From positions 1-64,000 of the forward strand of contig JAGXGS010000060.1 in NCBI GenBank assembly GCA_024636585.1: DNA of 64,000 bases. Direction: 5' to 3'. The first letter of the stretch is position 1. Each line of letters starts with the position of its first letter. Shown here piece by piece: positions 1-64,000 of this stretch. The notes below the pieces were generated by a model that had not been told where the DNA came from, did not search any database, and saw only the letters and a program-made list of their open reading frames with translations. The translations under genes and the position numbers were made by a program. The DNA is from Thiogranum sp. Its GTDB lineage: Bacteria > Pseudomonadota > Gammaproteobacteria > DSM-19610.

Positions 1-153
1 AAAGCCTTCTATAAAAAAAACTACCCGGTAAAAAAGCTGTACTGGATCGGACTGGGGCTGAACTTCGCCCGCTATCTTCTTGTGTATGCAGTAAGACGCA
101 GCGGCTATCTTTCGCTATCGCTGCTTGGCTCAGCCAAAGGTGACAGCCGGTAG
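1..153 (+). CDS. Probable glycosyltransferase, C-terminal end only (cut by window edge)
   Basis: An open frame runs from base 1 to a TAG at 151-153 and encodes the last 50 residues of a protein; it is too short for the ORF track. It reads FYKKNYPVKKLYWIGLGLNF near its start: a basic, aromatic segment followed by a hydrophobic helix and a basic tail. Family 2 glycosyltransferases that make surface polysaccharides often end this way. That is resemblance of a tail only, because no catalytic domain is visible. It converges with and overlaps the TIGR03790-type gene by 49 bp. The start lies outside the window. Confidence 0.5.
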   Translation, partial: KAFYKKNYPVKKLYWIGLGLNFARYLLVYAVRRSGYLSLSLLGSAKGDSR

Positions 154-1382
154 TAGCCGTCGCCAAGCTTCGGCAGGACAAGCTCCCGCTGATGGTAGTG
201 CACCTGCCAACTGCCAGGCACTCTGCGATACGGGCCGACCGGCTCGACTGAATGACTCAACAGGTAGTGGCCGGGCGAGAGGGTGCGGGTATGCACCCGA
301 ATGTTGCCGTCTGCGGTTTCGAGGCGCATGCCATCGAAAGGTGCGGCCAGCGGTTCCCCGATAAAGATACCTTCGCCCGGCTGTTGCACGCTTCTCCAGT
401 AGGCTTCGATGAGGGTACTGCCGCTGCCGTAGCTGTCCATGAGAATCCCGGGATTTGGAAACTTTCCGACTACATTGCAGGGTTCGACGACGGTACCGAA
501 ACTGCCGGTTGCGCCGGCCTTTAACCACTCCATGGCACTCATCTGCACACCGCCGCCGGTCAGTCGGCCACCAGTCGAAGTGAGATGATCGGCGACTGCA
601 CCAGGCTGGAATCTCAGCGTATCGAGGCCGTTCACCCGGATTTTCCCGGTGAAGTAAAACAACACATCGTGCCGATCGCGCAACGCGTCGCTCATGACGA
701 TCTCGGTATCGATCCAGTCCTGCATGGCGGCAGCAATCTTTGGAAAAAAGACCGCCCGCACGTTACGCGCTTTGTCCCGGGTACTGACGAGGTAGGCGGT
801 GCCTGATGGCTGGCTGCCATCAGAGGCCAGGCCGCGATCAATGAGTGCTTTTGCATCAGCGAAATTTTCAGCGGCAATACTCATGCTCGGACGGATGCCG
901 AGATCCTGGTAGGGACTGGTGCCGCGCCAGGCGTAGTAGGGACTGTGCCGGGTTGCTGCGCAGCGCTGCGCCGAACACCAGCTCCTGTCGAAACCGAACG
1001 TCAGCGCCGACGTGATCGACATGCACTGCACCTGGAACGGCGCCGCCCAGGTAATTGCATAGGCCTGGATGTGCGCTGGCGTCCCCTGTTCCACTTCACT
1101 CCTGAAGCGACTGAAATCAGCCTCGGTCATTGATAGCTTGCCCGGCGTAAAGCTGACGTGCAGCAGATTATCCGCAGGAAGGTTCCGGGCCTGCATGTAG
1201 TAATTGCCGATGCGTACACTCAGGGGATCGGCATCGTTGACAATGACCGCCAGCTCGCTGGCCTGCAGTCGGTGTTCCGGCAGCAGCAGCGGGGGTGCGG
1301 CAGCAACAGCCATCGGCACCCGCATCAGCAGAAGCAGCAGGCAGAATGATTTCAGGAAACTGGAGGTGTTCAACAGGTACAT
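105..1382 (-). CDS. TIGR03790 family exported protein of unknown function
   Basis: The 425-residue product begins with a basic start and a hydrophobic stretch (roughly residues 10-28, ending AVAAA), consistent with a Sec signal peptide. The mature N-terminus, with LAVIVNDADPLSVRIGNYYM, matches what I know of the TIGR03790 family, an uncharacterised bacterial family. No catalytic motif can be named. It lies 12 bp downstream of the ADP-ribosylglycohydrolase gene on the same strand, so the two are probably co-transcribed. Its 3' end overlaps the convergent glycosyltransferase tail. A secreted or periplasmic location is inferred from the signal peptide only. Confidence 0.8.
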   Translation of the reverse strand: MYLLNTSSFLKSFCLLLLLMRVPMAVAAAPPLLLPEHRLQASELAVIVNDADPLSVRIGNYYMQARNLPADNLLHVSFTPGKLSMTEADFSRFRSEVEQGTPAHIQAYAITWAAPFQVQCMSITSALTFGFDRSWCSAQRCAATRHSPYYAWRGTSPYQDLGIRPSMSIAAENFADAKALIDRGLASDGSQPSGTAYLVSTRDKARNVRAVFFPKIAAAMQDWIDTEIVMSDALRDRHDVLFYFTGKIRVNGLDTLRFQPGAVADHLTSTGGRLTGGGVQMSAMEWLKAGATGSFGTVVEPCNVVGKFPNPGILMDSYGSGSTLIEAYWRSVQQPGEGIFIGEPLAAPFDGMRLETADGNIRVHTRTLSPGHYLLSHSVEPVGPYRRVPGSWQVHYHQRELVLPKLGDGYYRLSPLAEPSSDSER

Positions 1383-1394
1383 CTGCGGTCTATG

Positions 1395-2186
1395 CTACCT
1401 GTTGCGCGGCGCCGCGGAAAGATTGTGCCGATCGCGGAATGCGTTTACCACATCCCACAGATCGTCGGTCAGAATTTCCTGCACGCGATTTGCAATCTCC
1501 TCCGGCACTGCGCCGTAGAACGCTTCAGCAATGCCTCCGGCAATGCACGCCTGCGTATCGCTGTCGCCGCCCAGCGAAATGGCATTGCGAATTGCATCTT
1601 CGCAGGAATGCGACTCAAGGAACGCGATGAGCGCCTCCGGAACGCTGCCCTGGCAGGATACGTCGAACACGTAGGTCGGGCGTATGCTATCCAGAGACCG
1701 CTCCAGATCATAGCCGAATCGCTGGGTAATCTGATCTTTTATGGCCGCTTTGTCCTGTCCGGTGCGGGCAAGAAACACCGCAAGTGCGGTCGCCTGCGCG
1801 CCCTTGATGCCTTCAGGGTGATTGTGCGTCACTTCTGCGCTCAGACGCGCCTGCCGAAGCACCTCGTCTTCAGTCGAAAACGCGAATCCGACCGGACTCA
1901 CCCGCATGGCCGAGCCATTGCCCCAGCTGTTGTAAGGCAGGGGGTCGGATGAATGAAGCCAGCGATTGAACGAGGCGCCATAGCCGGCATTCGGGTAGCG
2001 CCGTCCATATTTTCTCAGCGCGTCCTGGTAGGGAGCGCCGGAGAGTATCGCATCGGCAACTGCGACGCTCAGCACTGTATCGTCGGTGAAGCGGCAGCGG
2101 GCATCGAAGAGCGGAAAGTCCCTGGTCCTGATTGCGTCGTGTTCGTAGACCGAACCGATGATGTCTCCCGCGATCGCTCCTAACAT
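1395..2186 (-). CDS. ADP-ribosylglycohydrolase family protein (DraG-like)
   Basis: The 263-residue product has the family layout. It starts GAIAGDIIGS, has the metal-binding FTDDT motif at about residues 33-37, and a late GGDSDTQACIAGG motif near residues 206-218 that supplies further Mg/Mn ligands. The family removes ADP-ribose from arginine (DraG) or other acceptors, or acts on related ADP-ribosyl compounds, so the exact substrate is not predictable. No draT or nitrogenase genes are nearby, so a nitrogen-fixation role is not supported. It is first in a likely two-gene unit with the TIGR03790 gene and divergent from the next gene. Confidence 0.9.
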   Translation of the reverse strand: MLGAIAGDIIGSVYEHDAIRTRDFPLFDARCRFTDDTVLSVAVADAILSGAPYQDALRKYGRRYPNAGYGASFNRWLHSSDPLPYNSWGNGSAMRVSPVGFAFSTEDEVLRQARLSAEVTHNHPEGIKGAQATALAVFLARTGQDKAAIKDQITQRFGYDLERSLDSIRPTYVFDVSCQGSVPEALIAFLESHSCEDAIRNAISLGGDSDTQACIAGGIAEAFYGAVPEEIANRVQEILTDDLWDVVNAFRDRHNLSAAPRNR

Positions 2187-2314
2187 GGCACGAGTTTCCC
2201 AATTTGAATGTCCGGTAGAATTGGCGCTGGGCCGTAGGGCTTTGCTGCTTTTATCCTAGCATCCGCATGCCTCGTCCACAGGGGCGATCCAGCGTTGCGG
2301 CGAGAGTCAGCGCC

Positions 2315-2343
2315 TTGTCTGCGAAACACTGCTGGACTAGTAT
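2315..2343 (+). promoter_or_regulatory. Putative sigma-70 promoter for the gene at 2362
   Basis: A TTGTCT hexamer at 2315-2320 and TAGTAT at 2338-2343 are separated by 17 bp; each matches the consensus at 4 of 6 positions. The start would fall about 10 bp upstream of the ATG, leaving a very short leader with GGGGG as its purine-rich element. This was assigned by eye. Confidence 0.35.
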
Positions 2344-2361
2344 CATTACGGGGGTCTGAAC

Positions 2362-3333
2362 ATGAATCCATTTAATTATATTGGCTGGTCCGGATTGCGA
2401 AAGCTCCTGAACCAGTCGCTGGCGGAGCGGGGGACAGGGCTCAGTCAGCACGCCGACATTCGCGCGCGGGTGGAGCAGGTGGTCGATGGCACCGATGCCC
2501 GCATCCGTCTGGTCAGTGGCTATCGGAAAAAGCTGCGCGGAGTGGTGGAGGGCGCCCTTGATTATGCTGACTCTGTAGTCGCGCAAATCCCGCCGGCCAT
2601 CGAGATCAGTCGGCGCAGTTTCGGTGCTGACCCACATGTGAACGCCTTTTTCGCGAGGTTTGCAGAGGTCAGGGAGATGATCCGCCACAGCTCCGAGATG
2701 CAGGAGTTTCTGGGCGACAGTGGCGGTGCAGACATGCCCTCTTGCTACGCCCTGATGTGCATGCATAAAACGGAAAGAACCGTGATGGGCATGGAGTTGT
2801 CGGGTGATATCGTGAAGAGGGATGTAGCACAGGTCGCGGTCGGTTTTTCCGGACAGAGGCTCTATTCGCCCGCCCCGAGCGAAGCCGAAGTGCGGGAAGG
2901 TTTGAAAGACTGCCTGTTCACCGGTCTGATGACCAGTGCACTCGAGCGTATTGTGCAGTCGAGACATGCAGGCGAACGTCTGCGCAGTCAGCAGCAGATC
3001 CTGAATGCGCGCCTGCTGCGCTTGCAGCGCGAGCGGAACACGGACAGCGCTGCAGAGATACGCAGCATTCAGCAGGAACTGCAGGTATTGGAGCAGAAGC
3101 TGGCTGCCGCCCCTCTGGTTACGCCGCAGCAATCGCTCGAGTTCGTAAAAGAGGTCTTCAGTAATCCGGAAGCCTTTGTCAGAATCAGCAACAGCGTGCT
3201 CAGGCTCAACAAGATGGGTATAAAGATCCCCGAGGATTCAACCCAACCCGGCAATCAACTCGAACTGACCGAAGTGACTATCGGAAACGAGCAACCAAGA
3301 ATCGTCACACTGGTAAATTTGGGGTCAGAGTAA
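2362..3333 (+). CDS. Hypothetical protein with C-terminal coiled coil
   Basis: I do not recognise this 323-residue protein. It has no signal peptide or membrane segment and is probably cytoplasmic. Residues about 195-255 are rich in Arg, Gln, Glu and Leu with heptad-like spacing (QQQILNARLLRLQRER), suggesting a coiled coil. A central part contains three Cys (CYALMCMHK and a later Cys). The last six residues, VNLGSE, and the stop are encoded by the left arm of an inverted repeat, so the native C-terminus may have been replaced when the repeat arrived. The gene is divergent from the ADP-ribosylglycohydrolase and convergent with ppc, so it stands alone. The ATG at 2362 follows a GGGGGTC element. 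Confidence 0.75.
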   Translation: MNPFNYIGWSGLRKLLNQSLAERGTGLSQHADIRARVEQVVDGTDARIRLVSGYRKKLRGVVEGALDYADSVVAQIPPAIEISRRSFGADPHVNAFFARFAEVREMIRHSSEMQEFLGDSGGADMPSCYALMCMHKTERTVMGMELSGDIVKRDVAQVAVGFSGQRLYSPAPSEAEVREGLKDCLFTGLMTSALERIVQSRHAGERLRSQQQILNARLLRLQRERNTDSAAEIRSIQQELQVLEQKLAAAPLVTPQQSLEFVKEVFSNPEAFVRISNSVLRLNKMGIKIPEDSTQPGNQLELTEVTIGNEQPRIVTLVNLGSE

Positions 3334-3398
3334 AAACTCCGCTCTCAGTAGCGCCAAACCATCGCAGAGGATAGATTTTACTCTGACCCCGAATTTAC
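3313..3398. repeat. 86-bp inverted repeat (GGGGTCAGAGTAAAA type)
   Basis: The left arm (3313-3335) and right arm (3376-3398) are 23 bp each, complementary at 22 of 23 positions, and separated by 40 bp. The core GGGGTCAGAGTAAAA is a motif I associate with dispersed palindromic (REP/MITE-like) elements in proteobacterial genomes, some of them linked to Y1-type transposases. That link is from memory, not shown here. The element sits between two convergent genes. Its left arm starts exactly on a codon boundary and supplies the end of the upstream CDS; its right arm ends 4 bp before the ppc stop. It could also act as a bidirectional transcription stop, though it lacks a classical T-tract. Confidence 0.85.
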
Positions 3399-3402
3399 AA
3401 AT

Positions 3403-6228
3403 TTAGCCGGTGTTGCGCATTCCGCTGGCAATTGCGTTGATGGAGCGGAGCAGCGGTTGCAGCCAGCGATCCTGTTCTTCATTGCTGAGGCGGGTATCGC
3501 GGACGCGGCCGAGCAGGGTCACCTGTATGTGGTTCAGTGGATCGAGGTAGGGCTCGCGGCGCAGCAGCGACAGGCTGAGGACGGGGTTTTCCTCCAGCAG
3601 GAACTGGATGTTTGCGACTTCTTTCACCATCTTCAGGGTCAGGTCGTGCTCGTCGCGGATGCGGCTGTAGATTGCCTGTGCCCGCTCCTGATTTTCGGCC
3701 AGTCGCGTATAGCGATGGGCGATCTCCATTTCCGCTTTGGCCAGCGACATCTGGGCGTTGCTGAGCAGGGCGCGGAAGAACGGCCAGTCGCGGTAGATGG
3801 CGCGCAGTGTTTCCAGGTTGTCGGGATGGGCGGCGGCGAACGCCTGCAGTGCATTGCCGATGCCATACCAGGCCGGCAGTGTGTGCCGCGACTGTGCCCA
3901 GCCGAACACCCAGGGAATAGCGCGGATGGAATTCTTTGAGCGGTCCTGCTTGCTGCGGTGGCTGGGGCGCGAGCCGATGTTGAGCAGCCCGATCTCGGTT
4001 ACCGGTGTCGCCTCATAGAAGTAGTCGAGCAGGCCTTCGGTGCGATCGATGAGATCGCGGTAGGCCTGTTCGCCACGCTCTGCCAGGCCTTCCATGATGC
4101 TGGAATATTCGGTGTGCTCATCGTCATGGTCCTGTACGACATTGCGACTGGCTTTGAGGAGACCGGTGAGGCCCATGGTCAGCTCATACACAGCAGTTTC
4201 TTCATTGCTGTATTTGTACGACAGGACTTCACCCTGTTCGGTGAACTTGATCTGTCCATGAACCGTCCCTTCGGGTTGCGACAGGATCGCATCATGGGTG
4301 GGGCCGCCGCCGCGGCCAAGGGTGCCGCCGCGGCCGTGGAACAGGCGGCACTGCACGTCGTGACCTGCGGTAATGCGGATGATGTTCTGCTGCGCCTTGT
4401 AGAGGTTCCATGCCGAAGCGAGGATGCCGCCGTCCTTGCAGGAGTCGGAGTAGCCGAGCATGATCTCCTGCAGATTGCCGGAGGCTTTCAATAACTGGCG
4501 ATAGACATTTTGTTCGAGCAGCATGGTCAGCACCTGCTCGACGTGCGCCAGGTCTTCGATGGTCTCGAACAACGGGCTGATGCGGATGTGGCAGAACCAG
4601 TCGTCTGCACCGCGCCGCCCGGCCAGGCCGCACAGTGACGCCAGCCACATCAGCTCCAGTACATGACTGGCATTGTGGGTCATTGAAATGACATAGGTGC
4701 CGAAGGCCTCGGCGCTGACTTCGTGGCGCATGTTGGCCATGACGTCCAGTACTTGCAGGGTTTCCGCGGTGGCTTCGCTCAGTGTGTTGCGCTGGATCGC
4801 GGGCGGCGGGTTTTCCAGTAGCTGGCACAACAGCGCGATGCGCTGCGTTTCCTCGAGCCCTGCATAATCGGGCTGCTCCGGCAACTGCCGGCACAGCTCG
4901 CTGACCGCGTCGCTGTGACGGCTGGATTCCTGACGGATATCCAGGTGCTGCAGGAAGAAGCCGAAGGTTTCCACCAGTCGCACCAGGTCCAGCAGTTCGG
5001 CGCGCGACACATTATGATCGCCATGCGATGAGAGCGACTCGTGGATCAATTGCAGATCAGCCAGAAGCTCCTGTTCATTGTCATAGTGCGCCGGGAAATC
5101 TTCCGCCCTTATCTCGTTTCCATGCTCGATGCGCTGGTTGGTCAGCTCCAGGTTCTGCCGCAATCGATTGCGCATTATGTAGAGCTTTCGTCGATAGGGC
5201 TCGTGTGAAAACCGGTTCGGGTATTCGCCGATGATATCCGGAAACTCGCGCAGGTCCTGTTCGAGGCGTTCAGTGAAAGCCTGGCTGGGCTGTATCAGGC
5301 GGCTGGAATAGGTGAGCTTACTGCGCAGCTCATCGACGCGACGCAGGTATTCGTGCAGCACTTCGCGCATGTGCATTCGCAATGCGAATTCGGTGGTAGC
5401 GGGTTTGACGAACGGATTGCCGTCGCGGTCGCCACCGATCCAGGAACCGAATTGCAGCAGTCCGGGCACTTCCAGTTCGACTTCGCCATAGGTGCGGCGC
5501 ACTGATTTTTCCAGGTAACGGTAAACACGTGGCACCGCCTGGAAGAGGCATTCGCGGAAATAGAACAGGCTGTTGCGGATTTCGTCTTCGACGCTGGGTT
5601 TGTGCATGCGCACTTCGTCGGTCTTCCAGAGTATCTGCACCTGACTGCGTAGCTCACTGATGATTTCTGCGCGTTCGAGGCGGCTCAGCCGTGTTTGATC
5701 GAGTCTTTCCGCAGTGACGAAAATGCTGCGCAGGTTATGCATGACTGCGCGGCGTTTCGACTCGGTCGGATGCGCGGTAAATACCGGCAGGTACAGAGTG
5801 CTGTTCAACAGTGTCTGTATCTGTTCGACATTGATATCCGAGGCATGAAAATCGCGCATTGTGTGATCGAAGGAACCGATCCACAGCGGACCGCCTTCGC
5901 GCACCCGGCGCCGGCGCTCCTTGTGCAGAAATGCTTCTTCGGCCAGATTTACCAGGCTGAAATAGAGATTGAAGGCACGTACCACATGGCCGAGGGTGTC
6001 CGGGTCCAGAGTGTCGATTTTGCGGGTAAGGCGGGCGCGCAGCGCCGGATCATCTTCGCGGCGCAGGCGAATGAAGCCCTTGCGCAGCATTTCCACGGCG
6101 GCCAGCACATCGCGTCCGGCCTGCTGCGTGAGCACTTCACCGAGCAGATTGCCGAACAGGCGCACGCGCGAGCGCAATGCCTTGTCCCGGGTTCGTATTG
6201 ACAGGCTTTGTTTCACTGGCATATCCAA
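3403..6228 (-). CDS. ppc: Phosphoenolpyruvate carboxylase
   Basis: Ppc carboxylates phosphoenolpyruvate with bicarbonate to oxaloacetate, refilling the TCA cycle. The 941-residue length fits the bacterial enzyme (about 880-950). The catalytic His segment TAHPTESKRR is near residue 150. Later come GYSDSCKDGG, then LFHGRGGTLGRGGGPTHDAI, which forms the mobile loop and active site. The C-terminus ends RNTG, the conserved tetrapeptide that completes the active and allosteric region. It is transcribed as a single gene on minus, downstream of glgA, with a perfect TATAAT about 65 bp upstream of its start. Confidence 0.98.
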   Translation of the reverse strand: MDMPVKQSLSIRTRDKALRSRVRLFGNLLGEVLTQQAGRDVLAAVEMLRKGFIRLRREDDPALRARLTRKIDTLDPDTLGHVVRAFNLYFSLVNLAEEAFLHKERRRRVREGGPLWIGSFDHTMRDFHASDINVEQIQTLLNSTLYLPVFTAHPTESKRRAVMHNLRSIFVTAERLDQTRLSRLERAEIISELRSQVQILWKTDEVRMHKPSVEDEIRNSLFYFRECLFQAVPRVYRYLEKSVRRTYGEVELEVPGLLQFGSWIGGDRDGNPFVKPATTEFALRMHMREVLHEYLRRVDELRSKLTYSSRLIQPSQAFTERLEQDLREFPDIIGEYPNRFSHEPYRRKLYIMRNRLRQNLELTNQRIEHGNEIRAEDFPAHYDNEQELLADLQLIHESLSSHGDHNVSRAELLDLVRLVETFGFFLQHLDIRQESSRHSDAVSELCRQLPEQPDYAGLEETQRIALLCQLLENPPPAIQRNTLSEATAETLQVLDVMANMRHEVSAEAFGTYVISMTHNASHVLELMWLASLCGLAGRRGADDWFCHIRISPLFETIEDLAHVEQVLTMLLEQNVYRQLLKASGNLQEIMLGYSDSCKDGGILASAWNLYKAQQNIIRITAGHDVQCRLFHGRGGTLGRGGGPTHDAILSQPEGTVHGQIKFTEQGEVLSYKYSNEETAVYELTMGLTGLLKASRNVVQDHDDEHTEYSSIMEGLAERGEQAYRDLIDRTEGLLDYFYEATPVTEIGLLNIGSRPSHRSKQDRSKNSIRAIPWVFGWAQSRHTLPAWYGIGNALQAFAAAHPDNLETLRAIYRDWPFFRALLSNAQMSLAKAEMEIAHRYTRLAENQERAQAIYSRIRDEHDLTLKMVKEVANIQFLLEENPVLSLSLLRREPYLDPLNHIQVTLLGRVRDTRLSNEEQDRWLQPLLRSINAIASGMRNTG

Positions 6229-6293
6229 ATTTCATCTGTGTGCTGTACCGGCGAGCGCGTCCTGCGGGACGTCACCGGGTGCCGGGGCGCGCC

Positions 6294-6299
6294 ATTATA
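6294..6299 (-). promoter_or_regulatory. Perfect -10 hexamer upstream of ppc
   Basis: On the minus strand the sequence reads GGGTATAATGG, giving a consensus -10 box about 65 bp upstream of the ppc start. No recognisable -35 lies 16-18 bp upstream (the sequence there is GC-rich), so the promoter would need an activator or is weak. Confidence 0.35.
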
Positions 6300-6340
6300 C
6301 CCGCTTCGCTGTGCCAGCGGGGCACCAGGTCCGGCACAGT

Positions 6341-6370
6341 AAAAAAAAGCCCAATCAGTAACCTGGCGCT
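6341..6370 (-). terminator. Probable intrinsic terminator of glgA
   Basis: Read on the minus strand, AGCGCCA and TGGGCT pair as a 6-bp stem with one bulged G, around a 10-nt loop, followed directly by a run of T. It begins 14 bp after the glgA stop codon. The stem is modest but the T-tract is good. Confidence 0.5.
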
Positions 6371-6383
6371 ATTTTCCTTGTCA

Positions 6384-7877
6384 CTAGAAGGGGTTTGAGG
6401 CGGTGCGTCGCATCCCGGCTTCCCTGATCCGCAGGTCCAGTATCTGCTGATACAGATCCACATATACCTTTGCGCTTTGCTCCCAGGAAAAGTCCTGCTG
6501 CATTCCGGTCTGCACCAGGTCTTTCCAGACCCGCTGCTGGGCATAGAGATTGAGCGCCCGATCGATGGCGTGCAGCAACTGGTCCGGTTCAGGCTCATTA
6601 AAGACGAAACCGGTTGCGGTCTGTGCATACAGGTTCGGGCCATTGGCATCCACGACCGAGTCGGCGAGTCCGCCGGTGCGCCGTACAATAGGAGGAGTGC
6701 CGTAACGCAGGCTGTACAACTGGTTCAGCCCGCAGGGTTCGAAGAGCGAAGGCATCAGAAATGTATCGGAGCCGGCTTCCACCAGGTGCGCCAGTCCTTC
6801 ATCGTAAGCGATACGCACGCCGATCTTGCTGCGATGTGCCGTATGGGCGGCGCGCAGCGCCTGTTCGAGTTCCGGCTGACCGGTGCCCAGTATCACCAGT
6901 TGCATGGGCCGCTGCAGCAGTTCAGGAATCAGATCCAATATCAGGCCGAGTCCTTTCTGTTCCACCAGTCTCCCGACATGTCCGAATACCGGGATATCCG
7001 GGCGCGATGGCAGCTCGAAGGCGTTCTGCAGGGCGATCTTGTTTTCCTGTTTCAGGCGCAGGGTGCGGGCGGTGTAGGTGAACGGGATCAGTCGGTCGCG
7101 ACCGGGATTCCAGTCGCGGTAATCGACGCCATTCAGAATGCCGGTCAGGCGATCTCTGCGATGCGTCAGCAGGCCATGCAATCCGCAACCGAATTCGGCG
7201 CTGCGGATCTCCTTTGCATAGGTCGGGCTTACAGTGGACAGCCAGTCCGCAAACACCAGCCCACCCTTTAAATAGGAGATACGCCCGTGAAACTCCAGTT
7301 CGTGCATCGACCACCAGCTGTCCGGCAGCCCCAGTCCGGCAACCTCGGCGCGATCGAACAGACCCTGATAGCTGAGATTGTGGATGGTGAACAGGGTGGC
7401 CGGTCGCTGCGCTTCCGAGGCCAGCAGTGCCGGCACCAGTCCGGTCTGCCAGTCGTTGCAGTGCACCAGATCGGGGCGCCAGTTCAGTCCGGCGCGATCC
7501 ATGGCCAGTTCGCAGACGGCGCGAGCGAACAGCGCGAAACGCGCCGCATTATCCGGCCAGTCAGTGCCCCCCGGTTCGCCATAGGGGCCGCCTGGGCGAT
7601 CGAAATACTCGGGCGCGTCGACCAGGTACAGACGTACCCGACTGTTCGGCAGGCGTCCCAGCAAAATGCGCACCGGTGTCCGGGCCACCGGCAACGTCAG
7701 TTCCGCCACGCATTGCAGCGCGCCCGCGGCCGCGATTGCCTGCGGATAGGCCGGCATTATCAGCCGTACTTCCTGCCGGGAATTTTTCAGTGTGCGCGGC
7801 AGACTGCCACTTACGTCAGCGAGACCGCCGGTTTTGATCAGCGGATGTGCTTCGCTGCTGGCAAAAAGAATGTCCAT
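6384..7877 (-). CDS. glgA: Glycogen synthase (ADP-glucose type)
   Basis: GlgA extends alpha-1,4-glucan chains from ADP-glucose. The 497-residue product is a GT5/GT-B enzyme. It opens MDILFASSEAHPLIKTGGLADV, where KTGGLADV is the KxGGL nucleotide-sugar site. The C-terminal Rossmann half carries GRLVEQKGLGLIL and the late acidic motif MPSLFEPCGLNQLY, with the catalytic Glu. It is divergent from zwf across a 115-bp gap that contains a small inverted repeat next to its start. No other glycogen genes (glgB, glgC, glgP) are in the window. Confidence 0.97.
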   Translation of the reverse strand: MDILFASSEAHPLIKTGGLADVSGSLPRTLKNSRQEVRLIMPAYPQAIAAAGALQCVAELTLPVARTPVRILLGRLPNSRVRLYLVDAPEYFDRPGGPYGEPGGTDWPDNAARFALFARAVCELAMDRAGLNWRPDLVHCNDWQTGLVPALLASEAQRPATLFTIHNLSYQGLFDRAEVAGLGLPDSWWSMHELEFHGRISYLKGGLVFADWLSTVSPTYAKEIRSAEFGCGLHGLLTHRRDRLTGILNGVDYRDWNPGRDRLIPFTYTARTLRLKQENKIALQNAFELPSRPDIPVFGHVGRLVEQKGLGLILDLIPELLQRPMQLVILGTGQPELEQALRAAHTAHRSKIGVRIAYDEGLAHLVEAGSDTFLMPSLFEPCGLNQLYSLRYGTPPIVRRTGGLADSVVDANGPNLYAQTATGFVFNEPEPDQLLHAIDRALNLYAQQRVWKDLVQTGMQQDFSWEQSAKVYVDLYQQILDLRIREAGMRRTASNPF

Positions 7878-7884
7878 TATTGTT

Positions 7885-7904
7885 ACCTGATTGAATTGTC
7901 AGGT
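7885..7904. repeat. Inverted repeat in the glgA-zwf divergent region
   Basis: ACCTGA at 7885-7890 and TCAGGT at 7899-7904 are perfect inverted copies around an 8-bp spacer, beginning 7 bp upstream of the glgA start codon. It could be an operator or an mRNA hairpin that masks the glgA ribosome site. No regulator is assigned. Confidence 0.35.
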
Positions 7905-7992
7905 AGGTTGCGTTAACACCCGGCAAGCGTCAAGCTGGTATAGCCGGTTCGGTCGTGAGTCCGGCCACTCGAATTGAAGGGTTTGTTCAGGC

Positions 7993-9462
7993 ATGGACGA
8001 CTGTACCTACGTTATCTTTGGCGCCACCGGCAATCTGTCCCAGGTCAAGCTGATTCCTGCGCTGTACCGTCTCGAGGCTGCGGGACGCCTGCCACCGGGT
8101 CTCAAAATCGTCGGCTTCGGGCGGCGCGACTGGAGCGACGACGACTGGCGCGAAAAAATCCGCGAATGGCTCGGCGGCAAGGCATCGGATCCGGCGGTAG
8201 TGGCGCGGTTCTGTGCCCGCCAGTTTTTTTTCCAGGGTAATCTCGACGACCAGCAGGCATTCCCGGCGCTGCGCGACTACCTGCTCGAAGGCGCACGATT
8301 TTCCCACAATCTGATTTTCTACATGGCCGTGGCGCCCGCTGATTTCGGCCCGGTGAGCCACAACCTCGGAGCCGTAGGGCTCTGTAAGGAAGATGGTGGC
8401 TGGCGTCGACTGGTGGTGGAAAAGCCATTCGGCTATGACCTTGAAAGCGCCGAAAGTCTGAATCGGAGTCTGAGTCGCGATTTCGACGAGTCGCAAATTT
8501 TCCGCATCGATCATTATCTGGGCAAGGGCGCAGTGCAAAACGTGCTGGTGTTCCGTTTTGCTAACCTGATGCTCGAACCGCTGTGGAATCGCAATTACAT
8601 CGATCACGTGCAGATCACGCACTCGGAAGAACTCGGCACCGAAGGCCGCGCCGGCTACTACGACGGCGCCGGTGCGCTGCGCGACATGATCCAGAGTCAT
8701 CTCCTGCAGGTGCTGACGCTGGTGGCTATGGAGCCACCCGCCAATCTGGATGCCGAATGCCTGCGTGATGAGAAGGTCAAGGTGCTGCGTTCCATCCGAC
8801 CGATTCCGCAGAGCGCCGTGAACGCTCACGCCATTCGCGCTCAATACACGGCCGGCAAAGTGAAAGGCCGGAGCGTGAACGGCTATCTCGATGAGCCGGG
8901 GGTGCCGGATGACAGCGTTACCGAAACCTATGTGGCACTCAAGCTCTATATAGATAACTGGCGCTGGCGCAATGTGCCGTTTTACCTGCGTACCGGCAAG
9001 CGGATGAAAACCAGCTATTCGATGGTATCCATCCGCTTCAAGCACCCGCCGCAGCAGTTGTTCCGCGAGACGCCCATCGAACAGCTCAAGCCGAACTGGA
9101 TACTGCTTCACCTGCAACCGCATGAAAACATCCGGCTGGAAATGCAGGTCAAACAGTTCGGTCTGGAAATGCGCGCGGAAACGACCTGTCTCGACGCAAA
9201 TTCCTGCACCGTCAACCCGGGACAGCTCGATGCCTATGAAGCGTTGCTGCTGGATGTCATCGACGGCGATCACTCGCTGTTCCTGCGCTATGATGAGGTG
9301 AGCTGGGCGTGGAAAGCCGTTGATCCGATTCTCAAGGTGTGGTCGATAAACCGGGATTATATTTCCACCTATGATCCCGGCAGCGAAGGCCCGGTTGAAG
9401 CCGACCGACTGTTTGTGCGCCCGGACCAGCGCTGGCGGAATTCACTGGAAGATCAGGATTAA
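7993..9462 (+). CDS. zwf: Glucose-6-phosphate 1-dehydrogenase
   Basis: Zwf oxidises glucose-6-phosphate to 6-phosphogluconolactone with NAD(P), opening the pentose-phosphate and Entner-Doudoroff routes. The 489-residue length is normal. The N-terminal nucleotide-binding motif is [16 protein letters not shown], in which the usual second-Gly region is retained. The substrate-binding signature [13 protein letters not shown] is near residue 170. The stop codon directly abuts the pgi start, so the two are co-transcribed. The usual partners pgl and edd are not present here. Confidence 0.98.
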
Positions 9463-11106
9463 GTGAAAAAACTAACCACACTGCCTGCCTGGCAGGCGTT
9501 GAACACGCATTTTGAACAGGTAAAAGACCTGCACATGCGCGGCCTGTTCGCCGCGGATGCACTGCGCTTCGATAATTTTTCGCTGCGCTGCAATGACCTG
9601 TTGCTCGATTACTCCAAGAACCGCATCACCATGGATACCCTGCCGTTGCTGTTTCAGCTGGCGCGGGAGAGCGATGTGCCGGCCTGGATCGAGCGCATGT
9701 TCGCCGGGGAAAAGATCAACTTCACCGAACAGCGCGCGGTGCTGCATACGGCGCTGCGCAACCGCGGCGACGAACCGGTGCTGGTGGATGGCGCCGACGT
9801 GATGCCGGCGGTGCGGAAGGTACTGGCGCAGATGCGCAGCTTCACGGAACAGGTGCGTTCCGGCGTCTGGCGCGGCTACAGCGGCGAGCCGATCAGCGAT
9901 ATCGTCAACATCGGCATCGGCGGCTCCGATCTCGGGCCGGTGATGGTCACTGAAGCCCTGCGCCCCTACCAGGATCGACTGCGGGTGCATTTTGTCTCCA
10001 ATGTCGACGGCAGCCAGATCGTCGATGTGCTGTCCGGCCTGAATCCCGCTACCACCCTGTTCCTGGTGGCATCCAAAACCTTCACTACCCAGGAAACGCT
10101 GGCCAATGCACACCATGCACGCCGTTGGTTGCTGGACGCTGCGACTGACGAGGCGGCGGTGTGCAGGCATTTCGTGGCGCTGTCCACCAACGGCGAAAAA
10201 GTCCAGGCGTTCGGCATCGATCCGGTGAATATGTTCGAGTTCTGGGACTGGGTGGGCGGACGCTATTCGCTATGGTCGGCTATCGGGCTGTCCATAGCAC
10301 TGTCCGTGGGCATGGATCATTTCGAGGAGCTGCTGGCGGGTGCGCATGCCATGGACACGCATTTCCGCAGTGCGCCGCTGGAGCAGAATATGCCGGTGGT
10401 GATGGCGCTGCTGGGTATCTGGTACCACAACTTTTTCGGCGCCGAGAGCTACGCGGTGCTGCCTTATGATCAGCACCTGCACCGCTTGCCGGCCTATCTG
10501 CAGCAGGCTGACATGGAAAGTAACGGCAAGCGCGTGACGCGCAGCGGCGAAGTGGTCGACTACCGCACCGGACCCATCGTCTGGGGTGAGCCGGGCACCA
10601 ACGGGCAGCATGCCTTCTATCAGTTGATCCACCAGGGAACGCGGCTGATTCCGGCGGATTTTCTGGTCGCCGCGCAGGCCCACCACCCACTCGTCGACCA
10701 GCAGCGCATCCTGTTTTCCAATTGCGTCGCCCAGAGCGAGGCGCTGATGCGCGGCAAGACGGCCGCCGAGGCCGAAGCGGAACTGGCGGAGCAGGGTCTG
10801 TCCCGGGCGCGCATCGATGCGCTGCTCCCGCACAAGGTGTTCCCCGGCAACCGGCCGAGCAATACGCTGCTGTATCCCCGCCTGACTCCGTTCATGCTGG
10901 GCCAGTTGATCGCCCTCTATGAGCACCGGATTTTCGTCCAGGGTGTGATCTGGCAGATCAACTCCTTTGACCAGTGGGGCGTGGAACTGGGCAAGCAGCT
11001 GGCGGGGGCTATTCAGGGCGAGCTGCAGGCGGGCGCCGTGGCGCCGGAACATGACAGTTCGACACGGGGCCTGCTGGAGCAATTCCGCGCCCTGACCGCC
11101 TCGTAA
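9463..11106 (+). CDS. pgi: Glucose-6-phosphate isomerase
   Basis: Pgi interconverts glucose-6-phosphate and fructose-6-phosphate. The 547 residues match the bacterial enzyme. Visible signatures are [14 protein letters not shown] (sugar-phosphate loop), the [13 protein letters not shown] region, and the late [15 protein letters not shown] segment. The C-terminal [11 protein letters not shown] motif carries the catalytic Lys. The start is GTG, placed immediately after the zwf TAA, with AGGA six bases upstream as ribosome site. Pairing zwf with pgi puts both fates of glucose-6-phosphate in one transcript. Confidence 0.98.
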
Positions 11107-11159
11107 ACCGCCCGGCCGCGACATTCAACAGACCGGCAGGGGGATTTATCCGATAGTCC

Positions 11160-11188
11160 TTGTGCTGTCAAAACTTAGCAGGTATTTT
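11160..11188 (+). promoter_or_regulatory. Putative rnpB promoter
   Basis: TTGTGC at 11160-11165 and TATTTT at 11183-11188 are 17 bp apart. Initiation 5-7 bases later coincides with the predicted 5' end of the RNase P RNA at about 11193, which supports the assignment more than the moderate hexamers do. Confidence 0.5.
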
Positions 11189-11192
11189 GCGC

Positions 11193-11548
11193 GTGGAAGT
11201 CGGCTGGACAGTCGCTGCGGTGGCAACACCGTGGAGGAAAGTCCGGGCTCCACAGGGCAGGGTGCCAGGTAACGCCTGGGGGGCGAGAGCCTACGGAAAG
11301 TGCCACAGAAAATATACCGCCGGGCGCTTCGGTGACCGGTAAGGGTGAAATGGTGCGGTAAGAGCGCACCGCGCCGCTGGCAACAGCGGTGGCAGGGTAA
11401 ACCCCACCCGGAGCAAGACCAAATAGGGGAACATTGGCGCGGCCCGCGTTGTTCCCGGGTAGGTCGCTTGAGGTGTACGGTGACGTGCATCGCAGAGGAA
11501 TGACTGTTCACGACAGAACCCGGCTTACAGGCCGGCTTCCACTTTTTT
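11193..11548 (+). ncRNA. rnpB: RNase P RNA (bacterial type A)
   Basis: This is the catalytic RNA of RNase P, which removes tRNA 5' leaders. The near-invariant core is present: GGAAAGTCCGGGCTCC (P4 5' side), AGGGCAGGGTGCCAGGTAAC, GGTAAGGGTGAAA, GCGGTAAGAGCGCACCG, CCCACCCGGAGCAAGACC, and ACAGAACCCGGCTTA (P4 3' side). The ends GTGGAAGTCGGC and GCCGGCTTCCAC form helix P1, followed by a T-run that should stop transcription. Length is about 356 nt. It fills the pgi-miaB gap, the only stretch over 300 bp without a protein gene. ORFs drawn through it are spurious. Confidence 0.98.
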
Positions 11549-11555
11549 ATCTCTT

Positions 11556-11589
11556 GCGAATACCGGGCAATTTGCCTGTGGATATTCGC
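11556..11589 (+). other. Hairpin in the rnpB-miaB spacer
   Basis: GCGAATA (11556-11562) pairs with TATTCGC (11583-11589), and inside it GGCAATTTGCC forms a second short palindrome. The structure lies just after the rnpB T-run and about 50 bp upstream of miaB. It may be a leader element of miaB or a backup stop. It has no T-tract of its own. Confidence 0.4.
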
Positions 11590-11641
11590 ATCTGTTTGAA
11601 GTACCTTTAATTGTTCGTTCAGGTCGGTTTTTCGCTGGAAA

Positions 11642-13009
11642 ATGGCTGGTAAAGTTTTCGTCAAAACTCATGGTTGTCAGATGAACGAGTATGATTCCGC
11701 CCGCATGGCGGACGTGCTCGCGGAAGCGCATGGCCTGGAATTGACAACTACTGCCGACGAAGCCGATGTCCTGCTGCTGAACACTTGTTCGATTCGTGAA
11801 AAAGCGCAGGAAAAAGTTTTTTCCCAACTGGGTCAGTGGCGCGAACTGAAAGAGCTGCGTCCGGAAATCATCATTGGCGTGGGCGGCTGCGTCGCCAGCC
11901 AGGAAGGTGCGGCACTGCGTGAACGCGCGCCTTACGTCGACGTGGTGTTCGGTCCGCAGACCCTGCATCGACTGCCGCAAATGATCAACGCCGCGCGCGC
12001 CAGTCGCAGCGCGGTAGTGGACATTTCCTTTCCCGAAATTGAAAAGTTCGATCGCCTGCCGGAACCGCGCGCCGAAGGTCCCAGCGCATTCCTGTCTATC
12101 ATGGAAGGCTGCAGCAAGTACTGCACGTTCTGTGTAGTGCCCTATACGCGTGGCGAAGAAGTGAGCCGGCCGTTCGACGACATCATCGCCGAGGCGGCTT
12201 CACTGTCCAGTCAGGGGGTGCGCGAAATCACCTTACTGGGCCAGAACGTCAATGCTTACCGCGGTCCGATGGCGGATGGCAGCATGGCCGATCTTGCCCT
12301 GCTGATTACTTTCATTGCTGCGATCGACGGCATCGACCGGATTCGCTACACCACCTCGCATCCGCTGGAAATGAGCGACAGCCTGATTAACGTCTATGCC
12401 GAGGTGCCGGAGCTGGTCAGCCATCTGCACTTGCCGGTGCAGAGCGGCGCCGACCGGGTGCTGGCCGCCATGAAGCGCAATCACACGGCGCTGGAATACA
12501 AGTCCATCATTCGTCGCCTGCGCGAAGCGCGACCGGATCTCAGCCTGTCGTCCGATTTCATTATCGGCTTTCCCGGCGAAACTGCCGCCGAGTTCGAATC
12601 GACCATGGAACTGATTGAAGCGATCGGTTTCGACAATTCATTCAGCTTCATTTACAGCCGGCGTCCCGGTACCCCGGCCGCTGAATTTCCCGATGACGTG
12701 CCGCTGGACGAGAAGAAGCAGCGACTTGCGCGCCTGCAGGGCCGCATACTGGAAATGATGGCCGCGATCAGCGCCGGCATGGTCGGCACCGAGCAGCGAA
12801 TCCTTGTCGAACGCCCATCAAGAAAGGACCCGGAGCAGATGGCCGGGCGCACCGAAAATAACCGGGTAGTCAATTTTTCCGGTTCGCGCGATTTGATCGG
12901 CCGCTTCGTCACGCTGCGCATCACGGAGGCATTGCCCAACTCCCTGCGTGGCGAATTCATCGCTATCGATGATCCGGTTTACTCCGAATCACTTGTCAAC
13001 TGGGCCTGA
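11642..13009 (+). CDS. miaB: tRNA-2-methylthio-N6-dimethylallyladenosine synthase
   Basis: MiaB is a radical-SAM methylthiotransferase that converts i6A37 to ms2i6A37 in tRNAs reading UNN codons. The 455-residue product has the three N-terminal cluster cysteines ([30 protein letters not shown]). The radical-SAM motif [16 protein letters not shown] is near residue 156, and a C-terminal TRAM domain follows. The ATG lies 93 bp after rnpB. The next gene, phoH, starts inside or just after its 3' end, and the miaB-phoH-ybeY-corC-lnt order is the classical one. Confidence 0.98.
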
Positions 13010-14012
13010 TAAAACCACTCGCCATATCACCTTGGACCCTGAACCCTCATCTATAACGCTGACCCTGGAGCCCGCTGATAATCAGCGCCTGGCGTCCCTT
13101 TGCGGTCAGTTCGACGAACACCTGCGCCAGATGGAACGCCGGCTGCATGTCGATATCAGCAATCGCGGCAACCGCTTTCGCATTGTCGGCGATGACCCGG
13201 CGGCGCAGCATGCCGGCGAAGTGCTGCAGGATCTCTATGAAGCTACCGAAACGGCTCCGATGACGCCGGAGCGTGTGCACCTGCGCCTGCAACAAACCGG
13301 CACTGCCGAACCACCCGAAGAAGGTCCGTCGGACGAAAGGGAGTTGTTGGTGCATGCACGGCGCAGCCTGATCAAGCCGCGCAGTCCGCATCAGAAGAAC
13401 TATGTCGCCAACATTCTCGACATGGACCTCAGTTTCGGAATCGGCCCCGCCGGTACCGGCAAAACCTATCTGGCGGTTGCCTGCGCAGTGCAGGCGCTGG
13501 AGCGTGAGGACGTGCGGCGCCTGGTGCTGGTGCGGCCGGCCGTCGAAGCCGGCGAACGCCTCGGCTTTCTGCCCGGTGACCTGACACAAAAAGTCGATCC
13601 CTACCTGCGGCCGCTGTATGACGCGCTGTATGAAATGCTGGGCTTTGAGCGCGTCGCCAAGCTGATCGAGCGCAACATCATTGAGATAGCGCCGCTGGCA
13701 TTCATGCGCGGCCGCACTTTGAACGACTCTTTTGTGATTCTCGACGAAGCGCAGAACACCACCGTCGAACAGATGAAAATGTTTCTGACCCGGCTGGGCT
13801 TCGGTTCCACTGCGGTGGTGACCGGGGATATTACCCAGGTTGATTTACCCAAGCATGTGCGCTCGGGTCTGCGGCATGTCATCGAGGTGCTGAGCGACGT
13901 GGAAGATATCGGCTTTACGCATTTCGATGCGCGTGACGTGGTTCGGCATCCGTTGGTAAAAAAGATTCTCGATGCCTATCAGTATCACGAAGACGTCCGG
14001 GATGACGACTGA
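12969..14012 (+). CDS. ybeZ: PhoH-like ATPase (YbeZ)
   Basis: This is a cytoplasmic P-loop ATPase of the PhoH family, genetically linked to YbeY in ribosome and RNA quality control. Walker A is [13 protein letters not shown] and Walker B is [11 protein letters not shown]; the SRNA-proofing-like [21 protein letters not shown] segment is also conserved. An N-terminal KH-like region precedes the ATPase. The start is uncertain. The ORF track begins at GTG 12948; I use ATG 12969, which overlaps miaB by 41 bp. A TTG at 13032 would give a product closer to the family's usual N-terminus but has no ribosome site. It overlaps ybeY at its end. Confidence 0.93.
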
Positions 14013-14493
14013 GGTGCGCAATCCGATCGAACTGGACTTACAGATAGTGACAGATGCGCAGGCACTGCCATCGCGGCAGGATTTTCTGAGATGGAGCGAG
14101 GCGGCACTGGCAGATGCAAAAGGTCCGCGCGGCCTGGTGGTGCGGGTGGTCGACGAGCGCGAAAGCCGGGAACTGAATCAATGCTATCGCGGCAGGAACC
14201 AGCCCACCAACGTGCTATCGTTTCCATTCGAGGCGCCTGCGGTGGCGGCCTCTAATCATCTGGGCGACCTGGTGATCTGTGCGCCGGTGGTGGCGCACGA
14301 AGCACAGGAACAGCATAAGCCGGTGGCCCATCACTGGGCGCACATGGTGGTGCACGGGGTTCTGCATCTGCTTGGTTATGATCATGAGGATGAAAGCTCG
14401 GCAACGGAAATGGAAAGTCTGGAAAAACAGATACTGGAGCAACTCGGGATCGATGATCCCTATGTGGAAAGCAATATGATGGTGCAGGAATAA
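14002..14493 (+). CDS. ybeY: Endoribonuclease YbeY, 16S rRNA maturation
   Basis: YbeY is a single-strand endoribonuclease needed for 16S rRNA 3'-end maturation and ribosome quality control. The zinc site HGVLHLLGYDH is near residue 117, followed by DESSATEME. Upstream NQPTNVLSFPFEAP is the other family signature. I take the ATG at 14002 (MTTEVRN), giving 163 residues and an 11-bp overlap with ybeZ. The track's 13972 start adds ten residues with no family match. It is followed, with a one-base stop/start overlap, by corC. Confidence 0.96.
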   Translation: MTTEVRNPIELDLQIVTDAQALPSRQDFLRWSEAALADAKGPRGLVVRVVDERESRELNQCYRGRNQPTNVLSFPFEAPAVAASNHLGDLVICAPVVAHEAQEQHKPVAHHWAHMVVHGVLHLLGYDHEDESSATEMESLEKQILEQLGIDDPYVESNMMVQE

Positions 14494-15368
14494 TGAGGGA
14501 AGATCGAGCGACCAACGGGGCACCGCAGCGGACCTGGATGGAGCGTCTCAGCCAGGTCCTGCTCGGCGAACCGAAAGACCGCGAGCAGTTGATCGTTCTG
14601 CTGCGCGATGCGCACGAGCGCGGTCTGTACGATGTCGATGCGCAGGCGATGATCGAAGGCGTGCTGCAGGTGTCCGACATGCAGGTGCGCGACATCATGA
14701 TTCCGCGCTCGCAGATGGTCGTGGCCGGGCGCGACTACAGCCCGGAAGAATTGATTTCCATTGCCATCGAGTCCGGCCATTCGCGCTTCCCGGTGGTCGG
14801 CGACAGCCGCGACGAAGTGGTCGGTGTGCTGCTGGCCAAGGACCTGCTGCGGTATTCGTCAAAAAACGCCAATCAGAACTTCTCGATCCGGGAAATCCTG
14901 CGCCCGCCGGTGTTCGTGCCGGAGAGCAAGCGCCTCAATGTGTTGCTGAAGGAATTCCGGGCCAGTCGCAACCATCTGGCGATCGTGGTCGATGAATACG
15001 GCGGTGTGGCTGGCATGGTCACCATCGAGGACGTGCTGGAGCAGATCGTCGGCGAAATCGAGGATGAACATGATATCGATGAAGACACCTTCATCCGCAA
15101 GTACAGCGACATCAATTTCACCGTGAAGGCGCTGACCTCGATCGAGGATTTCAATGAATACTTCGGCACCGGATTCAGCGATGAGGAATTCGATACCATT
15201 GGTGGGCTGGTCACCCATCAGCTGGGCCGCCTGCCCAAACGCGGCGAGTCGGTCGTGCTCGACCACATGAGTTTCCAGATTCTCAACGCCGACAACCGGC
15301 GTATCCACCTGATGAAAGTCACTCTGCTACGTAACCCGGACGCCATTCAGCCGGAAGTCAGCGCCTGA
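14493..15368 (+). CDS. corC: CorC/HlyC family CBS-domain transporter-associated protein
   Basis: The 291-residue soluble protein has two CBS domains (about residues 65-190; motifs VRDIMIPRSQMV and AIVVDEYGGVAGMVTIEDVLEQIVGEI). A C-terminal CorC/HlyC FAD-like domain follows. The family is linked to magnesium and cobalt efflux. This version lacks the DUF21 membrane domain, as does enterobacterial CorC (YbeX). Its place between ybeY and lnt is conserved. The ATG overlaps the ybeY TAA by one base, so the genes are translationally coupled. Confidence 0.95.
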   Translation: MREDRATNGAPQRTWMERLSQVLLGEPKDREQLIVLLRDAHERGLYDVDAQAMIEGVLQVSDMQVRDIMIPRSQMVVAGRDYSPEELISIAIESGHSRFPVVGDSRDEVVGVLLAKDLLRYSSKNANQNFSIREILRPPVFVPESKRLNVLLKEFRASRNHLAIVVDEYGGVAGMVTIEDVLEQIVGEIEDEHDIDEDTFIRKYSDINFTVKALTSIEDFNEYFGTGFSDEEFDTIGGLVTHQLGRLPKRGESVVLDHMSFQILNADNRRIHLMKVTLLRNPDAIQPEVSA

Positions 15369-15372
15369 TCGC

Positions 15373-16860
15373 ATGCTGAACACTGGCGCCGGCAAGGGAC
15401 TGGCCGCGCTGCTCGCCGGCGCTCTGCTGCCGCTGGGCTTCGCACCATTCGGACTGTTCCCGCTGCCGCTGCTGGCGCTGGCGGTGCTTGCATCTCTGCT
15501 GTACCGGGCACTACCGCGCAGCGCGTTCCTGTACGCCTGGCTGTTCGGCGTCGGCCAGTTCGGCGTCGGCGTCTCCTGGATCTATATCAGCATTTATCTG
15601 TACGGCGATGCCAGCCTGGCGCTGTCGGTCGCAGTGATGCTGTTGTTCGTGGCGATCCTGGCAGTCTATTTTGCGCTGGCGGCCGCGGCGCTGGCGCGTG
15701 CCGCCATCCACTCCGCCGGCTGGTTTTTTCTGGCCGGCTTTCCTGCAGCCTGGCTGTTCACCGAGTGGGTCCGTTCCTGGTTATTCACCGGTTTTCCCTG
15801 GCTCAACCTCGGCTACAGTCAGATCGACGGTCCGCTGGCCGGCTATGCGGCGGTGTCCGGTGTGTACGGGGTCGGCTGGCTGGCAGCTCTCAGTGCCGGA
15901 CTGCTGGCATGGATGCTGTACGCCGGACGCAGCGCCCGCCTGCCGGGCGCCGCCGTACTGCTGCTCATCTGGTCGGCCGGCTTTGCGCTGCAGCACCACG
16001 ACTGGACTGAATCGGCCGGAGCGCCCTTCACCGCGACACTGGTGCAGGGCAATATTTCGCAGGATCTGAAATGGCGTTCCGATCAGCAGCAGTCCACCCT
16101 GGAGACCTACGTGGCGCTGACCCGCCAACACCTGGACAGTGATCTGGTGGTATGGCCCGAAACTGCGGTGCCGGCCTATTACGACAGCGTCGATATGGAG
16201 TTTCTGGAACCGCTGCGCCGTGAGTTGCAACAGCACGAGGTGTCGCTGCTTACCGGAGTCCCGGTGCTGGATCGTCGCAACTGGGAATTTTTCAACGCCG
16301 TGATCAGCCTTGAACAGCCCGGACATTTCTATTTCAAAGAACACCTGGTGCCGTTCGGTGAATACCTGCCGCTGCGCGACTGGCTGGCGCAGGTGCTCAG
16401 CTTTCTGCCGGTACCCGAGGGGGACTTCAGCGCCGGGCCACCGCGGCAGCTGCCGCTCATTGCAGCCGGTCATCCGGTGGGCGCGTCGATCTGTTATGAA
16501 ATTGCCTTCGGCGAACAGTTGATCCGCTCGGTTCCGTCTGCGGCCTACCTGGTCAACGTCAGTAACGACGCCTGGTTCGGTGATTCGCTGGCGCCACACC
16601 AGCACCTGGAAATGGCGCGCATGCGGGCGCGCGAAATGGGCCGTTATGTATTGCGCGCGACCAATACCGGTGTTTCAGCAATTATCGATGCCGATGGCAG
16701 GTTGCTCAGCCGCAGTGAACTGTTCGAGACGCAGACCGTCACCGCTCAGGTTGAACCGCGCAGCGGCATCACACCTTACGTGCGCTGGGGTAACTGGCCG
16801 GTGGTTACAGGACTGCTGGCGGTGCTGCTGGTGGCAGGGATCAGGGGCCGCAAACTATAG
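15373..16860 (+). CDS. lnt: Apolipoprotein N-acyltransferase
   Basis: Lnt adds the third acyl chain to the N-terminal Cys of lipoproteins in the inner membrane. About six hydrophobic segments fill residues 1-215, followed by a periplasmic nitrilase-fold domain and a last membrane segment. The catalytic triad is visible: Glu in WPETAVP (about 263), Lys in KEHLVPFGEYLP (about 322), and Cys in GASICYEIAFGE (about 372). Length is 495, against 512 in E. coli. Its TAG shares the CTATAG hexamer with the stop of the convergent zinc-ribbon gene. Confidence 0.97.
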   Translation: MLNTGAGKGLAALLAGALLPLGFAPFGLFPLPLLALAVLASLLYRALPRSAFLYAWLFGVGQFGVGVSWIYISIYLYGDASLALSVAVMLLFVAILAVYFALAAAALARAAIHSAGWFFLAGFPAAWLFTEWVRSWLFTGFPWLNLGYSQIDGPLAGYAAVSGVYGVGWLAALSAGLLAWMLYAGRSARLPGAAVLLLIWSAGFALQHHDWTESAGAPFTATLVQGNISQDLKWRSDQQQSTLETYVALTRQHLDSDLVVWPETAVPAYYDSVDMEFLEPLRRELQQHEVSLLTGVPVLDRRNWEFFNAVISLEQPGHFYFKEHLVPFGEYLPLRDWLAQVLSFLPVPEGDFSAGPPRQLPLIAAGHPVGASICYEIAFGEQLIRSVPSAAYLVNVSNDAWFGDSLAPHQHLEMARMRAREMGRYVLRATNTGVSAIIDADGRLLSRSELFETQTVTAQVEPRSGITPYVRWGNWPVVTGLLAVLLVAGIRGRKL

Positions 16861-17385
16861 GGCCGCAGTTCGGTCATCGGTCGGCCAGCGTCGAAACGTA
16901 TCGCTCTGGCACTGCGGACACAACGGGATGCGTGCCGTGTAATGAAATTGCAGCGCCTCGTTACAGGACCCGCAGTACAGGGTGCCGGGACCGGTGATTT
17001 CGCCGCTGTGGTAAGGCGGGTCTCGCTGCAGTTCGCTGTTCAGTTCAGCCCATTCGACGCGGGTGCGGTCGGCGACGCGGCTGAACAGTTCCAGCAGCGA
17101 ATCCTCGATTCGATCGATGTCGAAACGCAGCCAGTCAGCGATTTCCTCGCTGGATTCGGCGAGGTGGCGGCCGGCATCCTGCATGTCTCGCTTGAGGTAA
17201 TAGGAAATTTTCTCGGCTTCGTCATGACTGAGTTCCCCGAGTTCGATGGCCGTTTTACGCGCCTGATCGACGCTGCTGCGCAGGCTCGGCAGAGCCCGGG
17301 TTTCCACGTCATCCAGTGAATGACGCACCCGCTCCATCATGCGGTTGTAGGCCTTGACGAGGTCGTCGGCAGTGGTGTTGGGCAT
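16855..17385 (-). CDS. Zinc-ribbon protein, DUF1451/YbeL family
   Basis: The real gene is the last 176 residues of the 578-residue ORF in the track; the upstream part only shadows leuS. It starts MPNTTADDLVKAYNRMMERV at 17385 with an AGCGGAGA ribosome site. The N-terminal two-thirds is a charged helical region. The C-terminus carries a zinc ribbon, with CGSCNEAL and CPQC as the two Cys pairs. This matches the DUF1451 (YbeL) family of unknown function, which is often found beside lnt/leuS. It converges with lnt and diverges from leuS. Confidence 0.9.
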   Translation of the reverse strand: MPNTTADDLVKAYNRMMERVRHSLDDVETRALPSLRSSVDQARKTAIELGELSHDEAEKISYYLKRDMQDAGRHLAESSEEIADWLRFDIDRIEDSLLELFSRVADRTRVEWAELNSELQRDPPYHSGEITGPGTLYCGSCNEALQFHYTARIPLCPQCQSDTFRRWPTDDRTAAL

Positions 17386-17400
17386 GAAAATCTCCGCTAA

Positions 17401-20476
<3,076 letters not shown>

Positions 20477-20480
<4 letters not shown>

Positions 20481-21505
20481 GCCAGCTGCGCGTCGAACAA
20501 CTGGCCGGACAGCTCAGGCAGGGTCTGGCACCGGTCTATTTCATCCACGGGGACGAAACGTTGCTGGTCGATGAATGCGCAGATGCCATTCGGGCCGCGA
20601 CTCGCGCCGGCGGATTTGCCGATCGCCAGGTGTTCAGTGTCGATGCCGGGTTCGACTGGAATACCCTGCTCTCGGCCTGTGACAGCCTGTCGCTGTTCTC
20701 CGAGCAACGCTTGCTCGAGTTGCGCCTGCCGACCGGGAAACCGGGCAAGCAGGGGGCGGAAATGTTGCGCCAGTACGCGGCGCGCCCGGCGCCCGACACG
20801 GTACTGTTGATCCTGTCGGGCAAGCTCGAAGCGGCGGCCAGGCGCAGCAAATGGGTGCAGGCACTGGAAACCGCCGGAGTGGGCATCGCGGTGTGGCCGG
20901 TGAGCATTGCGCAGCTGCCGGCCTGGATCGAGCAACGGATGCGCGCGCGCGGCATGCGGGCCGAACCGGACGCCCTGCAGCTGCTCGCCGAGCGCGTCGA
21001 GGGCAATCTGCTTGCTGCGGCCCAGGAGATCGAAAAACTGTTCCTGCTGCACGGCAGCACCCGACTCGACTATCAGACGGTTGCGGAGCAGGTGGCGAAC
21101 AGCGCGCGTTATGACATTTTCGGCCTGGTCGACAGCGCCCTGGCCGGCGATCCGGTGCACACCCAGCGGATGCTGACCGGGCTGCGCGCGGAGGGCATAG
21201 ATCCGGTGCTGGTGCTATGGGCGCTGGCGCGCGAAATCCGCTCTCTGGCGAGCATGGCGCGGGCCCTGCAGCGCGGCGCGTCGCCGGGCGAGGCACTCGC
21301 TGCCGAGCGTATCTGGGACAAGCGCAAGCCCCTGATCACCGGTGCCTTGCAGCGCATTCGCGGACGTCAGTGGTGGCACCTGTTGCAGCATTGCGCGCAC
21401 ATTGACCGGGTTATCAAGGGGCGCGCCGCGGGCAGCTCCTGGGATGAGCTGTTACAATTGAGCCTGGGACTGGCAGGTGCCGCAGTGCTGCGGCCCGCCG
21501 CCTGA
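20477..21505 (+). CDS. holA: DNA polymerase III delta subunit
   Basis: HolA is the clamp-loader wrench that opens the beta clamp. The 342-residue protein starts [13 protein letters not shown], then has [15 protein letters not shown], the usual beginning of the delta AAA-like domain. The central [16 protein letters not shown] segment carries the hydrophobic clamp-binding residues. The C-terminal helical collar includes [16 protein letters not shown] and [15 protein letters not shown]. Start and stop overlap the neighbours by a few bases. proA begins close to its 3' end. Confidence 0.96.
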
Positions 21506-21518
21506 AACCAACGGAAAC

Positions 21519-22811
21519 ATGACCAACATGAGTGAATCAGCGGAATCCATGAACTTCGACGTCGCCGCCTATATGCAGGAGCTGGGACAGCAGGCGCGTG
21601 CCGCGGCGCGGGCCATCGGGCGCAGCGAGACCGGCGCCCGCGATGCTGCGCTACTGGCCATGGCCGATGCCATTGTCGATGACCGTGCGCGTCTGGTTGC
21701 CGAGAACCTGAAAGACCTGGAGGCCGGTCGCCAGCGGGGGCTGGACGCGGCGCTGCTGGATCGTCTGGAACTCACTGATGCGCGTATCGATGCCATGGCC
21801 GATGGCCTGCGCCAGGTCGCGGCACTGCCCGACCCGGTCGGCGCCATCAGCGATATGAATTTTCGTCCGAGCGGCATCCAGGTCGGGCGCATGCGCGTGC
21901 CGCTGGGCGTGATCGGGATCATTTACGAATCACGACCGAATGTGACTGCGGATGCCGCGGCGCTCTGTCTCAAATCGGGCAATGCCTGCATTCTGCGCGG
22001 TGGTTCGGAAGCGCTGCACTCCAACCAGGCGATCGCGCGCTGTATCGAACGTGGCCTCGAGCAGGCCGGCCTGCCGACCAGCACCGTACAGGTTGTTGCG
22101 ACCACCGATCGCGCCGCGGTTGGTGAACTGCTGAAACTCGAGCGTTACGTGGATGTCATCGTGCCGCGTGGCGGCAAAGGCCTGATCGAACGCGTCAGTG
22201 CCGAATCGCGAATCCCGGTGATCAAACATCTGCATGGCGTCTGCCACACGTACATCGATGACGAGGCTGATGTCGACAAGGCCGTGAAGGTTGCCTTCAA
22301 TGCCAAGACCCAGCGCTACGGAACCTGCAACACCATGGAAACCCTGCTGGTGGCGGAGGGCATTGCCGAGCGCGTGTTGCCGGTGCTCGGTGGCTTATAT
22401 CTGGAACAGGGTGTGGAGTTGCGCGGTTGCGAAAAAACCCGCCGCATCCTGCCCGATATCACTGCCGCGCAGGAGTCGGACTGGGACGAGGAATATCTCG
22501 CGCCGATCCTGGCGGTTCGGGTAGTGGCCGATATGGAAGCGGCGATGGAACACATCGACCGGCATGGCTCCCAGCACACCGATGTGATCATCACCGAGAA
22601 CCTCACCCGCGCGCGGCGGTTTCTGCGCGAGATCGATTCCAGTTCCGTTATGGTCAATGCCTCGTCGCGTTTCGCGGATGGCTTCGAATACGGACTGGGT
22701 GCCGAGATCGGCATCAGTACCGACAAGCTGCACGCGCGCGGACCGGTCGGTCTCGAGGGTTTGACGACTCTGAAGTTCATTGTGTTGGGTGATGGTCATA
22801 TCCGCACCTGA
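21519..22811 (+). CDS. proA: Gamma-glutamyl phosphate reductase
   Basis: ProA reduces gamma-glutamyl phosphate to glutamate semialdehyde with NADPH in proline synthesis. It is an aldehyde-dehydrogenase-fold enzyme with the catalytic Cys in [13 protein letters not shown], the [11 protein letters not shown] segment, and [20 protein letters not shown]. Three in-frame ATGs are possible: 21519, 21528 and 21549. I use 21519 (430 residues); 21549 ([13 protein letters not shown], with CGGAA upstream) gives 420, nearer the usual 417. The partner proB is not in the window. Confidence 0.96.
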
Positions 22812-22829
22812 AATCAGCGCATCGAGCGC

Positions 22830-23459
22830 ATGATCTGCCTTCTCGGTGGTACTTTCGATCCCGTCCACTTCGGTCATTTGCGCTGTGCCCTCGAAGTACA
22901 GCAACAACTGAATATCGCCTGCGTACACCTGCTGCCGGTGCGCACGCCGCCGCACCGGGAAGCGCCGCGGCTGTCGCCGGATCAACGCCTCACGCTGTTG
23001 CAGCTGGCCATAGCCGGGGAGCCGGCGCTGTGTATCGACCAGCGCGAACTGCAGCGTGACGGGCCGTCTTACATGGTTGATACGCTGGCGTCCCTGCGCG
23101 CGGAACATCCGGAACAGCCGCTGTGTCTGGCGCTGGGCATGGATGCCTTTGGCGCGCTGGACAGCTGGCACCGCTGGCAGGAAATCGGACGCCTGTGTCA
23201 CCTGGTATTGATGCAGCGCCCGGGTAATGAATGGCCGCGTCAGGGTGCGGTCGCAGAGTGGGCAGGCGCGGCACGCGTGGACGATGTGGCGCTGCTCGAG
23301 AGGCAGCCGGCCGGATATATCCTCAGTGTTCCGGTTACCCAGCTGGACATTTCATCGACGCGTATCCGGGCCATGCTGGCCGCCGGGCGCAGCCCGCGTT
23401 ACCTGGTGCCGGAAGCGGTGCTGGAGCGCATTCAACAAGAGAACTGGTATGCAAGCTGA
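22830..23459 (+). CDS. nadD: Nicotinate-nucleotide adenylyltransferase
   Basis: NadD adenylates nicotinate mononucleotide to deamido-NAD. The 209-residue product has the nucleotidyltransferase signature GGTFDPVHFGHLRCALE at residues 6-22 and the second motif ISSTRIRAML near residue 172, which corresponds to ISxTxxR. It overlaps rsfS by 11 bp. The proA-nadD-rsfS-rlmH order is conserved in gammaproteobacteria. Together with nadB at 51-53 kb, the window holds two steps of de novo NAD synthesis. Confidence 0.97.
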   Translation: MICLLGGTFDPVHFGHLRCALEVQQQLNIACVHLLPVRTPPHREAPRLSPDQRLTLLQLAIAGEPALCIDQRELQRDGPSYMVDTLASLRAEHPEQPLCLALGMDAFGALDSWHRWQEIGRLCHLVLMQRPGNEWPRQGAVAEWAGAARVDDVALLERQPAGYILSVPVTQLDISSTRIRAMLAAGRSPRYLVPEAVLERIQQENWYAS

Positions 23460-23802
23460 ACAACTGAAAACACTGGCCGTGCAGGCACTGGAAGATGTCA
23501 AGGCCATCAATGTCGCCGAATTCGACGTGCGTGGCATGACTGCCGTCACGGATTTTATGATCGTTGCCAGCGGCACTTCAGATCGTCATGTGAAATCACT
23601 GGCCAATGCGGTGGTGGTGGCCTGTAAAAAAGCCGGCGTCAAACCGCTGGGCATAGAAGGCGAGCGCGAGGGCGAATGGGTGCTGGTCGATCTGGGCGAC
23701 GTGGTGGTGCACGTGATGCAGCCGCGTATCCGCGAGTTCTATGCACTGGAAAAACTCTGGTCGGTGACGGAGCAGAGCCGGGAAAACAGCGAGCGGCACT
23801 AA
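23449..23802 (+). CDS. rsfS: Ribosomal silencing factor RsfS
   Basis: RsfS binds L14 of the 50S subunit and blocks subunit joining when nutrients are low. The real gene is the last 117 residues of a longer ORF; it starts at ATG 23449 ([19 protein letters not shown]), overlapping nadD. Family signatures are [40 protein letters not shown] and [10 protein letters not shown]. The extra 74 residues in the track are out of frame with nadD and spurious. rlmH follows 7 bp later. Confidence 0.96.
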
Positions 23803-23809
23803 GCAATAC

Positions 23810-24280
23810 ATGGAGATCAACCTGATTGCCGTGGGTACGCGGATGCCGGCCTGGGTAGAGGAGGGTTATCGCGAATATGCGCGGCGGATGCCGCGCGAGT
23901 GCAGCCTGGCGCTGACCGAGATACCGCTCGCACAACGCAGCAAATCAACGCCGGTGGCGCGCGCCATGGCCAGCGAAGGTCAGCGGATGCTGGACGCCGT
24001 CGGTGCTGATCGACGGGTTATTGCACTGGACGTCAAAGGCGCCGGCTGGTCGACCGAAGAGCTCGCCGCGCAGTTGCAGGCATGGTTGCAGGATGGACGT
24101 AATCTGGCGCTGCTGGTGGGCGGCCCGGACGGTCTGGCGCCGGCCTGCCTGGCGCGGGCCGAGCAGCGCTGGTCATTATCGCCGCTGACCCTGCCGCATC
24201 CGCTGGTCAGAGTGTTACTCGCAGAACAGCTGTATCGTGCCTGGACGGTGAACAGCGGTCACCCGTACCACCGCGCCTGA
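23810..24280 (+). CDS. rlmH: 23S rRNA pseudouridine-1915 N3-methyltransferase
   Basis: RlmH is a small SPOUT methyltransferase that acts on pseudouridine 1915 of helix 69 in assembled 70S ribosomes. The 156-residue product has the usual features: [17 protein letters not shown], the SAM-binding knot segment [18 protein letters not shown], and a C-terminus ending in the typical [15 protein letters not shown]. It sits between rsfS and maf, so genes acting on the ribosome and on nucleotide pools are co-transcribed. Confidence 0.97.
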
Positions 24281-24285
24281 AGCGT

Positions 24286-24867
24286 ATGCCGGATATCATT
24301 CTTGCTTCCGCATCCCCCCGGCGTCGGGAACTGCTCGCGCAAATCGGGGTCCGTTTTCATCAGGAGCTGGTGGAAATCGATGAAACCCCGCACCCGAACG
24401 AGGCGCCGGAAACTTATGTAGTGCGTCTGGCACTGGAAAAAGCCCGTGCGGTGCGCGCCAGACACGGCGATGATGCAATCCCGGTACTGGGGGCCGACAC
24501 CGCTGTCGTGATCGATGGCAGGACGCTGGGCAAGCCGGCTGACGCCGCCGATGCGCGCGCCATGCTGGAGCTGCTGTCGGGCCGCCGGCACAGTGTATTC
24601 AGTGCCGTGGCACTGGCAGGCCGGCATGAAGATGTCCGGGTGAACGAAAGTGGCGTGTGGTTTCGCGCCATCAGCAGCGCAGAGATCGATGCCTACTGGC
24701 GCAGTGGCGAGCCAGCCGACAAGGCCGGCGGCTATGGCATTCAGGGGCTGGGCGCGGTATTTGTCGAACGCCTGGAGGGCAGCTATTCCGGTGTCATGGG
24801 GTTGTCCCTGTACGAGACCGCGGCCTTGCTGAACGCTTTTGACATAAAAATTCTGGACCGGAAATGA
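24286..24867 (+). CDS. Maf family nucleotide pyrophosphatase
   Basis: Maf proteins hydrolyse non-canonical or excess nucleoside triphosphates (dTTP/UTP or m7GTP, depending on subfamily). The 193-residue product begins [18 protein letters not shown], the substrate-binding loop, then [18 protein letters not shown] with the catalytic Asp, and later [20 protein letters not shown]. That last motif and the VDxxP-like substitutions suggest the YhdE (dTTP/UTP) subfamily, which is an inference. The ATG starts 5 bp after rlmH, and its end overlaps rng by 4 bp. Confidence 0.94.
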
Positions 24868-26345
24868 TGACAGTCGAGTTGCTGGTGAATGTGACGCCAC
24901 AGGAAATCCGCGTGGCGGTGGTCGAAAATGGCATGCTGCAGGAAGTCTTTATCGAGCGCGCGCGGCGGCGCGGCCTGGTCGGCAACATCTACAATGGCGT
25001 GGTGTGCCGGGTACTGCCTGGCATGCAGGCGGCATTCGTGGAAATCGGTCTGGATCGTGCGGCTTTTCTGCATGCTTCCGACATCGCCGTGTCAGTGGAT
25101 GATGAGAAGATTGAACCGGCGCCGGTCGCCGCCAACGGCGACAATATCAATCGACTCCTGCAAACCGGTCAGACCCTGCTGGTGCAGGTGATCAAAGACC
25201 CGCTCGGCAGTAAAGGCGCGCGCCTTACCACTCACATCACGATTCCATCCCGGTATCTGGTGTTCATGCCCGAGGCACACAATATCGGTGTGTCGCAGCG
25301 TATCGAGGACGAGAGCGAGCGGCAGCGACTGCGCGATCTGGTGGTGCAGGCGCGCGGCGAAAATGCCAGTGGCGGGATCATTGTGAGGACCGCCGCCGAA
25401 GGGATTTCCGACGAGGCGATTGCGTCCGATCTGCGGTTTCTGCAACGCCTGTGGACGTCGGTGCAGGAACGTATTGCCAGTGCCGGACCCGCCGAAATGG
25501 TGCATGAGGATCTGCCTCTGGTGCTGCGCGTGTTGCGTGATATCTCCGATGCTGAAGTCGAAAAGCTGCGCATCGACTCGCGTGAAGCGTTTCAACGGGT
25601 AGAGAAATTCATTGCCCAGTTCATCCCGGAACTGTCCGGCAAGCTGGAGTATTACCCCGGCGAACGTCCGATATTCGATCTCTACGGCGTCGATGATGAA
25701 ATTCAGAAGGCGCTGGGGCGCAAGGTGCAACTCAAGTCCGGCGGCTACCTGATCATAGATCAGACCGAAGCGATGACGACCATCGATGTCAATACCGGTG
25801 CCTATGTCGGACATCGCAATCTGGAAGAAACTATTTTCAAGACCAACCTGGAAGCGGCGCAGGCCATTGTCAGGCAACTGCGTTTGCGCAATCTTGGCGG
25901 GATCATTATCGTTGATTTCATTGATATGCAGACCGAGGATCACAAGCGCCAGGTGTTGCGCGCACTCGAAAAGCATGTCGAGCGCGATCACAGCCACTGC
26001 TATGTCAGCGAGATCTCCGATCTCGGTCTGGTGCAGATGACCCGCAAGCGCACCCGCGAAAGTCTGGAACATGTGCTGTGTGAAACCTGTCCGACCTGCG
26101 GAGGTCGCGCCACGGTCAAAAGCGCCGAAACGATATGCTACGAAATTTTCCGCGAAATACTGCGCGAAGCGCGTCAGTTCGATTCCCAGCAGTTGCTGGT
26201 GCTGGCGTCGCAGGAAGTGGTTGACCTGTTCCTCGACGAGGAATCGACCAGTCTGGCCGAACTGGAAGCCTTTATCGGCAAGCCGATCAAGTTCCAGGTC
26301 GAGTCGCTGTACACGCAGGAACAGTTCGACGTGGTGTTGCTGTAA
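24864..26345 (+). CDS. rng: Ribonuclease G
   Basis: RNase G trims the 5' end of 16S rRNA and degrades some mRNAs. The 493-residue protein carries an N-terminal S1 domain ([21 protein letters not shown]). The RNase E/G catalytic core includes [20 protein letters not shown] and [14 protein letters not shown], where the Mg-binding acids lie. The zinc link is [11 protein letters not shown]. It lacks the long C-terminal scaffold of RNase E, which fits RNase G. It overlaps maf by 4 bp and precedes yhdP. Confidence 0.97.
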
Positions 26346-26390
26346 CGTGAGGGTGGCATTTATCCGGTTCGAAAACCGCGAATCGCTGTG

Positions 26391-29300
26391 ATGGTTCTGA
26401 AACGCCTGGGCAGCCTGTTGTGGTGGCTCACCGTTGTGGTTGTCGTGGGGCTGGCGGTCGCGCTCAGCGCGGCACGTGTGCTGTTGCCGGAGATGTCCGA
26501 ATACCGCGTGCAGATCGAGACGATGGCGACGCGCGTCGTCGACCGGCCGGTGCAGATCGGTTCTCTCGATGCCGACTGGCAGGGACTCTCGCCGGTTCTG
26601 AAACTGCAGCAGGTGCGCGTGCATGACGAGAAATTTCCCGGCGGCTCCCTGGCCGTGCAGGAGGTGCATCTTACCCTTGATCTGTTCAGTTCCCTGGTGC
26701 AGCGGCAGTGGCGCACATCGCGACTGCGCGTGATAGGGGCGCATCTCAGTCTCCATAGTCCCGGTACTTTTGGAAGCTGGCGTAATCTCGACTCGCTTGC
26801 CTGGCTGTGGCAGCAGGGAAGCGTCGTCCTCGATGAGGTCAGTGTCGAGTGGACGGATGAACGCTGGTTCACCGAACCGCTTCAGTTACGCGATATCTCA
26901 CTGCAACTGATCAACAACGGGTCCCGGCATCACCTGGCGCTGAATGCCGGCCTGACACCGCATCAGGAAAGCCGGCTGGCCATCATGGCCGATCTTGCCG
27001 GGCCCGGTAACGATCCGGCGTCCTGGCGCGGACAAATCTATATCAAGGCCGATGCGCTGCAGTTACAGGCGGCGCAACCGCTGTTTGCGCGCTTTGATCT
27101 GGCGCTGAAAGGGCGCACCGATCTGGAGCTGTGGGCGGGCGTTGATGAGGGGCTTTTCGACTGGGGCACTGGCAGCCTGGCGGTGCAACAGGGACGTCTG
27201 CAGGACCGCAGCGGCGGCACTGCCGGCTTCGCTGCGGATCAGCTGGATACCGGATTCCGCTGGCAGGCGCTGGATAACGGCTGGCAGGCTGATCTGCGCG
27301 AGTTCACTTATCAACGGGGCGATGGCACCCTGTGGCCCGCATCGCGTTTGAGCCTGGTCGTCAAGCGCGATGCTGAACTCAGAGTGCGGGGCCGCGCCAG
27401 CCTGCTGGTGATCGACGAGTTGCACGCCATGTTGCCGCTGTTCCCGTGGATTGATAAAGACGCGGTGACCATGATCGATCGCCTGCAGCCGGCGGGCGAG
27501 CTGCGCGATGCTGATTTCGACCTTGAGTTTTTCGAATCGGGGCTGCCGCGGTTTGCGGCGCGCGCGCGCTTCGACGAACTTGCGCTGGCGGCCAGCGGCG
27601 GTTTACCCGGTATGACCGGCATGAGCGGACGCATCGAAGGGAATCTGCAGTCGGGATTCCTGCACCTAGATTCCGGCAGCTCATCGCTGCGCATGCCGAA
27701 TCTGTTCAGCAACCCGCTGCAGCTTTCCCAGCTTGCCGGTACCCTCGGCTGGGAACGTTACGCTGAATCATTTCGCATCCGCAGCGATGCTATCGAAATC
27801 GAATCAGGTGCGCTGGCCGCCACTGCGCGGTTGCAGCTGGACTGGCCATATCGGGAGGCTTCGCCGTGGATCGATCTGCAGGTGGCCGGCGACAGTCTGC
27901 CGCTGGACCAGTTTCACCACTATCTGCCCGATCAGGTGATGAGTCCCAAAGCAACGGACTGGTTGGAGAGGGCGTTCCAGCAGGGAAGTGTGCATAACCT
28001 GCGCTTTCTGCTGCAGGGCCGTATCGATGAGATTCCTTTCGACGCGCGTCAGGGCCGCCTGGAAGCGCGCTTCGACTTCGATGATCTGAGGCTCGATTAT
28101 CATCCGCAGTGGGGGCAGTTGCATGACGGACAGGGTTCGGCACTGTTTGACGGTCGTTCCATGCGCATTGTCGGTAACGGGGGACGTATCCGCGGTGCAC
28201 CGCTGGGACAGGTGGTGGCGACTATCGAGGATCTGACCCGGCCGGTGCTGGAGATCGACGGTTCAGTTGCGGCCCAGGCATCCGGCATGCTCGAATATCT
28301 TGCCAGCACTCCGCTGGGCGACCGCTTCGATAAAGCGATGGGGCAGTTCGACAGCAGTGGTGATGCACAGTTACAGCTGGGCCTGAAGATCCCGTTGAAA
28401 CGCGAACTGGGAAGGCTGGCCGTCAATGGCCGTGTGGAACTGGATAACAACAGCCTGACGCAGCGCAAAAGCGGTATCGCAGTCACCGACATCAGCGGAC
28501 GGCTGCAATTCACCCGCGACGGAATCAGCGCGAAGAAGTTGACCGGGCGCCTGCTGGGAAGTCCGGTAGTAGGTTCGATCTACCGGCCAACCGACGCCGA
28601 TGGCGATACGCTGCTTGATGTGCAGGGTCGACCGGACCTGATTGCTGCGCTGGTCGCGAAGCAGCCGGCACTGGCTGACTACATCAGGGGCGAAGCCAGC
28701 TGGCGGGCGGTGCTGCGGATCCCGGACCGGCACGCCACTGTCAAGACTGCCGCGACCTTACAGCTGCAATCTGATCTTGTCGGTATCAGCAGCGAATTCC
28801 CCACGCCGTTCCGGAAAACTGCTGCGAAACCGCGCAACCTGTCGATCAGCTGGACACCCGCCGCGACCCCGGCTCAGCCGTTCCTGATCAGCTACGGCAA
28901 ACTTGTCGATGCGCGTATCCTGCCCGGCAGCGGCCGGACGGGTCTTGAAAAAGCTGATGTGCGCTTCGGCAGCGGTACGGCACAGTTACCCGAGCAGCAG
29001 GAAATTCGCATCGCTGGCCAGCTGGAACGCTTTGATCTCGATGACTGGCTGCAGGTGTTCAATGCGCTGTTGCCGGCGCGTGGCGGATCTGCATCCGTCG
29101 ATGCGCCGACGCCGGTTTCGGTGCATGTCGCGGTGATGAACTTTTTCGCTTTCGGTCATCAGGTGAAGGACGTGCGTCTGGACAGTCAGGCACTGGATCC
29201 CTGGCATTTCACTCTGCAGGGAGAGGGTGCCGCCGGTACCCTGCGCTGGACGCCGGCCGCGCCTGCGCAAGGGTCGCATGTGCAACTGGCGCTCGATCAC

Positions 29301-30173
29301 CTGTTGCTGAAGCCGGTTGCGGCCGGTAGCGCAACACGTCAGGACCGCCCGCCGCATCCGGGACGCTTGCCGGCGCTGGATATTGCTATCGCCGACCTGC
29401 GTTACGCCGGAAAGTCCCTGGGCACCATCGGAGTAACGGGTAAACCGGTGCCTGATGGTTTCGCGTTCGATTCGCTCGCAATGCGTTCCCAGGCGATTGA
29501 ATTCGTCGGCAAGGGTACCTGGGTGCAGCGTGGCAACCACCAGCGTTCGCATGTCGCGGGAACTGTCGTCGACGGTCGGCTTGAAGATCTGAGCCGCCTG
29601 TTCGCGGCTAACAGCGCCGTGCAGGGCGGCAAACTCAGTGGCCATCTGGATCTCGGCTGGGACGGCAGTCCGGCCGCTTTCAGTCTTGCCTCACTTGAAG
29701 GGGATCTGTATCTCAAGGCGCGTGATGGACGGCTGGTGGATGTCGACGAAGGTCCGGCAAAACTGCTGAACCTGATCAGTCTCAATTCCCTGCAGCGGCG
29801 TCTGTCCCTGGATTTCAGCGATATCGTCAAGGAAGGTTTCAGCTTCGATACACTCGAAGGCCGGTTCGTGATCACCGATGGCGATGCTTTTACCAACAAT
29901 TTCCGGATCGAAGGTTCCTCGGCCATTATCAATGTGGCCGGGCGCACCGGCCTGATTGCGAAAGATTACGATCAACTGGTAACGGTGATTCCGCAGGTGA
30001 GTTCCGGTCTGCCGCTGGCCGGGGCAATTGCCGGTGGCCCGGCGGTCGGCGCAGCGGTATTTCTGGCGGAGAAACTGGTGGGCAAGGAATTTAACCGGAT
30101 TACCGAGTTGCAGTACCAGGTAAGCGGCAGCTGGGAAGACCCGACGTATGTGCGTCTTCCGAAGCGTCGCTAG
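26391..30173 (+). CDS. yhdP: YhdP family AsmA-like envelope protein
   Basis: YhdP is a very large inner-membrane-anchored AsmA-like protein, implicated with TamB and YdbH in phospholipid transport to the outer membrane. The 1260-residue product has one N-terminal membrane segment (about residues 8-30, LWWLTVVVVVGLAVALSA), then a long beta-rich periplasmic body. The end contains the DUF3971/AsmA C-terminal motifs RFVITDGDAFTNNFRIEG and LPLAGAIAGGPAVGAAVF. Two adjacent starts, GTG 26388 and ATG 26391, are possible; I use the ATG. It follows rng by 45 bp in the standard order. Confidence 0.95.
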   Translation: MVLKRLGSLLWWLTVVVVVGLAVALSAARVLLPEMSEYRVQIETMATRVVDRPVQIGSLDADWQGLSPVLKLQQVRVHDEKFPGGSLAVQEVHLTLDLFSSLVQRQWRTSRLRVIGAHLSLHSPGTFGSWRNLDSLAWLWQQGSVVLDEVSVEWTDERWFTEPLQLRDISLQLINNGSRHHLALNAGLTPHQESRLAIMADLAGPGNDPASWRGQIYIKADALQLQAAQPLFARFDLALKGRTDLELWAGVDEGLFDWGTGSLAVQQGRLQDRSGGTAGFAADQLDTGFRWQALDNGWQADLREFTYQRGDGTLWPASRLSLVVKRDAELRVRGRASLLVIDELHAMLPLFPWIDKDAVTMIDRLQPAGELRDADFDLEFFESGLPRFAARARFDELALAASGGLPGMTGMSGRIEGNLQSGFLHLDSGSSSLRMPNLFSNPLQLSQLAGTLGWERYAESFRIRSDAIEIESGALAATARLQLDWPYREASPWIDLQVAGDSLPLDQFHHYLPDQVMSPKATDWLERAFQQGSVHNLRFLLQGRIDEIPFDARQGRLEARFDFDDLRLDYHPQWGQLHDGQGSALFDGRSMRIVGNGGRIRGAPLGQVVATIEDLTRPVLEIDGSVAAQASGMLEYLASTPLGDRFDKAMGQFDSSGDAQLQLGLKIPLKRELGRLAVNGRVELDNNSLTQRKSGIAVTDISGRLQFTRDGISAKKLTGRLLGSPVVGSIYRPTDADGDTLLDVQGRPDLIAALVAKQPALADYIRGEASWRAVLRIPDRHATVKTAATLQLQSDLVGISSEFPTPFRKTAAKPRNLSISWTPAATPAQPFLISYGKLVDARILPGSGRTGLEKADVRFGSGTAQLPEQQEIRIAGQLERFDLDDWLQVFNALLPARGGSASVDAPTPVSVHVAVMNFFAFGHQVKDVRLDSQALDPWHFTLQGEGAAGTLRWTPAAPAQGSHVQLALDHLLLKPVAAGSATRQDRPPHPGRLPALDIAIADLRYAGKSLGTIGVTGKPVPDGFAFDSLAMRSQAIEFVGKGTWVQRGNHQRSHVAGTVVDGRLEDLSRLFAANSAVQGGKLSGHLDLGWDGSPAAFSLASLEGDLYLKARDGRLVDVDEGPAKLLNLISLNSLQRRLSLDFSDIVKEGFSFDTLEGRFVITDGDAFTNNFRIEGSSAIINVAGRTGLIAKDYDQLVTVIPQVSSGLPLAGAIAGGPAVGAAVFLAEKLVGKEFNRITELQYQVSGSWEDPTYVRLPKRR

Positions 30174-30208
30174 GGAGGCGGAGAGGCGTGCTGTGTTATC
30201 CTACGTGG

Positions 30209-30547
30209 ATGATTGATTTCCGCCGCTGGTTTGCCGCCGGTCTGTTGCTGCTCGGTGCAGCAGGCGCCTGTGCGCAGGAGCGCTGGACGCTGACGGCCGA
30301 CGCCTGGGCGCGTCCGCGTGATGGACTGTCGGTGGCGCGCATGGCGCCGTTACCCGAGGTCATCTCCGCCTGGTCGACACAGCCGGACCAGCGTTTGCTG
30401 TTGCGCTATCCCGGCGGCGAAGAAGGTTTGCTGTGGGCGCACGAACTGCGCGGTTGGCTGGTGGCGCTGGGTATCCCGCTGGCGGATCAGGAACTGGTGG
30501 CCGGCAGCTCACAGGCCGATCGAATAGAAATTGAAGTGACGAGGTGA
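30209..30547 (+). CDS. Small exported protein of unknown function
   Basis: I do not recognise this 112-residue protein. From ATG 30209 (MIDFRRWFAAGLLLLGAAGA) it has a clear signal peptide with cleavage expected near ACAQE, so it should be periplasmic. The mature part is about 90 residues without Cys. It includes WARPRDGLSVARMAPL, and the LRYPGGEEGLLWAHELRGWL stretch resembles an OmpA/secretin-like small beta-alpha fold, though I cannot name one. The track's 30188 start adds seven residues ahead of the signal peptide and is less likely. It is between yhdP and the nitrilase gene and ends 7 bp before it. Confidence 0.7.
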   Translation: MIDFRRWFAAGLLLLGAAGACAQERWTLTADAWARPRDGLSVARMAPLPEVISAWSTQPDQRLLLRYPGGEEGLLWAHELRGWLVALGIPLADQELVAGSSQADRIEIEVTR

Positions 30548-30554
30548 ACGAGCA

Positions 30555-31376
30555 GTGACAACGGTAGCCTGTATTCAGATGGCATCCGGCCCCCAGGTCG
30601 GCGCCAATCTGCTGGAAGCGGAACGGCTGATGATGCTGGCGGTGGAGAAAGGTGCGCGGCTAGTGGTGTTGCCGGAAAACTTCGCCCTGATGGGGAAAAC
30701 AGAAGAAGACAAGCTCGCGATCCGCGAAGCTGAGGGCGACGGGCCGATCCAGGAGTTCCTGGCGCAGCAGGCGCGCCGCCACGGGATCTGGCTGGTGGGT
30801 GGCACCGTTCCCCTGCATGCGGAGTCGGAAAACAAAATTCGCGCCGCCTGTTTGCTTTACAACGATCAGGGTCAACAGGTTGCCCGCTATGACAAGATAC
30901 ATCTGTTCGATGTGTCCGTGGTTGGTAGCGACGACCGTTACACGGAATCGGAAACGATCGAAGGTGGCGATCAGGCGGTTGTAGTGGATACGCCATTCGG
31001 GCGCCTGGGGCTTGCGGTCTGTTACGACCTGCGCTTCCCGGAGCTGTTCCGGACCATGGTCGACCAGGGCGTGGAAATCGTTGCCTTGCCCTCGGCGTTC
31101 ACGGCGATCACCGGCCGCGCACACTGGGAGATACTGGTGCGCGCCCGTGCCATCGAGAATCTCAGTTATGTGTTGGCAGCGGCGCAGGGCGGTTACCACA
31201 TCAATGGGCGCGAGACCTACGGGCACAGCATGATAGTCGATCCCTGGGGACAGGTGATGAATGAGCTGGCAACCGGTTCCGGACTGGTATGTGCAGAGCT
31301 GGATTTACAGCGACTCAGGAATGTACGCCGCACCTTTCCCTGTCTGGATCATCGCAACATCGTGTGTCGCGTCTAG
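30555..31376 (+). CDS. Carbon-nitrogen hydrolase (nitrilase family, Nit-like)
   Basis: The 273-residue product has the full nitrilase triad: Glu in VVLPENFALMG (about 43), Lys in RYDKIHLFDVSV (about 117), and Cys in LAVCYDLRFPELFR (about 157). This pattern matches the Nit1/Nit2-type branch, whose bacterial members can deaminate or hydrolyse amidated glutathione analogues; the substrate is inferred only. It starts at GTG 30555 with GAGGTG eight bases upstream. In many gammaproteobacteria tldD follows this gene; here darP follows on the opposite strand. Confidence 0.93.
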   Translation: MTTVACIQMASGPQVGANLLEAERLMMLAVEKGARLVVLPENFALMGKTEEDKLAIREAEGDGPIQEFLAQQARRHGIWLVGGTVPLHAESENKIRAACLLYNDQGQQVARYDKIHLFDVSVVGSDDRYTESETIEGGDQAVVVDTPFGRLGLAVCYDLRFPELFRTMVDQGVEIVALPSAFTAITGRAHWEILVRARAIENLSYVLAAAQGGYHINGRETYGHSMIVDPWGQVMNELATGSGLVCAELDLQRLRNVRRTFPCLDHRNIVCRV

Positions 31377-31407
31377 CCGGAGCCGCTCACAGTGTCCTGC
31401 TGCCGCG

Positions 31408-31938
31408 CTAGTCCGGCTGGTCCGGTTCCGCTGCTTCTTCGGCTGCTTCCCTGAGGTAGCGAAACAGCGCGCGGCTGGATTTCGGTGGCTTGTTCTGATC
31501 GCGTTCCTTGTGCGCCTGCCGCACCAGCTGACGCAGTTGCTGACGATCCGCTTGCGGATGCTGCTGTAAGAACTCCTCGACGACAGTCTCGCCTTCCTCG
31601 ATCATACGATCCCTCCAGCGCTCCAGTCGGTGATGTGCGTCGATCTGGCGTTGCGACTTCAGTCCGCGCTGCTGGAAATATTCGCGAATCGGTTCGGCAT
31701 CCATTTCCCGCATGATCTTGCCCACATACTGCAGTTGACGCTTGCGGGCGCCACCGCGCGGTGGCGTGCGCCGGGTCTCGCGCAGGGCCTCCATCAAACG
31801 CTCCGGCAGCTGCAGCGCAAGCCAGTCGGCTTCCGGTACTTCAAGCAGATCGGTGCCCAGCTGTTGCAGCTCCAGTGCCTCCTGCTTGAGACGTGTTTTG
31901 CTGGGCGGGAGCGTGTTCGGATCGAATTCGTCGTGCAT
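31408..31938 (-). CDS. darP: Ribosome-associated protein DarP (YjgA, DUF615)
   Basis: DarP (YjgA) binds late 50S precursors and helps assemble the peptidyl-transferase centre. The 176-residue, highly charged helical protein has the family segments PSKTRLKQEALELQQLG, RRQLQY-like KRQLQYVGKIMRE, and HHRLERWRDRMIEEG. It converges with the nitrilase gene. Its start codon overlaps, on the opposite strand, the first possible ATG of the oxygenase-like gene. It normally sits between tldD and pmbA, neither of which is present here. Confidence 0.95.
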   Translation of the reverse strand: MHDEFDPNTLPPSKTRLKQEALELQQLGTDLLEVPEADWLALQLPERLMEALRETRRTPPRGGARKRQLQYVGKIMREMDAEPIREYFQQRGLKSQRQIDAHHRLERWRDRMIEEGETVVEEFLQQHPQADRQQLRQLVRQAHKERDQNKPPKSSRALFRYLREAAEEAAEPDQPD

Positions 31939-32563
31939 GCGTTTCTTCCTGGTGCGGCAGCATGATTACCTTGCGCCGGATTTTGCGTATTATGATGCAG
32001 ACAAGCTGCTATTTACCAATCAGGTCATGATCGAGCCACATATCGGCCTGCCGCCGCACGCGATTCTGGAAGTGAGCGGTGGCATGCAACTGAACCCTTC
32101 CATTATCTCCCAGTACCGCGATGCGTCTGCGGCGGGCGATCTGGAGCGCACCCATTTGTTTGGCGGGCGCTACGAAAATATCTATGTGCCACTGCCACGA
32201 GTGCCGGCGCTGGGGGCGGTATTGCAGGTGGCGAAGCGAGCGGCCGGCCAATTTCTGGATCGGCAATTGCCGCTTGCGGTTGGCTTCTGGTTCAATGAGA
32301 TGGGTCCGGGCCATGTCACGCTGCCGCACCGGCACGACGAAGATGATGAGCTGGTGTCCGGCGTCTACTATCTGCAGGTACCGCCTGATTCGGGTGATCT
32401 GGTGCTCGGCGAAGGCGCTGCACGCCAGGTGCTGCGAGCGCAGGCCGGTCGATTGATCCTGTTCCCGCCGAACGTCGTGCACGAGGTCACCCGCAACAAC
32501 AGCGCAGAAACTCGCCTGTCGATCGGTATGAATTTCGGCCCGTTGCGCGATGGTGCGGATTGA
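31937..32563 (+). CDS. Putative 2OG-Fe(II) oxygenase (cupin-like fold)
   Basis: The C-terminal part has an iron-binding pattern: LPHRHDEDDELVSGVYYLQV, then FPPNVVHEVTRNNSAETRLS. These give an HxD-like pair, a distal His and an Arg for 2-oxoglutarate, as in small putative 2OG-Fe(II) oxygenases (2OG-FeII_Oxy_5 type). Substrate is unknown. The first plausible ATG, 31937 (MRFFLVRQHDYLAP, 208 residues), overlaps the divergent darP start. ATG 32029 (MIEPHIGLPPHA, 178 residues), with CAGG upstream, is the main alternative. The track's longer start shadows darP. It ends 3 bp before the convergent mgtE stop. Confidence 0.72.
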   Translation: MRFFLVRQHDYLAPDFAYYDADKLLFTNQVMIEPHIGLPPHAILEVSGGMQLNPSIISQYRDASAAGDLERTHLFGGRYENIYVPLPRVPALGAVLQVAKRAAGQFLDRQLPLAVGFWFNEMGPGHVTLPHRHDEDDELVSGVYYLQVPPDSGDLVLGEGAARQVLRAQAGRLILFPPNVVHEVTRNNSAETRLSIGMNFGPLRDGAD

Positions 32564-32566
32564 TAA

Positions 32567-33925
32567 TCAGAGCAGGTACAGGGTGCCGAGGCCAAGGAAT
32601 GCGACGAAGCCGACAATGTCGGTCACGGTAGTGAGCAACACGTTCCCGGCCAGTGCCGGATCGATACCGGCGCGTTTTAACGCCAGCGGGATGCTGAACC
32701 CTGCAATCGCGGCACACACCAGATTGGCGCTCAGCGCGACTCCGATGATCAAGCCGATCTCGGTACTGCTGAACCAGACCATGGCAACCAGTCCGACCAC
32801 CAGCGACCAGCCCAGACCATTCATCAGACTCACCAGGATTTCCTTGTAAAGGAGTGAGCGGGCATTGCTGGTCCCGACCTGTCCCAGCGCCAGACCGCGG
32901 ATCATGATGGTCAGCGTCTGACCACCGGCAACGCCGCCCATACTGGCGACGATCGGCATCAGCACCGCCAGTGCGACCACCTTGTCCAGAGTCGCCTCGA
33001 ATAAACCGATCACCCAGGAAGCAAGAAAGGCCGTGGCCAGGTTCAACCCCAGCCAGATGGCGCGGCGTCGCGCGCTGAGCAGCGGCGGCGCGAAAATATC
33101 GGCAGTTTCATCGAGGCCCGCCATGCTCATCATCGAGTGATCGGCTTCCTCACGGATGACGTCCACGACATCATCGATAGTGATACGTCCCAGCAGGCGG
33201 TTGTCATCATCCACCACCGGCGCGGAAATCAAATCGCGATCCTGGAACAGACGCGCGACATCGACATCTCTGGTGGAGGCGGAGATGCCATCCATACCCC
33301 GATCCATGACTTCCGACACACTGGCATCCGGATCGCTGGTCAGCAGGCGCGTCAATGGCAGCAGGCCCTGATACTTGTCAAAGCGATTGACCACGATCAG
33401 GCTGTCGGTCAGGTCCGGGATCTGTCCGCGCAGGCGCAGATAGCGCATCACCACATCCAGCGTGACGTTGGCGCGCACCGTTACCACGTCCATGTTCATC
33501 AGCCCGCCGGCGGTGTCTTCGGGATAAGACAGCACCGCTTCCAGGCGATGACGGTTCTGTTTATCCATGGAACGCAGCAGTTCATGTATCACGGCGCCAG
33601 GCAGGTCGTGCAGCAGATCGGCGAGGTCGTCGGTGTCCAGGCCTTCCGTGATCTGCACCAGCTGGTGCGTTTCCATATTCTCGATCAGGCCTGCCCGTAC
33701 CTCGTCATTGACTTCGGTCAGCACTTCGCCGAGATCGGCTGGATCAATCAGTTCCCATAGCAGTTCGCGCGGACCGTGTGGCAGCGATTCGAGCAGGTCG
33801 GCCATTTCCGCCGGATGCAGATCGACCAGCAACTGGCGTACCTGGTCCGCAGTGCCGCTGTGCAGCGCTGCGGTAAGGTTTTCCAGTCGAGTCTGGATAT
33901 TTGCCTGTTCGGCTGATTCGGCCAT
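32567..33925 (-). CDS. mgtE: Magnesium transporter MgtE
   Basis: MgtE is a Mg2+-gated magnesium channel of the inner membrane. The 452-residue product has the family's three parts. First comes an N-terminal superhelical domain with LHPAEMADLLESL. Next is a CBS pair (about residues 135-255; LLTSDPDASVSEVMDR, APVVDDDNRLLGRITIDDVVD). Last is a membrane domain of five segments, with the pore signature MPIVASMGGVAGGQT. It has its own probable promoter. No Mg-sensing leader (M-box) fits in the short 5' region. Confidence 0.97.
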   Translation of the reverse strand: MAESAEQANIQTRLENLTAALHSGTADQVRQLLVDLHPAEMADLLESLPHGPRELLWELIDPADLGEVLTEVNDEVRAGLIENMETHQLVQITEGLDTDDLADLLHDLPGAVIHELLRSMDKQNRHRLEAVLSYPEDTAGGLMNMDVVTVRANVTLDVVMRYLRLRGQIPDLTDSLIVVNRFDKYQGLLPLTRLLTSDPDASVSEVMDRGMDGISASTRDVDVARLFQDRDLISAPVVDDDNRLLGRITIDDVVDVIREEADHSMMSMAGLDETADIFAPPLLSARRRAIWLGLNLATAFLASWVIGLFEATLDKVVALAVLMPIVASMGGVAGGQTLTIMIRGLALGQVGTSNARSLLYKEILVSLMNGLGWSLVVGLVAMVWFSSTEIGLIIGVALSANLVCAAIAGFSIPLALKRAGIDPALAGNVLLTTVTDIVGFVAFLGLGTLYLL

Positions 33926-33968
33926 TACCGCCTCGGAACAGTTTAAGGTTCAGGAAAAAAGAATGGTG

Positions 33969-33996
33969 AGTGTAACAGGCCGGCTGCTGTCAACAA
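33969..33996 (-). promoter_or_regulatory. Putative mgtE promoter
   Basis: On the minus strand TTGTTG and TACACT are separated by 16 bp, with initiation about 37 bp upstream of the mgtE ATG. A consensus TTGACA overlaps the -35 but lies only 13 bp from this -10. Assigned by eye. Confidence 0.4.
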
Positions 33997-34071
33997 ACAG
34001 GACCACAGGCTATGTGAAGGGTTCCCGCGTCGTTGAAAAGGTCTTTGCTTATGCTGTCCGGCTGCTGTCGT

Positions 34072-35814
34072 TCAGGCGGCGGGCGTTGCGCCAATCGTTG
34101 CCATCAAAGGCAGGATAGCAGCCGGATCATCCTGCTGAAGAATGCGATCGACAGTTGCTTTTATGCTGGCGATGTCGCTGCGCTTGATCATATCCTTGAC
34201 TTCCAGAAGCGAGGTCGGTTGCACCGAAAAATCCTCCAGACCCATGCCCAGCAGCAGGCGCGTGTAACGCGGATCACCGGCCATCTCTCCGCACATGGCC
34301 ACCGGCACGCCGTTGGCGCGCCCAGCGCTGATGATCAGTTTTATCAGGCGCAACACCGCCGGATGCAACGGATCATACAGGTAGGTCACCGCATCATCGG
34401 TACGATCGATAGCCAGCGTGTACTGGATCAGGTCATTGGTTCCGATAGACAGGAAATCAAGCTTGCGCGCGAACAGGTCGGCGGTCAGCGCGGCGGCCGG
34501 AATTTCAATCATGCCGCCAACGGGCATGTTTTCATTGAACGCCAGTCCGTCCTGGTTCAATTCCTGTTTCACGACCGCAAGCAGTTCCAGCACTTCGTCC
34601 AGCTCCCGCGCACTCGAAAGCATCGGGATCATCATGCGTACCGGTCCACTGGCAGAGGCACGCAGGATCGCCCGTAACTGGGGGCGGAACAGCTCCTTGT
34701 GCTTGAGGCACAGGCGCACTGCGCGCAGCCCCAGCGCCGGATTCGGTGAGATCCGTTCGCCTGATGCATGGCTGCTGACATTTTTATCGGCGCCCAGATC
34801 AAGCGTACGGATGGTGATGGGCAGGCCCTGCAAGGCGTTGAGGATATCCAGGTACTGTTGCAGTTGTTCCTCTTCTCCCGGAATGTCACTGCGGTTCATG
34901 AACAGGAATTCGGTGCGATACAGACCGACGCCATCGGCACCGGCAATCCGCGCCGCCTCCACGTCTTCCTGCAGTTCGACGTTGGCCAGCAACTGGATCG
35001 GAACGCCGTCTATCGTCACCGCCGGTTCATTGGTGAGACGTTTGAGATTGCAGGCCCGCTGTTGCTGTTGTTGCTGCCTGGCGCGGTATTTGGCGAGCGT
35101 CATGTTGTCGACCCCGGCCAGCAACAGGCCTTCCGCGCCATCCAGGATGACAGTCTCGCCGTCACGTATCTGGTAGGGAATACCATGCGTACCCACGATC
35201 GCCGGCATGCCCAGGCTGCGCGCCAGGATAGCGGTATGCGAGAGCGGCCCACCGGATTCGGTGACGAAACCGGCGACGCCCTGGTGGTGCAGCAAGGCGG
35301 CTTCGGCGGGCGTCAGGTCATGTGCAAACACAATGCATTCCTGCAGGTCACCATCTTCCGGTTCCTCGCAGGTCTGGCCGACCAGGATACGGTGTATGCG
35401 CTTGACCACGTGATCGACATCATCGACGCGCGTGCGCAGATAGGCATCGTCCATTTCATCGAACACGCGCGCCAGGGCATCGCGTTGAATCTTGAGCGCC
35501 CACTCCGCGTTGCATTGATGTTCACGTATCAATTCGATTGGCGTCGCGGTCAGCAGGCTGTCTTCGAGCATCAGCAGGTGGGTGTCGATGAAGTCAGTGA
35601 TATCAGCGGGGGTGGTGGCCGGGATACGGTTACGGATCGATTTCAGTTGTTGGCGCGCGGTGTTTATCGCCTGCCGGAAACGCGCGATTTCATCCTCGAT
35701 CAGGTGCTCGGGAATCGCAGTCTGACAGGCATCGACTTCACCTTTCTCCAGCCGGTGCACGCTGCCGATGGCGATGCCACGTGAAATGCCGGTGCCGGAG
35801 ATGCTGATCGTCAT
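34072..35814 (-). CDS. ptsI: Phosphoenolpyruvate-protein phosphotransferase (PTS enzyme I)
   Basis: EI takes phosphate from phosphoenolpyruvate and passes it to HPr. The 580-residue protein has the HPr-binding N-domain, the swivelling phospho-His segment GGPLSHTAILARSLGMPA (His near 191), and the C-terminal PEP-utilising barrel. In the barrel, GADGVGLYRTEFLFMNR and FLSIGTNDLIQYTLAIDRTD are the family signatures. It lacks the N-terminal GAF domain of EI-Ntr (PtsP). It overlaps ptsH by 4 bp and is last in the ptsN-to-ptsI run. No EIIB/EIIC permease genes accompany it, so the pathway is probably regulatory. Confidence 0.97.
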   Translation of the reverse strand: MTISISGTGISRGIAIGSVHRLEKGEVDACQTAIPEHLIEDEIARFRQAINTARQQLKSIRNRIPATTPADITDFIDTHLLMLEDSLLTATPIELIREHQCNAEWALKIQRDALARVFDEMDDAYLRTRVDDVDHVVKRIHRILVGQTCEEPEDGDLQECIVFAHDLTPAEAALLHHQGVAGFVTESGGPLSHTAILARSLGMPAIVGTHGIPYQIRDGETVILDGAEGLLLAGVDNMTLAKYRARQQQQQQRACNLKRLTNEPAVTIDGVPIQLLANVELQEDVEAARIAGADGVGLYRTEFLFMNRSDIPGEEEQLQQYLDILNALQGLPITIRTLDLGADKNVSSHASGERISPNPALGLRAVRLCLKHKELFRPQLRAILRASASGPVRMMIPMLSSARELDEVLELLAVVKQELNQDGLAFNENMPVGGMIEIPAAALTADLFARKLDFLSIGTNDLIQYTLAIDRTDDAVTYLYDPLHPAVLRLIKLIISAGRANGVPVAMCGEMAGDPRYTRLLLGMGLEDFSVQPTSLLEVKDMIKRSDIASIKATVDRILQQDDPAAILPLMATIGATPAA

Positions 35815-36080
35815 TCGTTCTCACCAAAGCGCTGCGCTATCAGTTCGACGAGACCGTCGATGGCGGCATGCTCGTCGTTGCCGCTGGCTTTGAGTGTGAT
35901 CTCACTTCCTTTCGATGCGGCCAGCATCATCACGCCCATGATGCTCTTGCCATTAACCTCCTGGCCGTTCCGCGATACTTTGATGTCGCTGGCGAAGGAT
36001 CCGGCCAGAGTGACGAATTTCGCCGCAGCGCGCGCATGCAGCCCGAGCTTGTTGACGATAGTGACGGTCTGGTCACGCAT
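35811..36080 (-). CDS. ptsH: HPr phosphocarrier protein
   Basis: HPr relays phosphate from EI to EIIA proteins. The 89-residue product has the active-site His15 in NKLGLHARAAAKF and the regulatory Ser46 in NGKSIMGVMMLA, the residue that HprK phosphorylates. Both residues are present, which fits the neighbouring hprK. It overlaps ptsI and the EIIA gene by a few bases, so all three are translationally coupled. Confidence 0.97.
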   Translation of the reverse strand: MRDQTVTIVNKLGLHARAAAKFVTLAGSFASDIKVSRNGQEVNGKSIMGVMMLAASKGSEITLKASGNDEHAAIDGLVELIAQRFGENE

Positions 36081-36474
36081 GGCCGATTTCCTCCAGGGTA
36101 ACTACACCATCACGGCCGCCACTGACTGCCTTGCCGGCGAGTTCGTCCAGATCGAGATCGGGATAGTTCAAAACACGAATCAGCATCGGTAGGTTGAGCC
36201 CGGCAATCACTCGCCTGCCGCCAGTCTCCTGCAGGCGGCAGGCGATATTGCTGGGTGTGGCGCCATAGAGATCGGTCAGCACCAGCACACCTGCGCCGCT
36301 GTCCAGTTCCTGGGCGGCCTGTCGAGCAGCACTCAGGAGTTTTTCGGGTTCACTGTTCTGGGAAACCGAGAGGTTGGTGGCGGGCAAGGGGCAAACGCCC
36401 AGAATGGAGCGCGCTGACTGCAACAGCGTGGTGCCGATCAAATCGTGGGTAATCAGCAGAATGCCGACGCTCAT
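36073..36474 (-). CDS. PTS EIIA component, mannose family
   Basis: The 133-residue protein is a soluble EIIA of the mannose/fructose family: GILLITHDLIGTTLLQSA at the start, with phospho-acceptor His10, and LVLTDLYGATPSNIACRL in the middle. In this gene context (rapZ, hprK, ptsH, ptsI) and without EIIB or EIIC partners it is likely a regulatory phospho-acceptor, not part of a sugar transporter. It overlaps rapZ by 4 bp and ptsH by 8 bp. Confidence 0.95.
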   Translation of the reverse strand: MSVGILLITHDLIGTTLLQSARSILGVCPLPATNLSVSQNSEPEKLLSAARQAAQELDSGAGVLVLTDLYGATPSNIACRLQETGGRRVIAGLNLPMLIRVLNYPDLDLDELAGKAVSGGRDGVVTLEEIGHA

Positions 36475-37325
36475 GAAAGCTCTCGATGGTGGGTCGCAAT
36501 GTTCGGATAGCGCCGGGCGAAATGTTCGGCCATGCGTTCAGTCAGGTATACCGACCGGTGCTGGCCGCCGGTGCAGCCGACCGCTACGGTGAGATAACTG
36601 CGCCGGTCGGCTTCGAAAGCCGGAATCCAGTTTTCCAGAAAGGTGCATAGCTCCGCATACAGTCGGACAACGTTCGGCTCCTTCTCCAGGTATGCGATTA
36701 CCGCGGCATCGCGGCCGGTCAGCGGACGCAGATCGGGCTGCCAGTGCGGGTTAGGCAGGCAGCGCGCATCAAATACATAGTCCGCATCGGTCGGTATTCC
36801 GTGCTTGTAGCCAAACGATTCGAACAGCAGCGACATGCGGTTTTCGCACGGCCGTTGCAGGCGTTTGTGGACCAGGTCGCGGAGCTGATGCACGGTCGTC
36901 TGGGTCGTATCGATGAACAGGCTGGCGCGTGCCGCCATCGGCTCCAGCAGCGTTTGCTCGAATTGCACGGCTTCGGGCAGTGAGATTTTGTCGTTGCTCA
37001 GCGGATGCCGGCGGCGGGTTTCACTGAACCGCTTGATCAGGGTATCGGATTCGCAGCTTAGAAACAGAATTTCGGTGTCGATGTTTCGCGCCTTCAAGGT
37101 ATCGAGTATCTGATCAAAATGCTGCAACGCATCGGGCAGATTACGTGCGTCGATGCCAACTGCGACACGTTCGGTGGGGTGGTCGTCTTTGCTGAGTTCC
37201 ACGGCCAGTGCTTCCAGCAGCCCGGCCGGCAGGTTGTCTATGCAGTAATAGCCGCAGTCTTCGAGGGTATGCAGTGCGATACTCTTGCCGGAACCGGACA
37301 GGCCACTGACGATTACCAGTTTCAC
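36471..37325 (-). CDS. rapZ: RNase adapter protein RapZ
   Basis: RapZ binds GTP/ATP and, in enterobacteria, guides RNase E to the small RNA GlmZ to control glucosamine-6-phosphate synthesis. The 284-residue product has Walker A GLSGSGKS at residues 8-15, DNLPAGLLEALA, and the C-terminal RNA-binding part with VAVGCTGGQHRSVYLTERMA. Its position between hprK and the EIIA gene is the common gammaproteobacterial one. Whether a GlmZ-like RNA exists in this organism cannot be judged from the window. Confidence 0.97.
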   Translation of the reverse strand: MKLVIVSGLSGSGKSIALHTLEDCGYYCIDNLPAGLLEALAVELSKDDHPTERVAVGIDARNLPDALQHFDQILDTLKARNIDTEILFLSCESDTLIKRFSETRRRHPLSNDKISLPEAVQFEQTLLEPMAARASLFIDTTQTTVHQLRDLVHKRLQRPCENRMSLLFESFGYKHGIPTDADYVFDARCLPNPHWQPDLRPLTGRDAAVIAYLEKEPNVVRLYAELCTFLENWIPAFEADRRSYLTVAVGCTGGQHRSVYLTERMAEHFARRYPNIATHHRELS

Positions 37326-38269
37326 GGCGTGTCATTTTCCATGTATCGGCTTTGTCGTTCCATGAACAGGCGAGCCGAATCAAAGCCCTTCAGTAGCAGC
37401 GTGTGATTGCGTGCCGCGGCTTCCGCCAGTACCGCGAGGTTGCGTCCTGGTGCAACCGGAAGCGTGATTTCCGGTATTTCGACGCCGAGTATGGTCTGGG
37501 TGGAGCGTGCTCCGTGCAGGCGGTCGATCCGGTGCATCTGTTCTTCGCTCATTGGCATCAGCTTCAGTATCAGGCGCAGGTTTCTATTTTGTTTGATGGC
37601 GCTGTCGCCGAACATGGCGCGCACATTGAGAATGCCGAGTCCGCGGACTTCGAGGAAATCGCGCAGTATTTCTGGACAGCGCCCGTTGAGAATGTCGGGT
37701 GCCGTTTTTGCGAACAGCGGTGCGTCATCGGCCACCAGTCGATGGCCCCGCGCCAGCAGCTCGAGGGCGAGCTCGCTCTTGCCGACGCTGGGATCGCCGG
37801 TGATCAGCATGCCGAGGCTGAAAACTTCCATGAACACACCGTGCAGCGTGAGTTTTTCCGCAAACAGGTTGGTCAGGTAATACTGCAGATAATTGACCAG
37901 CTGGGGAGTGGACTGTTCCGACGTGAACACCGGTGTCAGGCTGGCCTCGGTACGCCGGCGGATATCGTCGGGGATCTGTTCATTGTCGCCTATGACGATC
38001 AGCTCTGTCTGGCCGTCGAACAACTGGTTTATGAGATTGCGGCGGGTGTTTTCGCCAAGCCGGTTCAGGTACTCGATCTCTGCGTTGCCGAGTATCTGAA
38101 CGCGATTGGGGTGGATAAGATTGAGGTGTCCGACCAGTTCGGTTCCGGTGTGTTCGGCGGCGGAAACCTTGATGAGGCGACTTTCACCCAGCCGGCTGCC
38201 GATCCAGCGTAACGCCAGTTTGTCCTGCAGGGCGGCAAACAGTGTGCCGACCGAAGCATCTGTGCTCAT
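37322..38269 (-). CDS. hprK: HPr kinase/phosphorylase
   Basis: HprK phosphorylates HPr on Ser46 with ATP or pyrophosphate and reverses the reaction. The 315-residue length is typical. The P-loop GDPSVGKSELALELLARGH is near residue 156. The second signature, EVRGLGILNVRAMFGDSAIK, follows about 50 residues later. It is co-transcribed with ptsN upstream and rapZ downstream through 4-bp overlaps. In proteobacteria it usually accompanies an incomplete PTS, as seen here. Confidence 0.97.
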   Translation of the reverse strand: MSTDASVGTLFAALQDKLALRWIGSRLGESRLIKVSAAEHTGTELVGHLNLIHPNRVQILGNAEIEYLNRLGENTRRNLINQLFDGQTELIVIGDNEQIPDDIRRRTEASLTPVFTSEQSTPQLVNYLQYYLTNLFAEKLTLHGVFMEVFSLGMLITGDPSVGKSELALELLARGHRLVADDAPLFAKTAPDILNGRCPEILRDFLEVRGLGILNVRAMFGDSAIKQNRNLRLILKLMPMSEEQMHRIDRLHGARSTQTILGVEIPEITLPVAPGRNLAVLAEAAARNHTLLLKGFDSARLFMERQSRYMENDTP

Positions 38270-38739
38270 GCGGATAGCTGTTGGTGAGAATCCCAGTTGC
38301 TGATCAGTTTAAAGCATTGTTCGCTGTCTTGACAGTCACGCAGTTTGGCGCAGAAGTCGGGATCAATGAACATTTCCGCCAGGCGCGCCAGGATCTGCAG
38401 GTGTTCTTCCGTGGATTCTTCGGGCACCAGCAGGGCGAACATCAGGTCCACGGGTTGCCGGTCTATGGCGTCATAATCAACGCTCTCACTGAGCGTCATG
38501 GCTGCGGCCAGCGGGCGCTTCAACCCCTGTATGCGCCCGTGCGGCAGGGCGACACCCTGACCAAGACCGGTACTGCCCAGGCGTTCACGCCCGATCAGAC
38601 TGTCGAAGATTTCCCCTTCGGTGAACTCGGGCAGGGATCCGGCCAGCAGCGCACTGAGGATTTCCAGGCTGCGTTTCTTGCTGGAACTGTCCTGCCGGCA
38701 GGCGATGCGCTCGGGGCTCAATAATTCGGAAATTCGCAT
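38266..38739 (-). CDS. ptsN: PTS EIIA-Ntr regulatory protein
   Basis: PtsN (EIIA-Ntr) links PTS phosphorylation to nitrogen, potassium and stress control. The correct start is ATG 38739 (MRISELLSPERIA), giving 157 residues; the longer track start runs into an upstream hairpin. The active-site His67 lies in GQGVALPHGRI, and VDLMFALLVPEESTEEHL follows. There is no Shine-Dalgarno element. The 12 bp directly before TT-ATG form the palindrome TATATCGATATA. It is first in the ptsN-hprK-rapZ-EIIA-ptsH-ptsI run. Confidence 0.95.
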   Translation of the reverse strand: MRISELLSPERIACRQDSSSKKRSLEILSALLAGSLPEFTEGEIFDSLIGRERLGSTGLGQGVALPHGRIQGLKRPLAAAMTLSESVDYDAIDRQPVDLMFALLVPEESTEEHLQILARLAEMFIDPDFCAKLRDCQDSEQCFKLISNWDSHQQLSA

Positions 38740-38741
38740 AA

Positions 38742-38753
38742 TATATCGATATA
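38742..38753. repeat. AT-rich palindrome at the ptsN start
   Basis: TATATCGATATA is a perfect 12-bp palindrome ending two bases upstream of the ptsN ATG. It takes the place of a ribosome site. It could be part of a -10 region, an operator, or just an unstructured AT-rich translation start. Confidence 0.4.
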
Positions 38754-38765
38754 GGCTGGGAAAGC

Positions 38766-38795
38766 GCAGACAGCCGGGCGATCCCGGCTGTCTGC
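38766..38795 (-). terminator. Strong hairpin between hpf and ptsN
   Basis: GCAGACAGCCGGG and CCCGGCTGTCTGC form a perfect 13-bp stem around the 4-nt loop CGAT, starting 11 bp after the hpf stop. On the minus strand it is followed by GCTTTCCC, a poor T-tract. It may stop transcription, cause partial read-through into ptsN, or protect the hpf mRNA 3' end. Confidence 0.55.
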
Positions 38796-38806
38796 TGACC
38801 ATCCGT

Positions 38807-39130
38807 TCAGAATTCTTTGTTCTTGATCGAACCTTCGCTGCGATGGTGGTCGGTGACCTTTTCCTTGTGCTTTTTGATCTGTCGATCCAGCTTGTCAGTC
38901 AGGCCATCGATCGCGGCATACATATCTTCCTCGGTGCTGTCCGCGAACAACTTGCCGCCGCTGAGGTGCATGGTGGCTTCGGCCGTATGGCGCAGCTTTT
39001 CAACGCTCAGGACCACATGGACATCCGTTACCTGATCGAAATGTCGTTCCAGCTTTTCAAACTTTTCGCTGACATAGTTGCGCAACGGTTCAGTAATGTC
39101 GACATGGTGACCGGTTAAATTGACTTGCAT
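38807..39130 (-). CDS. hpf: Ribosome hibernation-promoting factor (HPF/YfiA family)
   Basis: HPF binds the 30S decoding centre and promotes ribosome dimerisation in stationary phase. The start is ATG 39130 (MQVNLTGHHVDITEPLRNYV), with GAGGAG seven bases upstream; the ten extra residues in the track overlap rpoN. The 107-residue length fits short HPF, without the long dimerisation domain. It follows rpoN by 23 bp, the conserved rpoN-hpf-ptsN order, and ends at a strong hairpin. Confidence 0.96.
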   Translation of the reverse strand: MQVNLTGHHVDITEPLRNYVSEKFEKLERHFDQVTDVHVVLSVEKLRHTAEATMHLSGGKLFADSTEEDMYAAIDGLTDKLDRQIKKHKEKVTDHHRSEGSIKNKEF

Positions 39131-39153
39131 GGAGGTACTCCTCGTCCATGGCC

Positions 39154-40641
39154 TCACGCGAGGCGTTTACGTTCATTAGAAGGGGGTATAGCCATCGCTT
39201 CACGATACTTTGCGATGGTGCGGCGCGCCACCGTGATGCCCTGTTCAGCCAGCAGAGTGGCGATTTTGCTGTCGCTGAGGGGCTTCGAGGGTTTTTCCGC
39301 GGAGACCAGTCGTTTGATAATGGCCCGAATAGCGGTGGCCGAACATTCGCCGCCGTCGGACGTGCCGACATGGCTGGAGAAAAAATACTTGAATTCGAAG
39401 ATGCCGCGTGGCGTGTGCATGAACTTCTGCGTGGTGACTCGCGAGATGGTGGATTCGTGCATTTCCACGGTTTCCGCAATGTCCCGGAGAACCAGTGGTT
39501 TCATAGCTTCATCGCCATACTCAAAAAAGTTGCGCTGCATATCGACAATGCACCTGGCTACCTTGAGCAGGGTTTCGTGACGGCTCTGCAGGCTTTTCAG
39601 AAACCAGCGGGCTTCCTGGAGATGGTTGCGCAGGTAAGCATTGTCGTCGCTATTGTCAGCTCGTCTTACCATACTGGCGTAATGACTGTTAATTCTCAAC
39701 CTTGGCGTTGCTTCTACATTGAGATCGACCTGCCACTTGCCCTTTTTCTTGTATACAAACACATCGGGAACGACGTATTGGGCAGTGCTGGGGGTAATTT
39801 GTGAGCCGGGGCGAGGATTCAGCGACTGGATCAGCTTCAGGATGCCCTGCAGCTCGGATTCTTCGAGCTTCATACGCCGCATGATCTGATTGTAATCGCG
39901 GTTTGCCAGCAGATTCAGGTGCTCCTGGATCAGTAGCAGCGCCTCCTTCCGCCAGGGCGTTTCAGGGTCCAGTTGCCGGAGCTGGATGACCAGGCATTCG
40001 GCCGCACCGCGAGCGCCGACTCCGACCGGATCGAATTGCTGGATGCGGTGCAGCACCGCCTCGACTTCCTCGATACCGATTTCAAGTTCCGGGTCCAGCT
40101 GCATGCCTTCGTGCAACTCTTCGAGTGAAACGCTCAGATAGCCGTCATCATTGATGGAATCAACGATGGTTTCGGCGATGCTGCGGTCGATATCGCTGAA
40201 CAGGGTCAGATCCAGTTGCCACTGCAGGTGGTCCTGCAGAGACTTTACATCGCCGTTGTGGGTCTCGAAGAAATCTCGGCCGTCATTGTCGCCGGGAGCG
40301 CTGTAGATAGTGCTCCCCATATCGAAAGTGTCTTCCCAGCTGGTATCGCCGGGTAATTCCTCGGGGATGGTTTCGGTGGTGCTGGGGGTTTCTGTCTCGG
40401 TGCCGGCGCTGGCTTCCTGATCGGCCTGCCGCTCTGCTTTGTCTGGTCCGTTTTCGCGCGTGCCGTCGCCGCCGTGACGCTCTATCTCTTCATCGGGCTC
40501 CAGCATCAGATTCGAATCGAGAACACCCTGGACTTCGAGCTGTAGTTCGACGGTGGACAACTGGAGCAGGCGAATTGCCTGTTGCAGCTGTGGCGTCATG
40601 GTCAGGTGCTGGCCAAGTCGAAGTTGAATAGACTGTTTCAT
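39154..40641 (-). CDS. rpoN: RNA polymerase sigma-54 factor
   Basis: RpoN directs polymerase to -24/-12 promoters that need an enhancer-binding ATPase. I use ATG 40641 ([20 protein letters not shown]), giving 495 residues. Region I is Gln/Leu-rich, followed by an acidic region II. The core-binding and DNA-binding parts end in the RpoN box [12 protein letters not shown] near the C-terminus. The longer track start has no family match. It has its own probable promoter and lies downstream of lptB, the usual order. Confidence 0.97.
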
Positions 40642-40703
40642 AAACGCTTTACTACTAGTCCTCTGTAGCCCGGCGGGGGCCGCTGTCATTAATTACAAAC
40701 CTT

Positions 40704-40731
40704 ATTCTACTGCATTTATTATGCCAGTGAA
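40704..40731 (-). promoter_or_regulatory. Putative rpoN promoter
   Basis: On the minus strand TTCACT and TAGAAT (5 of 6 matches) are 16 bp apart in the AT-rich lptB-rpoN gap, with a leader of about 55 nt. The neighbouring lptB operon ends about 35 bp upstream. Confidence 0.45.
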
Positions 40732-40766
40732 GTGTTTATTCCCGCTTTTTTCAGTGTCCTGCAAGC

Positions 40767-41492
40767 CTACATCCGGAACTGGTCGCCAAGGTAAACTTCG
40801 CGAACTTTCTGGTTCTGAAGAATCGCATCAGGTGGGCCCTCTGCCAGCGTCCTGCCACTGCCGATGATGTAGGCGCGGTCGCAAATACCCAGCGTTTCCC
40901 GAACGTTGTGATCGGTTATCAGTACGCCGATACCGCGCTCTGTCAGGTGTTCCACCAGTCGCTGGATGTCTTTCACGGATATCGGGTCCACGCCCGCGAA
41001 GGGTTCATCGAGCAACATGAAGCGCGGTTCCATAGCCAGCGCCCGGGCAATTTCGACACGCCGGCGCTCACCGCCCGACAGGCTCATGCCTTTCTGGTCG
41101 TGCAGGTGGGCGATGTGCAACTCCTGCATCAGACTGTCGAGTTTGTCGGCACGTTGCGGGGGAGTTAAATCCTTGCGCATTTCCAGTACTGCAAGCAGAT
41201 TATCGGCGACGCTGAGCTTGCGGAACACCGAAGCTTCCTGTGGCAGGTATCCCACCCCGTGGCGGGCGCGTATATGCATGGGGAAACGTGTCAGTTCCGT
41301 GTCGTCCAGCCACACTGAGCCGCCGTCTCCCGGCACCAGTCCCACTATCATATAGAAGCAGGTGGTCTTGCCGGCACCGTTGGGGCCCAGCAGGCCCACC
41401 ACTTCACCGCTGTCTACGTGCAGTGAAACGGATTCAATCACCTGACGGCCCGAATAGCTTTTATTGAGGTCGCGTGCCTGGAGTCGACTCAT
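40767..41492 (-). CDS. lptB: LPS export ABC transporter ATPase LptB
   Basis: LptB powers LPS extraction from the inner membrane with LptFG and LptC. The 241-residue product has Walker [15 protein letters not shown], signature [19 protein letters not shown], and Walker [14 protein letters not shown] with the switch His in [11 protein letters not shown]. It overlaps lptA by 4 bp and ends the kdsD-kdsC-lptC-lptA-lptB run. The permease genes lptF and lptG are not in the window. Confidence 0.97.
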
Positions 41493-42007
41493 GGGGTGGC
41501 GGATTCTGGCCGCTCGGGTGCGGTTTTGGGCTGAATGGTGATGTGTACCCGCTCGTCCGGCTCGTCGGTTCCAGCGTTGACTTTATCGCGTGGCACGTCG
41601 TACTCGATCCGTTGGCTGCGCAATACATTGCCTTCCTGAGTGACCTGCGCATCCCTGAGCATGATGATGCGCTCCGGTTCCGTGTAGTATTCCATGCGCT
41701 GCGCCCGGGCATGCACGTCCTCATCCTTGTTGTCAGGTCGTTGCTGATAGGTCGCCGGTTCACCGTCCACTACGACTTTGCGGATTTCGTTATCGGCGCT
41801 GTAAATGGTCATCAGTTCCCCAGTCAGCTTCATGGTGCCCTGGGTGACTTTAACGTTGCCGTGATAGGTGCTGATGCCGGTTGCATCATCCAGTTCCACC
41901 CGGTCCGCCTCGATGTGCATGGGTTGCTCACGGTCGGTCGACAATGCCCAGCCTTGCAGCGGCACCAGCAACAGCAACAATATCCAGCTACGCGGCAGTT
42001 TATTCAT
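41489..42007 (-). CDS. lptA: Periplasmic LPS transport protein LptA
   Basis: LptA forms the periplasmic beta-jellyroll bridge that carries LPS to LptD/LptE. The 172-residue product has a signal peptide ([15 protein letters not shown]). The OstA domain follows, with [30 protein letters not shown] and a matching C-terminal strand set. The tail after residue 150 is Pro/Glu-rich. It overlaps lptC by 8 bp and lptB by 4 bp. Confidence 0.96.
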
Positions 42008-42548
42008 GAGTGGCTTTTACCTGCTCCAGTAGTTCGATGCGTTGTTGGCCAAGATCGGCGCGCAGGCCTAACGCGCTAAAATGCCAGCTCCCCGTCCGTA
42101 ACACAACCGGGGTATCGGTTGAGATGCGATCACCGCTGCGGGCAATTTCCAGATGACTGGTTTCCACGGTGACAGTAGCGTTGGGCTGCTGGTCGCGCAA
42201 CAGTACATCCTGCTCCAGATGAATCGGGCCCTGGTCGGGAAACGTCCGGCCGCGTTGCGCGCTGAGCAGCCAACGCCGGTCGCGCTGATCGCGCAGTTCC
42301 ATACGCGGTTCGAACAGCACCGCCGGTTCCTGCCGGGTCCATTGTTCCAGACGGCTGGCCTGGATTTCCTGTTCTATCTGACCGCCGGTATCGAACAGTT
42401 GCCAATGTGGGGCCTCGACAGAGATGTCCGGGTGCTGTCTGGCGTCGTCAATAACAGCAGCATTGCGCAAAGTCGCCAGATATAGCCAGATCGACGCCAG
42501 GACTGCAATCAGCGTCAGCACCAGGACACCTTTGGATGCCGCTGTCAC
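42000..42548 (-). CDS. lptC: LPS export protein LptC
   Basis: LptC is a single-span inner-membrane protein that passes LPS from LptB2FG to LptA. The 182-residue product has one N-terminal membrane segment (VLVLTLIAVLASIWLYLATL), then a periplasmic OstA-like domain. It starts with GTG, overlapping the kdsC TGA as GTGA. Length is typical of the family. Confidence 0.94.
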   Translation of the reverse strand: MTAASKGVLVLTLIAVLASIWLYLATLRNAAVIDDARQHPDISVEAPHWQLFDTGGQIEQEIQASRLEQWTRQEPAVLFEPRMELRDQRDRRWLLSAQRGRTFPDQGPIHLEQDVLLRDQQPNATVTVETSHLEIARSGDRISTDTPVVLRTGSWHFSALGLRADLGQQRIELLEQVKATHE

Positions 42549-43081
42549 AAGTAACCGTTCAGCTCCATCTCGAGTGCACCCTGTGCTTCCAGAAGCATCT
42601 CGCAGACATCGCGCGCTGCGCCCCTGCCGCCGCTGCGCGGCGTCTGCCAGTGCGAATGCTTGAGCACCCAGGGATGCGCGTTCTGCACCGCGATGGCCAG
42701 GCCAACCTTGCGCATGACCGGCAGATCAACCACATCGTCACCGACATAGGCAATCTGTTCCGGATCCAGCTTGAGCTGTTCCAGCAGTTCGCCGAAACCT
42801 TCCAGCTTGTTTTCCTGGCCCTGGTAGATAAGATCGATGCCGAGGTTGCGCATACGGTGCTCGACAACCTTGGACGTGCGCCCGGTGATGATGGCGCAGC
42901 GCACACCATTTTTCTGCAGCATCTTGATGCCGTGGCCGTCGTGGCTGTGAAACGCTTTGTATTCCTGGCCATCATCGCCCAGAAACAGGCTGCCGTCGGT
43001 GAGTACGCCATCGACGTCAAAAATTACCAGCTTGATATGTGCCGCTTTTTCCATAATGTCTTTCATAGGTTTTGATTCCAC
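42545..43081 (-). CDS. kdsC: 3-deoxy-D-manno-octulosonate 8-phosphate phosphatase
   Basis: KdsC is the HAD-family phosphatase that yields free Kdo for LPS inner core. The 178-residue product has the catalytic FDVDGVLTDGSLFLGDDG at residues 21-38, AIITGRTSKVVEHR, and GDDVVDLPVMRKVGLAIAV with the late Asp pair. An internal Met six codons in is an alternative start. It sits between kdsD and lptC, so Kdo synthesis and LPS export share a transcript. Confidence 0.96.
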   Translation of the reverse strand: MESKPMKDIMEKAAHIKLVIFDVDGVLTDGSLFLGDDGQEYKAFHSHDGHGIKMLQKNGVRCAIITGRTSKVVEHRMRNLGIDLIYQGQENKLEGFGELLEQLKLDPEQIAYVGDDVVDLPVMRKVGLAIAVQNAHPWVLKHSHWQTPRSGGRGAARDVCEMLLEAQGALEMELNGYL

Positions 43082-43096
43082 TGCGTTCGCCTGATG

Positions 43097-44068
43097 CTAG
43101 ACCACGCCGGCACGCAGCAGGTCGTGCATGTTGAGCGCGCCGATCAGCCGTTTGTCGTCGTCCACTACCAGCAGTGCATTGAACTTGCCCGCCTCCATTA
43201 TCTGCAGCGCCTCGGCGGCCAGCAGGCCGGTGCTCACCAGCGTGCAGTCACAGGTCATGGCATCGTCGATCCGGGTGCTGTGCAGATCGAGATTATGATC
43301 CAGCGCGCGGCGCAGATCACCGTCGGTGAATATGCCGGCGACAGTTCCATCGGCAGTGACGACGGCAGTAGCGCCGAGACCCTTCTGGGTCATCTCCAGC
43401 AGTGCATCACAGATCAGTGTGCCCGAGTTCACTCGTGGCACGCGTTCGCCAGTGTGTATCAGGTCGTCGATGAGCAGCAGCAACCGTCGACCCAGCTTGC
43501 CGCCCGGGTGTGAGCGCGCGAAATCATCGGTGGTAAAGCCGCGCACCTCGAGCAGCGAGATTGCCAGGGCATCGCCCATCGCCAGGGCTGCAGTGGTGCT
43601 GGCAGTAGGCGCCAGATCGAGCGGGCAGGCCTCTTTGGCAACACTCACGTCGATATTGACGCTAGCGGCGCGCGCCAGTGTTGAGTTTGGATTGCCGGTC
43701 ATCGAAATCAGCGGCACATTGAGACGCTTGATGATCGGCAGAATGCACAGGATCTCGTCGGTTTCGCCGGAGTTGGACAGCGCCAGCACAACATCTTTGG
43801 CGGTGATCATGCCGAGGTCGCCATGGCTTGCCTCGCCGGGATGCACGAAGAACGCGGGTGTGCCGGTGCTGGCCAGGGTCGCGGCGATCTTGCCGCCGAT
43901 GTGCCCCGACTTGCCCATGCCAATGACGACCACTCGCGCTTCACAGTCCAGCATATACCGGCAGGCGCGTACAAAATCATCATTGATGCGGGATTTGAGC
44001 GCCTCTACCGCTGCGGATTCGGTCGCCAGTACAGCGAGACCCAGTGTTTTCAGGATTGTATCGTTCAT
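43097..44068 (-). CDS. kdsD: Arabinose-5-phosphate isomerase
   Basis: KdsD converts ribulose-5-phosphate to arabinose-5-phosphate, the first step to Kdo. The 323-residue product has an N-terminal SIS sugar-isomerase domain (VVIGMGKSGHIGGKIAATLAS, then SNSGETDEIL). A pair of CBS domains follows (GLGATAVVTADGTVAGIFTDGDLRRAL). It lies 21 bp downstream of the calcium/sodium antiporter gene yrbG, the classic pairing. Confidence 0.97.
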   Translation of the reverse strand: MNDTILKTLGLAVLATESAAVEALKSRINDDFVRACRYMLDCEARVVVIGMGKSGHIGGKIAATLASTGTPAFFVHPGEASHGDLGMITAKDVVLALSNSGETDEILCILPIIKRLNVPLISMTGNPNSTLARAASVNIDVSVAKEACPLDLAPTASTTAALAMGDALAISLLEVRGFTTDDFARSHPGGKLGRRLLLLIDDLIHTGERVPRVNSGTLICDALLEMTQKGLGATAVVTADGTVAGIFTDGDLRRALDHNLDLHSTRIDDAMTCDCTLVSTGLLAAEALQIMEAGKFNALLVVDDDKRLIGALNMHDLLRAGVV

Positions 44069-44089
44069 TCGTTGCTGGCAGCCAGCTCC

Positions 44090-45064
44090 TCAATTTATGG
44101 TGGTGAAGTATAACAGGCTCTGATAGCCGATATAGGTCAGTAGCAGCGCTGACCCCTCGAAACGGTTTATGCGTCCGCCGCGCCCCCGAAACCCGTAGGC
44201 CATCAATAACAATGCCACCGTCAGTCCGATCATGAGCGGGATGTCTCGCGTCAGCACCTCGGGGTCCACTGCAGCGGGATGAATCACGCCCGGCAAACCG
44301 AGCACCGCGAGCAGATTGAACATATTGGAACCGAGTACGTTGCCCACCGCGATATCGTGTTCGTTTTTCAGGGCGCTGACCACGGAAGCGGCCAGCTCCG
44401 GCAGACTGGTGCCGAGGGCGACGATCGTCAGGCCAATAATCAGCTCACTGACGCCGAAATATTCGGCAACCTCCACGGCGCCCCACACCAGCAGTTGCGA
44501 GCTTCCCAGCAATACGGTAATGCCGATCAGCAGCCACACCAGCGAACGCGCCAGCGTCAGGTCGGTGGGGATTTCGGCGGCATATTCGGCCGCCATCGGA
44601 TCGGGGCCGCCACGCGAATTCATGCCCATCCAGATCATCCAGCCTACCATGATGGCCAGCCCGCCCATCAATAGCAGGCCATCGCCAAAGTCGAGTCGGC
44701 CATCGCTGAGCAGCAGCCATGCCAGCACTGTCAGGACAATCAGGATGGGCAGCTCGCGACGCACCGTGCCCGAGTGGACCGACAGCGGCACCACCAGTGC
44801 AGTAATCCCCAGAATCAGCGCAATGTTGGTGATGTTGGAGCCGATGGCATTGCCCACCGCCAGGTTCGAATTGCCCTGGAAAGATGCCACTGCCGACACC
44901 AGTATTTCCGGCGCCGAAGTCCCGAAGCCCACAATCGTCAGACCGATCAGCAAGGGTGACACACCGAGAATGCGCGCGGTGCTGGCGGCGCCGACGACAA
45001 AGCGATCCGCTCCCCACACCAGGAGCGCGAAACCGGCAACAATGGCAAACAGCTGCATCCACAT
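44090..45064 (-). CDS. yrbG: Calcium/sodium antiporter (YrbG family)
   Basis: This inner-membrane cation exchanger of the CaCA family has about ten hydrophobic segments. The two inverted alpha repeats are visible: GFGTSAPEILVSAVASFQGN with AVGNAIGSN, and ALGTSLPELAASVVSALKNE with AVGNVLGSN. Length is 324 residues, as in E. coli YrbG. It is the head of the kds/lpt operon on minus and divergent from the small Cys-rich gene. Why an antiporter gene travels with LPS genes is unclear. Confidence 0.95.
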   Translation of the reverse strand: MWMQLFAIVAGFALLVWGADRFVVGAASTARILGVSPLLIGLTIVGFGTSAPEILVSAVASFQGNSNLAVGNAIGSNITNIALILGITALVVPLSVHSGTVRRELPILIVLTVLAWLLLSDGRLDFGDGLLLMGGLAIMVGWMIWMGMNSRGGPDPMAAEYAAEIPTDLTLARSLVWLLIGITVLLGSSQLLVWGAVEVAEYFGVSELIIGLTIVALGTSLPELAASVVSALKNEHDIAVGNVLGSNMFNLLAVLGLPGVIHPAAVDPEVLTRDIPLMIGLTVALLLMAYGFRGRGGRINRFEGSALLLTYIGYQSLLYFTTIN

Positions 45065-45131
45065 AGGTCGCGTATACTAACGGTTTGCAAACAACCGCGA
45101 CAGAATTGAAATTTCCCGGCAAGGTGGTGTA

Positions 45132-45314
45132 GTGAGCGACATACTTCCGTTCAAGCGGCCGCGGCCCCAGGACCGGCACAAGGGCAATACGCTTTGCCGC
45201 CGCGGATTTCACAAGTGGGTCGTGGTGAACACGCCTTTCGACGTGAAGAAGGGGCGGCTGGTGACCTGCTATCGGTGCGCCCGCTGCGGCGTGGAGAAAA
45301 CTGAAAGTCGTTGA
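45132..45314 (+). CDS. Small Cys/His protein, possible zinc knuckle
   Basis: The 60-residue protein starts at GTG 45132 with AAGGTGGTG a few bases upstream. It has Cys22, His27, Cys46, Cys49 and Cys52, with the core LCRRGFHKW and CYRCARCG, suggesting one bound zinc. The Cys-Arg-x2-HKW opening resembles short DUF1660-like proteins. I believe similar small genes occur beside mlaF in other gammaproteobacteria, but that is from memory. The lysine/arginine-rich start would suit nucleic-acid binding. No function is assigned. Confidence 0.75.
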   Translation: MSDILPFKRPRPQDRHKGNTLCRRGFHKWVVVNTPFDVKKGRLVTCYRCARCGVEKTESR

Positions 45315-45340
45315 TGGCTATGAGAAACAGTCAGGTTAAG

Positions 45341-45346
45341 TATAAT
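45341..45346 (+). promoter_or_regulatory. Perfect -10 box just before mlaF
   Basis: TATAAT at 45341-45346 would give a start about base 45353, only two bases before the mlaF ATG at 45355. No good -35 lies at 16-18 bp. If it is active, the mRNA is leaderless. Confidence 0.35.
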
Positions 45347-45354
45347 GCCGCCAG

Positions 45355-46191
45355 ATGACGGCACCAGACACTCCTGATGAAAGCGAAACGCTGATTCGTA
45401 TCCGCGGCCTGCGCTATGCACGCGGCGCGCATATGATATTTGACGGTGTGGATCTGGATATTCCGCGCGGTAAGGTCACCGCTATCATGGGGCCCAGTGG
45501 TACCGGCAAGACCACGCTGTTGCGTCTGATCGGTGGCCAGCTCTATCCGGATGCCGGTAGTATCCAGGTGGACGGGAAGGAGGTTCCGGCGCTGAATCGC
45601 TCGCAGTTGTACGAGTTGCGGCAGCGCATGGGCATGCTTTTTCAGTCCGGCGCACTGCTGACGGATCTCAACGTCTACGATAATGTGGCTTTCCCGCTGC
45701 GCGAACACACCGCCCTGCCGGAGTCGATGATTCGCGACCTGGTGCTGATGAAACTGCACGCTGTTGGGCTGCGCGGTGCCATCGATCTGATGCCTGCCGA
45801 ATTATCCGGCGGCATGGCGCGGCGTGTCGCGCTGGCGCGGGCGATTGCGCTGGATCCCACCATGATCATGTATGACGAACCGTTCACGGGCCAGGACCCG
45901 ATCTCCAAGGGCGCGCTGGTGCAGTTAATCCGTCTTCTGAATGATGCGCTCGGCCTGAGCAGTATCGTGGTGTCGCATGATGTCGCTGAAACAGCGGCGA
46001 TCTCTGATTACGTGTACCTGATTTCCGGCGGCAAGGTGATCGGCCATGGTACGCCGGATATCATCAGGGACAGCGAATCCGAATGGATCAGGCAGTTTAT
46101 GGACGGCCTGCCGGACGGGCCGGTGCCTTTCCATTATCCGGCGCCCGATTACGCTGATGACCTGCTGCGGCACGGCGTCGCGAGCGGGTAG
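45355..46191 (+). CDS. mlaF: Phospholipid transport ATPase MlaF
   Basis: MlaF is the ATPase of the Mla system that keeps phospholipids out of the outer leaflet. The 278-residue product has Walker A GPSGTGKTTLLRLIGGQ, signature LSGGMARRVALARAI, and Walker B TMIMYDEPFTGQDPIS. Its C-terminal extension after about residue 245 is the part that contacts partner MlaF in E. coli. The ATG has no Shine-Dalgarno site and sits directly behind a perfect -10 box. It is first in mlaF-mlaE-mlaD-mlaB. Confidence 0.97.
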   Translation: MTAPDTPDESETLIRIRGLRYARGAHMIFDGVDLDIPRGKVTAIMGPSGTGKTTLLRLIGGQLYPDAGSIQVDGKEVPALNRSQLYELRQRMGMLFQSGALLTDLNVYDNVAFPLREHTALPESMIRDLVLMKLHAVGLRGAIDLMPAELSGGMARRVALARAIALDPTMIMYDEPFTGQDPISKGALVQLIRLLNDALGLSSIVVSHDVAETAAISDYVYLISGGKVIGHGTPDIIRDSESEWIRQFMDGLPDGPVPFHYPAPDYADDLLRHGVASG

Positions 46192-46197
46192 GGCGAT

Positions 46198-46980
46198 ATG
46201 CTGAACGCTATACGCCAGATTGGCCGCAACAGTATCCGCTTCTTCACCAAGCTGGGGCGTTCGGTATTATTTTTGCTGAAGACTCTGGCCGGTATTCCCT
46301 CAGTATTGCGGCGTCCGCATTTGTTGATCGCGCAACTGCTGTCGGTGGGTGTGCTTTCGCTTCTGATCATTGCCGTGTCCGGCCTGTTCGTCGGCATGGT
46401 GCTGGCGCTCCAGGGCTACAATACGCTGGTAGGTTTCGGCGCCGAGGAATCGTTGGGCGTGGTTGTGGCGCTGTCGATCGTGCGCGAGCTCGGGCCGGTC
46501 GTTACGGCGCTGTTGTTCGCCGGGCGCGCCGGTTCGGCACTGACTGCGGAAATCGGATTGATGAAAGCAACCGAACAGCTTTCCGGAATGGAAATGATGG
46601 CGGTCGATCCTATGCATCGCATCATTGCGCCGCGCTTTCTGGCCGGCTTTCTGTCCATGCCGCTGCTGGCCGCGGTATTCAGTGCGGTAGGTGTATACGG
46701 CGGTTTCTTTGTTGGCGTCGGCCTGCTGGGCGTGGATGACGGCGCCTACTGGTCGCAGATGCAGGCAGCAGTCGATGTTAACGAAGATGTGCTCAATGGT
46801 GTCATCAAAAGCCTGGTGTTCGGCTTTGTGGTGACCTGGATCGCGGTCTTTGAAGGTTACGATGCAGTTCCTACCTCGGAAGGTGTCAGCCGCGCCACCA
46901 CCCGTACGGTAGTGCATGCGGCGCTGGCGGTGCTGGGACTGGACTTCGTGTTGACTGCGCTGATGTTTGGAGAGGTTTAA
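46198..46980 (+). CDS. mlaE: Phospholipid transport permease MlaE
   Basis: MlaE is the MCE-associated permease. The 260-residue product has about five membrane segments and the family signatures [40 protein letters not shown], and [20 protein letters not shown], which forms the coupling helix contacting MlaF. It follows mlaF by 6 bp. mlaD starts 16 bp after its stop. Confidence 0.97.
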
Positions 46981-46996
46981 TGGCTGGACGATCGAT

Positions 46997-47467
46997 ATGA
47001 GACAAAGCAAATCCGTCGAACTGATGGTCGGCATGTTTGTTGCGGCGGGTCTTGCCGCGTTATTCGTGCTGGCGATGAAAGTAAGCAATCTGAGCAGTTT
47101 TACACCTGCCGACAGTTATCAGGTCACTGCACGGTTTGATAATATCGGCGGCCTCAAGGTGCGCTCGCCGGTGACGGCAGGTGGAGTGAGAGTCGGTCGG
47201 GTCGCGGCGATCGAATACGACAGCACCCGCTTCGAAGCGGTGACTACACTGGAAATAGATCAGCGCTACGACAGCTTTCCGATGGACACCTCGGCCAGCA
47301 TCTACACCGCGGGTCTGCTGGGCGAGCAGTACGTCGGACTGGAGCCGGGAGGTGCCGAGGAAGTGCTGGAAGACGGTGCGGATATCTACCTGACTCAGCC
47401 GGCGATGATCATCGAGAAGCTGGTCAGCAAGTTTCTGTTCGACAAGGCGTCGGGCGACGGTGAATAA
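46997..47467 (+). CDS. mlaD: MCE-domain lipid-binding protein MlaD
   Basis: MlaD forms a periplasmic hexameric ring that passes lipid between MlaFE and MlaC. From ATG 46997 (MRQSKSVELMVGMFVAAGLA) it has 156 residues: one N-terminal membrane segment, then one MCE domain (ARFDNIGGLKVRSPVTAGGVRVG, SIYTAGLLGEQYVGLEPG). The track start ten codons earlier overlaps mlaE's end. The gene that normally follows, mlaC, is missing; mlaB comes next with an 8-bp overlap. Confidence 0.95.
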   Translation: MRQSKSVELMVGMFVAAGLAALFVLAMKVSNLSSFTPADSYQVTARFDNIGGLKVRSPVTAGGVRVGRVAAIEYDSTRFEAVTTLEIDQRYDSFPMDTSASIYTAGLLGEQYVGLEPGGAEEVLEDGADIYLTQPAMIIEKLVSKFLFDKASGDGE

Positions 47468-47780
47468 AACCGCCACCCCGGCAGCGAGTTTGCGTGAAGG
47501 CGCAAACGGTCGACTGGAAATCCACGGAGACCTCAGCTTCGAGTCAGTACCGGCGCTGTGGCAGGCATGTGCCGCGCGCTTCGCCCAGGGCGAGGCGCCG
47601 GACGTCGAACTGGGACAGGTGCAACGTTCTGACAGTGCCGGTCTGGCGCTACTGCTGGAGTGCCTGCGTGCCACACACCAAACCGGAGCTTCAATCAGGT
47701 TTTTTAATATTCCCGAGCAAATGCTAGCGATCGCCCGCGCCAGCAGCCTCGATCAGGTGTTGCCACTGCACCACGACTGA
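47460..47780 (+). CDS. mlaB: STAS-domain protein MlaB
   Basis: MlaB is the cytoplasmic STAS protein that stabilises MlaF. The 106-residue product has the STAS features: LEIHGDLSFESVPALWQ, then the anti-sigma-antagonist-like loop QRSDSAGLALLLEC. It starts at GTG 47460, overlapping mlaD's end. Its presence directly after mlaD shows that mlaC has been lost or moved in this genome. Confidence 0.92.
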   Translation: MNKTATPAASLREGANGRLEIHGDLSFESVPALWQACAARFAQGEAPDVELGQVQRSDSAGLALLLECLRATHQTGASIRFFNIPEQMLAIARASSLDQVLPLHHD

Positions 47781-47837
47781 CTCGATTTAGCGCACCTCAA
47801 CGGTTATCATCCGGATTCGCAATATAAGGTGAACAGC

Positions 47838-48077
47838 ATGCAGGCAGAAGAACTGAAAAAACGGATTGAAGAGGGCGTGCCCACGGCACAGGCGTCAGTC
47901 AAAGGTGATGGCGACCATTTCGAGGCCGTCGTGGTAAGTCCCGCATTCGAAGGTAAATCCATGGTTCAGCAGCACCAGATGGTTTACGGATCACTGGGCG
48001 ACCTGATGCAGGGCGCGGTGCACGCGTTGGCGCTGCGTACGTTTACGCCGGCGGAATGGGAAAAACAGATTCACTAG
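47838..48077 (+). CDS. ibaG: BolA-family protein IbaG
   Basis: IbaG is a BolA-like protein that partners with monothiol glutaredoxins and is linked to acid stress and iron-sulfur handling. From ATG 47838 (MQAEELKKRIEEG), with AAGGTG six bases upstream, it has 79 residues and the signature GDGDHFEAVVVSPAFEGKS, plus VYGSLGDLM and a late His pair. In many gammaproteobacteria murA follows; here hisG starts 39 bp later. Confidence 0.93.
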   Translation: MQAEELKKRIEEGVPTAQASVKGDGDHFEAVVVSPAFEGKSMVQQHQMVYGSLGDLMQGAVHALALRTFTPAEWEKQIH

Positions 48078-48116
48078 GGCGCGCGCATCGAAGCGCGTGC
48101 TGTGCAGGCACCCCGC

Positions 48117-48767
48117 ATGTCGGAACAACTCACCATAGCGCTCTCCAAAGGGCGTATTTTCAAGGAAACCCTGCCGCTGCTGGCGCACGCCGGTATCGAG
48201 CCTCTGGATGACCCGGAAACCAGTCGCAAGCTGATCCTGGATACCAATCACGATGACGTGAAACTGGTGATCATCCGGGCCTCGGATGTACCGACCTATG
48301 TCCAGTATGGCGCGGCCGATCTCGGTGTCGCCGGCAAGGACGTGTTGCTGGAACATGGCGGCGAGGGTTTGTATGAACCACTGGATTTGCATATCGCCTG
48401 TTGCAGGCTGATGGTTGCCGGTCGCCAGCCGCGTTCGGAACGGGCGCAACGGCTGCGCATCGCTACCAAATATGTCAACAGCACCCGGCGTTATTTCGCC
48501 GGACTGGGACAGCAGGTGGAGATCATCAAGCTGTACGGCTCGATGGAGCTGGCGCCGCTGGTCGGCCTGTCCGATTACATCGTGGACGTGGTCGATACCG
48601 GCAATACTCTCAAGGCCAACGGGCTGCAACCGCTGGAGCTGATCGCCGACATCAGTTCGCGACTGGTGGTGAACCGGGCTTCGATGAAGCGCAAGCATGC
48701 ACGCGTGCAGGCGTTCATCGACCAGATTGCCGAGGCGGTGCGCAAGCGCCAGGAGCAGGCGGCCTGA
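48117..48767 (+). CDS. hisG: ATP phosphoribosyltransferase, short form
   Basis: HisG joins ATP and PRPP in the first step of histidine synthesis. The ATG at 48117 ([20 protein letters not shown]) gives 216 residues. The C-terminal ACT-like regulatory domain of long HisG is absent, so this is the short form that needs the HisRS-like subunit HisZ. The catalytic [13 protein letters not shown] segment is intact. HisZ is not in the window. hisD follows 2 bp later. Confidence 0.97.
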
Positions 48768-48769
48768 CG

Positions 48770-50074
48770 ATGGTCGATATCCGGCGGCTCGACAGCAGTA
48801 ATCCTGCATTCCATGAGCAACTCGATCAGTTGCTGGCCTGGGAGCAGGACGCGGGTGTTCAGCTTGAACAGACCGTGCGTGACATCCTCGCCGCGATTCG
48901 CTCGCGCGGGGATGCCGCATTGCTCGAGTACACCAATCGGTTCGATCGTATGCAGGCGGCCAGTGTCGCTGAACTGGAAATCGACGCCGGACGTATCCAG
49001 CAGGCATTCAAGGCCATTCCCTCATTGCAGCGCGAGGCGCTGGAAGTCGCGGCCGCGCGCATTCGGGACTATGCAGAACGTCAGAAACTGGAATCCTGGT
49101 CCTACAGTGAACCGGATGGCACGCTGCTCGGACAGCAGGTAACGCCGCTGGATCGCGCCGGCCTGTATGTGCCGGGAGGCAAGGCCGCCTACCCGTCTTC
49201 GGTACTGATGAATGCCATCCCCGCCAAGGTTGCCGGGGTCGGTGAACTGATCATGGTAGTGCCGACTCCGGATGGCGTCGTCAACGAACTGGTGCTGGCC
49301 GCCGCCGCGGTCGCCGGCGTCGACCGGGTGTTCGCTATCGGCGGTGCCCAGGCGGTTGCCGCACTGGCGTTTGGTACCGAGACGATTCCGCGCGTCGACA
49401 AGATTGTCGGGCCCGGGAATGCTTATGTGGCGACAGCCAAAGGCATGGTATTCGGCCAGGTCGGCATCGACATGATCGCCGGTCCCTCGGAAATACTGGT
49501 GATCTGCGATGGCCGCACCGACGCCGACTGGATCGCGATGGATCTGTTTTCACAAGCCGAGCACGACGAGGATGCGCAGTCGATCCTGCTCAGTCCCGAT
49601 GCAGCGTTTCTGGACCGGGTGGTGGCCAGCATCGAGAAGCAATTGCCGCAGATGGAACGCGCCGACATTATCCGCGCCTCGCTGGAAGCGCGCGGCGCCC
49701 TGATCCAGGTGCGCGATCTCGACGAAGCGGTGGAGATCGCCAATCGCATTGCCCCGGAGCACCTCGAGCTGTCGGTGGAAGATCCGCAACAGATGGCGCC
49801 GCGGATTCGTCACGCCGGCGCAATCTTCATGGGCCGCCACACCGCCGAGGCAGTTGGCGACTACTGCGCCGGACCCAATCACGTGCTGCCGACCTCGCGC
49901 ACTGCGCGCTTTTCATCGCCGCTCGGCGTGTACGATTTTCAGAAGCGTTCCAGCCTGATTTTCTGCTCGGCGGCCGGTGCTGCGAATCTTGGTGGCCCCG
50001 CGGCGACGCTGGCGCGTGGTGAAGGACTGACAGCGCACGCACTTTCAGCGGAATACCGGATACCCAAACAGTGA
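48770..50074 (+). CDS. hisD: Histidinol dehydrogenase
   Basis: HisD carries out the last two oxidations from histidinol to histidine. The real gene starts at ATG 48770 ([18 protein letters not shown]), giving 434 residues; the longer ORF shadows hisG. Signatures are [18 protein letters not shown], the zinc and catalytic region [34 protein letters not shown], and [20 protein letters not shown]. It overlaps hisC as GTGA. Confidence 0.97.
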
Positions 50075-51159
50075 GCCCCGATCCGGTTCTGGTGCAACGC
50101 TGGATCCGCCCGGAAGTCCAGGCGTTGACGGCCTATCACGTGCCGGACGCCGGCCAGTACATCAAGCTCGACGCCATGGAAAATCCTTATCGGTGGCCGG
50201 CTGAACTGGTCGAGCAGTGGCTGGACATACTGCGTACCGTCGAACTCAACCGGTATCCCGACCCTGGCGCAAAAGCCCTGACCGCGCAGCTCAGGGAGGC
50301 GATGCAGGTGCCGGATGGCATGCAGGTGGTGCTGGGCAACGGTTCCGATGAACTGATCCAGATGCTGGCGCTGGCAGTGGCGCAACCGGGGCGGGTGGTC
50401 CTGTCGCCGGATCCGACCTTCGTCATGTACCGGCTGATTGCCGAGGTCGCGGGCATGCGTTACCAGAGCGTGCCGCTGGCCGAGGATTTTGCCCTGGATC
50501 TGGATGCGACTCTGCGCGCCATCGAGCAGCATCAGCCGGCCATCGTGTTTCTCGCCTACCCCAACAATCCGACCGGCACTCTGTTCGAGGCCGCTGCCGT
50601 CGAGGCGATTCTGCGCAGCGCGCCCGGACTGGTGGTGGTCGATGAGGCCTATGCGCCTTTTACCGATGCCAGCTTCATGTCGCGCCTGACGGAATTCCCC
50701 AATCTGCTGGTGCTGCGCACGGTATCGAAAATGGGTCTGGCCGGTTTGCGGCTGGGCCTGTTGATCGGCGCCCCCGAATGGCTGGGCGAAATCGACAAGA
50801 CCCGTCTGCCTTACAACATCAATGTGCTGACCCAGGCGAGTGCGCAGTTTGCCCTGGAGCATAAAGCCGTGCTGGACGAACAGGCGACGCAGATCCGGAT
50901 CGATCGCGCGCGTTTGTTCGAGGCATTGAATGTCCTGCCAGGTGTGCACGCCTATCCGAGTGATGCCAATTTCATTCTGTTTCGCGTACCGGCCGGCCGC
51001 GCCGGTGAGCTTTTCGAGAAGCTGCGCGATCAGCACGTACTCGTCAAGAATCTTGCCGGCGCCGGTGAGCGGCTGCGCGATTGTCTGCGTGTCACGGTGG
51101 GCCGGCCGGAAGAAAACCAGGCGTTTCTCGCGGCACTCGCAAAGGCTTTATCCGCATGA
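50071..51159 (+). CDS. hisC: Histidinol-phosphate aminotransferase
   Basis: HisC is a PLP enzyme converting imidazole-acetol phosphate to histidinol phosphate. The 362-residue class I/II aminotransferase has [27 protein letters not shown], and the PLP Lys in [14 protein letters not shown]. It starts with GTG. The remaining his genes (B, H, A, F, I, E) are elsewhere, as is usual for this hisGDC block. Confidence 0.97.
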
Positions 51160-51172
51160 GGCGCACAGGCTG

Positions 51173-51439
51173 ATGGCGTGCCAGCGCTGCATTATCCGGG
51201 GTCGCGTGCAAGGTGTGTTTTTCCGCGCGTCCACTGAACGCGAATCGAAGCGGCTGGGCCTGACCGGTTATGCCATCAATCTGCGTGACGGCGCGGTGGA
51301 AGTGCTGGCCTGTGGCGAAGCGGCTGCAGTAGAGGAACTCAAGGCCTGGTTACGGGAAGGTCCGCCTGACGCCGAGGTGAGCACCGTCGAGTTCGAGGCG
51401 GCCGAGGAAACGCCGCCCGGCCGTTTTACAGTGGGCTGA
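51173..51439 (+). CDS. acyP: Acylphosphatase
   Basis: Acylphosphatase hydrolyses acyl phosphates such as carbamoyl phosphate. The 88-residue protein starts at ATG 51173, hidden inside a longer ORF. The catalytic Arg18 lies in [15 protein letters not shown], and the catalytic Asn lies in [13 protein letters not shown]. It follows hisC by 13 bp, so it may be co-transcribed, and its 3' end overlaps nadB by 14 bp on the other strand. Confidence 0.95.
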
Positions 51440-53096
51440 CCGCGCTGCGCGGTCCGGCACCGTTGCCGCCACTGGTTCCATGGCCGGCCGGCGATACCTC
51501 CCGCGGCGTCAGCACCGTTGCGGTCGGCGGCTGACTGTCGTCGGGCTGCGGATAGTCCAGCGTGTAGTGCAGTCCGCGACTTTCCTTGCGCAACTGTGCA
51601 GAGCGAATGATCAGCACCGCCACCTGAACCAGATTGCGCAGTTCCAGCAGATCGTTGGTGACAGTGAAATTCCAGTAGTATTCCTGAATTTCACTCTGCA
51701 GCAGCTCGGCGCGGCGGCGCGCGCGTTCCAGCCGTTTGTTGGTGCGCACGATCCCGACATAGTCCCACATGAAATGACGCAGCTCATCCCAGTTATGACT
51801 GACTACGACCTCTTCGTCGGAGTCGGTGACGTTGGATTCATCCCACTCCGGCAGTTCCGGCGGCATCGGCGTCGCAGCCAGTTGCGCCTGGATATCGTCG
51901 GCGGCCGCGCTCGCGAACACCAGGCACTCCAGCAGCGAATTACTGGCCATGCGATTGGCACCGTGCAGGCCGGTACAGGCCGCTTCGCCCACCACATAAA
52001 GCCCCGGCAGATCGCTGCGGCCCTGCAGATCGACGACTACGCCGCCACAGGTGTAGTGGGCCGCCGGCACCACCGGAATCGGCTCCCGGGTCATGTCGAT
52101 ACCGAAATCCAGGCAGCGTTGCTGCACGGTCGGAAAATGCTCGTGAATAAAGGCCGCGGATTTGTGCGAAATATCCAGCAATACATGATCGATACCCAGG
52201 CGTTTCATCTCATGATCGATGGCGCGCGCAACAATGTCGCGTGGCGCCAGTTCGGCACGCTGATCGAAGCGTTGCATAAACGGTTTGCCGTCGGGTAGCA
52301 ACAGCTTGCCGCCTTCGCCGCGTACCGCCTCGGTGATCAGAAACGACTTGGCTTTCGGGTGGTACAGGCAGGTGGGATGAAACTGGTTGAATTCCATGTT
52401 GGCAACCCGGCAGCCGGCGCGCCAGGCCATGGCGATTCCGTCACCGGTCGAAGTGTCGGGATTGCTGGTGTAGAGATAGACCTTGCTGGCGCCGCCAGTG
52501 GCGAGCACCACGCATTTCGCCCGAAACACTTCCACGCGCGGTTGTTCACGATCCAGCACATAGGCGCCCAGACAGCGGTTGTCGGATTTATCGAGCCGCG
52601 CAGCGGTGATCACGTCGACCGCGATATGCTGTTCGAACAGATCAATATTGTCGCGGCTGCGCACCGTCTCGACGAGGCTGGTTTCGACTGCCCGGCCGGT
52701 TGCATCGGCTGCATGAATCACGCGGCGGTGTTCGTGGCCGCCTTCGCGGGTGAGGTGAAACAGGTTCTTGCCGGCATCCTGCTGGCGTGTAAAAGGCACT
52801 CCGAGATCGATCAGCCATTGCACCGCCTCGGGACCGTGCTCCACAGTGAAGCGTACCGCCTCAGGATTACAGAGGCCGGCACCGGCGATCATGGTATCGT
52901 TGATGTGCGATTCGAGAGAGTCCTCGTCGTCGAGCACTGCGGAAATGCCGCCCTGCGCATACCAGGTGTTGCCTTCCTGCAGCGGGCCCTTGGACAGAAT
53001 CGCAACCCGTGCCGTGGCCGGCAGGCGCAGTCCCAGCGTCAAACCGGCGGCGCCGCTGCCAATGATGAGTACGTCGTACTGGTGCTGGGTGTGCAT
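51426..53096 (-). CDS. nadB: L-aspartate oxidase
   Basis: NadB oxidises aspartate to iminoaspartate with FAD in NAD synthesis. The 556-residue product has the FAD motif [19 protein letters not shown] and [18 protein letters not shown]. The capping domain includes [17 protein letters not shown], and the active-site [20 protein letters not shown] follows. The C-terminal helical region is complete. It is divergent from rpoE, the arrangement seen in E. coli and Pseudomonas. NadA is not in the window. Confidence 0.97.
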
Positions 53097-53154
53097 GGCG
53101 GCTGGTCGGCTCCCGCGGAATCGGGTATCGTTCAGTCCCCGAGTTTTGGTTAAC

Positions 53155-53182
53155 TTGTTCAGATTAAAGCGCTTTGTACATA
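53155..53182 (+). promoter_or_regulatory. Possible sigma-70 promoter upstream of rpoE
   Basis: TTGTTC at 53155-53160 and TACATA at 53177-53182 are 16 bp apart. This would give a longer rpoE transcript independent of sigma-E. The hexamers are only moderate. Confidence 0.3.
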
Positions 53183-53210
53183 AACTCTACCGCAAATGAT
53201 AGCCGCTGGC

Positions 53211-53237
53211 GAACTCCCGACGGTTTCCCGGGTCTAC
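53211..53237 (+). promoter_or_regulatory. Sigma-E-type promoter of the rpoE operon
   Basis: GAACTC at 53211-53216 and TCTAC at 53233-53237 are separated by 16 bp, close to the sigma-E consensus GAACTT-N16-TCTGA. The expected start near 53243 leaves a leader of about 38 nt with AAGAGG nine bases before the rpoE ATG. It implies autoregulation, as known for rpoE and algU. Confidence 0.65.
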
Positions 53238-53280
53238 TGGAAGCATGCACGCTCTCCGGGACCCGAAGAGGCTGGTCCGG

Positions 53281-53877
53281 ATGAGTGAAAAAAACCTGGA
53301 CCAGGAGCTGGTCGAGCGCGTGCAGAATGGCGACAAGGCCGCGTTCGACATCCTGGTGCGCAAGTACGAACACAAGCTGGCCAATGTCGTCGGCCGCTAT
53401 ATCCGCGATTCCAGCGAGGTGCTCGATGTGGTGCAGGAATCCTTTATCAAGGCTTACCGTGCGTTGCCGAACTTCCGCGGCGACAGTGCCTTCTACACAT
53501 GGCTGTACCGAATTGGCATCAATACTGCGAAGAACTACCTGGTGGCCTCCAGCCGGCGCCCCCCTGGCGAGGACGTGGATGCGCAGGACGCGGAACAATT
53601 TGACGGCGGTGCTGGTCTGAGAGAATACGCCACGCCGGAGCGCATCGCGTTGCAGGGCGAACTGGCCGACACCATCGTGGCCGCCATCGATGAGTTGCCG
53701 GAGGAGTTGCGTAATGCCCTGGTCCTGCGTGAACTGGACGGGTTGAGTTACGAGGAGATCGCCACTGCCATGGACTGCCCGATCGGGACTGTGAGATCAA
53801 GAATTTTCCGCGCCCGCGACGCCGTTGAACAACGCATTCGGCCGCTGCTGGAAGGAAGTGATTCAGGTGAATACTAA
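53281..53877 (+). CDS. rpoE: Extracytoplasmic stress sigma factor RpoE/AlgU
   Basis: RpoE is the sigma factor for envelope stress, released when RseA is cleaved. From ATG 53281 (MSEKNLDQELVERVQNGDKA) it has 198 residues: region 2 (VVGRYIRDSSEVLDVVQESFIKAYRA, with the FRGDSAFYTWLYRIG -10 recognition part) and region 4 (LRELDGLSYEEIATAMDCPIGTVRSRIFRARDA). The track's upstream Met coincides with the predicted transcription start and is excluded. It overlaps rseA by one base and heads rpoE-rseA-rseB-rseC-degP. Confidence 0.97.
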   Translation: MSEKNLDQELVERVQNGDKAAFDILVRKYEHKLANVVGRYIRDSSEVLDVVQESFIKAYRALPNFRGDSAFYTWLYRIGINTAKNYLVASSRRPPGEDVDAQDAEQFDGGAGLREYATPERIALQGELADTIVAAIDELPEELRNALVLRELDGLSYEEIATAMDCPIGTVRSRIFRARDAVEQRIRPLLEGSDSGEY

Positions 53878-54431
53878 TGACTGATGAAATCCGTGAACAA
53901 CTGTCGGCCCTGATGGACGACGAACTTGACGAGCTTGAACATCCGCTACTGCTCAGCCGGCTGGAGCGCGATGCCGGCTTGCGCGACTGTCTCGCGCATT
54001 ACGAACTGATCGGAGCAGTCCTGCGCGGTGAAGGCAATATCAATACGCTGGGTATCTCTGCCCGGGTTCAGGCTGCGCTGCATGACGATGAACCTTTGCA
54101 CGGCGGAAAGGCGGCTGCGCGTAGCGGCGGCCCAGGCTGGCTCAAACCGCTGGCCGGACTGGCAGTGGCCGCTTCGGTGGCGGCGATTGCGCTGTTCAGC
54201 GTGACATCGTTGCGTGAAACCGAGGTGCCCCACGCGCCGCTGATCGCTGTCGGCGATAATCCAGCGCCGCTGGTGGCCCGTGCTGCGGACTCCAGCAGCG
54301 AACAGTGGGACCGCATCGACAAACGCCTGTCCGGCTATCTGGTGAATCATAATGAGTACGCAGCCAGTCGCGGGGTGCAGGGCGTGACGCCTTATGTGCG
54401 CATCGTCGGTTTTGAAAACAGCCCGCAATGA
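53877..54431 (+). CDS. rseA: Anti-sigma-E factor RseA (MucA-like)
   Basis: RseA is a single-span inner-membrane protein that sequesters RpoE and is cut by DegS and RseP under stress. The 184-residue product starts with the N-terminal anti-sigma domain (REQLSALMDDELDELE), has one membrane segment at about residues 84-106 (GLAVAASVAAIALFSVTSL), and a periplasmic tail. The tail ends with YVRIVGFENS, similar to MucA-type ends. It overlaps rpoE by one base and rseB by 4 bp. Confidence 0.93.
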   Translation: MTDEIREQLSALMDDELDELEHPLLLSRLERDAGLRDCLAHYELIGAVLRGEGNINTLGISARVQAALHDDEPLHGGKAAARSGGPGWLKPLAGLAVAASVAAIALFSVTSLRETEVPHAPLIAVGDNPAPLVARAADSSSEQWDRIDKRLSGYLVNHNEYAASRGVQGVTPYVRIVGFENSPQ

Positions 54432-55411
54432 CACGATCAATTTCCCCGGTTCTCTGGCTGCTGTCGGCGCTGCTGATGTCCACGGGCGCGGCGGCGCAAA
54501 GTGCCCGCGACTGGCTGGAACGAATGTCGACCGCATCCCAGACACTCAATTACTCCGGTATTTTCGTCTATCAGCACCAGGGCCAGCTGGAAGCCATGCA
54601 GATTGTGCATGCCATGGACGAAAGCGGCGAACGCGAGCGGCTGGTGTCGCTGACCGGTCCCGAGCGCGAGGTGTTGCGGGATAACCGGGCCGTGACCTGT
54701 ATTCTCGCTGACCGCCAGTCGGTGCTGGTCAACAAAAGCCAGCCGCGGGCGCCATTTCCACTGAGTTTTCCCCGCCAGCTGATGGAGCTGGAGCAACATT
54801 ACACTTTTGAGGTGCTGGATGAGGATCGGGTTGCCGGGTTGAATTGCCGGATAGTGGCAGTACAGCCGCGGGATCAGTTCCGTTACGGACGGCGCCTGTG
54901 CGTACACGATGCCAGTCACCTGTTGCTGCGTTCCGAAGTAACCGGCACGGATGGCGGGACGGTGGAACAAATGATGTTCACTTCGGTCGAGTTCCCGGAC
55001 AAGATTCCTGCTTCAGCACTGTCACCGCAGCTGGATGGCGCGGACTTCACCTGGCAGCGTGAACCCGAGCAGCAGCCGCAGACCAATGCCGCGACACGCA
55101 AAGCATCGCGTTGGCGGGTCGGTGAGGTGCCGGGCGGGTTCATGCTCGTCGATCACACCTGGCATCGCCTGTCCGGTGGCGAGCCGGGGGTCGAGCACTG
55201 GGTATACAGCGATGGCCTGGCAAGTCTGTCCGTCTATGTCGAACAGTCCCAGAATGCGGACGAGTCCTATGGCGGGGTGACTCGCCGAGGCGCCCTGAAT
55301 GCCTATGGAAAAATGATCGACGGGTATTATGTGACGGTCATCGGCGAGGTGCCGCGGCGCACCGTTGAGCTGGTCGGTGACTCAGTGGAGAGTCGCCAGG
55401 CGGAGCAATGA
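54428..55411 (+). CDS. rseB: Sigma-E regulatory protein RseB (MucB-like)
   Basis: RseB is the periplasmic protein that shields RseA from DegS and senses LPS intermediates or mislocalised lipoproteins. The 327-residue product has a signal peptide (VLWLLSALLMSTGAAAQ). The MucB/RseB N-domain follows (ARDWLERMSTASQTLNYSGI, then FVYQHQG), and then a smaller C-terminal domain with VEHWVYSDGLASLSVYVE. It overlaps rseA and rseC by 4 bp. Confidence 0.94.
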   Translation: MTRSISPVLWLLSALLMSTGAAAQSARDWLERMSTASQTLNYSGIFVYQHQGQLEAMQIVHAMDESGERERLVSLTGPEREVLRDNRAVTCILADRQSVLVNKSQPRAPFPLSFPRQLMELEQHYTFEVLDEDRVAGLNCRIVAVQPRDQFRYGRRLCVHDASHLLLRSEVTGTDGGTVEQMMFTSVEFPDKIPASALSPQLDGADFTWQREPEQQPQTNAATRKASRWRVGEVPGGFMLVDHTWHRLSGGEPGVEHWVYSDGLASLSVYVEQSQNADESYGGVTRRGALNAYGKMIDGYYVTVIGEVPRRTVELVGDSVESRQAEQ

Positions 55412-55884
55412 TCGAGGAAGCCGCCCATGTCGTGCAGGTAGAAGGCGCCGAGGTCTGGGTGGAGACCGAGCGGCGCTCGACCTGTTCATCCTGTTCGGCG
55501 CGGAGCGGTTGTGGCACCGGCGCACTTTCCCAGGCACTCGGCAAGCGGCGCAACCGGGTGCGGGTTTTGTCACAACTGCCGCTGCAGGTCGGCGATCAGG
55601 TGGTGATTGGCATCCACGAACAGGCCCTGGTGCGCGGTTCGCTGGCGGTGTATGCAGTGCCGCTCGTGTTGCTGTTGCTGGGTGCGTTAGCCGGCGATTT
55701 GGGAGCCGGGCTGTTTTTGTGGCAAAGTGCGGAGCTGGCGAGCACGCTGCTGGGGTTGGGCGGGCTGGCAGCCGGCCTGTGGTGGCTGCGACGCTTTACC
55801 GAACAGATCAAAACAAATGAGAATTATCAGCCTCTGGTGTTGCGCAGGGCAAACGTGACGCTGGAAATGAATGCTATCAAGTAA
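55408..55884 (+). CDS. rseC: RseC/MucC family membrane protein
   Basis: RseC/MucC is a small inner-membrane protein encoded in sigma-E operons and also linked to reduction of SoxR. The 158-residue product has a Cys-rich N-terminal motif (STCSSCSARSGCGTG), two membrane segments at about residues 70-92 and 98-120, and a short polar tail. The four Cys could bind an iron-sulfur centre, as proposed for relatives. It ends 13 bp before the degP-like start. Confidence 0.92.
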   Translation: MIEEAAHVVQVEGAEVWVETERRSTCSSCSARSGCGTGALSQALGKRRNRVRVLSQLPLQVGDQVVIGIHEQALVRGSLAVYAVPLVLLLLGALAGDLGAGLFLWQSAELASTLLGLGGLAAGLWWLRRFTEQIKTNENYQPLVLRRANVTLEMNAIK

Positions 55885-55897
55885 TACAGGAGTGACT

Positions 55898-57325
55898 ATG
55901 AACGTGTTGACGCGAACCTTTGGCACCGCTTTCATTGCCCTGACGGTGCTGATCGGCGCCGCCGGCGTGCAGGCCCGGTCCTTACCCGATTTCACCGACC
56001 TGGTCGAGCAGACCGGTGTCGCGGTGGTGAACATCAGCACCACACAGAAGGTCAAGGGCGGTATGCAGCTGCCGGAAGGGATGGAGATACCCGACCTGCC
56101 GGAGGGCTCGCCATTCAACGACCTGTTCAAGCATTTCTTCGGTGAAGGTGACGGACCTCCGCAGGAGCGCGAGGCCAGATCACTGGGCTCCGGATTTATC
56201 ATTTCAGAAGATGGCTACATCCTGACCAACAATCACGTGGTCAAGGATGCTGACGATGTGACGGTGCGTCTCGACGACCGGCGCGAGCTGAAAGCGGAAG
56301 TTATCGGGACCGACGAGCGCAGCGATGTGGCGCTGTTGAAAATCGACGCCAGCGACCTGCCGGTTGCGAAAATCGGCAAATCCGAGGAGCTCAGGGTTGG
56401 TGAGTGGGTGCTGGCAATCGGGTCACCCTTCGGTTTCGATCGTTCCGCCACGGCCGGTATCGTGAGCGCCAAGGGCCGGGCGTTGCCGCGTGAAAATTAC
56501 GTGCCATTCATTCAGACCGATGTGGCCATCAACCCCGGTAATTCGGGCGGACCGCTGTTCAATCTCGATGGCGAAGTGGTGGGTGTGAATTCGCAGATCT
56601 ACAGCCGCACCGGGGGCTTCATGGGTCTGTCATTCTCGATTCCGATCGAGGTGGCGATGGATGTGGCCAAACAACTCCGGGAGCACGGCAAGGTCAGTCG
56701 CGGCTGGCTGGGCGTGTTGATTCAGGACGTTACCCTGGAGCTGGCTGAATCCTTCGGCATGAGCAAGCCGCAGGGTGCGCTGATCGCCAGGGTGATGCCG
56801 GACAGCCCGGCAAAGAAGCACGGTCTGCAGGTTGGCGATGTCATTCTTTCGTTCAACGGCAAGGACATTGTGCAGTCCTCAAAATTACCTCCGGTAGTGG
56901 GAACCACACCGATTGGTGAGCGGGTGCCGGTCAAGGTGATGCGCGACGGCCGCATCCGGACCCTGACGGTAGTGCTGGATGAATTGCCGGATCAGGACGA
57001 AGCGATTATTGCCAAAGCGGACGACAGCAAGACAAAGACGGAAAATCGCGTCGGCGTGCAGGTGGCAAACCTGACGCCCGCGCAGCGCGATGAACTCGAT
57101 ATTGAAAGCGGCGTGCTGGTTGAGCATGTCGGCCAGGGTGCGGCCAGCAGTGCCGGTATGCGCGCTGGCGATATCATTGTCCGCATGGATAACAAGCCGG
57201 TGAAGAATGTCGATCAGTTCGAAGAGATGATCAAGAAACTGCCGGCCGGCAAATCGGTGGCGGTGCTCGTGCAACGGCGCGGTGGCCCGATTTTCATGGC
57301 CATGAAGGTTCCAGAGCGGCCTTGA
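55898..57325 (+). CDS. mucD: Periplasmic Do/DegP-like serine protease (MucD-type)
   Basis: This is an HtrA-family protease and chaperone for misfolded envelope proteins. The ATG at 55898 with ACAGGAGT upstream gives 475 residues, with a signal peptide ending GVQA. The triad is visible: His in ILTNNHVVKDADD, Asp in DERSDVALLKID, and Ser in NPGNSGGPLFNLDG. Two PDZ domains follow (GVLIQDVTLELAESFG and GVLVEHVGQGAASSAG). Its place after rseC matches mucD of Pseudomonas. Confidence 0.96.
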   Translation: MNVLTRTFGTAFIALTVLIGAAGVQARSLPDFTDLVEQTGVAVVNISTTQKVKGGMQLPEGMEIPDLPEGSPFNDLFKHFFGEGDGPPQEREARSLGSGFIISEDGYILTNNHVVKDADDVTVRLDDRRELKAEVIGTDERSDVALLKIDASDLPVAKIGKSEELRVGEWVLAIGSPFGFDRSATAGIVSAKGRALPRENYVPFIQTDVAINPGNSGGPLFNLDGEVVGVNSQIYSRTGGFMGLSFSIPIEVAMDVAKQLREHGKVSRGWLGVLIQDVTLELAESFGMSKPQGALIARVMPDSPAKKHGLQVGDVILSFNGKDIVQSSKLPPVVGTTPIGERVPVKVMRDGRIRTLTVVLDELPDQDEAIIAKADDSKTKTENRVGVQVANLTPAQRDELDIESGVLVEHVGQGAASSAGMRAGDIIVRMDNKPVKNVDQFEEMIKKLPAGKSVAVLVQRRGGPIFMAMKVPERP

Positions 57326-57615
57326 CGGTTCAACCGGTACAGCTGACGCTGTATTACCGCGAAGGCTGCCATCTGTGTGACAGCATGCTGCAGGCCCTTC
57401 GTGGCCTGCAGTCATGTCTGGGGTTCGAGCTGGAGGTGCTGGATATCGACCGCGACCCGCAACTCCGGCAGCGCTATGACGAATGGGTGCCGGTGTTGTG
57501 CGATCGGGACCGGGAAATCTGCCATTACCACCTCGACGAGAACAGTTTGCGCGAGGCCATCGAGGCCGCTGCGCAGGCGCCGACTGGCTCCGTGAGTGGG
57601 TCGACAGCAGAATAG
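57322..57615 (+). CDS. Glutaredoxin-like protein (DUF836)
   Basis: The 97-residue protein has a thioredoxin-fold start, LTLYYREGCHLCDSM, with a CHLC redox pair, then LEVLDIDRDPQLRQRYDEWVP with the cis-Pro segment. This matches the DUF836 glutaredoxin-like family. It begins at TTG 57322, overlapping the mucD TGA, so translation is coupled. A reductase role for a neighbour is possible but unproven. The next gene, lepA, is separated by a terminator. Confidence 0.85.
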   Translation: MTVQPVQLTLYYREGCHLCDSMLQALRGLQSCLGFELEVLDIDRDPQLRQRYDEWVPVLCDRDREICHYHLDENSLREAIEAAAQAPTGSVSGSTAE

Positions 57616-57663
57616 CGTGTATACTTGCCGGCGGATTCGGGATCGGTCGAAGGTCTCAAGAGT

Positions 57664-57685
57664 AGCGCCGCTTCGGCGCTTTTTT
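57664..57685 (+). terminator. Intrinsic terminator before lepA
   Basis: AGCGCCG and CGGCGCT form a 7-bp GC-rich stem with the loop CTT, followed by a run of T. It ends the rpoE-to-DUF836 operon and lies about 55 bp upstream of lepA, so lepA needs its own promoter or read-through. A TATACT box at 57620-57625 lies upstream of the stem without a well-spaced -35. Confidence 0.85.
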
Positions 57686-57740
57686 AATTAGGAATTCAGA
57701 TTGTTATCTGTGTTATTGAAAATCAGCGGCGGGTGCGGTC

Positions 57741-59543
<1,803 letters not shown>

Positions 59544-59544
59544 T

Positions 59545-60354
59545 ATGAATCTGGATTTTCCAACGATACTGGTAACCGCCACCCTGGTTACCGGCTTGAT
59601 CTGGGCGCTGGACGCCCTGTTGTGGGCGCCGGCGCGCAAACGCAGGGCCGCCGAACAGACAGACCCGGAGCAGGCGGCGGAGGTGTTGAAAGAGCCGACC
59701 CTGGTGGAATACGCGAAATCGTTTTTCCCGGTCATCCTTGCCGTGTTATTGCTGCGCTCGTTCCTGGTCGAGCCGTTCCGGATCCCGTCCGGATCGATGA
59801 TGCCGACGCTACTGGTAGGTGACTTCATCCTGGTCAACAAATTTGCCTATGGCATCCGGCTGCCGGTGGCCAATAACAAGGTGATCGATCTTGGCGCTCC
59901 CGAGCGCGGCGACGTGGTGGTGTTCCGCTTCCCGAAAGATCCCGATATCGATTACATAAAGCGGGTGGTCGGCGTTCCGGGTGATCATCTCGTGTATGCA
60001 AACAAGACGCTTTATGTAAATGGTGAACAGGTGCCGCAGATTCCGATCGGCGACTATGTTGGAATCGGCTCCGGGCTGTCCATGTCGGGTGCCAGCATGC
60101 GTCGCGAAATGCTGGGCGATGCGGAGCACGATATTCTGGTGGTTCCCGGCAGCCATGGTATAAATGCCGATGTAGTGGTGCCGGCGGATCACTATTTTGT
60201 CATGGGCGACAACCGCGACAACAGCAACGACAGCCGTTACTGGGGGTTCGTGCCCGACGAGAACCTGGTGGGACGCGCCTTCATGATCTGGATGAACTGG
60301 GATTCCGCGGCTTCCGGAGTCGCGTGGGACCGCCTCGGTGATTCCATACAATAG
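59545..60354 (+). CDS. lepB: Signal peptidase I
   Basis: LepB cuts signal peptides from exported proteins. The 269-residue product has two N-terminal membrane segments, the nucleophile Ser in FRIPSGSMMPTLLVGD, the general-base Lys in DPDIDYIKRVVGVPGD, and the late box VMGDNRDNSNDSRYWG. It has a normal length for gammaproteobacteria lacking the longer E. coli insert. It is co-transcribed with lepA and DUF4845. Confidence 0.97.
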   Translation: MNLDFPTILVTATLVTGLIWALDALLWAPARKRRAAEQTDPEQAAEVLKEPTLVEYAKSFFPVILAVLLLRSFLVEPFRIPSGSMMPTLLVGDFILVNKFAYGIRLPVANNKVIDLGAPERGDVVVFRFPKDPDIDYIKRVVGVPGDHLVYANKTLYVNGEQVPQIPIGDYVGIGSGLSMSGASMRREMLGDAEHDILVVPGSHGINADVVVPADHYFVMGDNRDNSNDSRYWGFVPDENLVGRAFMIWMNWDSAASGVAWDRLGDSIQ

Positions 60355-60372
60355 CCTGTGGAGAACATATAA

Positions 60373-60747
60373 ATGAAAACACGGTATGAGCAACGCGGAA
60401 TGACGGCGATCGGCTGGCTGCTGGTGCTGGGTCTGATTGCATTTTTTACCCTGATCACGCTGCGCCTGGTGCCGCTCTATCTGGAGCACACCAAGATCGT
60501 ATCGGTTCTGGAGTCGCTGGAAAAAGAGCCGCGCCTCACCAAGATGACCAAGGCAGAGATCTATTCCATTATCAGCAAGCGCTTCGATGTCAACGACGTG
60601 CGCAACGTGCCGACCACGGATGTCATCATCGTCAGCGATGGCCGTACCACCAAGGTTGGTATCGATTACGAACGCCGCACCAGTTTGTTCTCGAACATCG
60701 ATCTGGTCGCTTCGTTCAGCAAGCATATCGAGGTGGTTGCGCATTGA
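60373..60747 (+). CDS. DUF4845 single-span membrane protein
   Basis: The 124-residue protein has a short basic start with a pilin-like QRGMTAIGWLLVLGLIAFFT segment, one membrane span at about residues 11-32, and a small C-terminal domain with IYSIISKRFDVNDVRNVPTT. This matches DUF4845, commonly found between lepB and rnc. The function is unknown; the prepilin-like N-terminus is notable but lacks a clear peptidase site. It overlaps rnc by 4 bp. Confidence 0.88.
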   Translation: MKTRYEQRGMTAIGWLLVLGLIAFFTLITLRLVPLYLEHTKIVSVLESLEKEPRLTKMTKAEIYSIISKRFDVNDVRNVPTTDVIIVSDGRTTKVGIDYERRTSLFSNIDLVASFSKHIEVVAH

Positions 60748-61442
60748 GCGATGCGCTGGATGCCCTGGGCCGCGCCCTTCAGTACCGGTTCAGAAATCCC
60801 GCGCTTCTGGAAGCGGCGCTGACCCATCGCAGCGCGGCCAGTCTCAATAATGAACGGATGGAATTCCTCGGCGATGCGGTACTCGGCTACCTGATAGCCG
60901 CCAGCCTGTTTGAACGTTTTCCTGAAGCCAGTGAAGGACAGCTCAGTCGATTGCGCGCCATGCTGGTAAAGCGCGACACGCTGGCGAGTGTCGCGCGCGA
61001 TCTGAAGCTCGGCGATTACCTGCGGCTGGGATCAGGCGAACTGAAAAGCGGCGGGTTTCGCCGCGACTCGATTCTCGCCGATGCGCTGGAAGCCATTCTT
61101 GGCGCCATGGTGCTGGACAATGGCGGCAGCCTCGATGCCTGTGATGCCTGCGTACAGCGCCTGTTTGCGGAGCGTATCGAAAGACTGTCGCCGGTCGACG
61201 AGCTGAAAGATCCCAAAACCCGCCTGCAGGAATACCTGCAATCCCGCCGGCTGGAACTGCCGGTATATAAAGTATTGGAGATCAGCGGTGATGCGCACGA
61301 TCAATCATTTGTGGTTGAATGCCGGGTGGACGGTGTCGAAGCGCCGGTACGTGGCGCAGGCAGCAGCCGGCGACGCGCCGAACAGGTTGCCGCCGAAGCC
61401 GCTCTCGTGCAGTTACATGCAAGCCCTCTCGATGGCGCCTGA
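60744..61442 (+). CDS. rnc: Ribonuclease III
   Basis: RNase III cleaves double-stranded RNA, including the rRNA precursor. The 232-residue product has the signature NERMEFLGDAVLGYLIA near residue 34, the second acidic site ILADALEAILGAMVLDNG, and a C-terminal dsRNA-binding domain (PKTRLQEYLQSRRLELPVYK). The start is TTG 60744, overlapping the DUF4845 stop. era follows 21 bp later, the usual rnc-era-recO order. Confidence 0.97.
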   Translation: MSDALDALGRALQYRFRNPALLEAALTHRSAASLNNERMEFLGDAVLGYLIAASLFERFPEASEGQLSRLRAMLVKRDTLASVARDLKLGDYLRLGSGELKSGGFRRDSILADALEAILGAMVLDNGGSLDACDACVQRLFAERIERLSPVDELKDPKTRLQEYLQSRRLELPVYKVLEISGDAHDQSFVVECRVDGVEAPVRGAGSSRRRAEQVAAEAALVQLHASPLDGA

Positions 61443-61463
61443 GTCGCACCTGCGCGGGTTCTT

Positions 61464-62360
61464 ATGAGCGAGAATTTTCGCACCGGTTTCGTGGCACTGG
61501 TCGGCCGGCCCAATGTCGGCAAGTCGACCATACTGAACTACCTGATCGGACAAAAAATCAGTATCACCTCACGGCGACCGCAAACCACTCGCCACCGCAT
61601 CCTCGGCATCAAGACCGACGCGCATGCGCAGATCCTGTTTGTCGATACACCCGGTCTGCATGCACAGCAGCCGCGGGCCATGAATCGCTACCTGAATCGT
61701 GCCGCGGCGGATACCCTGCATGACGTCGATGTGGTGGTGTTCGTGGTGGAAGGCAAGCGCTGGCAGGAGGACGATGACTGGGTGCTGGCGAAGCTCGAGC
61801 ACGTGAAGTGTCCGGTGATCGTCGCAATCAACAAGATAGACCGCCTGCCGGACAAGAGCGCATTGTTGCCGCGCTTGCAGGCGCTCGCCGAAAAACGGGA
61901 CTTTTTTGCTATCATTCCGGTGTGCGCCAAGACCGGAGCGCATCTGGATGAACTGGAAGCGGCGGTGCGCCAGTGTCTCCCGGAAGCGCCGCCGCAGTTT
62001 CCGGAAGACCAGGTGACGGACAAGAGCGAACGCTTTCTTGCCGCCGAACTGGTGCGTGAAAAGCTGTTCCGCAAGATCGGTGACGAGATTCCTTACGGCC
62101 TGACGGTCGAAATCGAAAGCTTCAAGACCGAAGGCCGCACACTGCACATTCATGCGCTGATCTGGGTGGAGAAAGACAGTCACAAACCCATCGTCATAGG
62201 CAACAAGGGCGCAATGCTGAAGGCGGTCGGTCAGGAAGCGCGCGAAGACATGCAGCAGATGTTCGATCAGAAAGTGAACCTCAAGCTCTGGGTCAAGGTG
62301 AAGGAAGGCTGGGCCGACGATGACCGCGCCTTGCGCAGTCTGGGCTATCAGGACGAGTGA
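61464..62360 (+). CDS. era: GTPase Era
   Basis: Era is a GTPase that binds the 3' end of 16S rRNA during 30S assembly. The 298-residue product has G1 VGRPNVGKSTILNYL, G3 FVDTPGLHAQQ and G4 AINKIDRLPDKS. The C-terminal KH domain includes VIGNKGAMLKAVGQEAREDM. Its TGA overlaps the recO GTG. Era and RNase III together form the 16S maturation pair. Confidence 0.98.
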   Translation: MSENFRTGFVALVGRPNVGKSTILNYLIGQKISITSRRPQTTRHRILGIKTDAHAQILFVDTPGLHAQQPRAMNRYLNRAAADTLHDVDVVVFVVEGKRWQEDDDWVLAKLEHVKCPVIVAINKIDRLPDKSALLPRLQALAEKRDFFAIIPVCAKTGAHLDELEAAVRQCLPEAPPQFPEDQVTDKSERFLAAELVREKLFRKIGDEIPYGLTVEIESFKTEGRTLHIHALIWVEKDSHKPIVIGNKGAMLKAVGQEAREDMQQMFDQKVNLKLWVKVKEGWADDDRALRSLGYQDE

Positions 62361-63073
62361 AGGCAGTGAGCGTCCAGCTTGCTTCAGCCTATGTTCTGCA
62401 TCAGCGGCCGTACCGCGAAACCAGCGCGCTGCTGGAAGTTTTCGCGGAGGAGTACGGCCGCGTGGGGCTGGTGGCGCGCGGCGTGCGTTCGGCAAAGTCG
62501 AAACAGCGCGGCGAGTTGCAGGCGCTGCGGCCGTTGCGCCTGTCCTGGCTCAGCCGCGGCGAGCTCGGCACGCTGACCGGCGTGGAATCCGATGGCCGGT
62601 CCGAACGCCTGCAGGGCGCTGCGCTATACAGCGCCTTTTACCTCAACGAATTGCTCATGCGATTACTGGCGCGGCAGGACCCGCACCCGACACTTTACCG
62701 ACTGTATCGGGACAGTCTGCAGCGACTGGCGCAGGAGACGGATGTCGAACCGGTGTTGCGGGTGTTCGAGAAACGCCTGCTTGAAGAGCTCGGTTACGGT
62801 TTGCTGCTGGACCATGAGGTGCAGACTGGCGCTGCACTGGATGCGGCGGCTTACTACGATTACCAGCTGGAATCGGGTCCGGTGCCGGTGGTCGATGCGC
62901 AGGCGGCCGGTTTTGTGTTTCGCGGATCGAGTCTGCTGGCGCTGGCCGATGAGCGCCTGGATACACCGCAGGTACGCCAGGATGCCAAGCGCCTGATCCG
63001 CTCCGCGCTGAACCTGTATCTTGGCAACAAGCCGCTCAAATCGCGCGAACTTTTCCGGGTGCCGAAAAAATAA
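62357..63073 (+). CDS. recO: DNA repair protein RecO
   Basis: RecO helps load RecA on gapped DNA with RecR. The 238-residue product has an N-terminal OB fold (AYVLHQRPYRETSALLEVFA, then GVRSAKSKQRGELQALRPL) and a helical C-terminal region with LNYLFVNELL-like YSAFYLNELLMRLL. There are no zinc-binding Cys pairs, as in many gammaproteobacterial RecO proteins. It starts with GTG, coupled to era. Confidence 0.95.
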   Translation: MKAVSVQLASAYVLHQRPYRETSALLEVFAEEYGRVGLVARGVRSAKSKQRGELQALRPLRLSWLSRGELGTLTGVESDGRSERLQGAALYSAFYLNELLMRLLARQDPHPTLYRLYRDSLQRLAQETDVEPVLRVFEKRLLEELGYGLLLDHEVQTGAALDAAAYYDYQLESGPVPVVDAQAAGFVFRGSSLLALADERLDTPQVRQDAKRLIRSALNLYLGNKPLKSRELFRVPKK

Positions 63074-63079
63074 ACTATC

Positions 63080-63835
63080 ATGGATACCGTAATGAACAGC
63101 CTGTTGCTTGGAGTCAATATCGATCACGTCGCCACCCTGCGCCAGGCGCGCGGCACCCGCTATCCGGACCCGATACAGGCCGCTATTGCTTCCGAACAGG
63201 CTGGCGCGGATAGCATCACGCTGCACCTGCGCGAGGACCGCAGGCACATTCAGGAACGCGACGTGGAAATGCTCTGCGGTATTCTTCAGACGCGCATGAA
63301 TCTGGAGATGGCTGTCACCGACGAGATGCTCGACATCGCCTGCCGACTGGGTCCGGCCGACTGCTGCCTGGTGCCAGAGAAGCGCGAGGAACTGACGACC
63401 GAAGGTGGACTGGACGTAGCGGGGCAGCCGGTACGGCTCAGTACAGCCTGTCAGCGACTGGCTGATGCCGGTGTGCGCGTGTCATTGTTTATCGATGCCG
63501 ATGCACGCCAGGTACAGGCTGCGCATGCGGCCGGGGCGCCCTGCATTGAAATTCATACCGGCTGCTTTGCTGACGCGCAAACAGCGACGCAGGCCAGCGT
63601 CGAGCTGGACAGGATACGCGCGGCGGTCGATCTCGGTACCGAGCTGGGCTTGCAGGTGAATGCCGGTCATGGTCTGCACTATCACAACGTGCAGGCGATC
63701 GCCGCGCTGCCGCAGGTACGGGAATTGAATATCGGTCACGCCATCGTGGCGCGTGCATTGTTCACCGGCTTCAGCGAAGCGGTGCGTGAAATGAAGCGCT
63801 TGATGGTGGAAGCCCGGGCCGGGCTGCCAGGCTGA
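63080..63835 (+). CDS. pdxJ: Pyridoxine 5'-phosphate synthase
   Basis: PdxJ condenses 1-deoxyxylulose-5-phosphate with amino-acetone phosphate to pyridoxine phosphate. The TIM-barrel product has [20 protein letters not shown] at the start, [17 protein letters not shown], and [23 protein letters not shown] 63080 gives 251 residues; ATG 63092 ([11 protein letters not shown]) gives 247 and is just as likely. acpS, which often follows, is absent; a convergent GGDEF gene comes next. Confidence 0.97.
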
Positions 63836-63839
63836 GAAA

Positions 63840-64000
63840 CTATCGAGTTTTACCGGACGGTGTGCTGTAGAAATGCGGTGTTCCACCATCATCCTTGGAA
63901 CGATACATGGCCTCATCGGCACAACGCAGCAGCGTGTCGGAATCCTTGCCGTGGTCGGGATACACGGAGATGCCGACGCTGGCGGTGATATGCAGTTCAT
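63840..64000 (-). CDS. GGDEF-domain protein, C-terminal end only (cut by window edge)
   Basis: A frame not in the track runs from base 64000 to a stop at 63840-63842. It encodes the last 52 residues of a diguanylate-cyclase-like domain: ITASVGISVYPDHGKDSDTL, then LLRCADEAMYRSKDDGG. These are the usual end of GGDEF domains, so the gene probably makes or senses cyclic-di-GMP. The GGDEF motif itself and any sensor domains lie outside the window. It converges with pdxJ, 4 bp apart. Confidence 0.85.
   Translation of the reverse strand, partial: ELHITASVGISVYPDHGKDSDTLLRCADEAMYRSKDDGGTPHFYSTPSGKTR

Follow-up and report, generated by a model that had tools for sequence, protein, structure and literature searches.

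A dispersed inverted repeat forms the C-terminus of a protein gene convergent with ppc in a Thiogranum genome

The last six codons and the stop codon of a gene for a 323-aa protein in a Thiogranum sp. MAG are the sequence of a palindromic repeat that lies between this gene and ppc. Sequence comparisons make it very likely that this element of about 86 bp is a paired copy of a TIR family spread by a Y1 (HUH) tyrosine transposase of the RAYT/TIRYT type, and that its arrival, or a rearrangement, joined the 3' ends of both genes, with loss of the original tail of the 323-aa protein. The replacement of a C-terminus by a mobile repeat is a good new example of an already known type of event. By the window we mean the whole stretch of DNA that was analysed (64,000 nucleotides, positions 1 to 64,000 of contig JAGXGS010000060.1). 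Its relevant features are:

2362 to 3333, plus strand: gene for the 323-aa protein (P0001), family unassigned, natural C-terminal tail missing
3313 to 3333, plus strand: final six codons (VNLGSE) and TAA stop, left-arm sequence (from arm overlap, homologue alignment and element edge)
3313 to 3398, no strand: whole inverted-repeat element, a paired TIR-type palindrome (from arms, shuffles, fold and conservation edges over 172 pairs)
3313 to 3335, plus strand: left arm, with the core GGGGTCAGAGTAAAA at 3321-3335
3336 to 3375, no strand: spacer of 40 nt (11-nt cores 48 nt apart)
3376 to 3398, minus strand: right arm (core: 3376-3390, same strand)
3403 to 6228, minus strand: ppc (phosphoenolpyruvate carboxylase), conserved C-terminus GMRNTG intact

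Results

The left arm of the element reads GTAAATTTGGGGTCAGAGTAAAA and the right arm, reverse-complemented, GTAAATTCGGGGTCAGAGTAAAA. The arms are 23 nt each and identical at 22 of 23 positions; according to an inverted-repeat tool they reach 33 nt at 85% identity. Folded as single-stranded DNA, the element has an energy of -25.3 kcal/mol, compared with -7.2 +/- 2.3 kcal/mol for shuffles (z = -7.8). A preliminary description, made from the letters of the DNA, had reported the coordinates, the arm match and the 40-nt spacer, and each proved exact on re-measurement. The same is true for its statements that the left arm starts at a codon and encodes VNLGSE-stop (codon 318 begins at 3313), and that the right arm ends 4 bp before the ppc stop (the gap is 3399-3402). 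Repeats can break or mis-join short-read assemblies, but a chance inverted repeat or an assembly artefact is extremely improbable in this case: GGGGTCAGAGTAAAA is present twice in the window at up to two mismatches, while such a pair of sites was seen in 0 of 100 shuffles, the element is located inside a contig of 73.6 kb, and the same architecture is found in many independently assembled genomes.

According to the preliminary description, a mobile palindrome had given the 323-aa protein a new C-terminus. Read from 3313, the codons are GTA AAT TTG GGG TCA GAG TAA, which translates to VNLGSE-stop. Outside the core, conservation (RRAWANNT before GGGG) spans 8 nt and then falls to zero over 172 pairs, which places the edges of the element at 3313 and 3398; therefore, all six codons and the stop are repeat sequence. 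Profile searches (Pfam and NCBIfam among them) found no family for the protein. Its homologues (ten of ten aligned, 31-47% identical) do not end in VNLGSE, but all differ after RIVTL and run on past this position, typically with [RF/RY]PRxEL and a short tail. Within this motif, the P is almost invariant in the alignment. P0001 carries VNLGSE-stop in place of this conserved tail, in agreement with the proposed new C-terminus. Neither the spacer nor the 4 bp preceding the ppc stop contains the lost tail; with ppc ending 4 bp past the element, it does not follow further on either.

One of the three reading frames of the arm contains GSE-stop (GGG TCA GAG TAA). Of 367 arms, 16 (4.4%) provide the end of an ORF with a length of 100 aa or more; for TAA/TAG triplets picked at random from the same loci, the share is 4.0%. 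As arms end ORFs no more often than these triplets, stop donation is best read as a by-product, and we rejected it as a favoured or selected role of the repeat; it is probably incidental, depending on where an element happens to land. The ends of GTAG REPs are described as often supplying stop codons to adjacent ORFs (PMC3733652). The arm-ended ORFs that belong to known families encode an AMP-binding enzyme (L073), a CorC-like protein (L074), an S49 peptidase (L147) and an amidohydrolase (L001). The amidohydrolase (295 aa, contig C4 of the Thiogranum MAG, stop next to 6058) ends with AFWGSE-stop from a degenerate arm, and is the second example in this genome of a C-terminus from the same repeat family.

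The preliminary description had suggested a genome-wide search for the palindrome, and the repeat turned out not to be unique. Pattern searches of the MAG (2.6 Mb, 83% complete) gave 13 exact copies of the 15-mer GGGGTCAGAGTAAAA, against none in a reversed control, and nine further sites at one or two mismatches, against one in the control. Inverted pairs are present on contigs C4 (9266/9324), C15 (25256/25312) and C88 (2367/2393 and 3711/3737), in addition to the window copy; the remaining copies are single arms. Two copies (G000:C12:5477 and G000:C15:25256-25326) are only 31-70 bp away from contig ends, which is consistent with the idea that the repeat breaks the assembly and hides longer, transposase-bearing copies.

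Outside this genome, the exact 15-mer was found in seven others from a sample of 56 relatives. The paired form, defined as inverted 11-nt cores with 17-56 nt between them, is present in at least 119 stretches according to a scan of GTDB genomes. Among the matches listed, nearly all are from Gammaproteobacteria, one is from Betaproteobacteria, and a few are labelled only Proteobacteria. Rheinheimera and Seongchinamella are examples of repeat-rich genomes. Orthologous intergenic sites in related species carry the repeat in some cases and lack it in others; the intergenic differences are messy, and no exact insertion footprint was found at the sites compared.

The length of the spacer is largely genome-specific and quantised, with for example 45, 27, 21-22 or 48 nt between the cores. 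The 48 nt of the window copy represent a length class that is also seen in other family members, and the spacer sequence has no match among the spacers of the other copies in its genome. In the 27-nt class, the tip of the stem varies with compensated changes (T-A, G-C or C-G at one position), 99.7% of the cells are paired, and covariation exceeds that of all 500 shuffles; since the rows are related and the arms have possibly been homogenised by conversion, these data show that symmetry is kept, not how. Most pairs of the two congeners G006 and G012 have a second arm variant, GGGGTCAGAGTACTTGA(A/T), in place of the AAAAACTC variant.

In congeners, inverted copies of the motif enclose Y1_Tnp genes at five loci, which are distributed over four contigs (from G001, G007 with two genes, G012 and G003). 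The brackets are:

L171, 965+/1885-: one mismatch at right
L173 and L183, 1150+/3056-: same contig, two transposase genes inside, one mismatch at right
L176, 1143+/1936-: motif on both sides
L179, 1132+/1936-: one mismatch at right

This bracketing in congeners and the dispersed family both support the mobile palindrome of the preliminary description. The Y1-type transposase that it had proposed to look for is thus found with the motif in congeners, but not in the MAG itself (83% complete), which has two Y1 genes, neither of them flanked by the motif and one cut by a contig end. The bracketed transposases are about 230-246 aa long and have extra C-terminal sequence, with Y1_Tnp as the sole Pfam domain recognised. 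The four proteins that were scanned reached 66-78 bits for NCBIfam REP_Tyr_transpos, compared with a cut-off of 80. In G012 (L176), the transposase unit has GGGGTCAGAGTACTTGAT (the ACTTGAT variant) at both ends. Dispersed pairs of this genome mostly have the same ACTTGA arms as the transposase ends (11 of 13 listed). An enzyme that disperses its own ends would be expected to leave just such a cognate relation. On contig 100 of G003 (L179:1126-1866), the bracketing repeat itself supplies the codons for the end of the transposase, FYSDPE-stop. In G004 (L038/L044, L186), a related motif, GGGGTCAGAAT, and a gene for a Y1 transposase come after a paralogue of the 323-aa gene.

The window element sits between the 323-aa gene and the convergent ppc. 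These two genes are found together (within about 1.5 kb) in none of the congener loci examined, so that the junction is, in this sample, specific to the window genome. No clean empty site for the window copy was found, the nearest relatives having only about 47% protein identity over the 323-aa gene.

The preliminary description had also considered a two-way stop between the convergent genes. As RNA, the element forms a strong hairpin in either direction (z -8.1 and -6.6 for the two strands), but no T-run follows the stem on either strand (the plus-strand sequence there is AAATTTAGCC), and a terminator scan gave no match for an intrinsic terminator at the palindrome, which speaks against this role. 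The palindrome could nevertheless be a bidirectional intrinsic terminator or an mRNA 3'-end stabiliser under selection, with its likeness to the other copies due to reuse of a terminator sequence. The site between convergent genes and the very stable RNA hairpin on both strands would be in line with this view, as would the convergent or downstream placement that is described as typical of REP-like repeats (PMC3733652). However, terminators do not explain the copies that bracket transposase genes or those that consist of single arms, and with the U-tract missing on both strands we consider such a function quite unlikely. An effect of the hairpin on mRNA ends is possible.

Discussion

Our data point to a model in which a transposase gene would be bracketed by inverted copies of the repeat, and the short copies that lack the gene would be inverted pairs. 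Such pairs would fold into a long single-stranded DNA hairpin which, judging from the literature, is the type of substrate used by these enzymes. A copy would have inserted at the 3' ends of the 323-aa gene and ppc, or a rearrangement through a copy would have joined them. The 323-aa gene would have lost its conserved tail, and an arm frame would then have supplied GSE-stop. We infer that a TIRYT moved the window copy, presumably by single-stranded transposition, and that the tail was probably lost in the same event that brought the element. Some observations do not favour this model: neither Y1 gene of the MAG is flanked by the motif, the window copy has no clean empty counterpart, orthologous sites elsewhere show untidy differences in place of precise insertions, and the window spacer differs from those of the other copies in its genome.

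The junction is compatible both with an insertion accompanied by a deletion and with recombination between resident copies. The latter is a variant of the same explanation in which only the final step is different: two resident copies, one downstream of each gene, would have recombined, and the palindrome would mark the breakpoint of the rearrangement. We regard this variant as possible, if somewhat unlikely. Two observations fit such an exchange: no congener locus examined has the 323-aa gene next to ppc, and the missing tail is absent beyond the element, with ppc ending 4 bp after it. On the other hand, there is no trace of two parental junctions, and a single insertion with a deletion would also leave one element with matched arms.

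A paired copy dispersed by a TIRYT-like enzyme, the explanation that we prefer, finds several parallels in the TIRYT/TIRtron systems. The sequence GGGGTCAG in both window arms fits the TIRYT TIR consensus GGGGWSAS (Di Nocera et al., 2013, PMC3733652), Y1 transposase genes of congeners are flanked by inverted copies (none such were seen in the MAG itself), the repeats are scattered both singly and in the form of inverted dimers, and a repeat overlaps the 3' end of a transposase gene (L179, FYSDPE). TIRYTs probably belong to subclass 2.1 as described by Quentin et al. (2018, PMC6006769), who report a C-terminal HTH/DnaA-like domain for transposases of this subclass; in the bracketed transposases, no such domain was detected by Pfam at E<=1, and they are candidate members of the subclass. 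A repeat family with quantised spacers and a wide gammaproteobacterial spread is not spelled out in the main text of the TIRYT papers cited here, and a literature search with the exact 11-mer led mainly to papers on other subjects, in which it seems to be part of primers.

REPINs and GTAG REPs, which are described as mobilised by RAYTs (PMC3116915, PMC2817692), are similar in having two short inverted repeats around a spacer that form one long single-stranded DNA hairpin, and also in their many copies, associated Y1 transposase and stop codons for flanking ORFs. The window repeat is not a GTAG REP, because its foot is GGGG(TC) rather than GT[AG]G; its tag is GGGGTCAGAGTA. It further differs in that a single arm has at most a weak 4-bp stem, and in its low copy number in its own genome (13 exact cores). 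With MITEs, the elements share their shortness, the absence of coding sequence, and terminal inverted repeats in common with a transposase-bearing element, but no target-site duplication was seen here, the transposase is a Y1 HUH and not a DDE enzyme, and the short spacers are mostly not conserved.

It is conceivable, though in our view rather doubtful, that a TIRYT-driven palindrome family, present in many gammaproteobacteria, repeatedly gives rise to new C-termini (GSE-stop) and to breakpoints for rearrangements between convergent genes. If this were true, the family would shape proteins, beyond decorating intergenic DNA. TIRYT TIRs are little studied and only briefly described in the literature cited here, and the present case ties them to a concrete effect on a protein, the loss of a conserved tail and the gain of one encoded by a repeat. 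For annotation, this would mean that in such genomes the ends of proteins with a final xxGSE may stem from the repeat.

With its genome-specific, quantised spacers and its compensated stems, the family is well suited for testing recognition by the transposase. Two orthologous sites illustrate how copies can differ. At one of them (L058:1698 compared with L115:5094), the hairpin loop appears inverted, as if the spacer had been flipped between the arms. At the other, in two related species (L080:7120 and L061:3467), the spacers belong to different classes, with 20 and 45 nt between the cores, which suggests that elements were exchanged or replaced.
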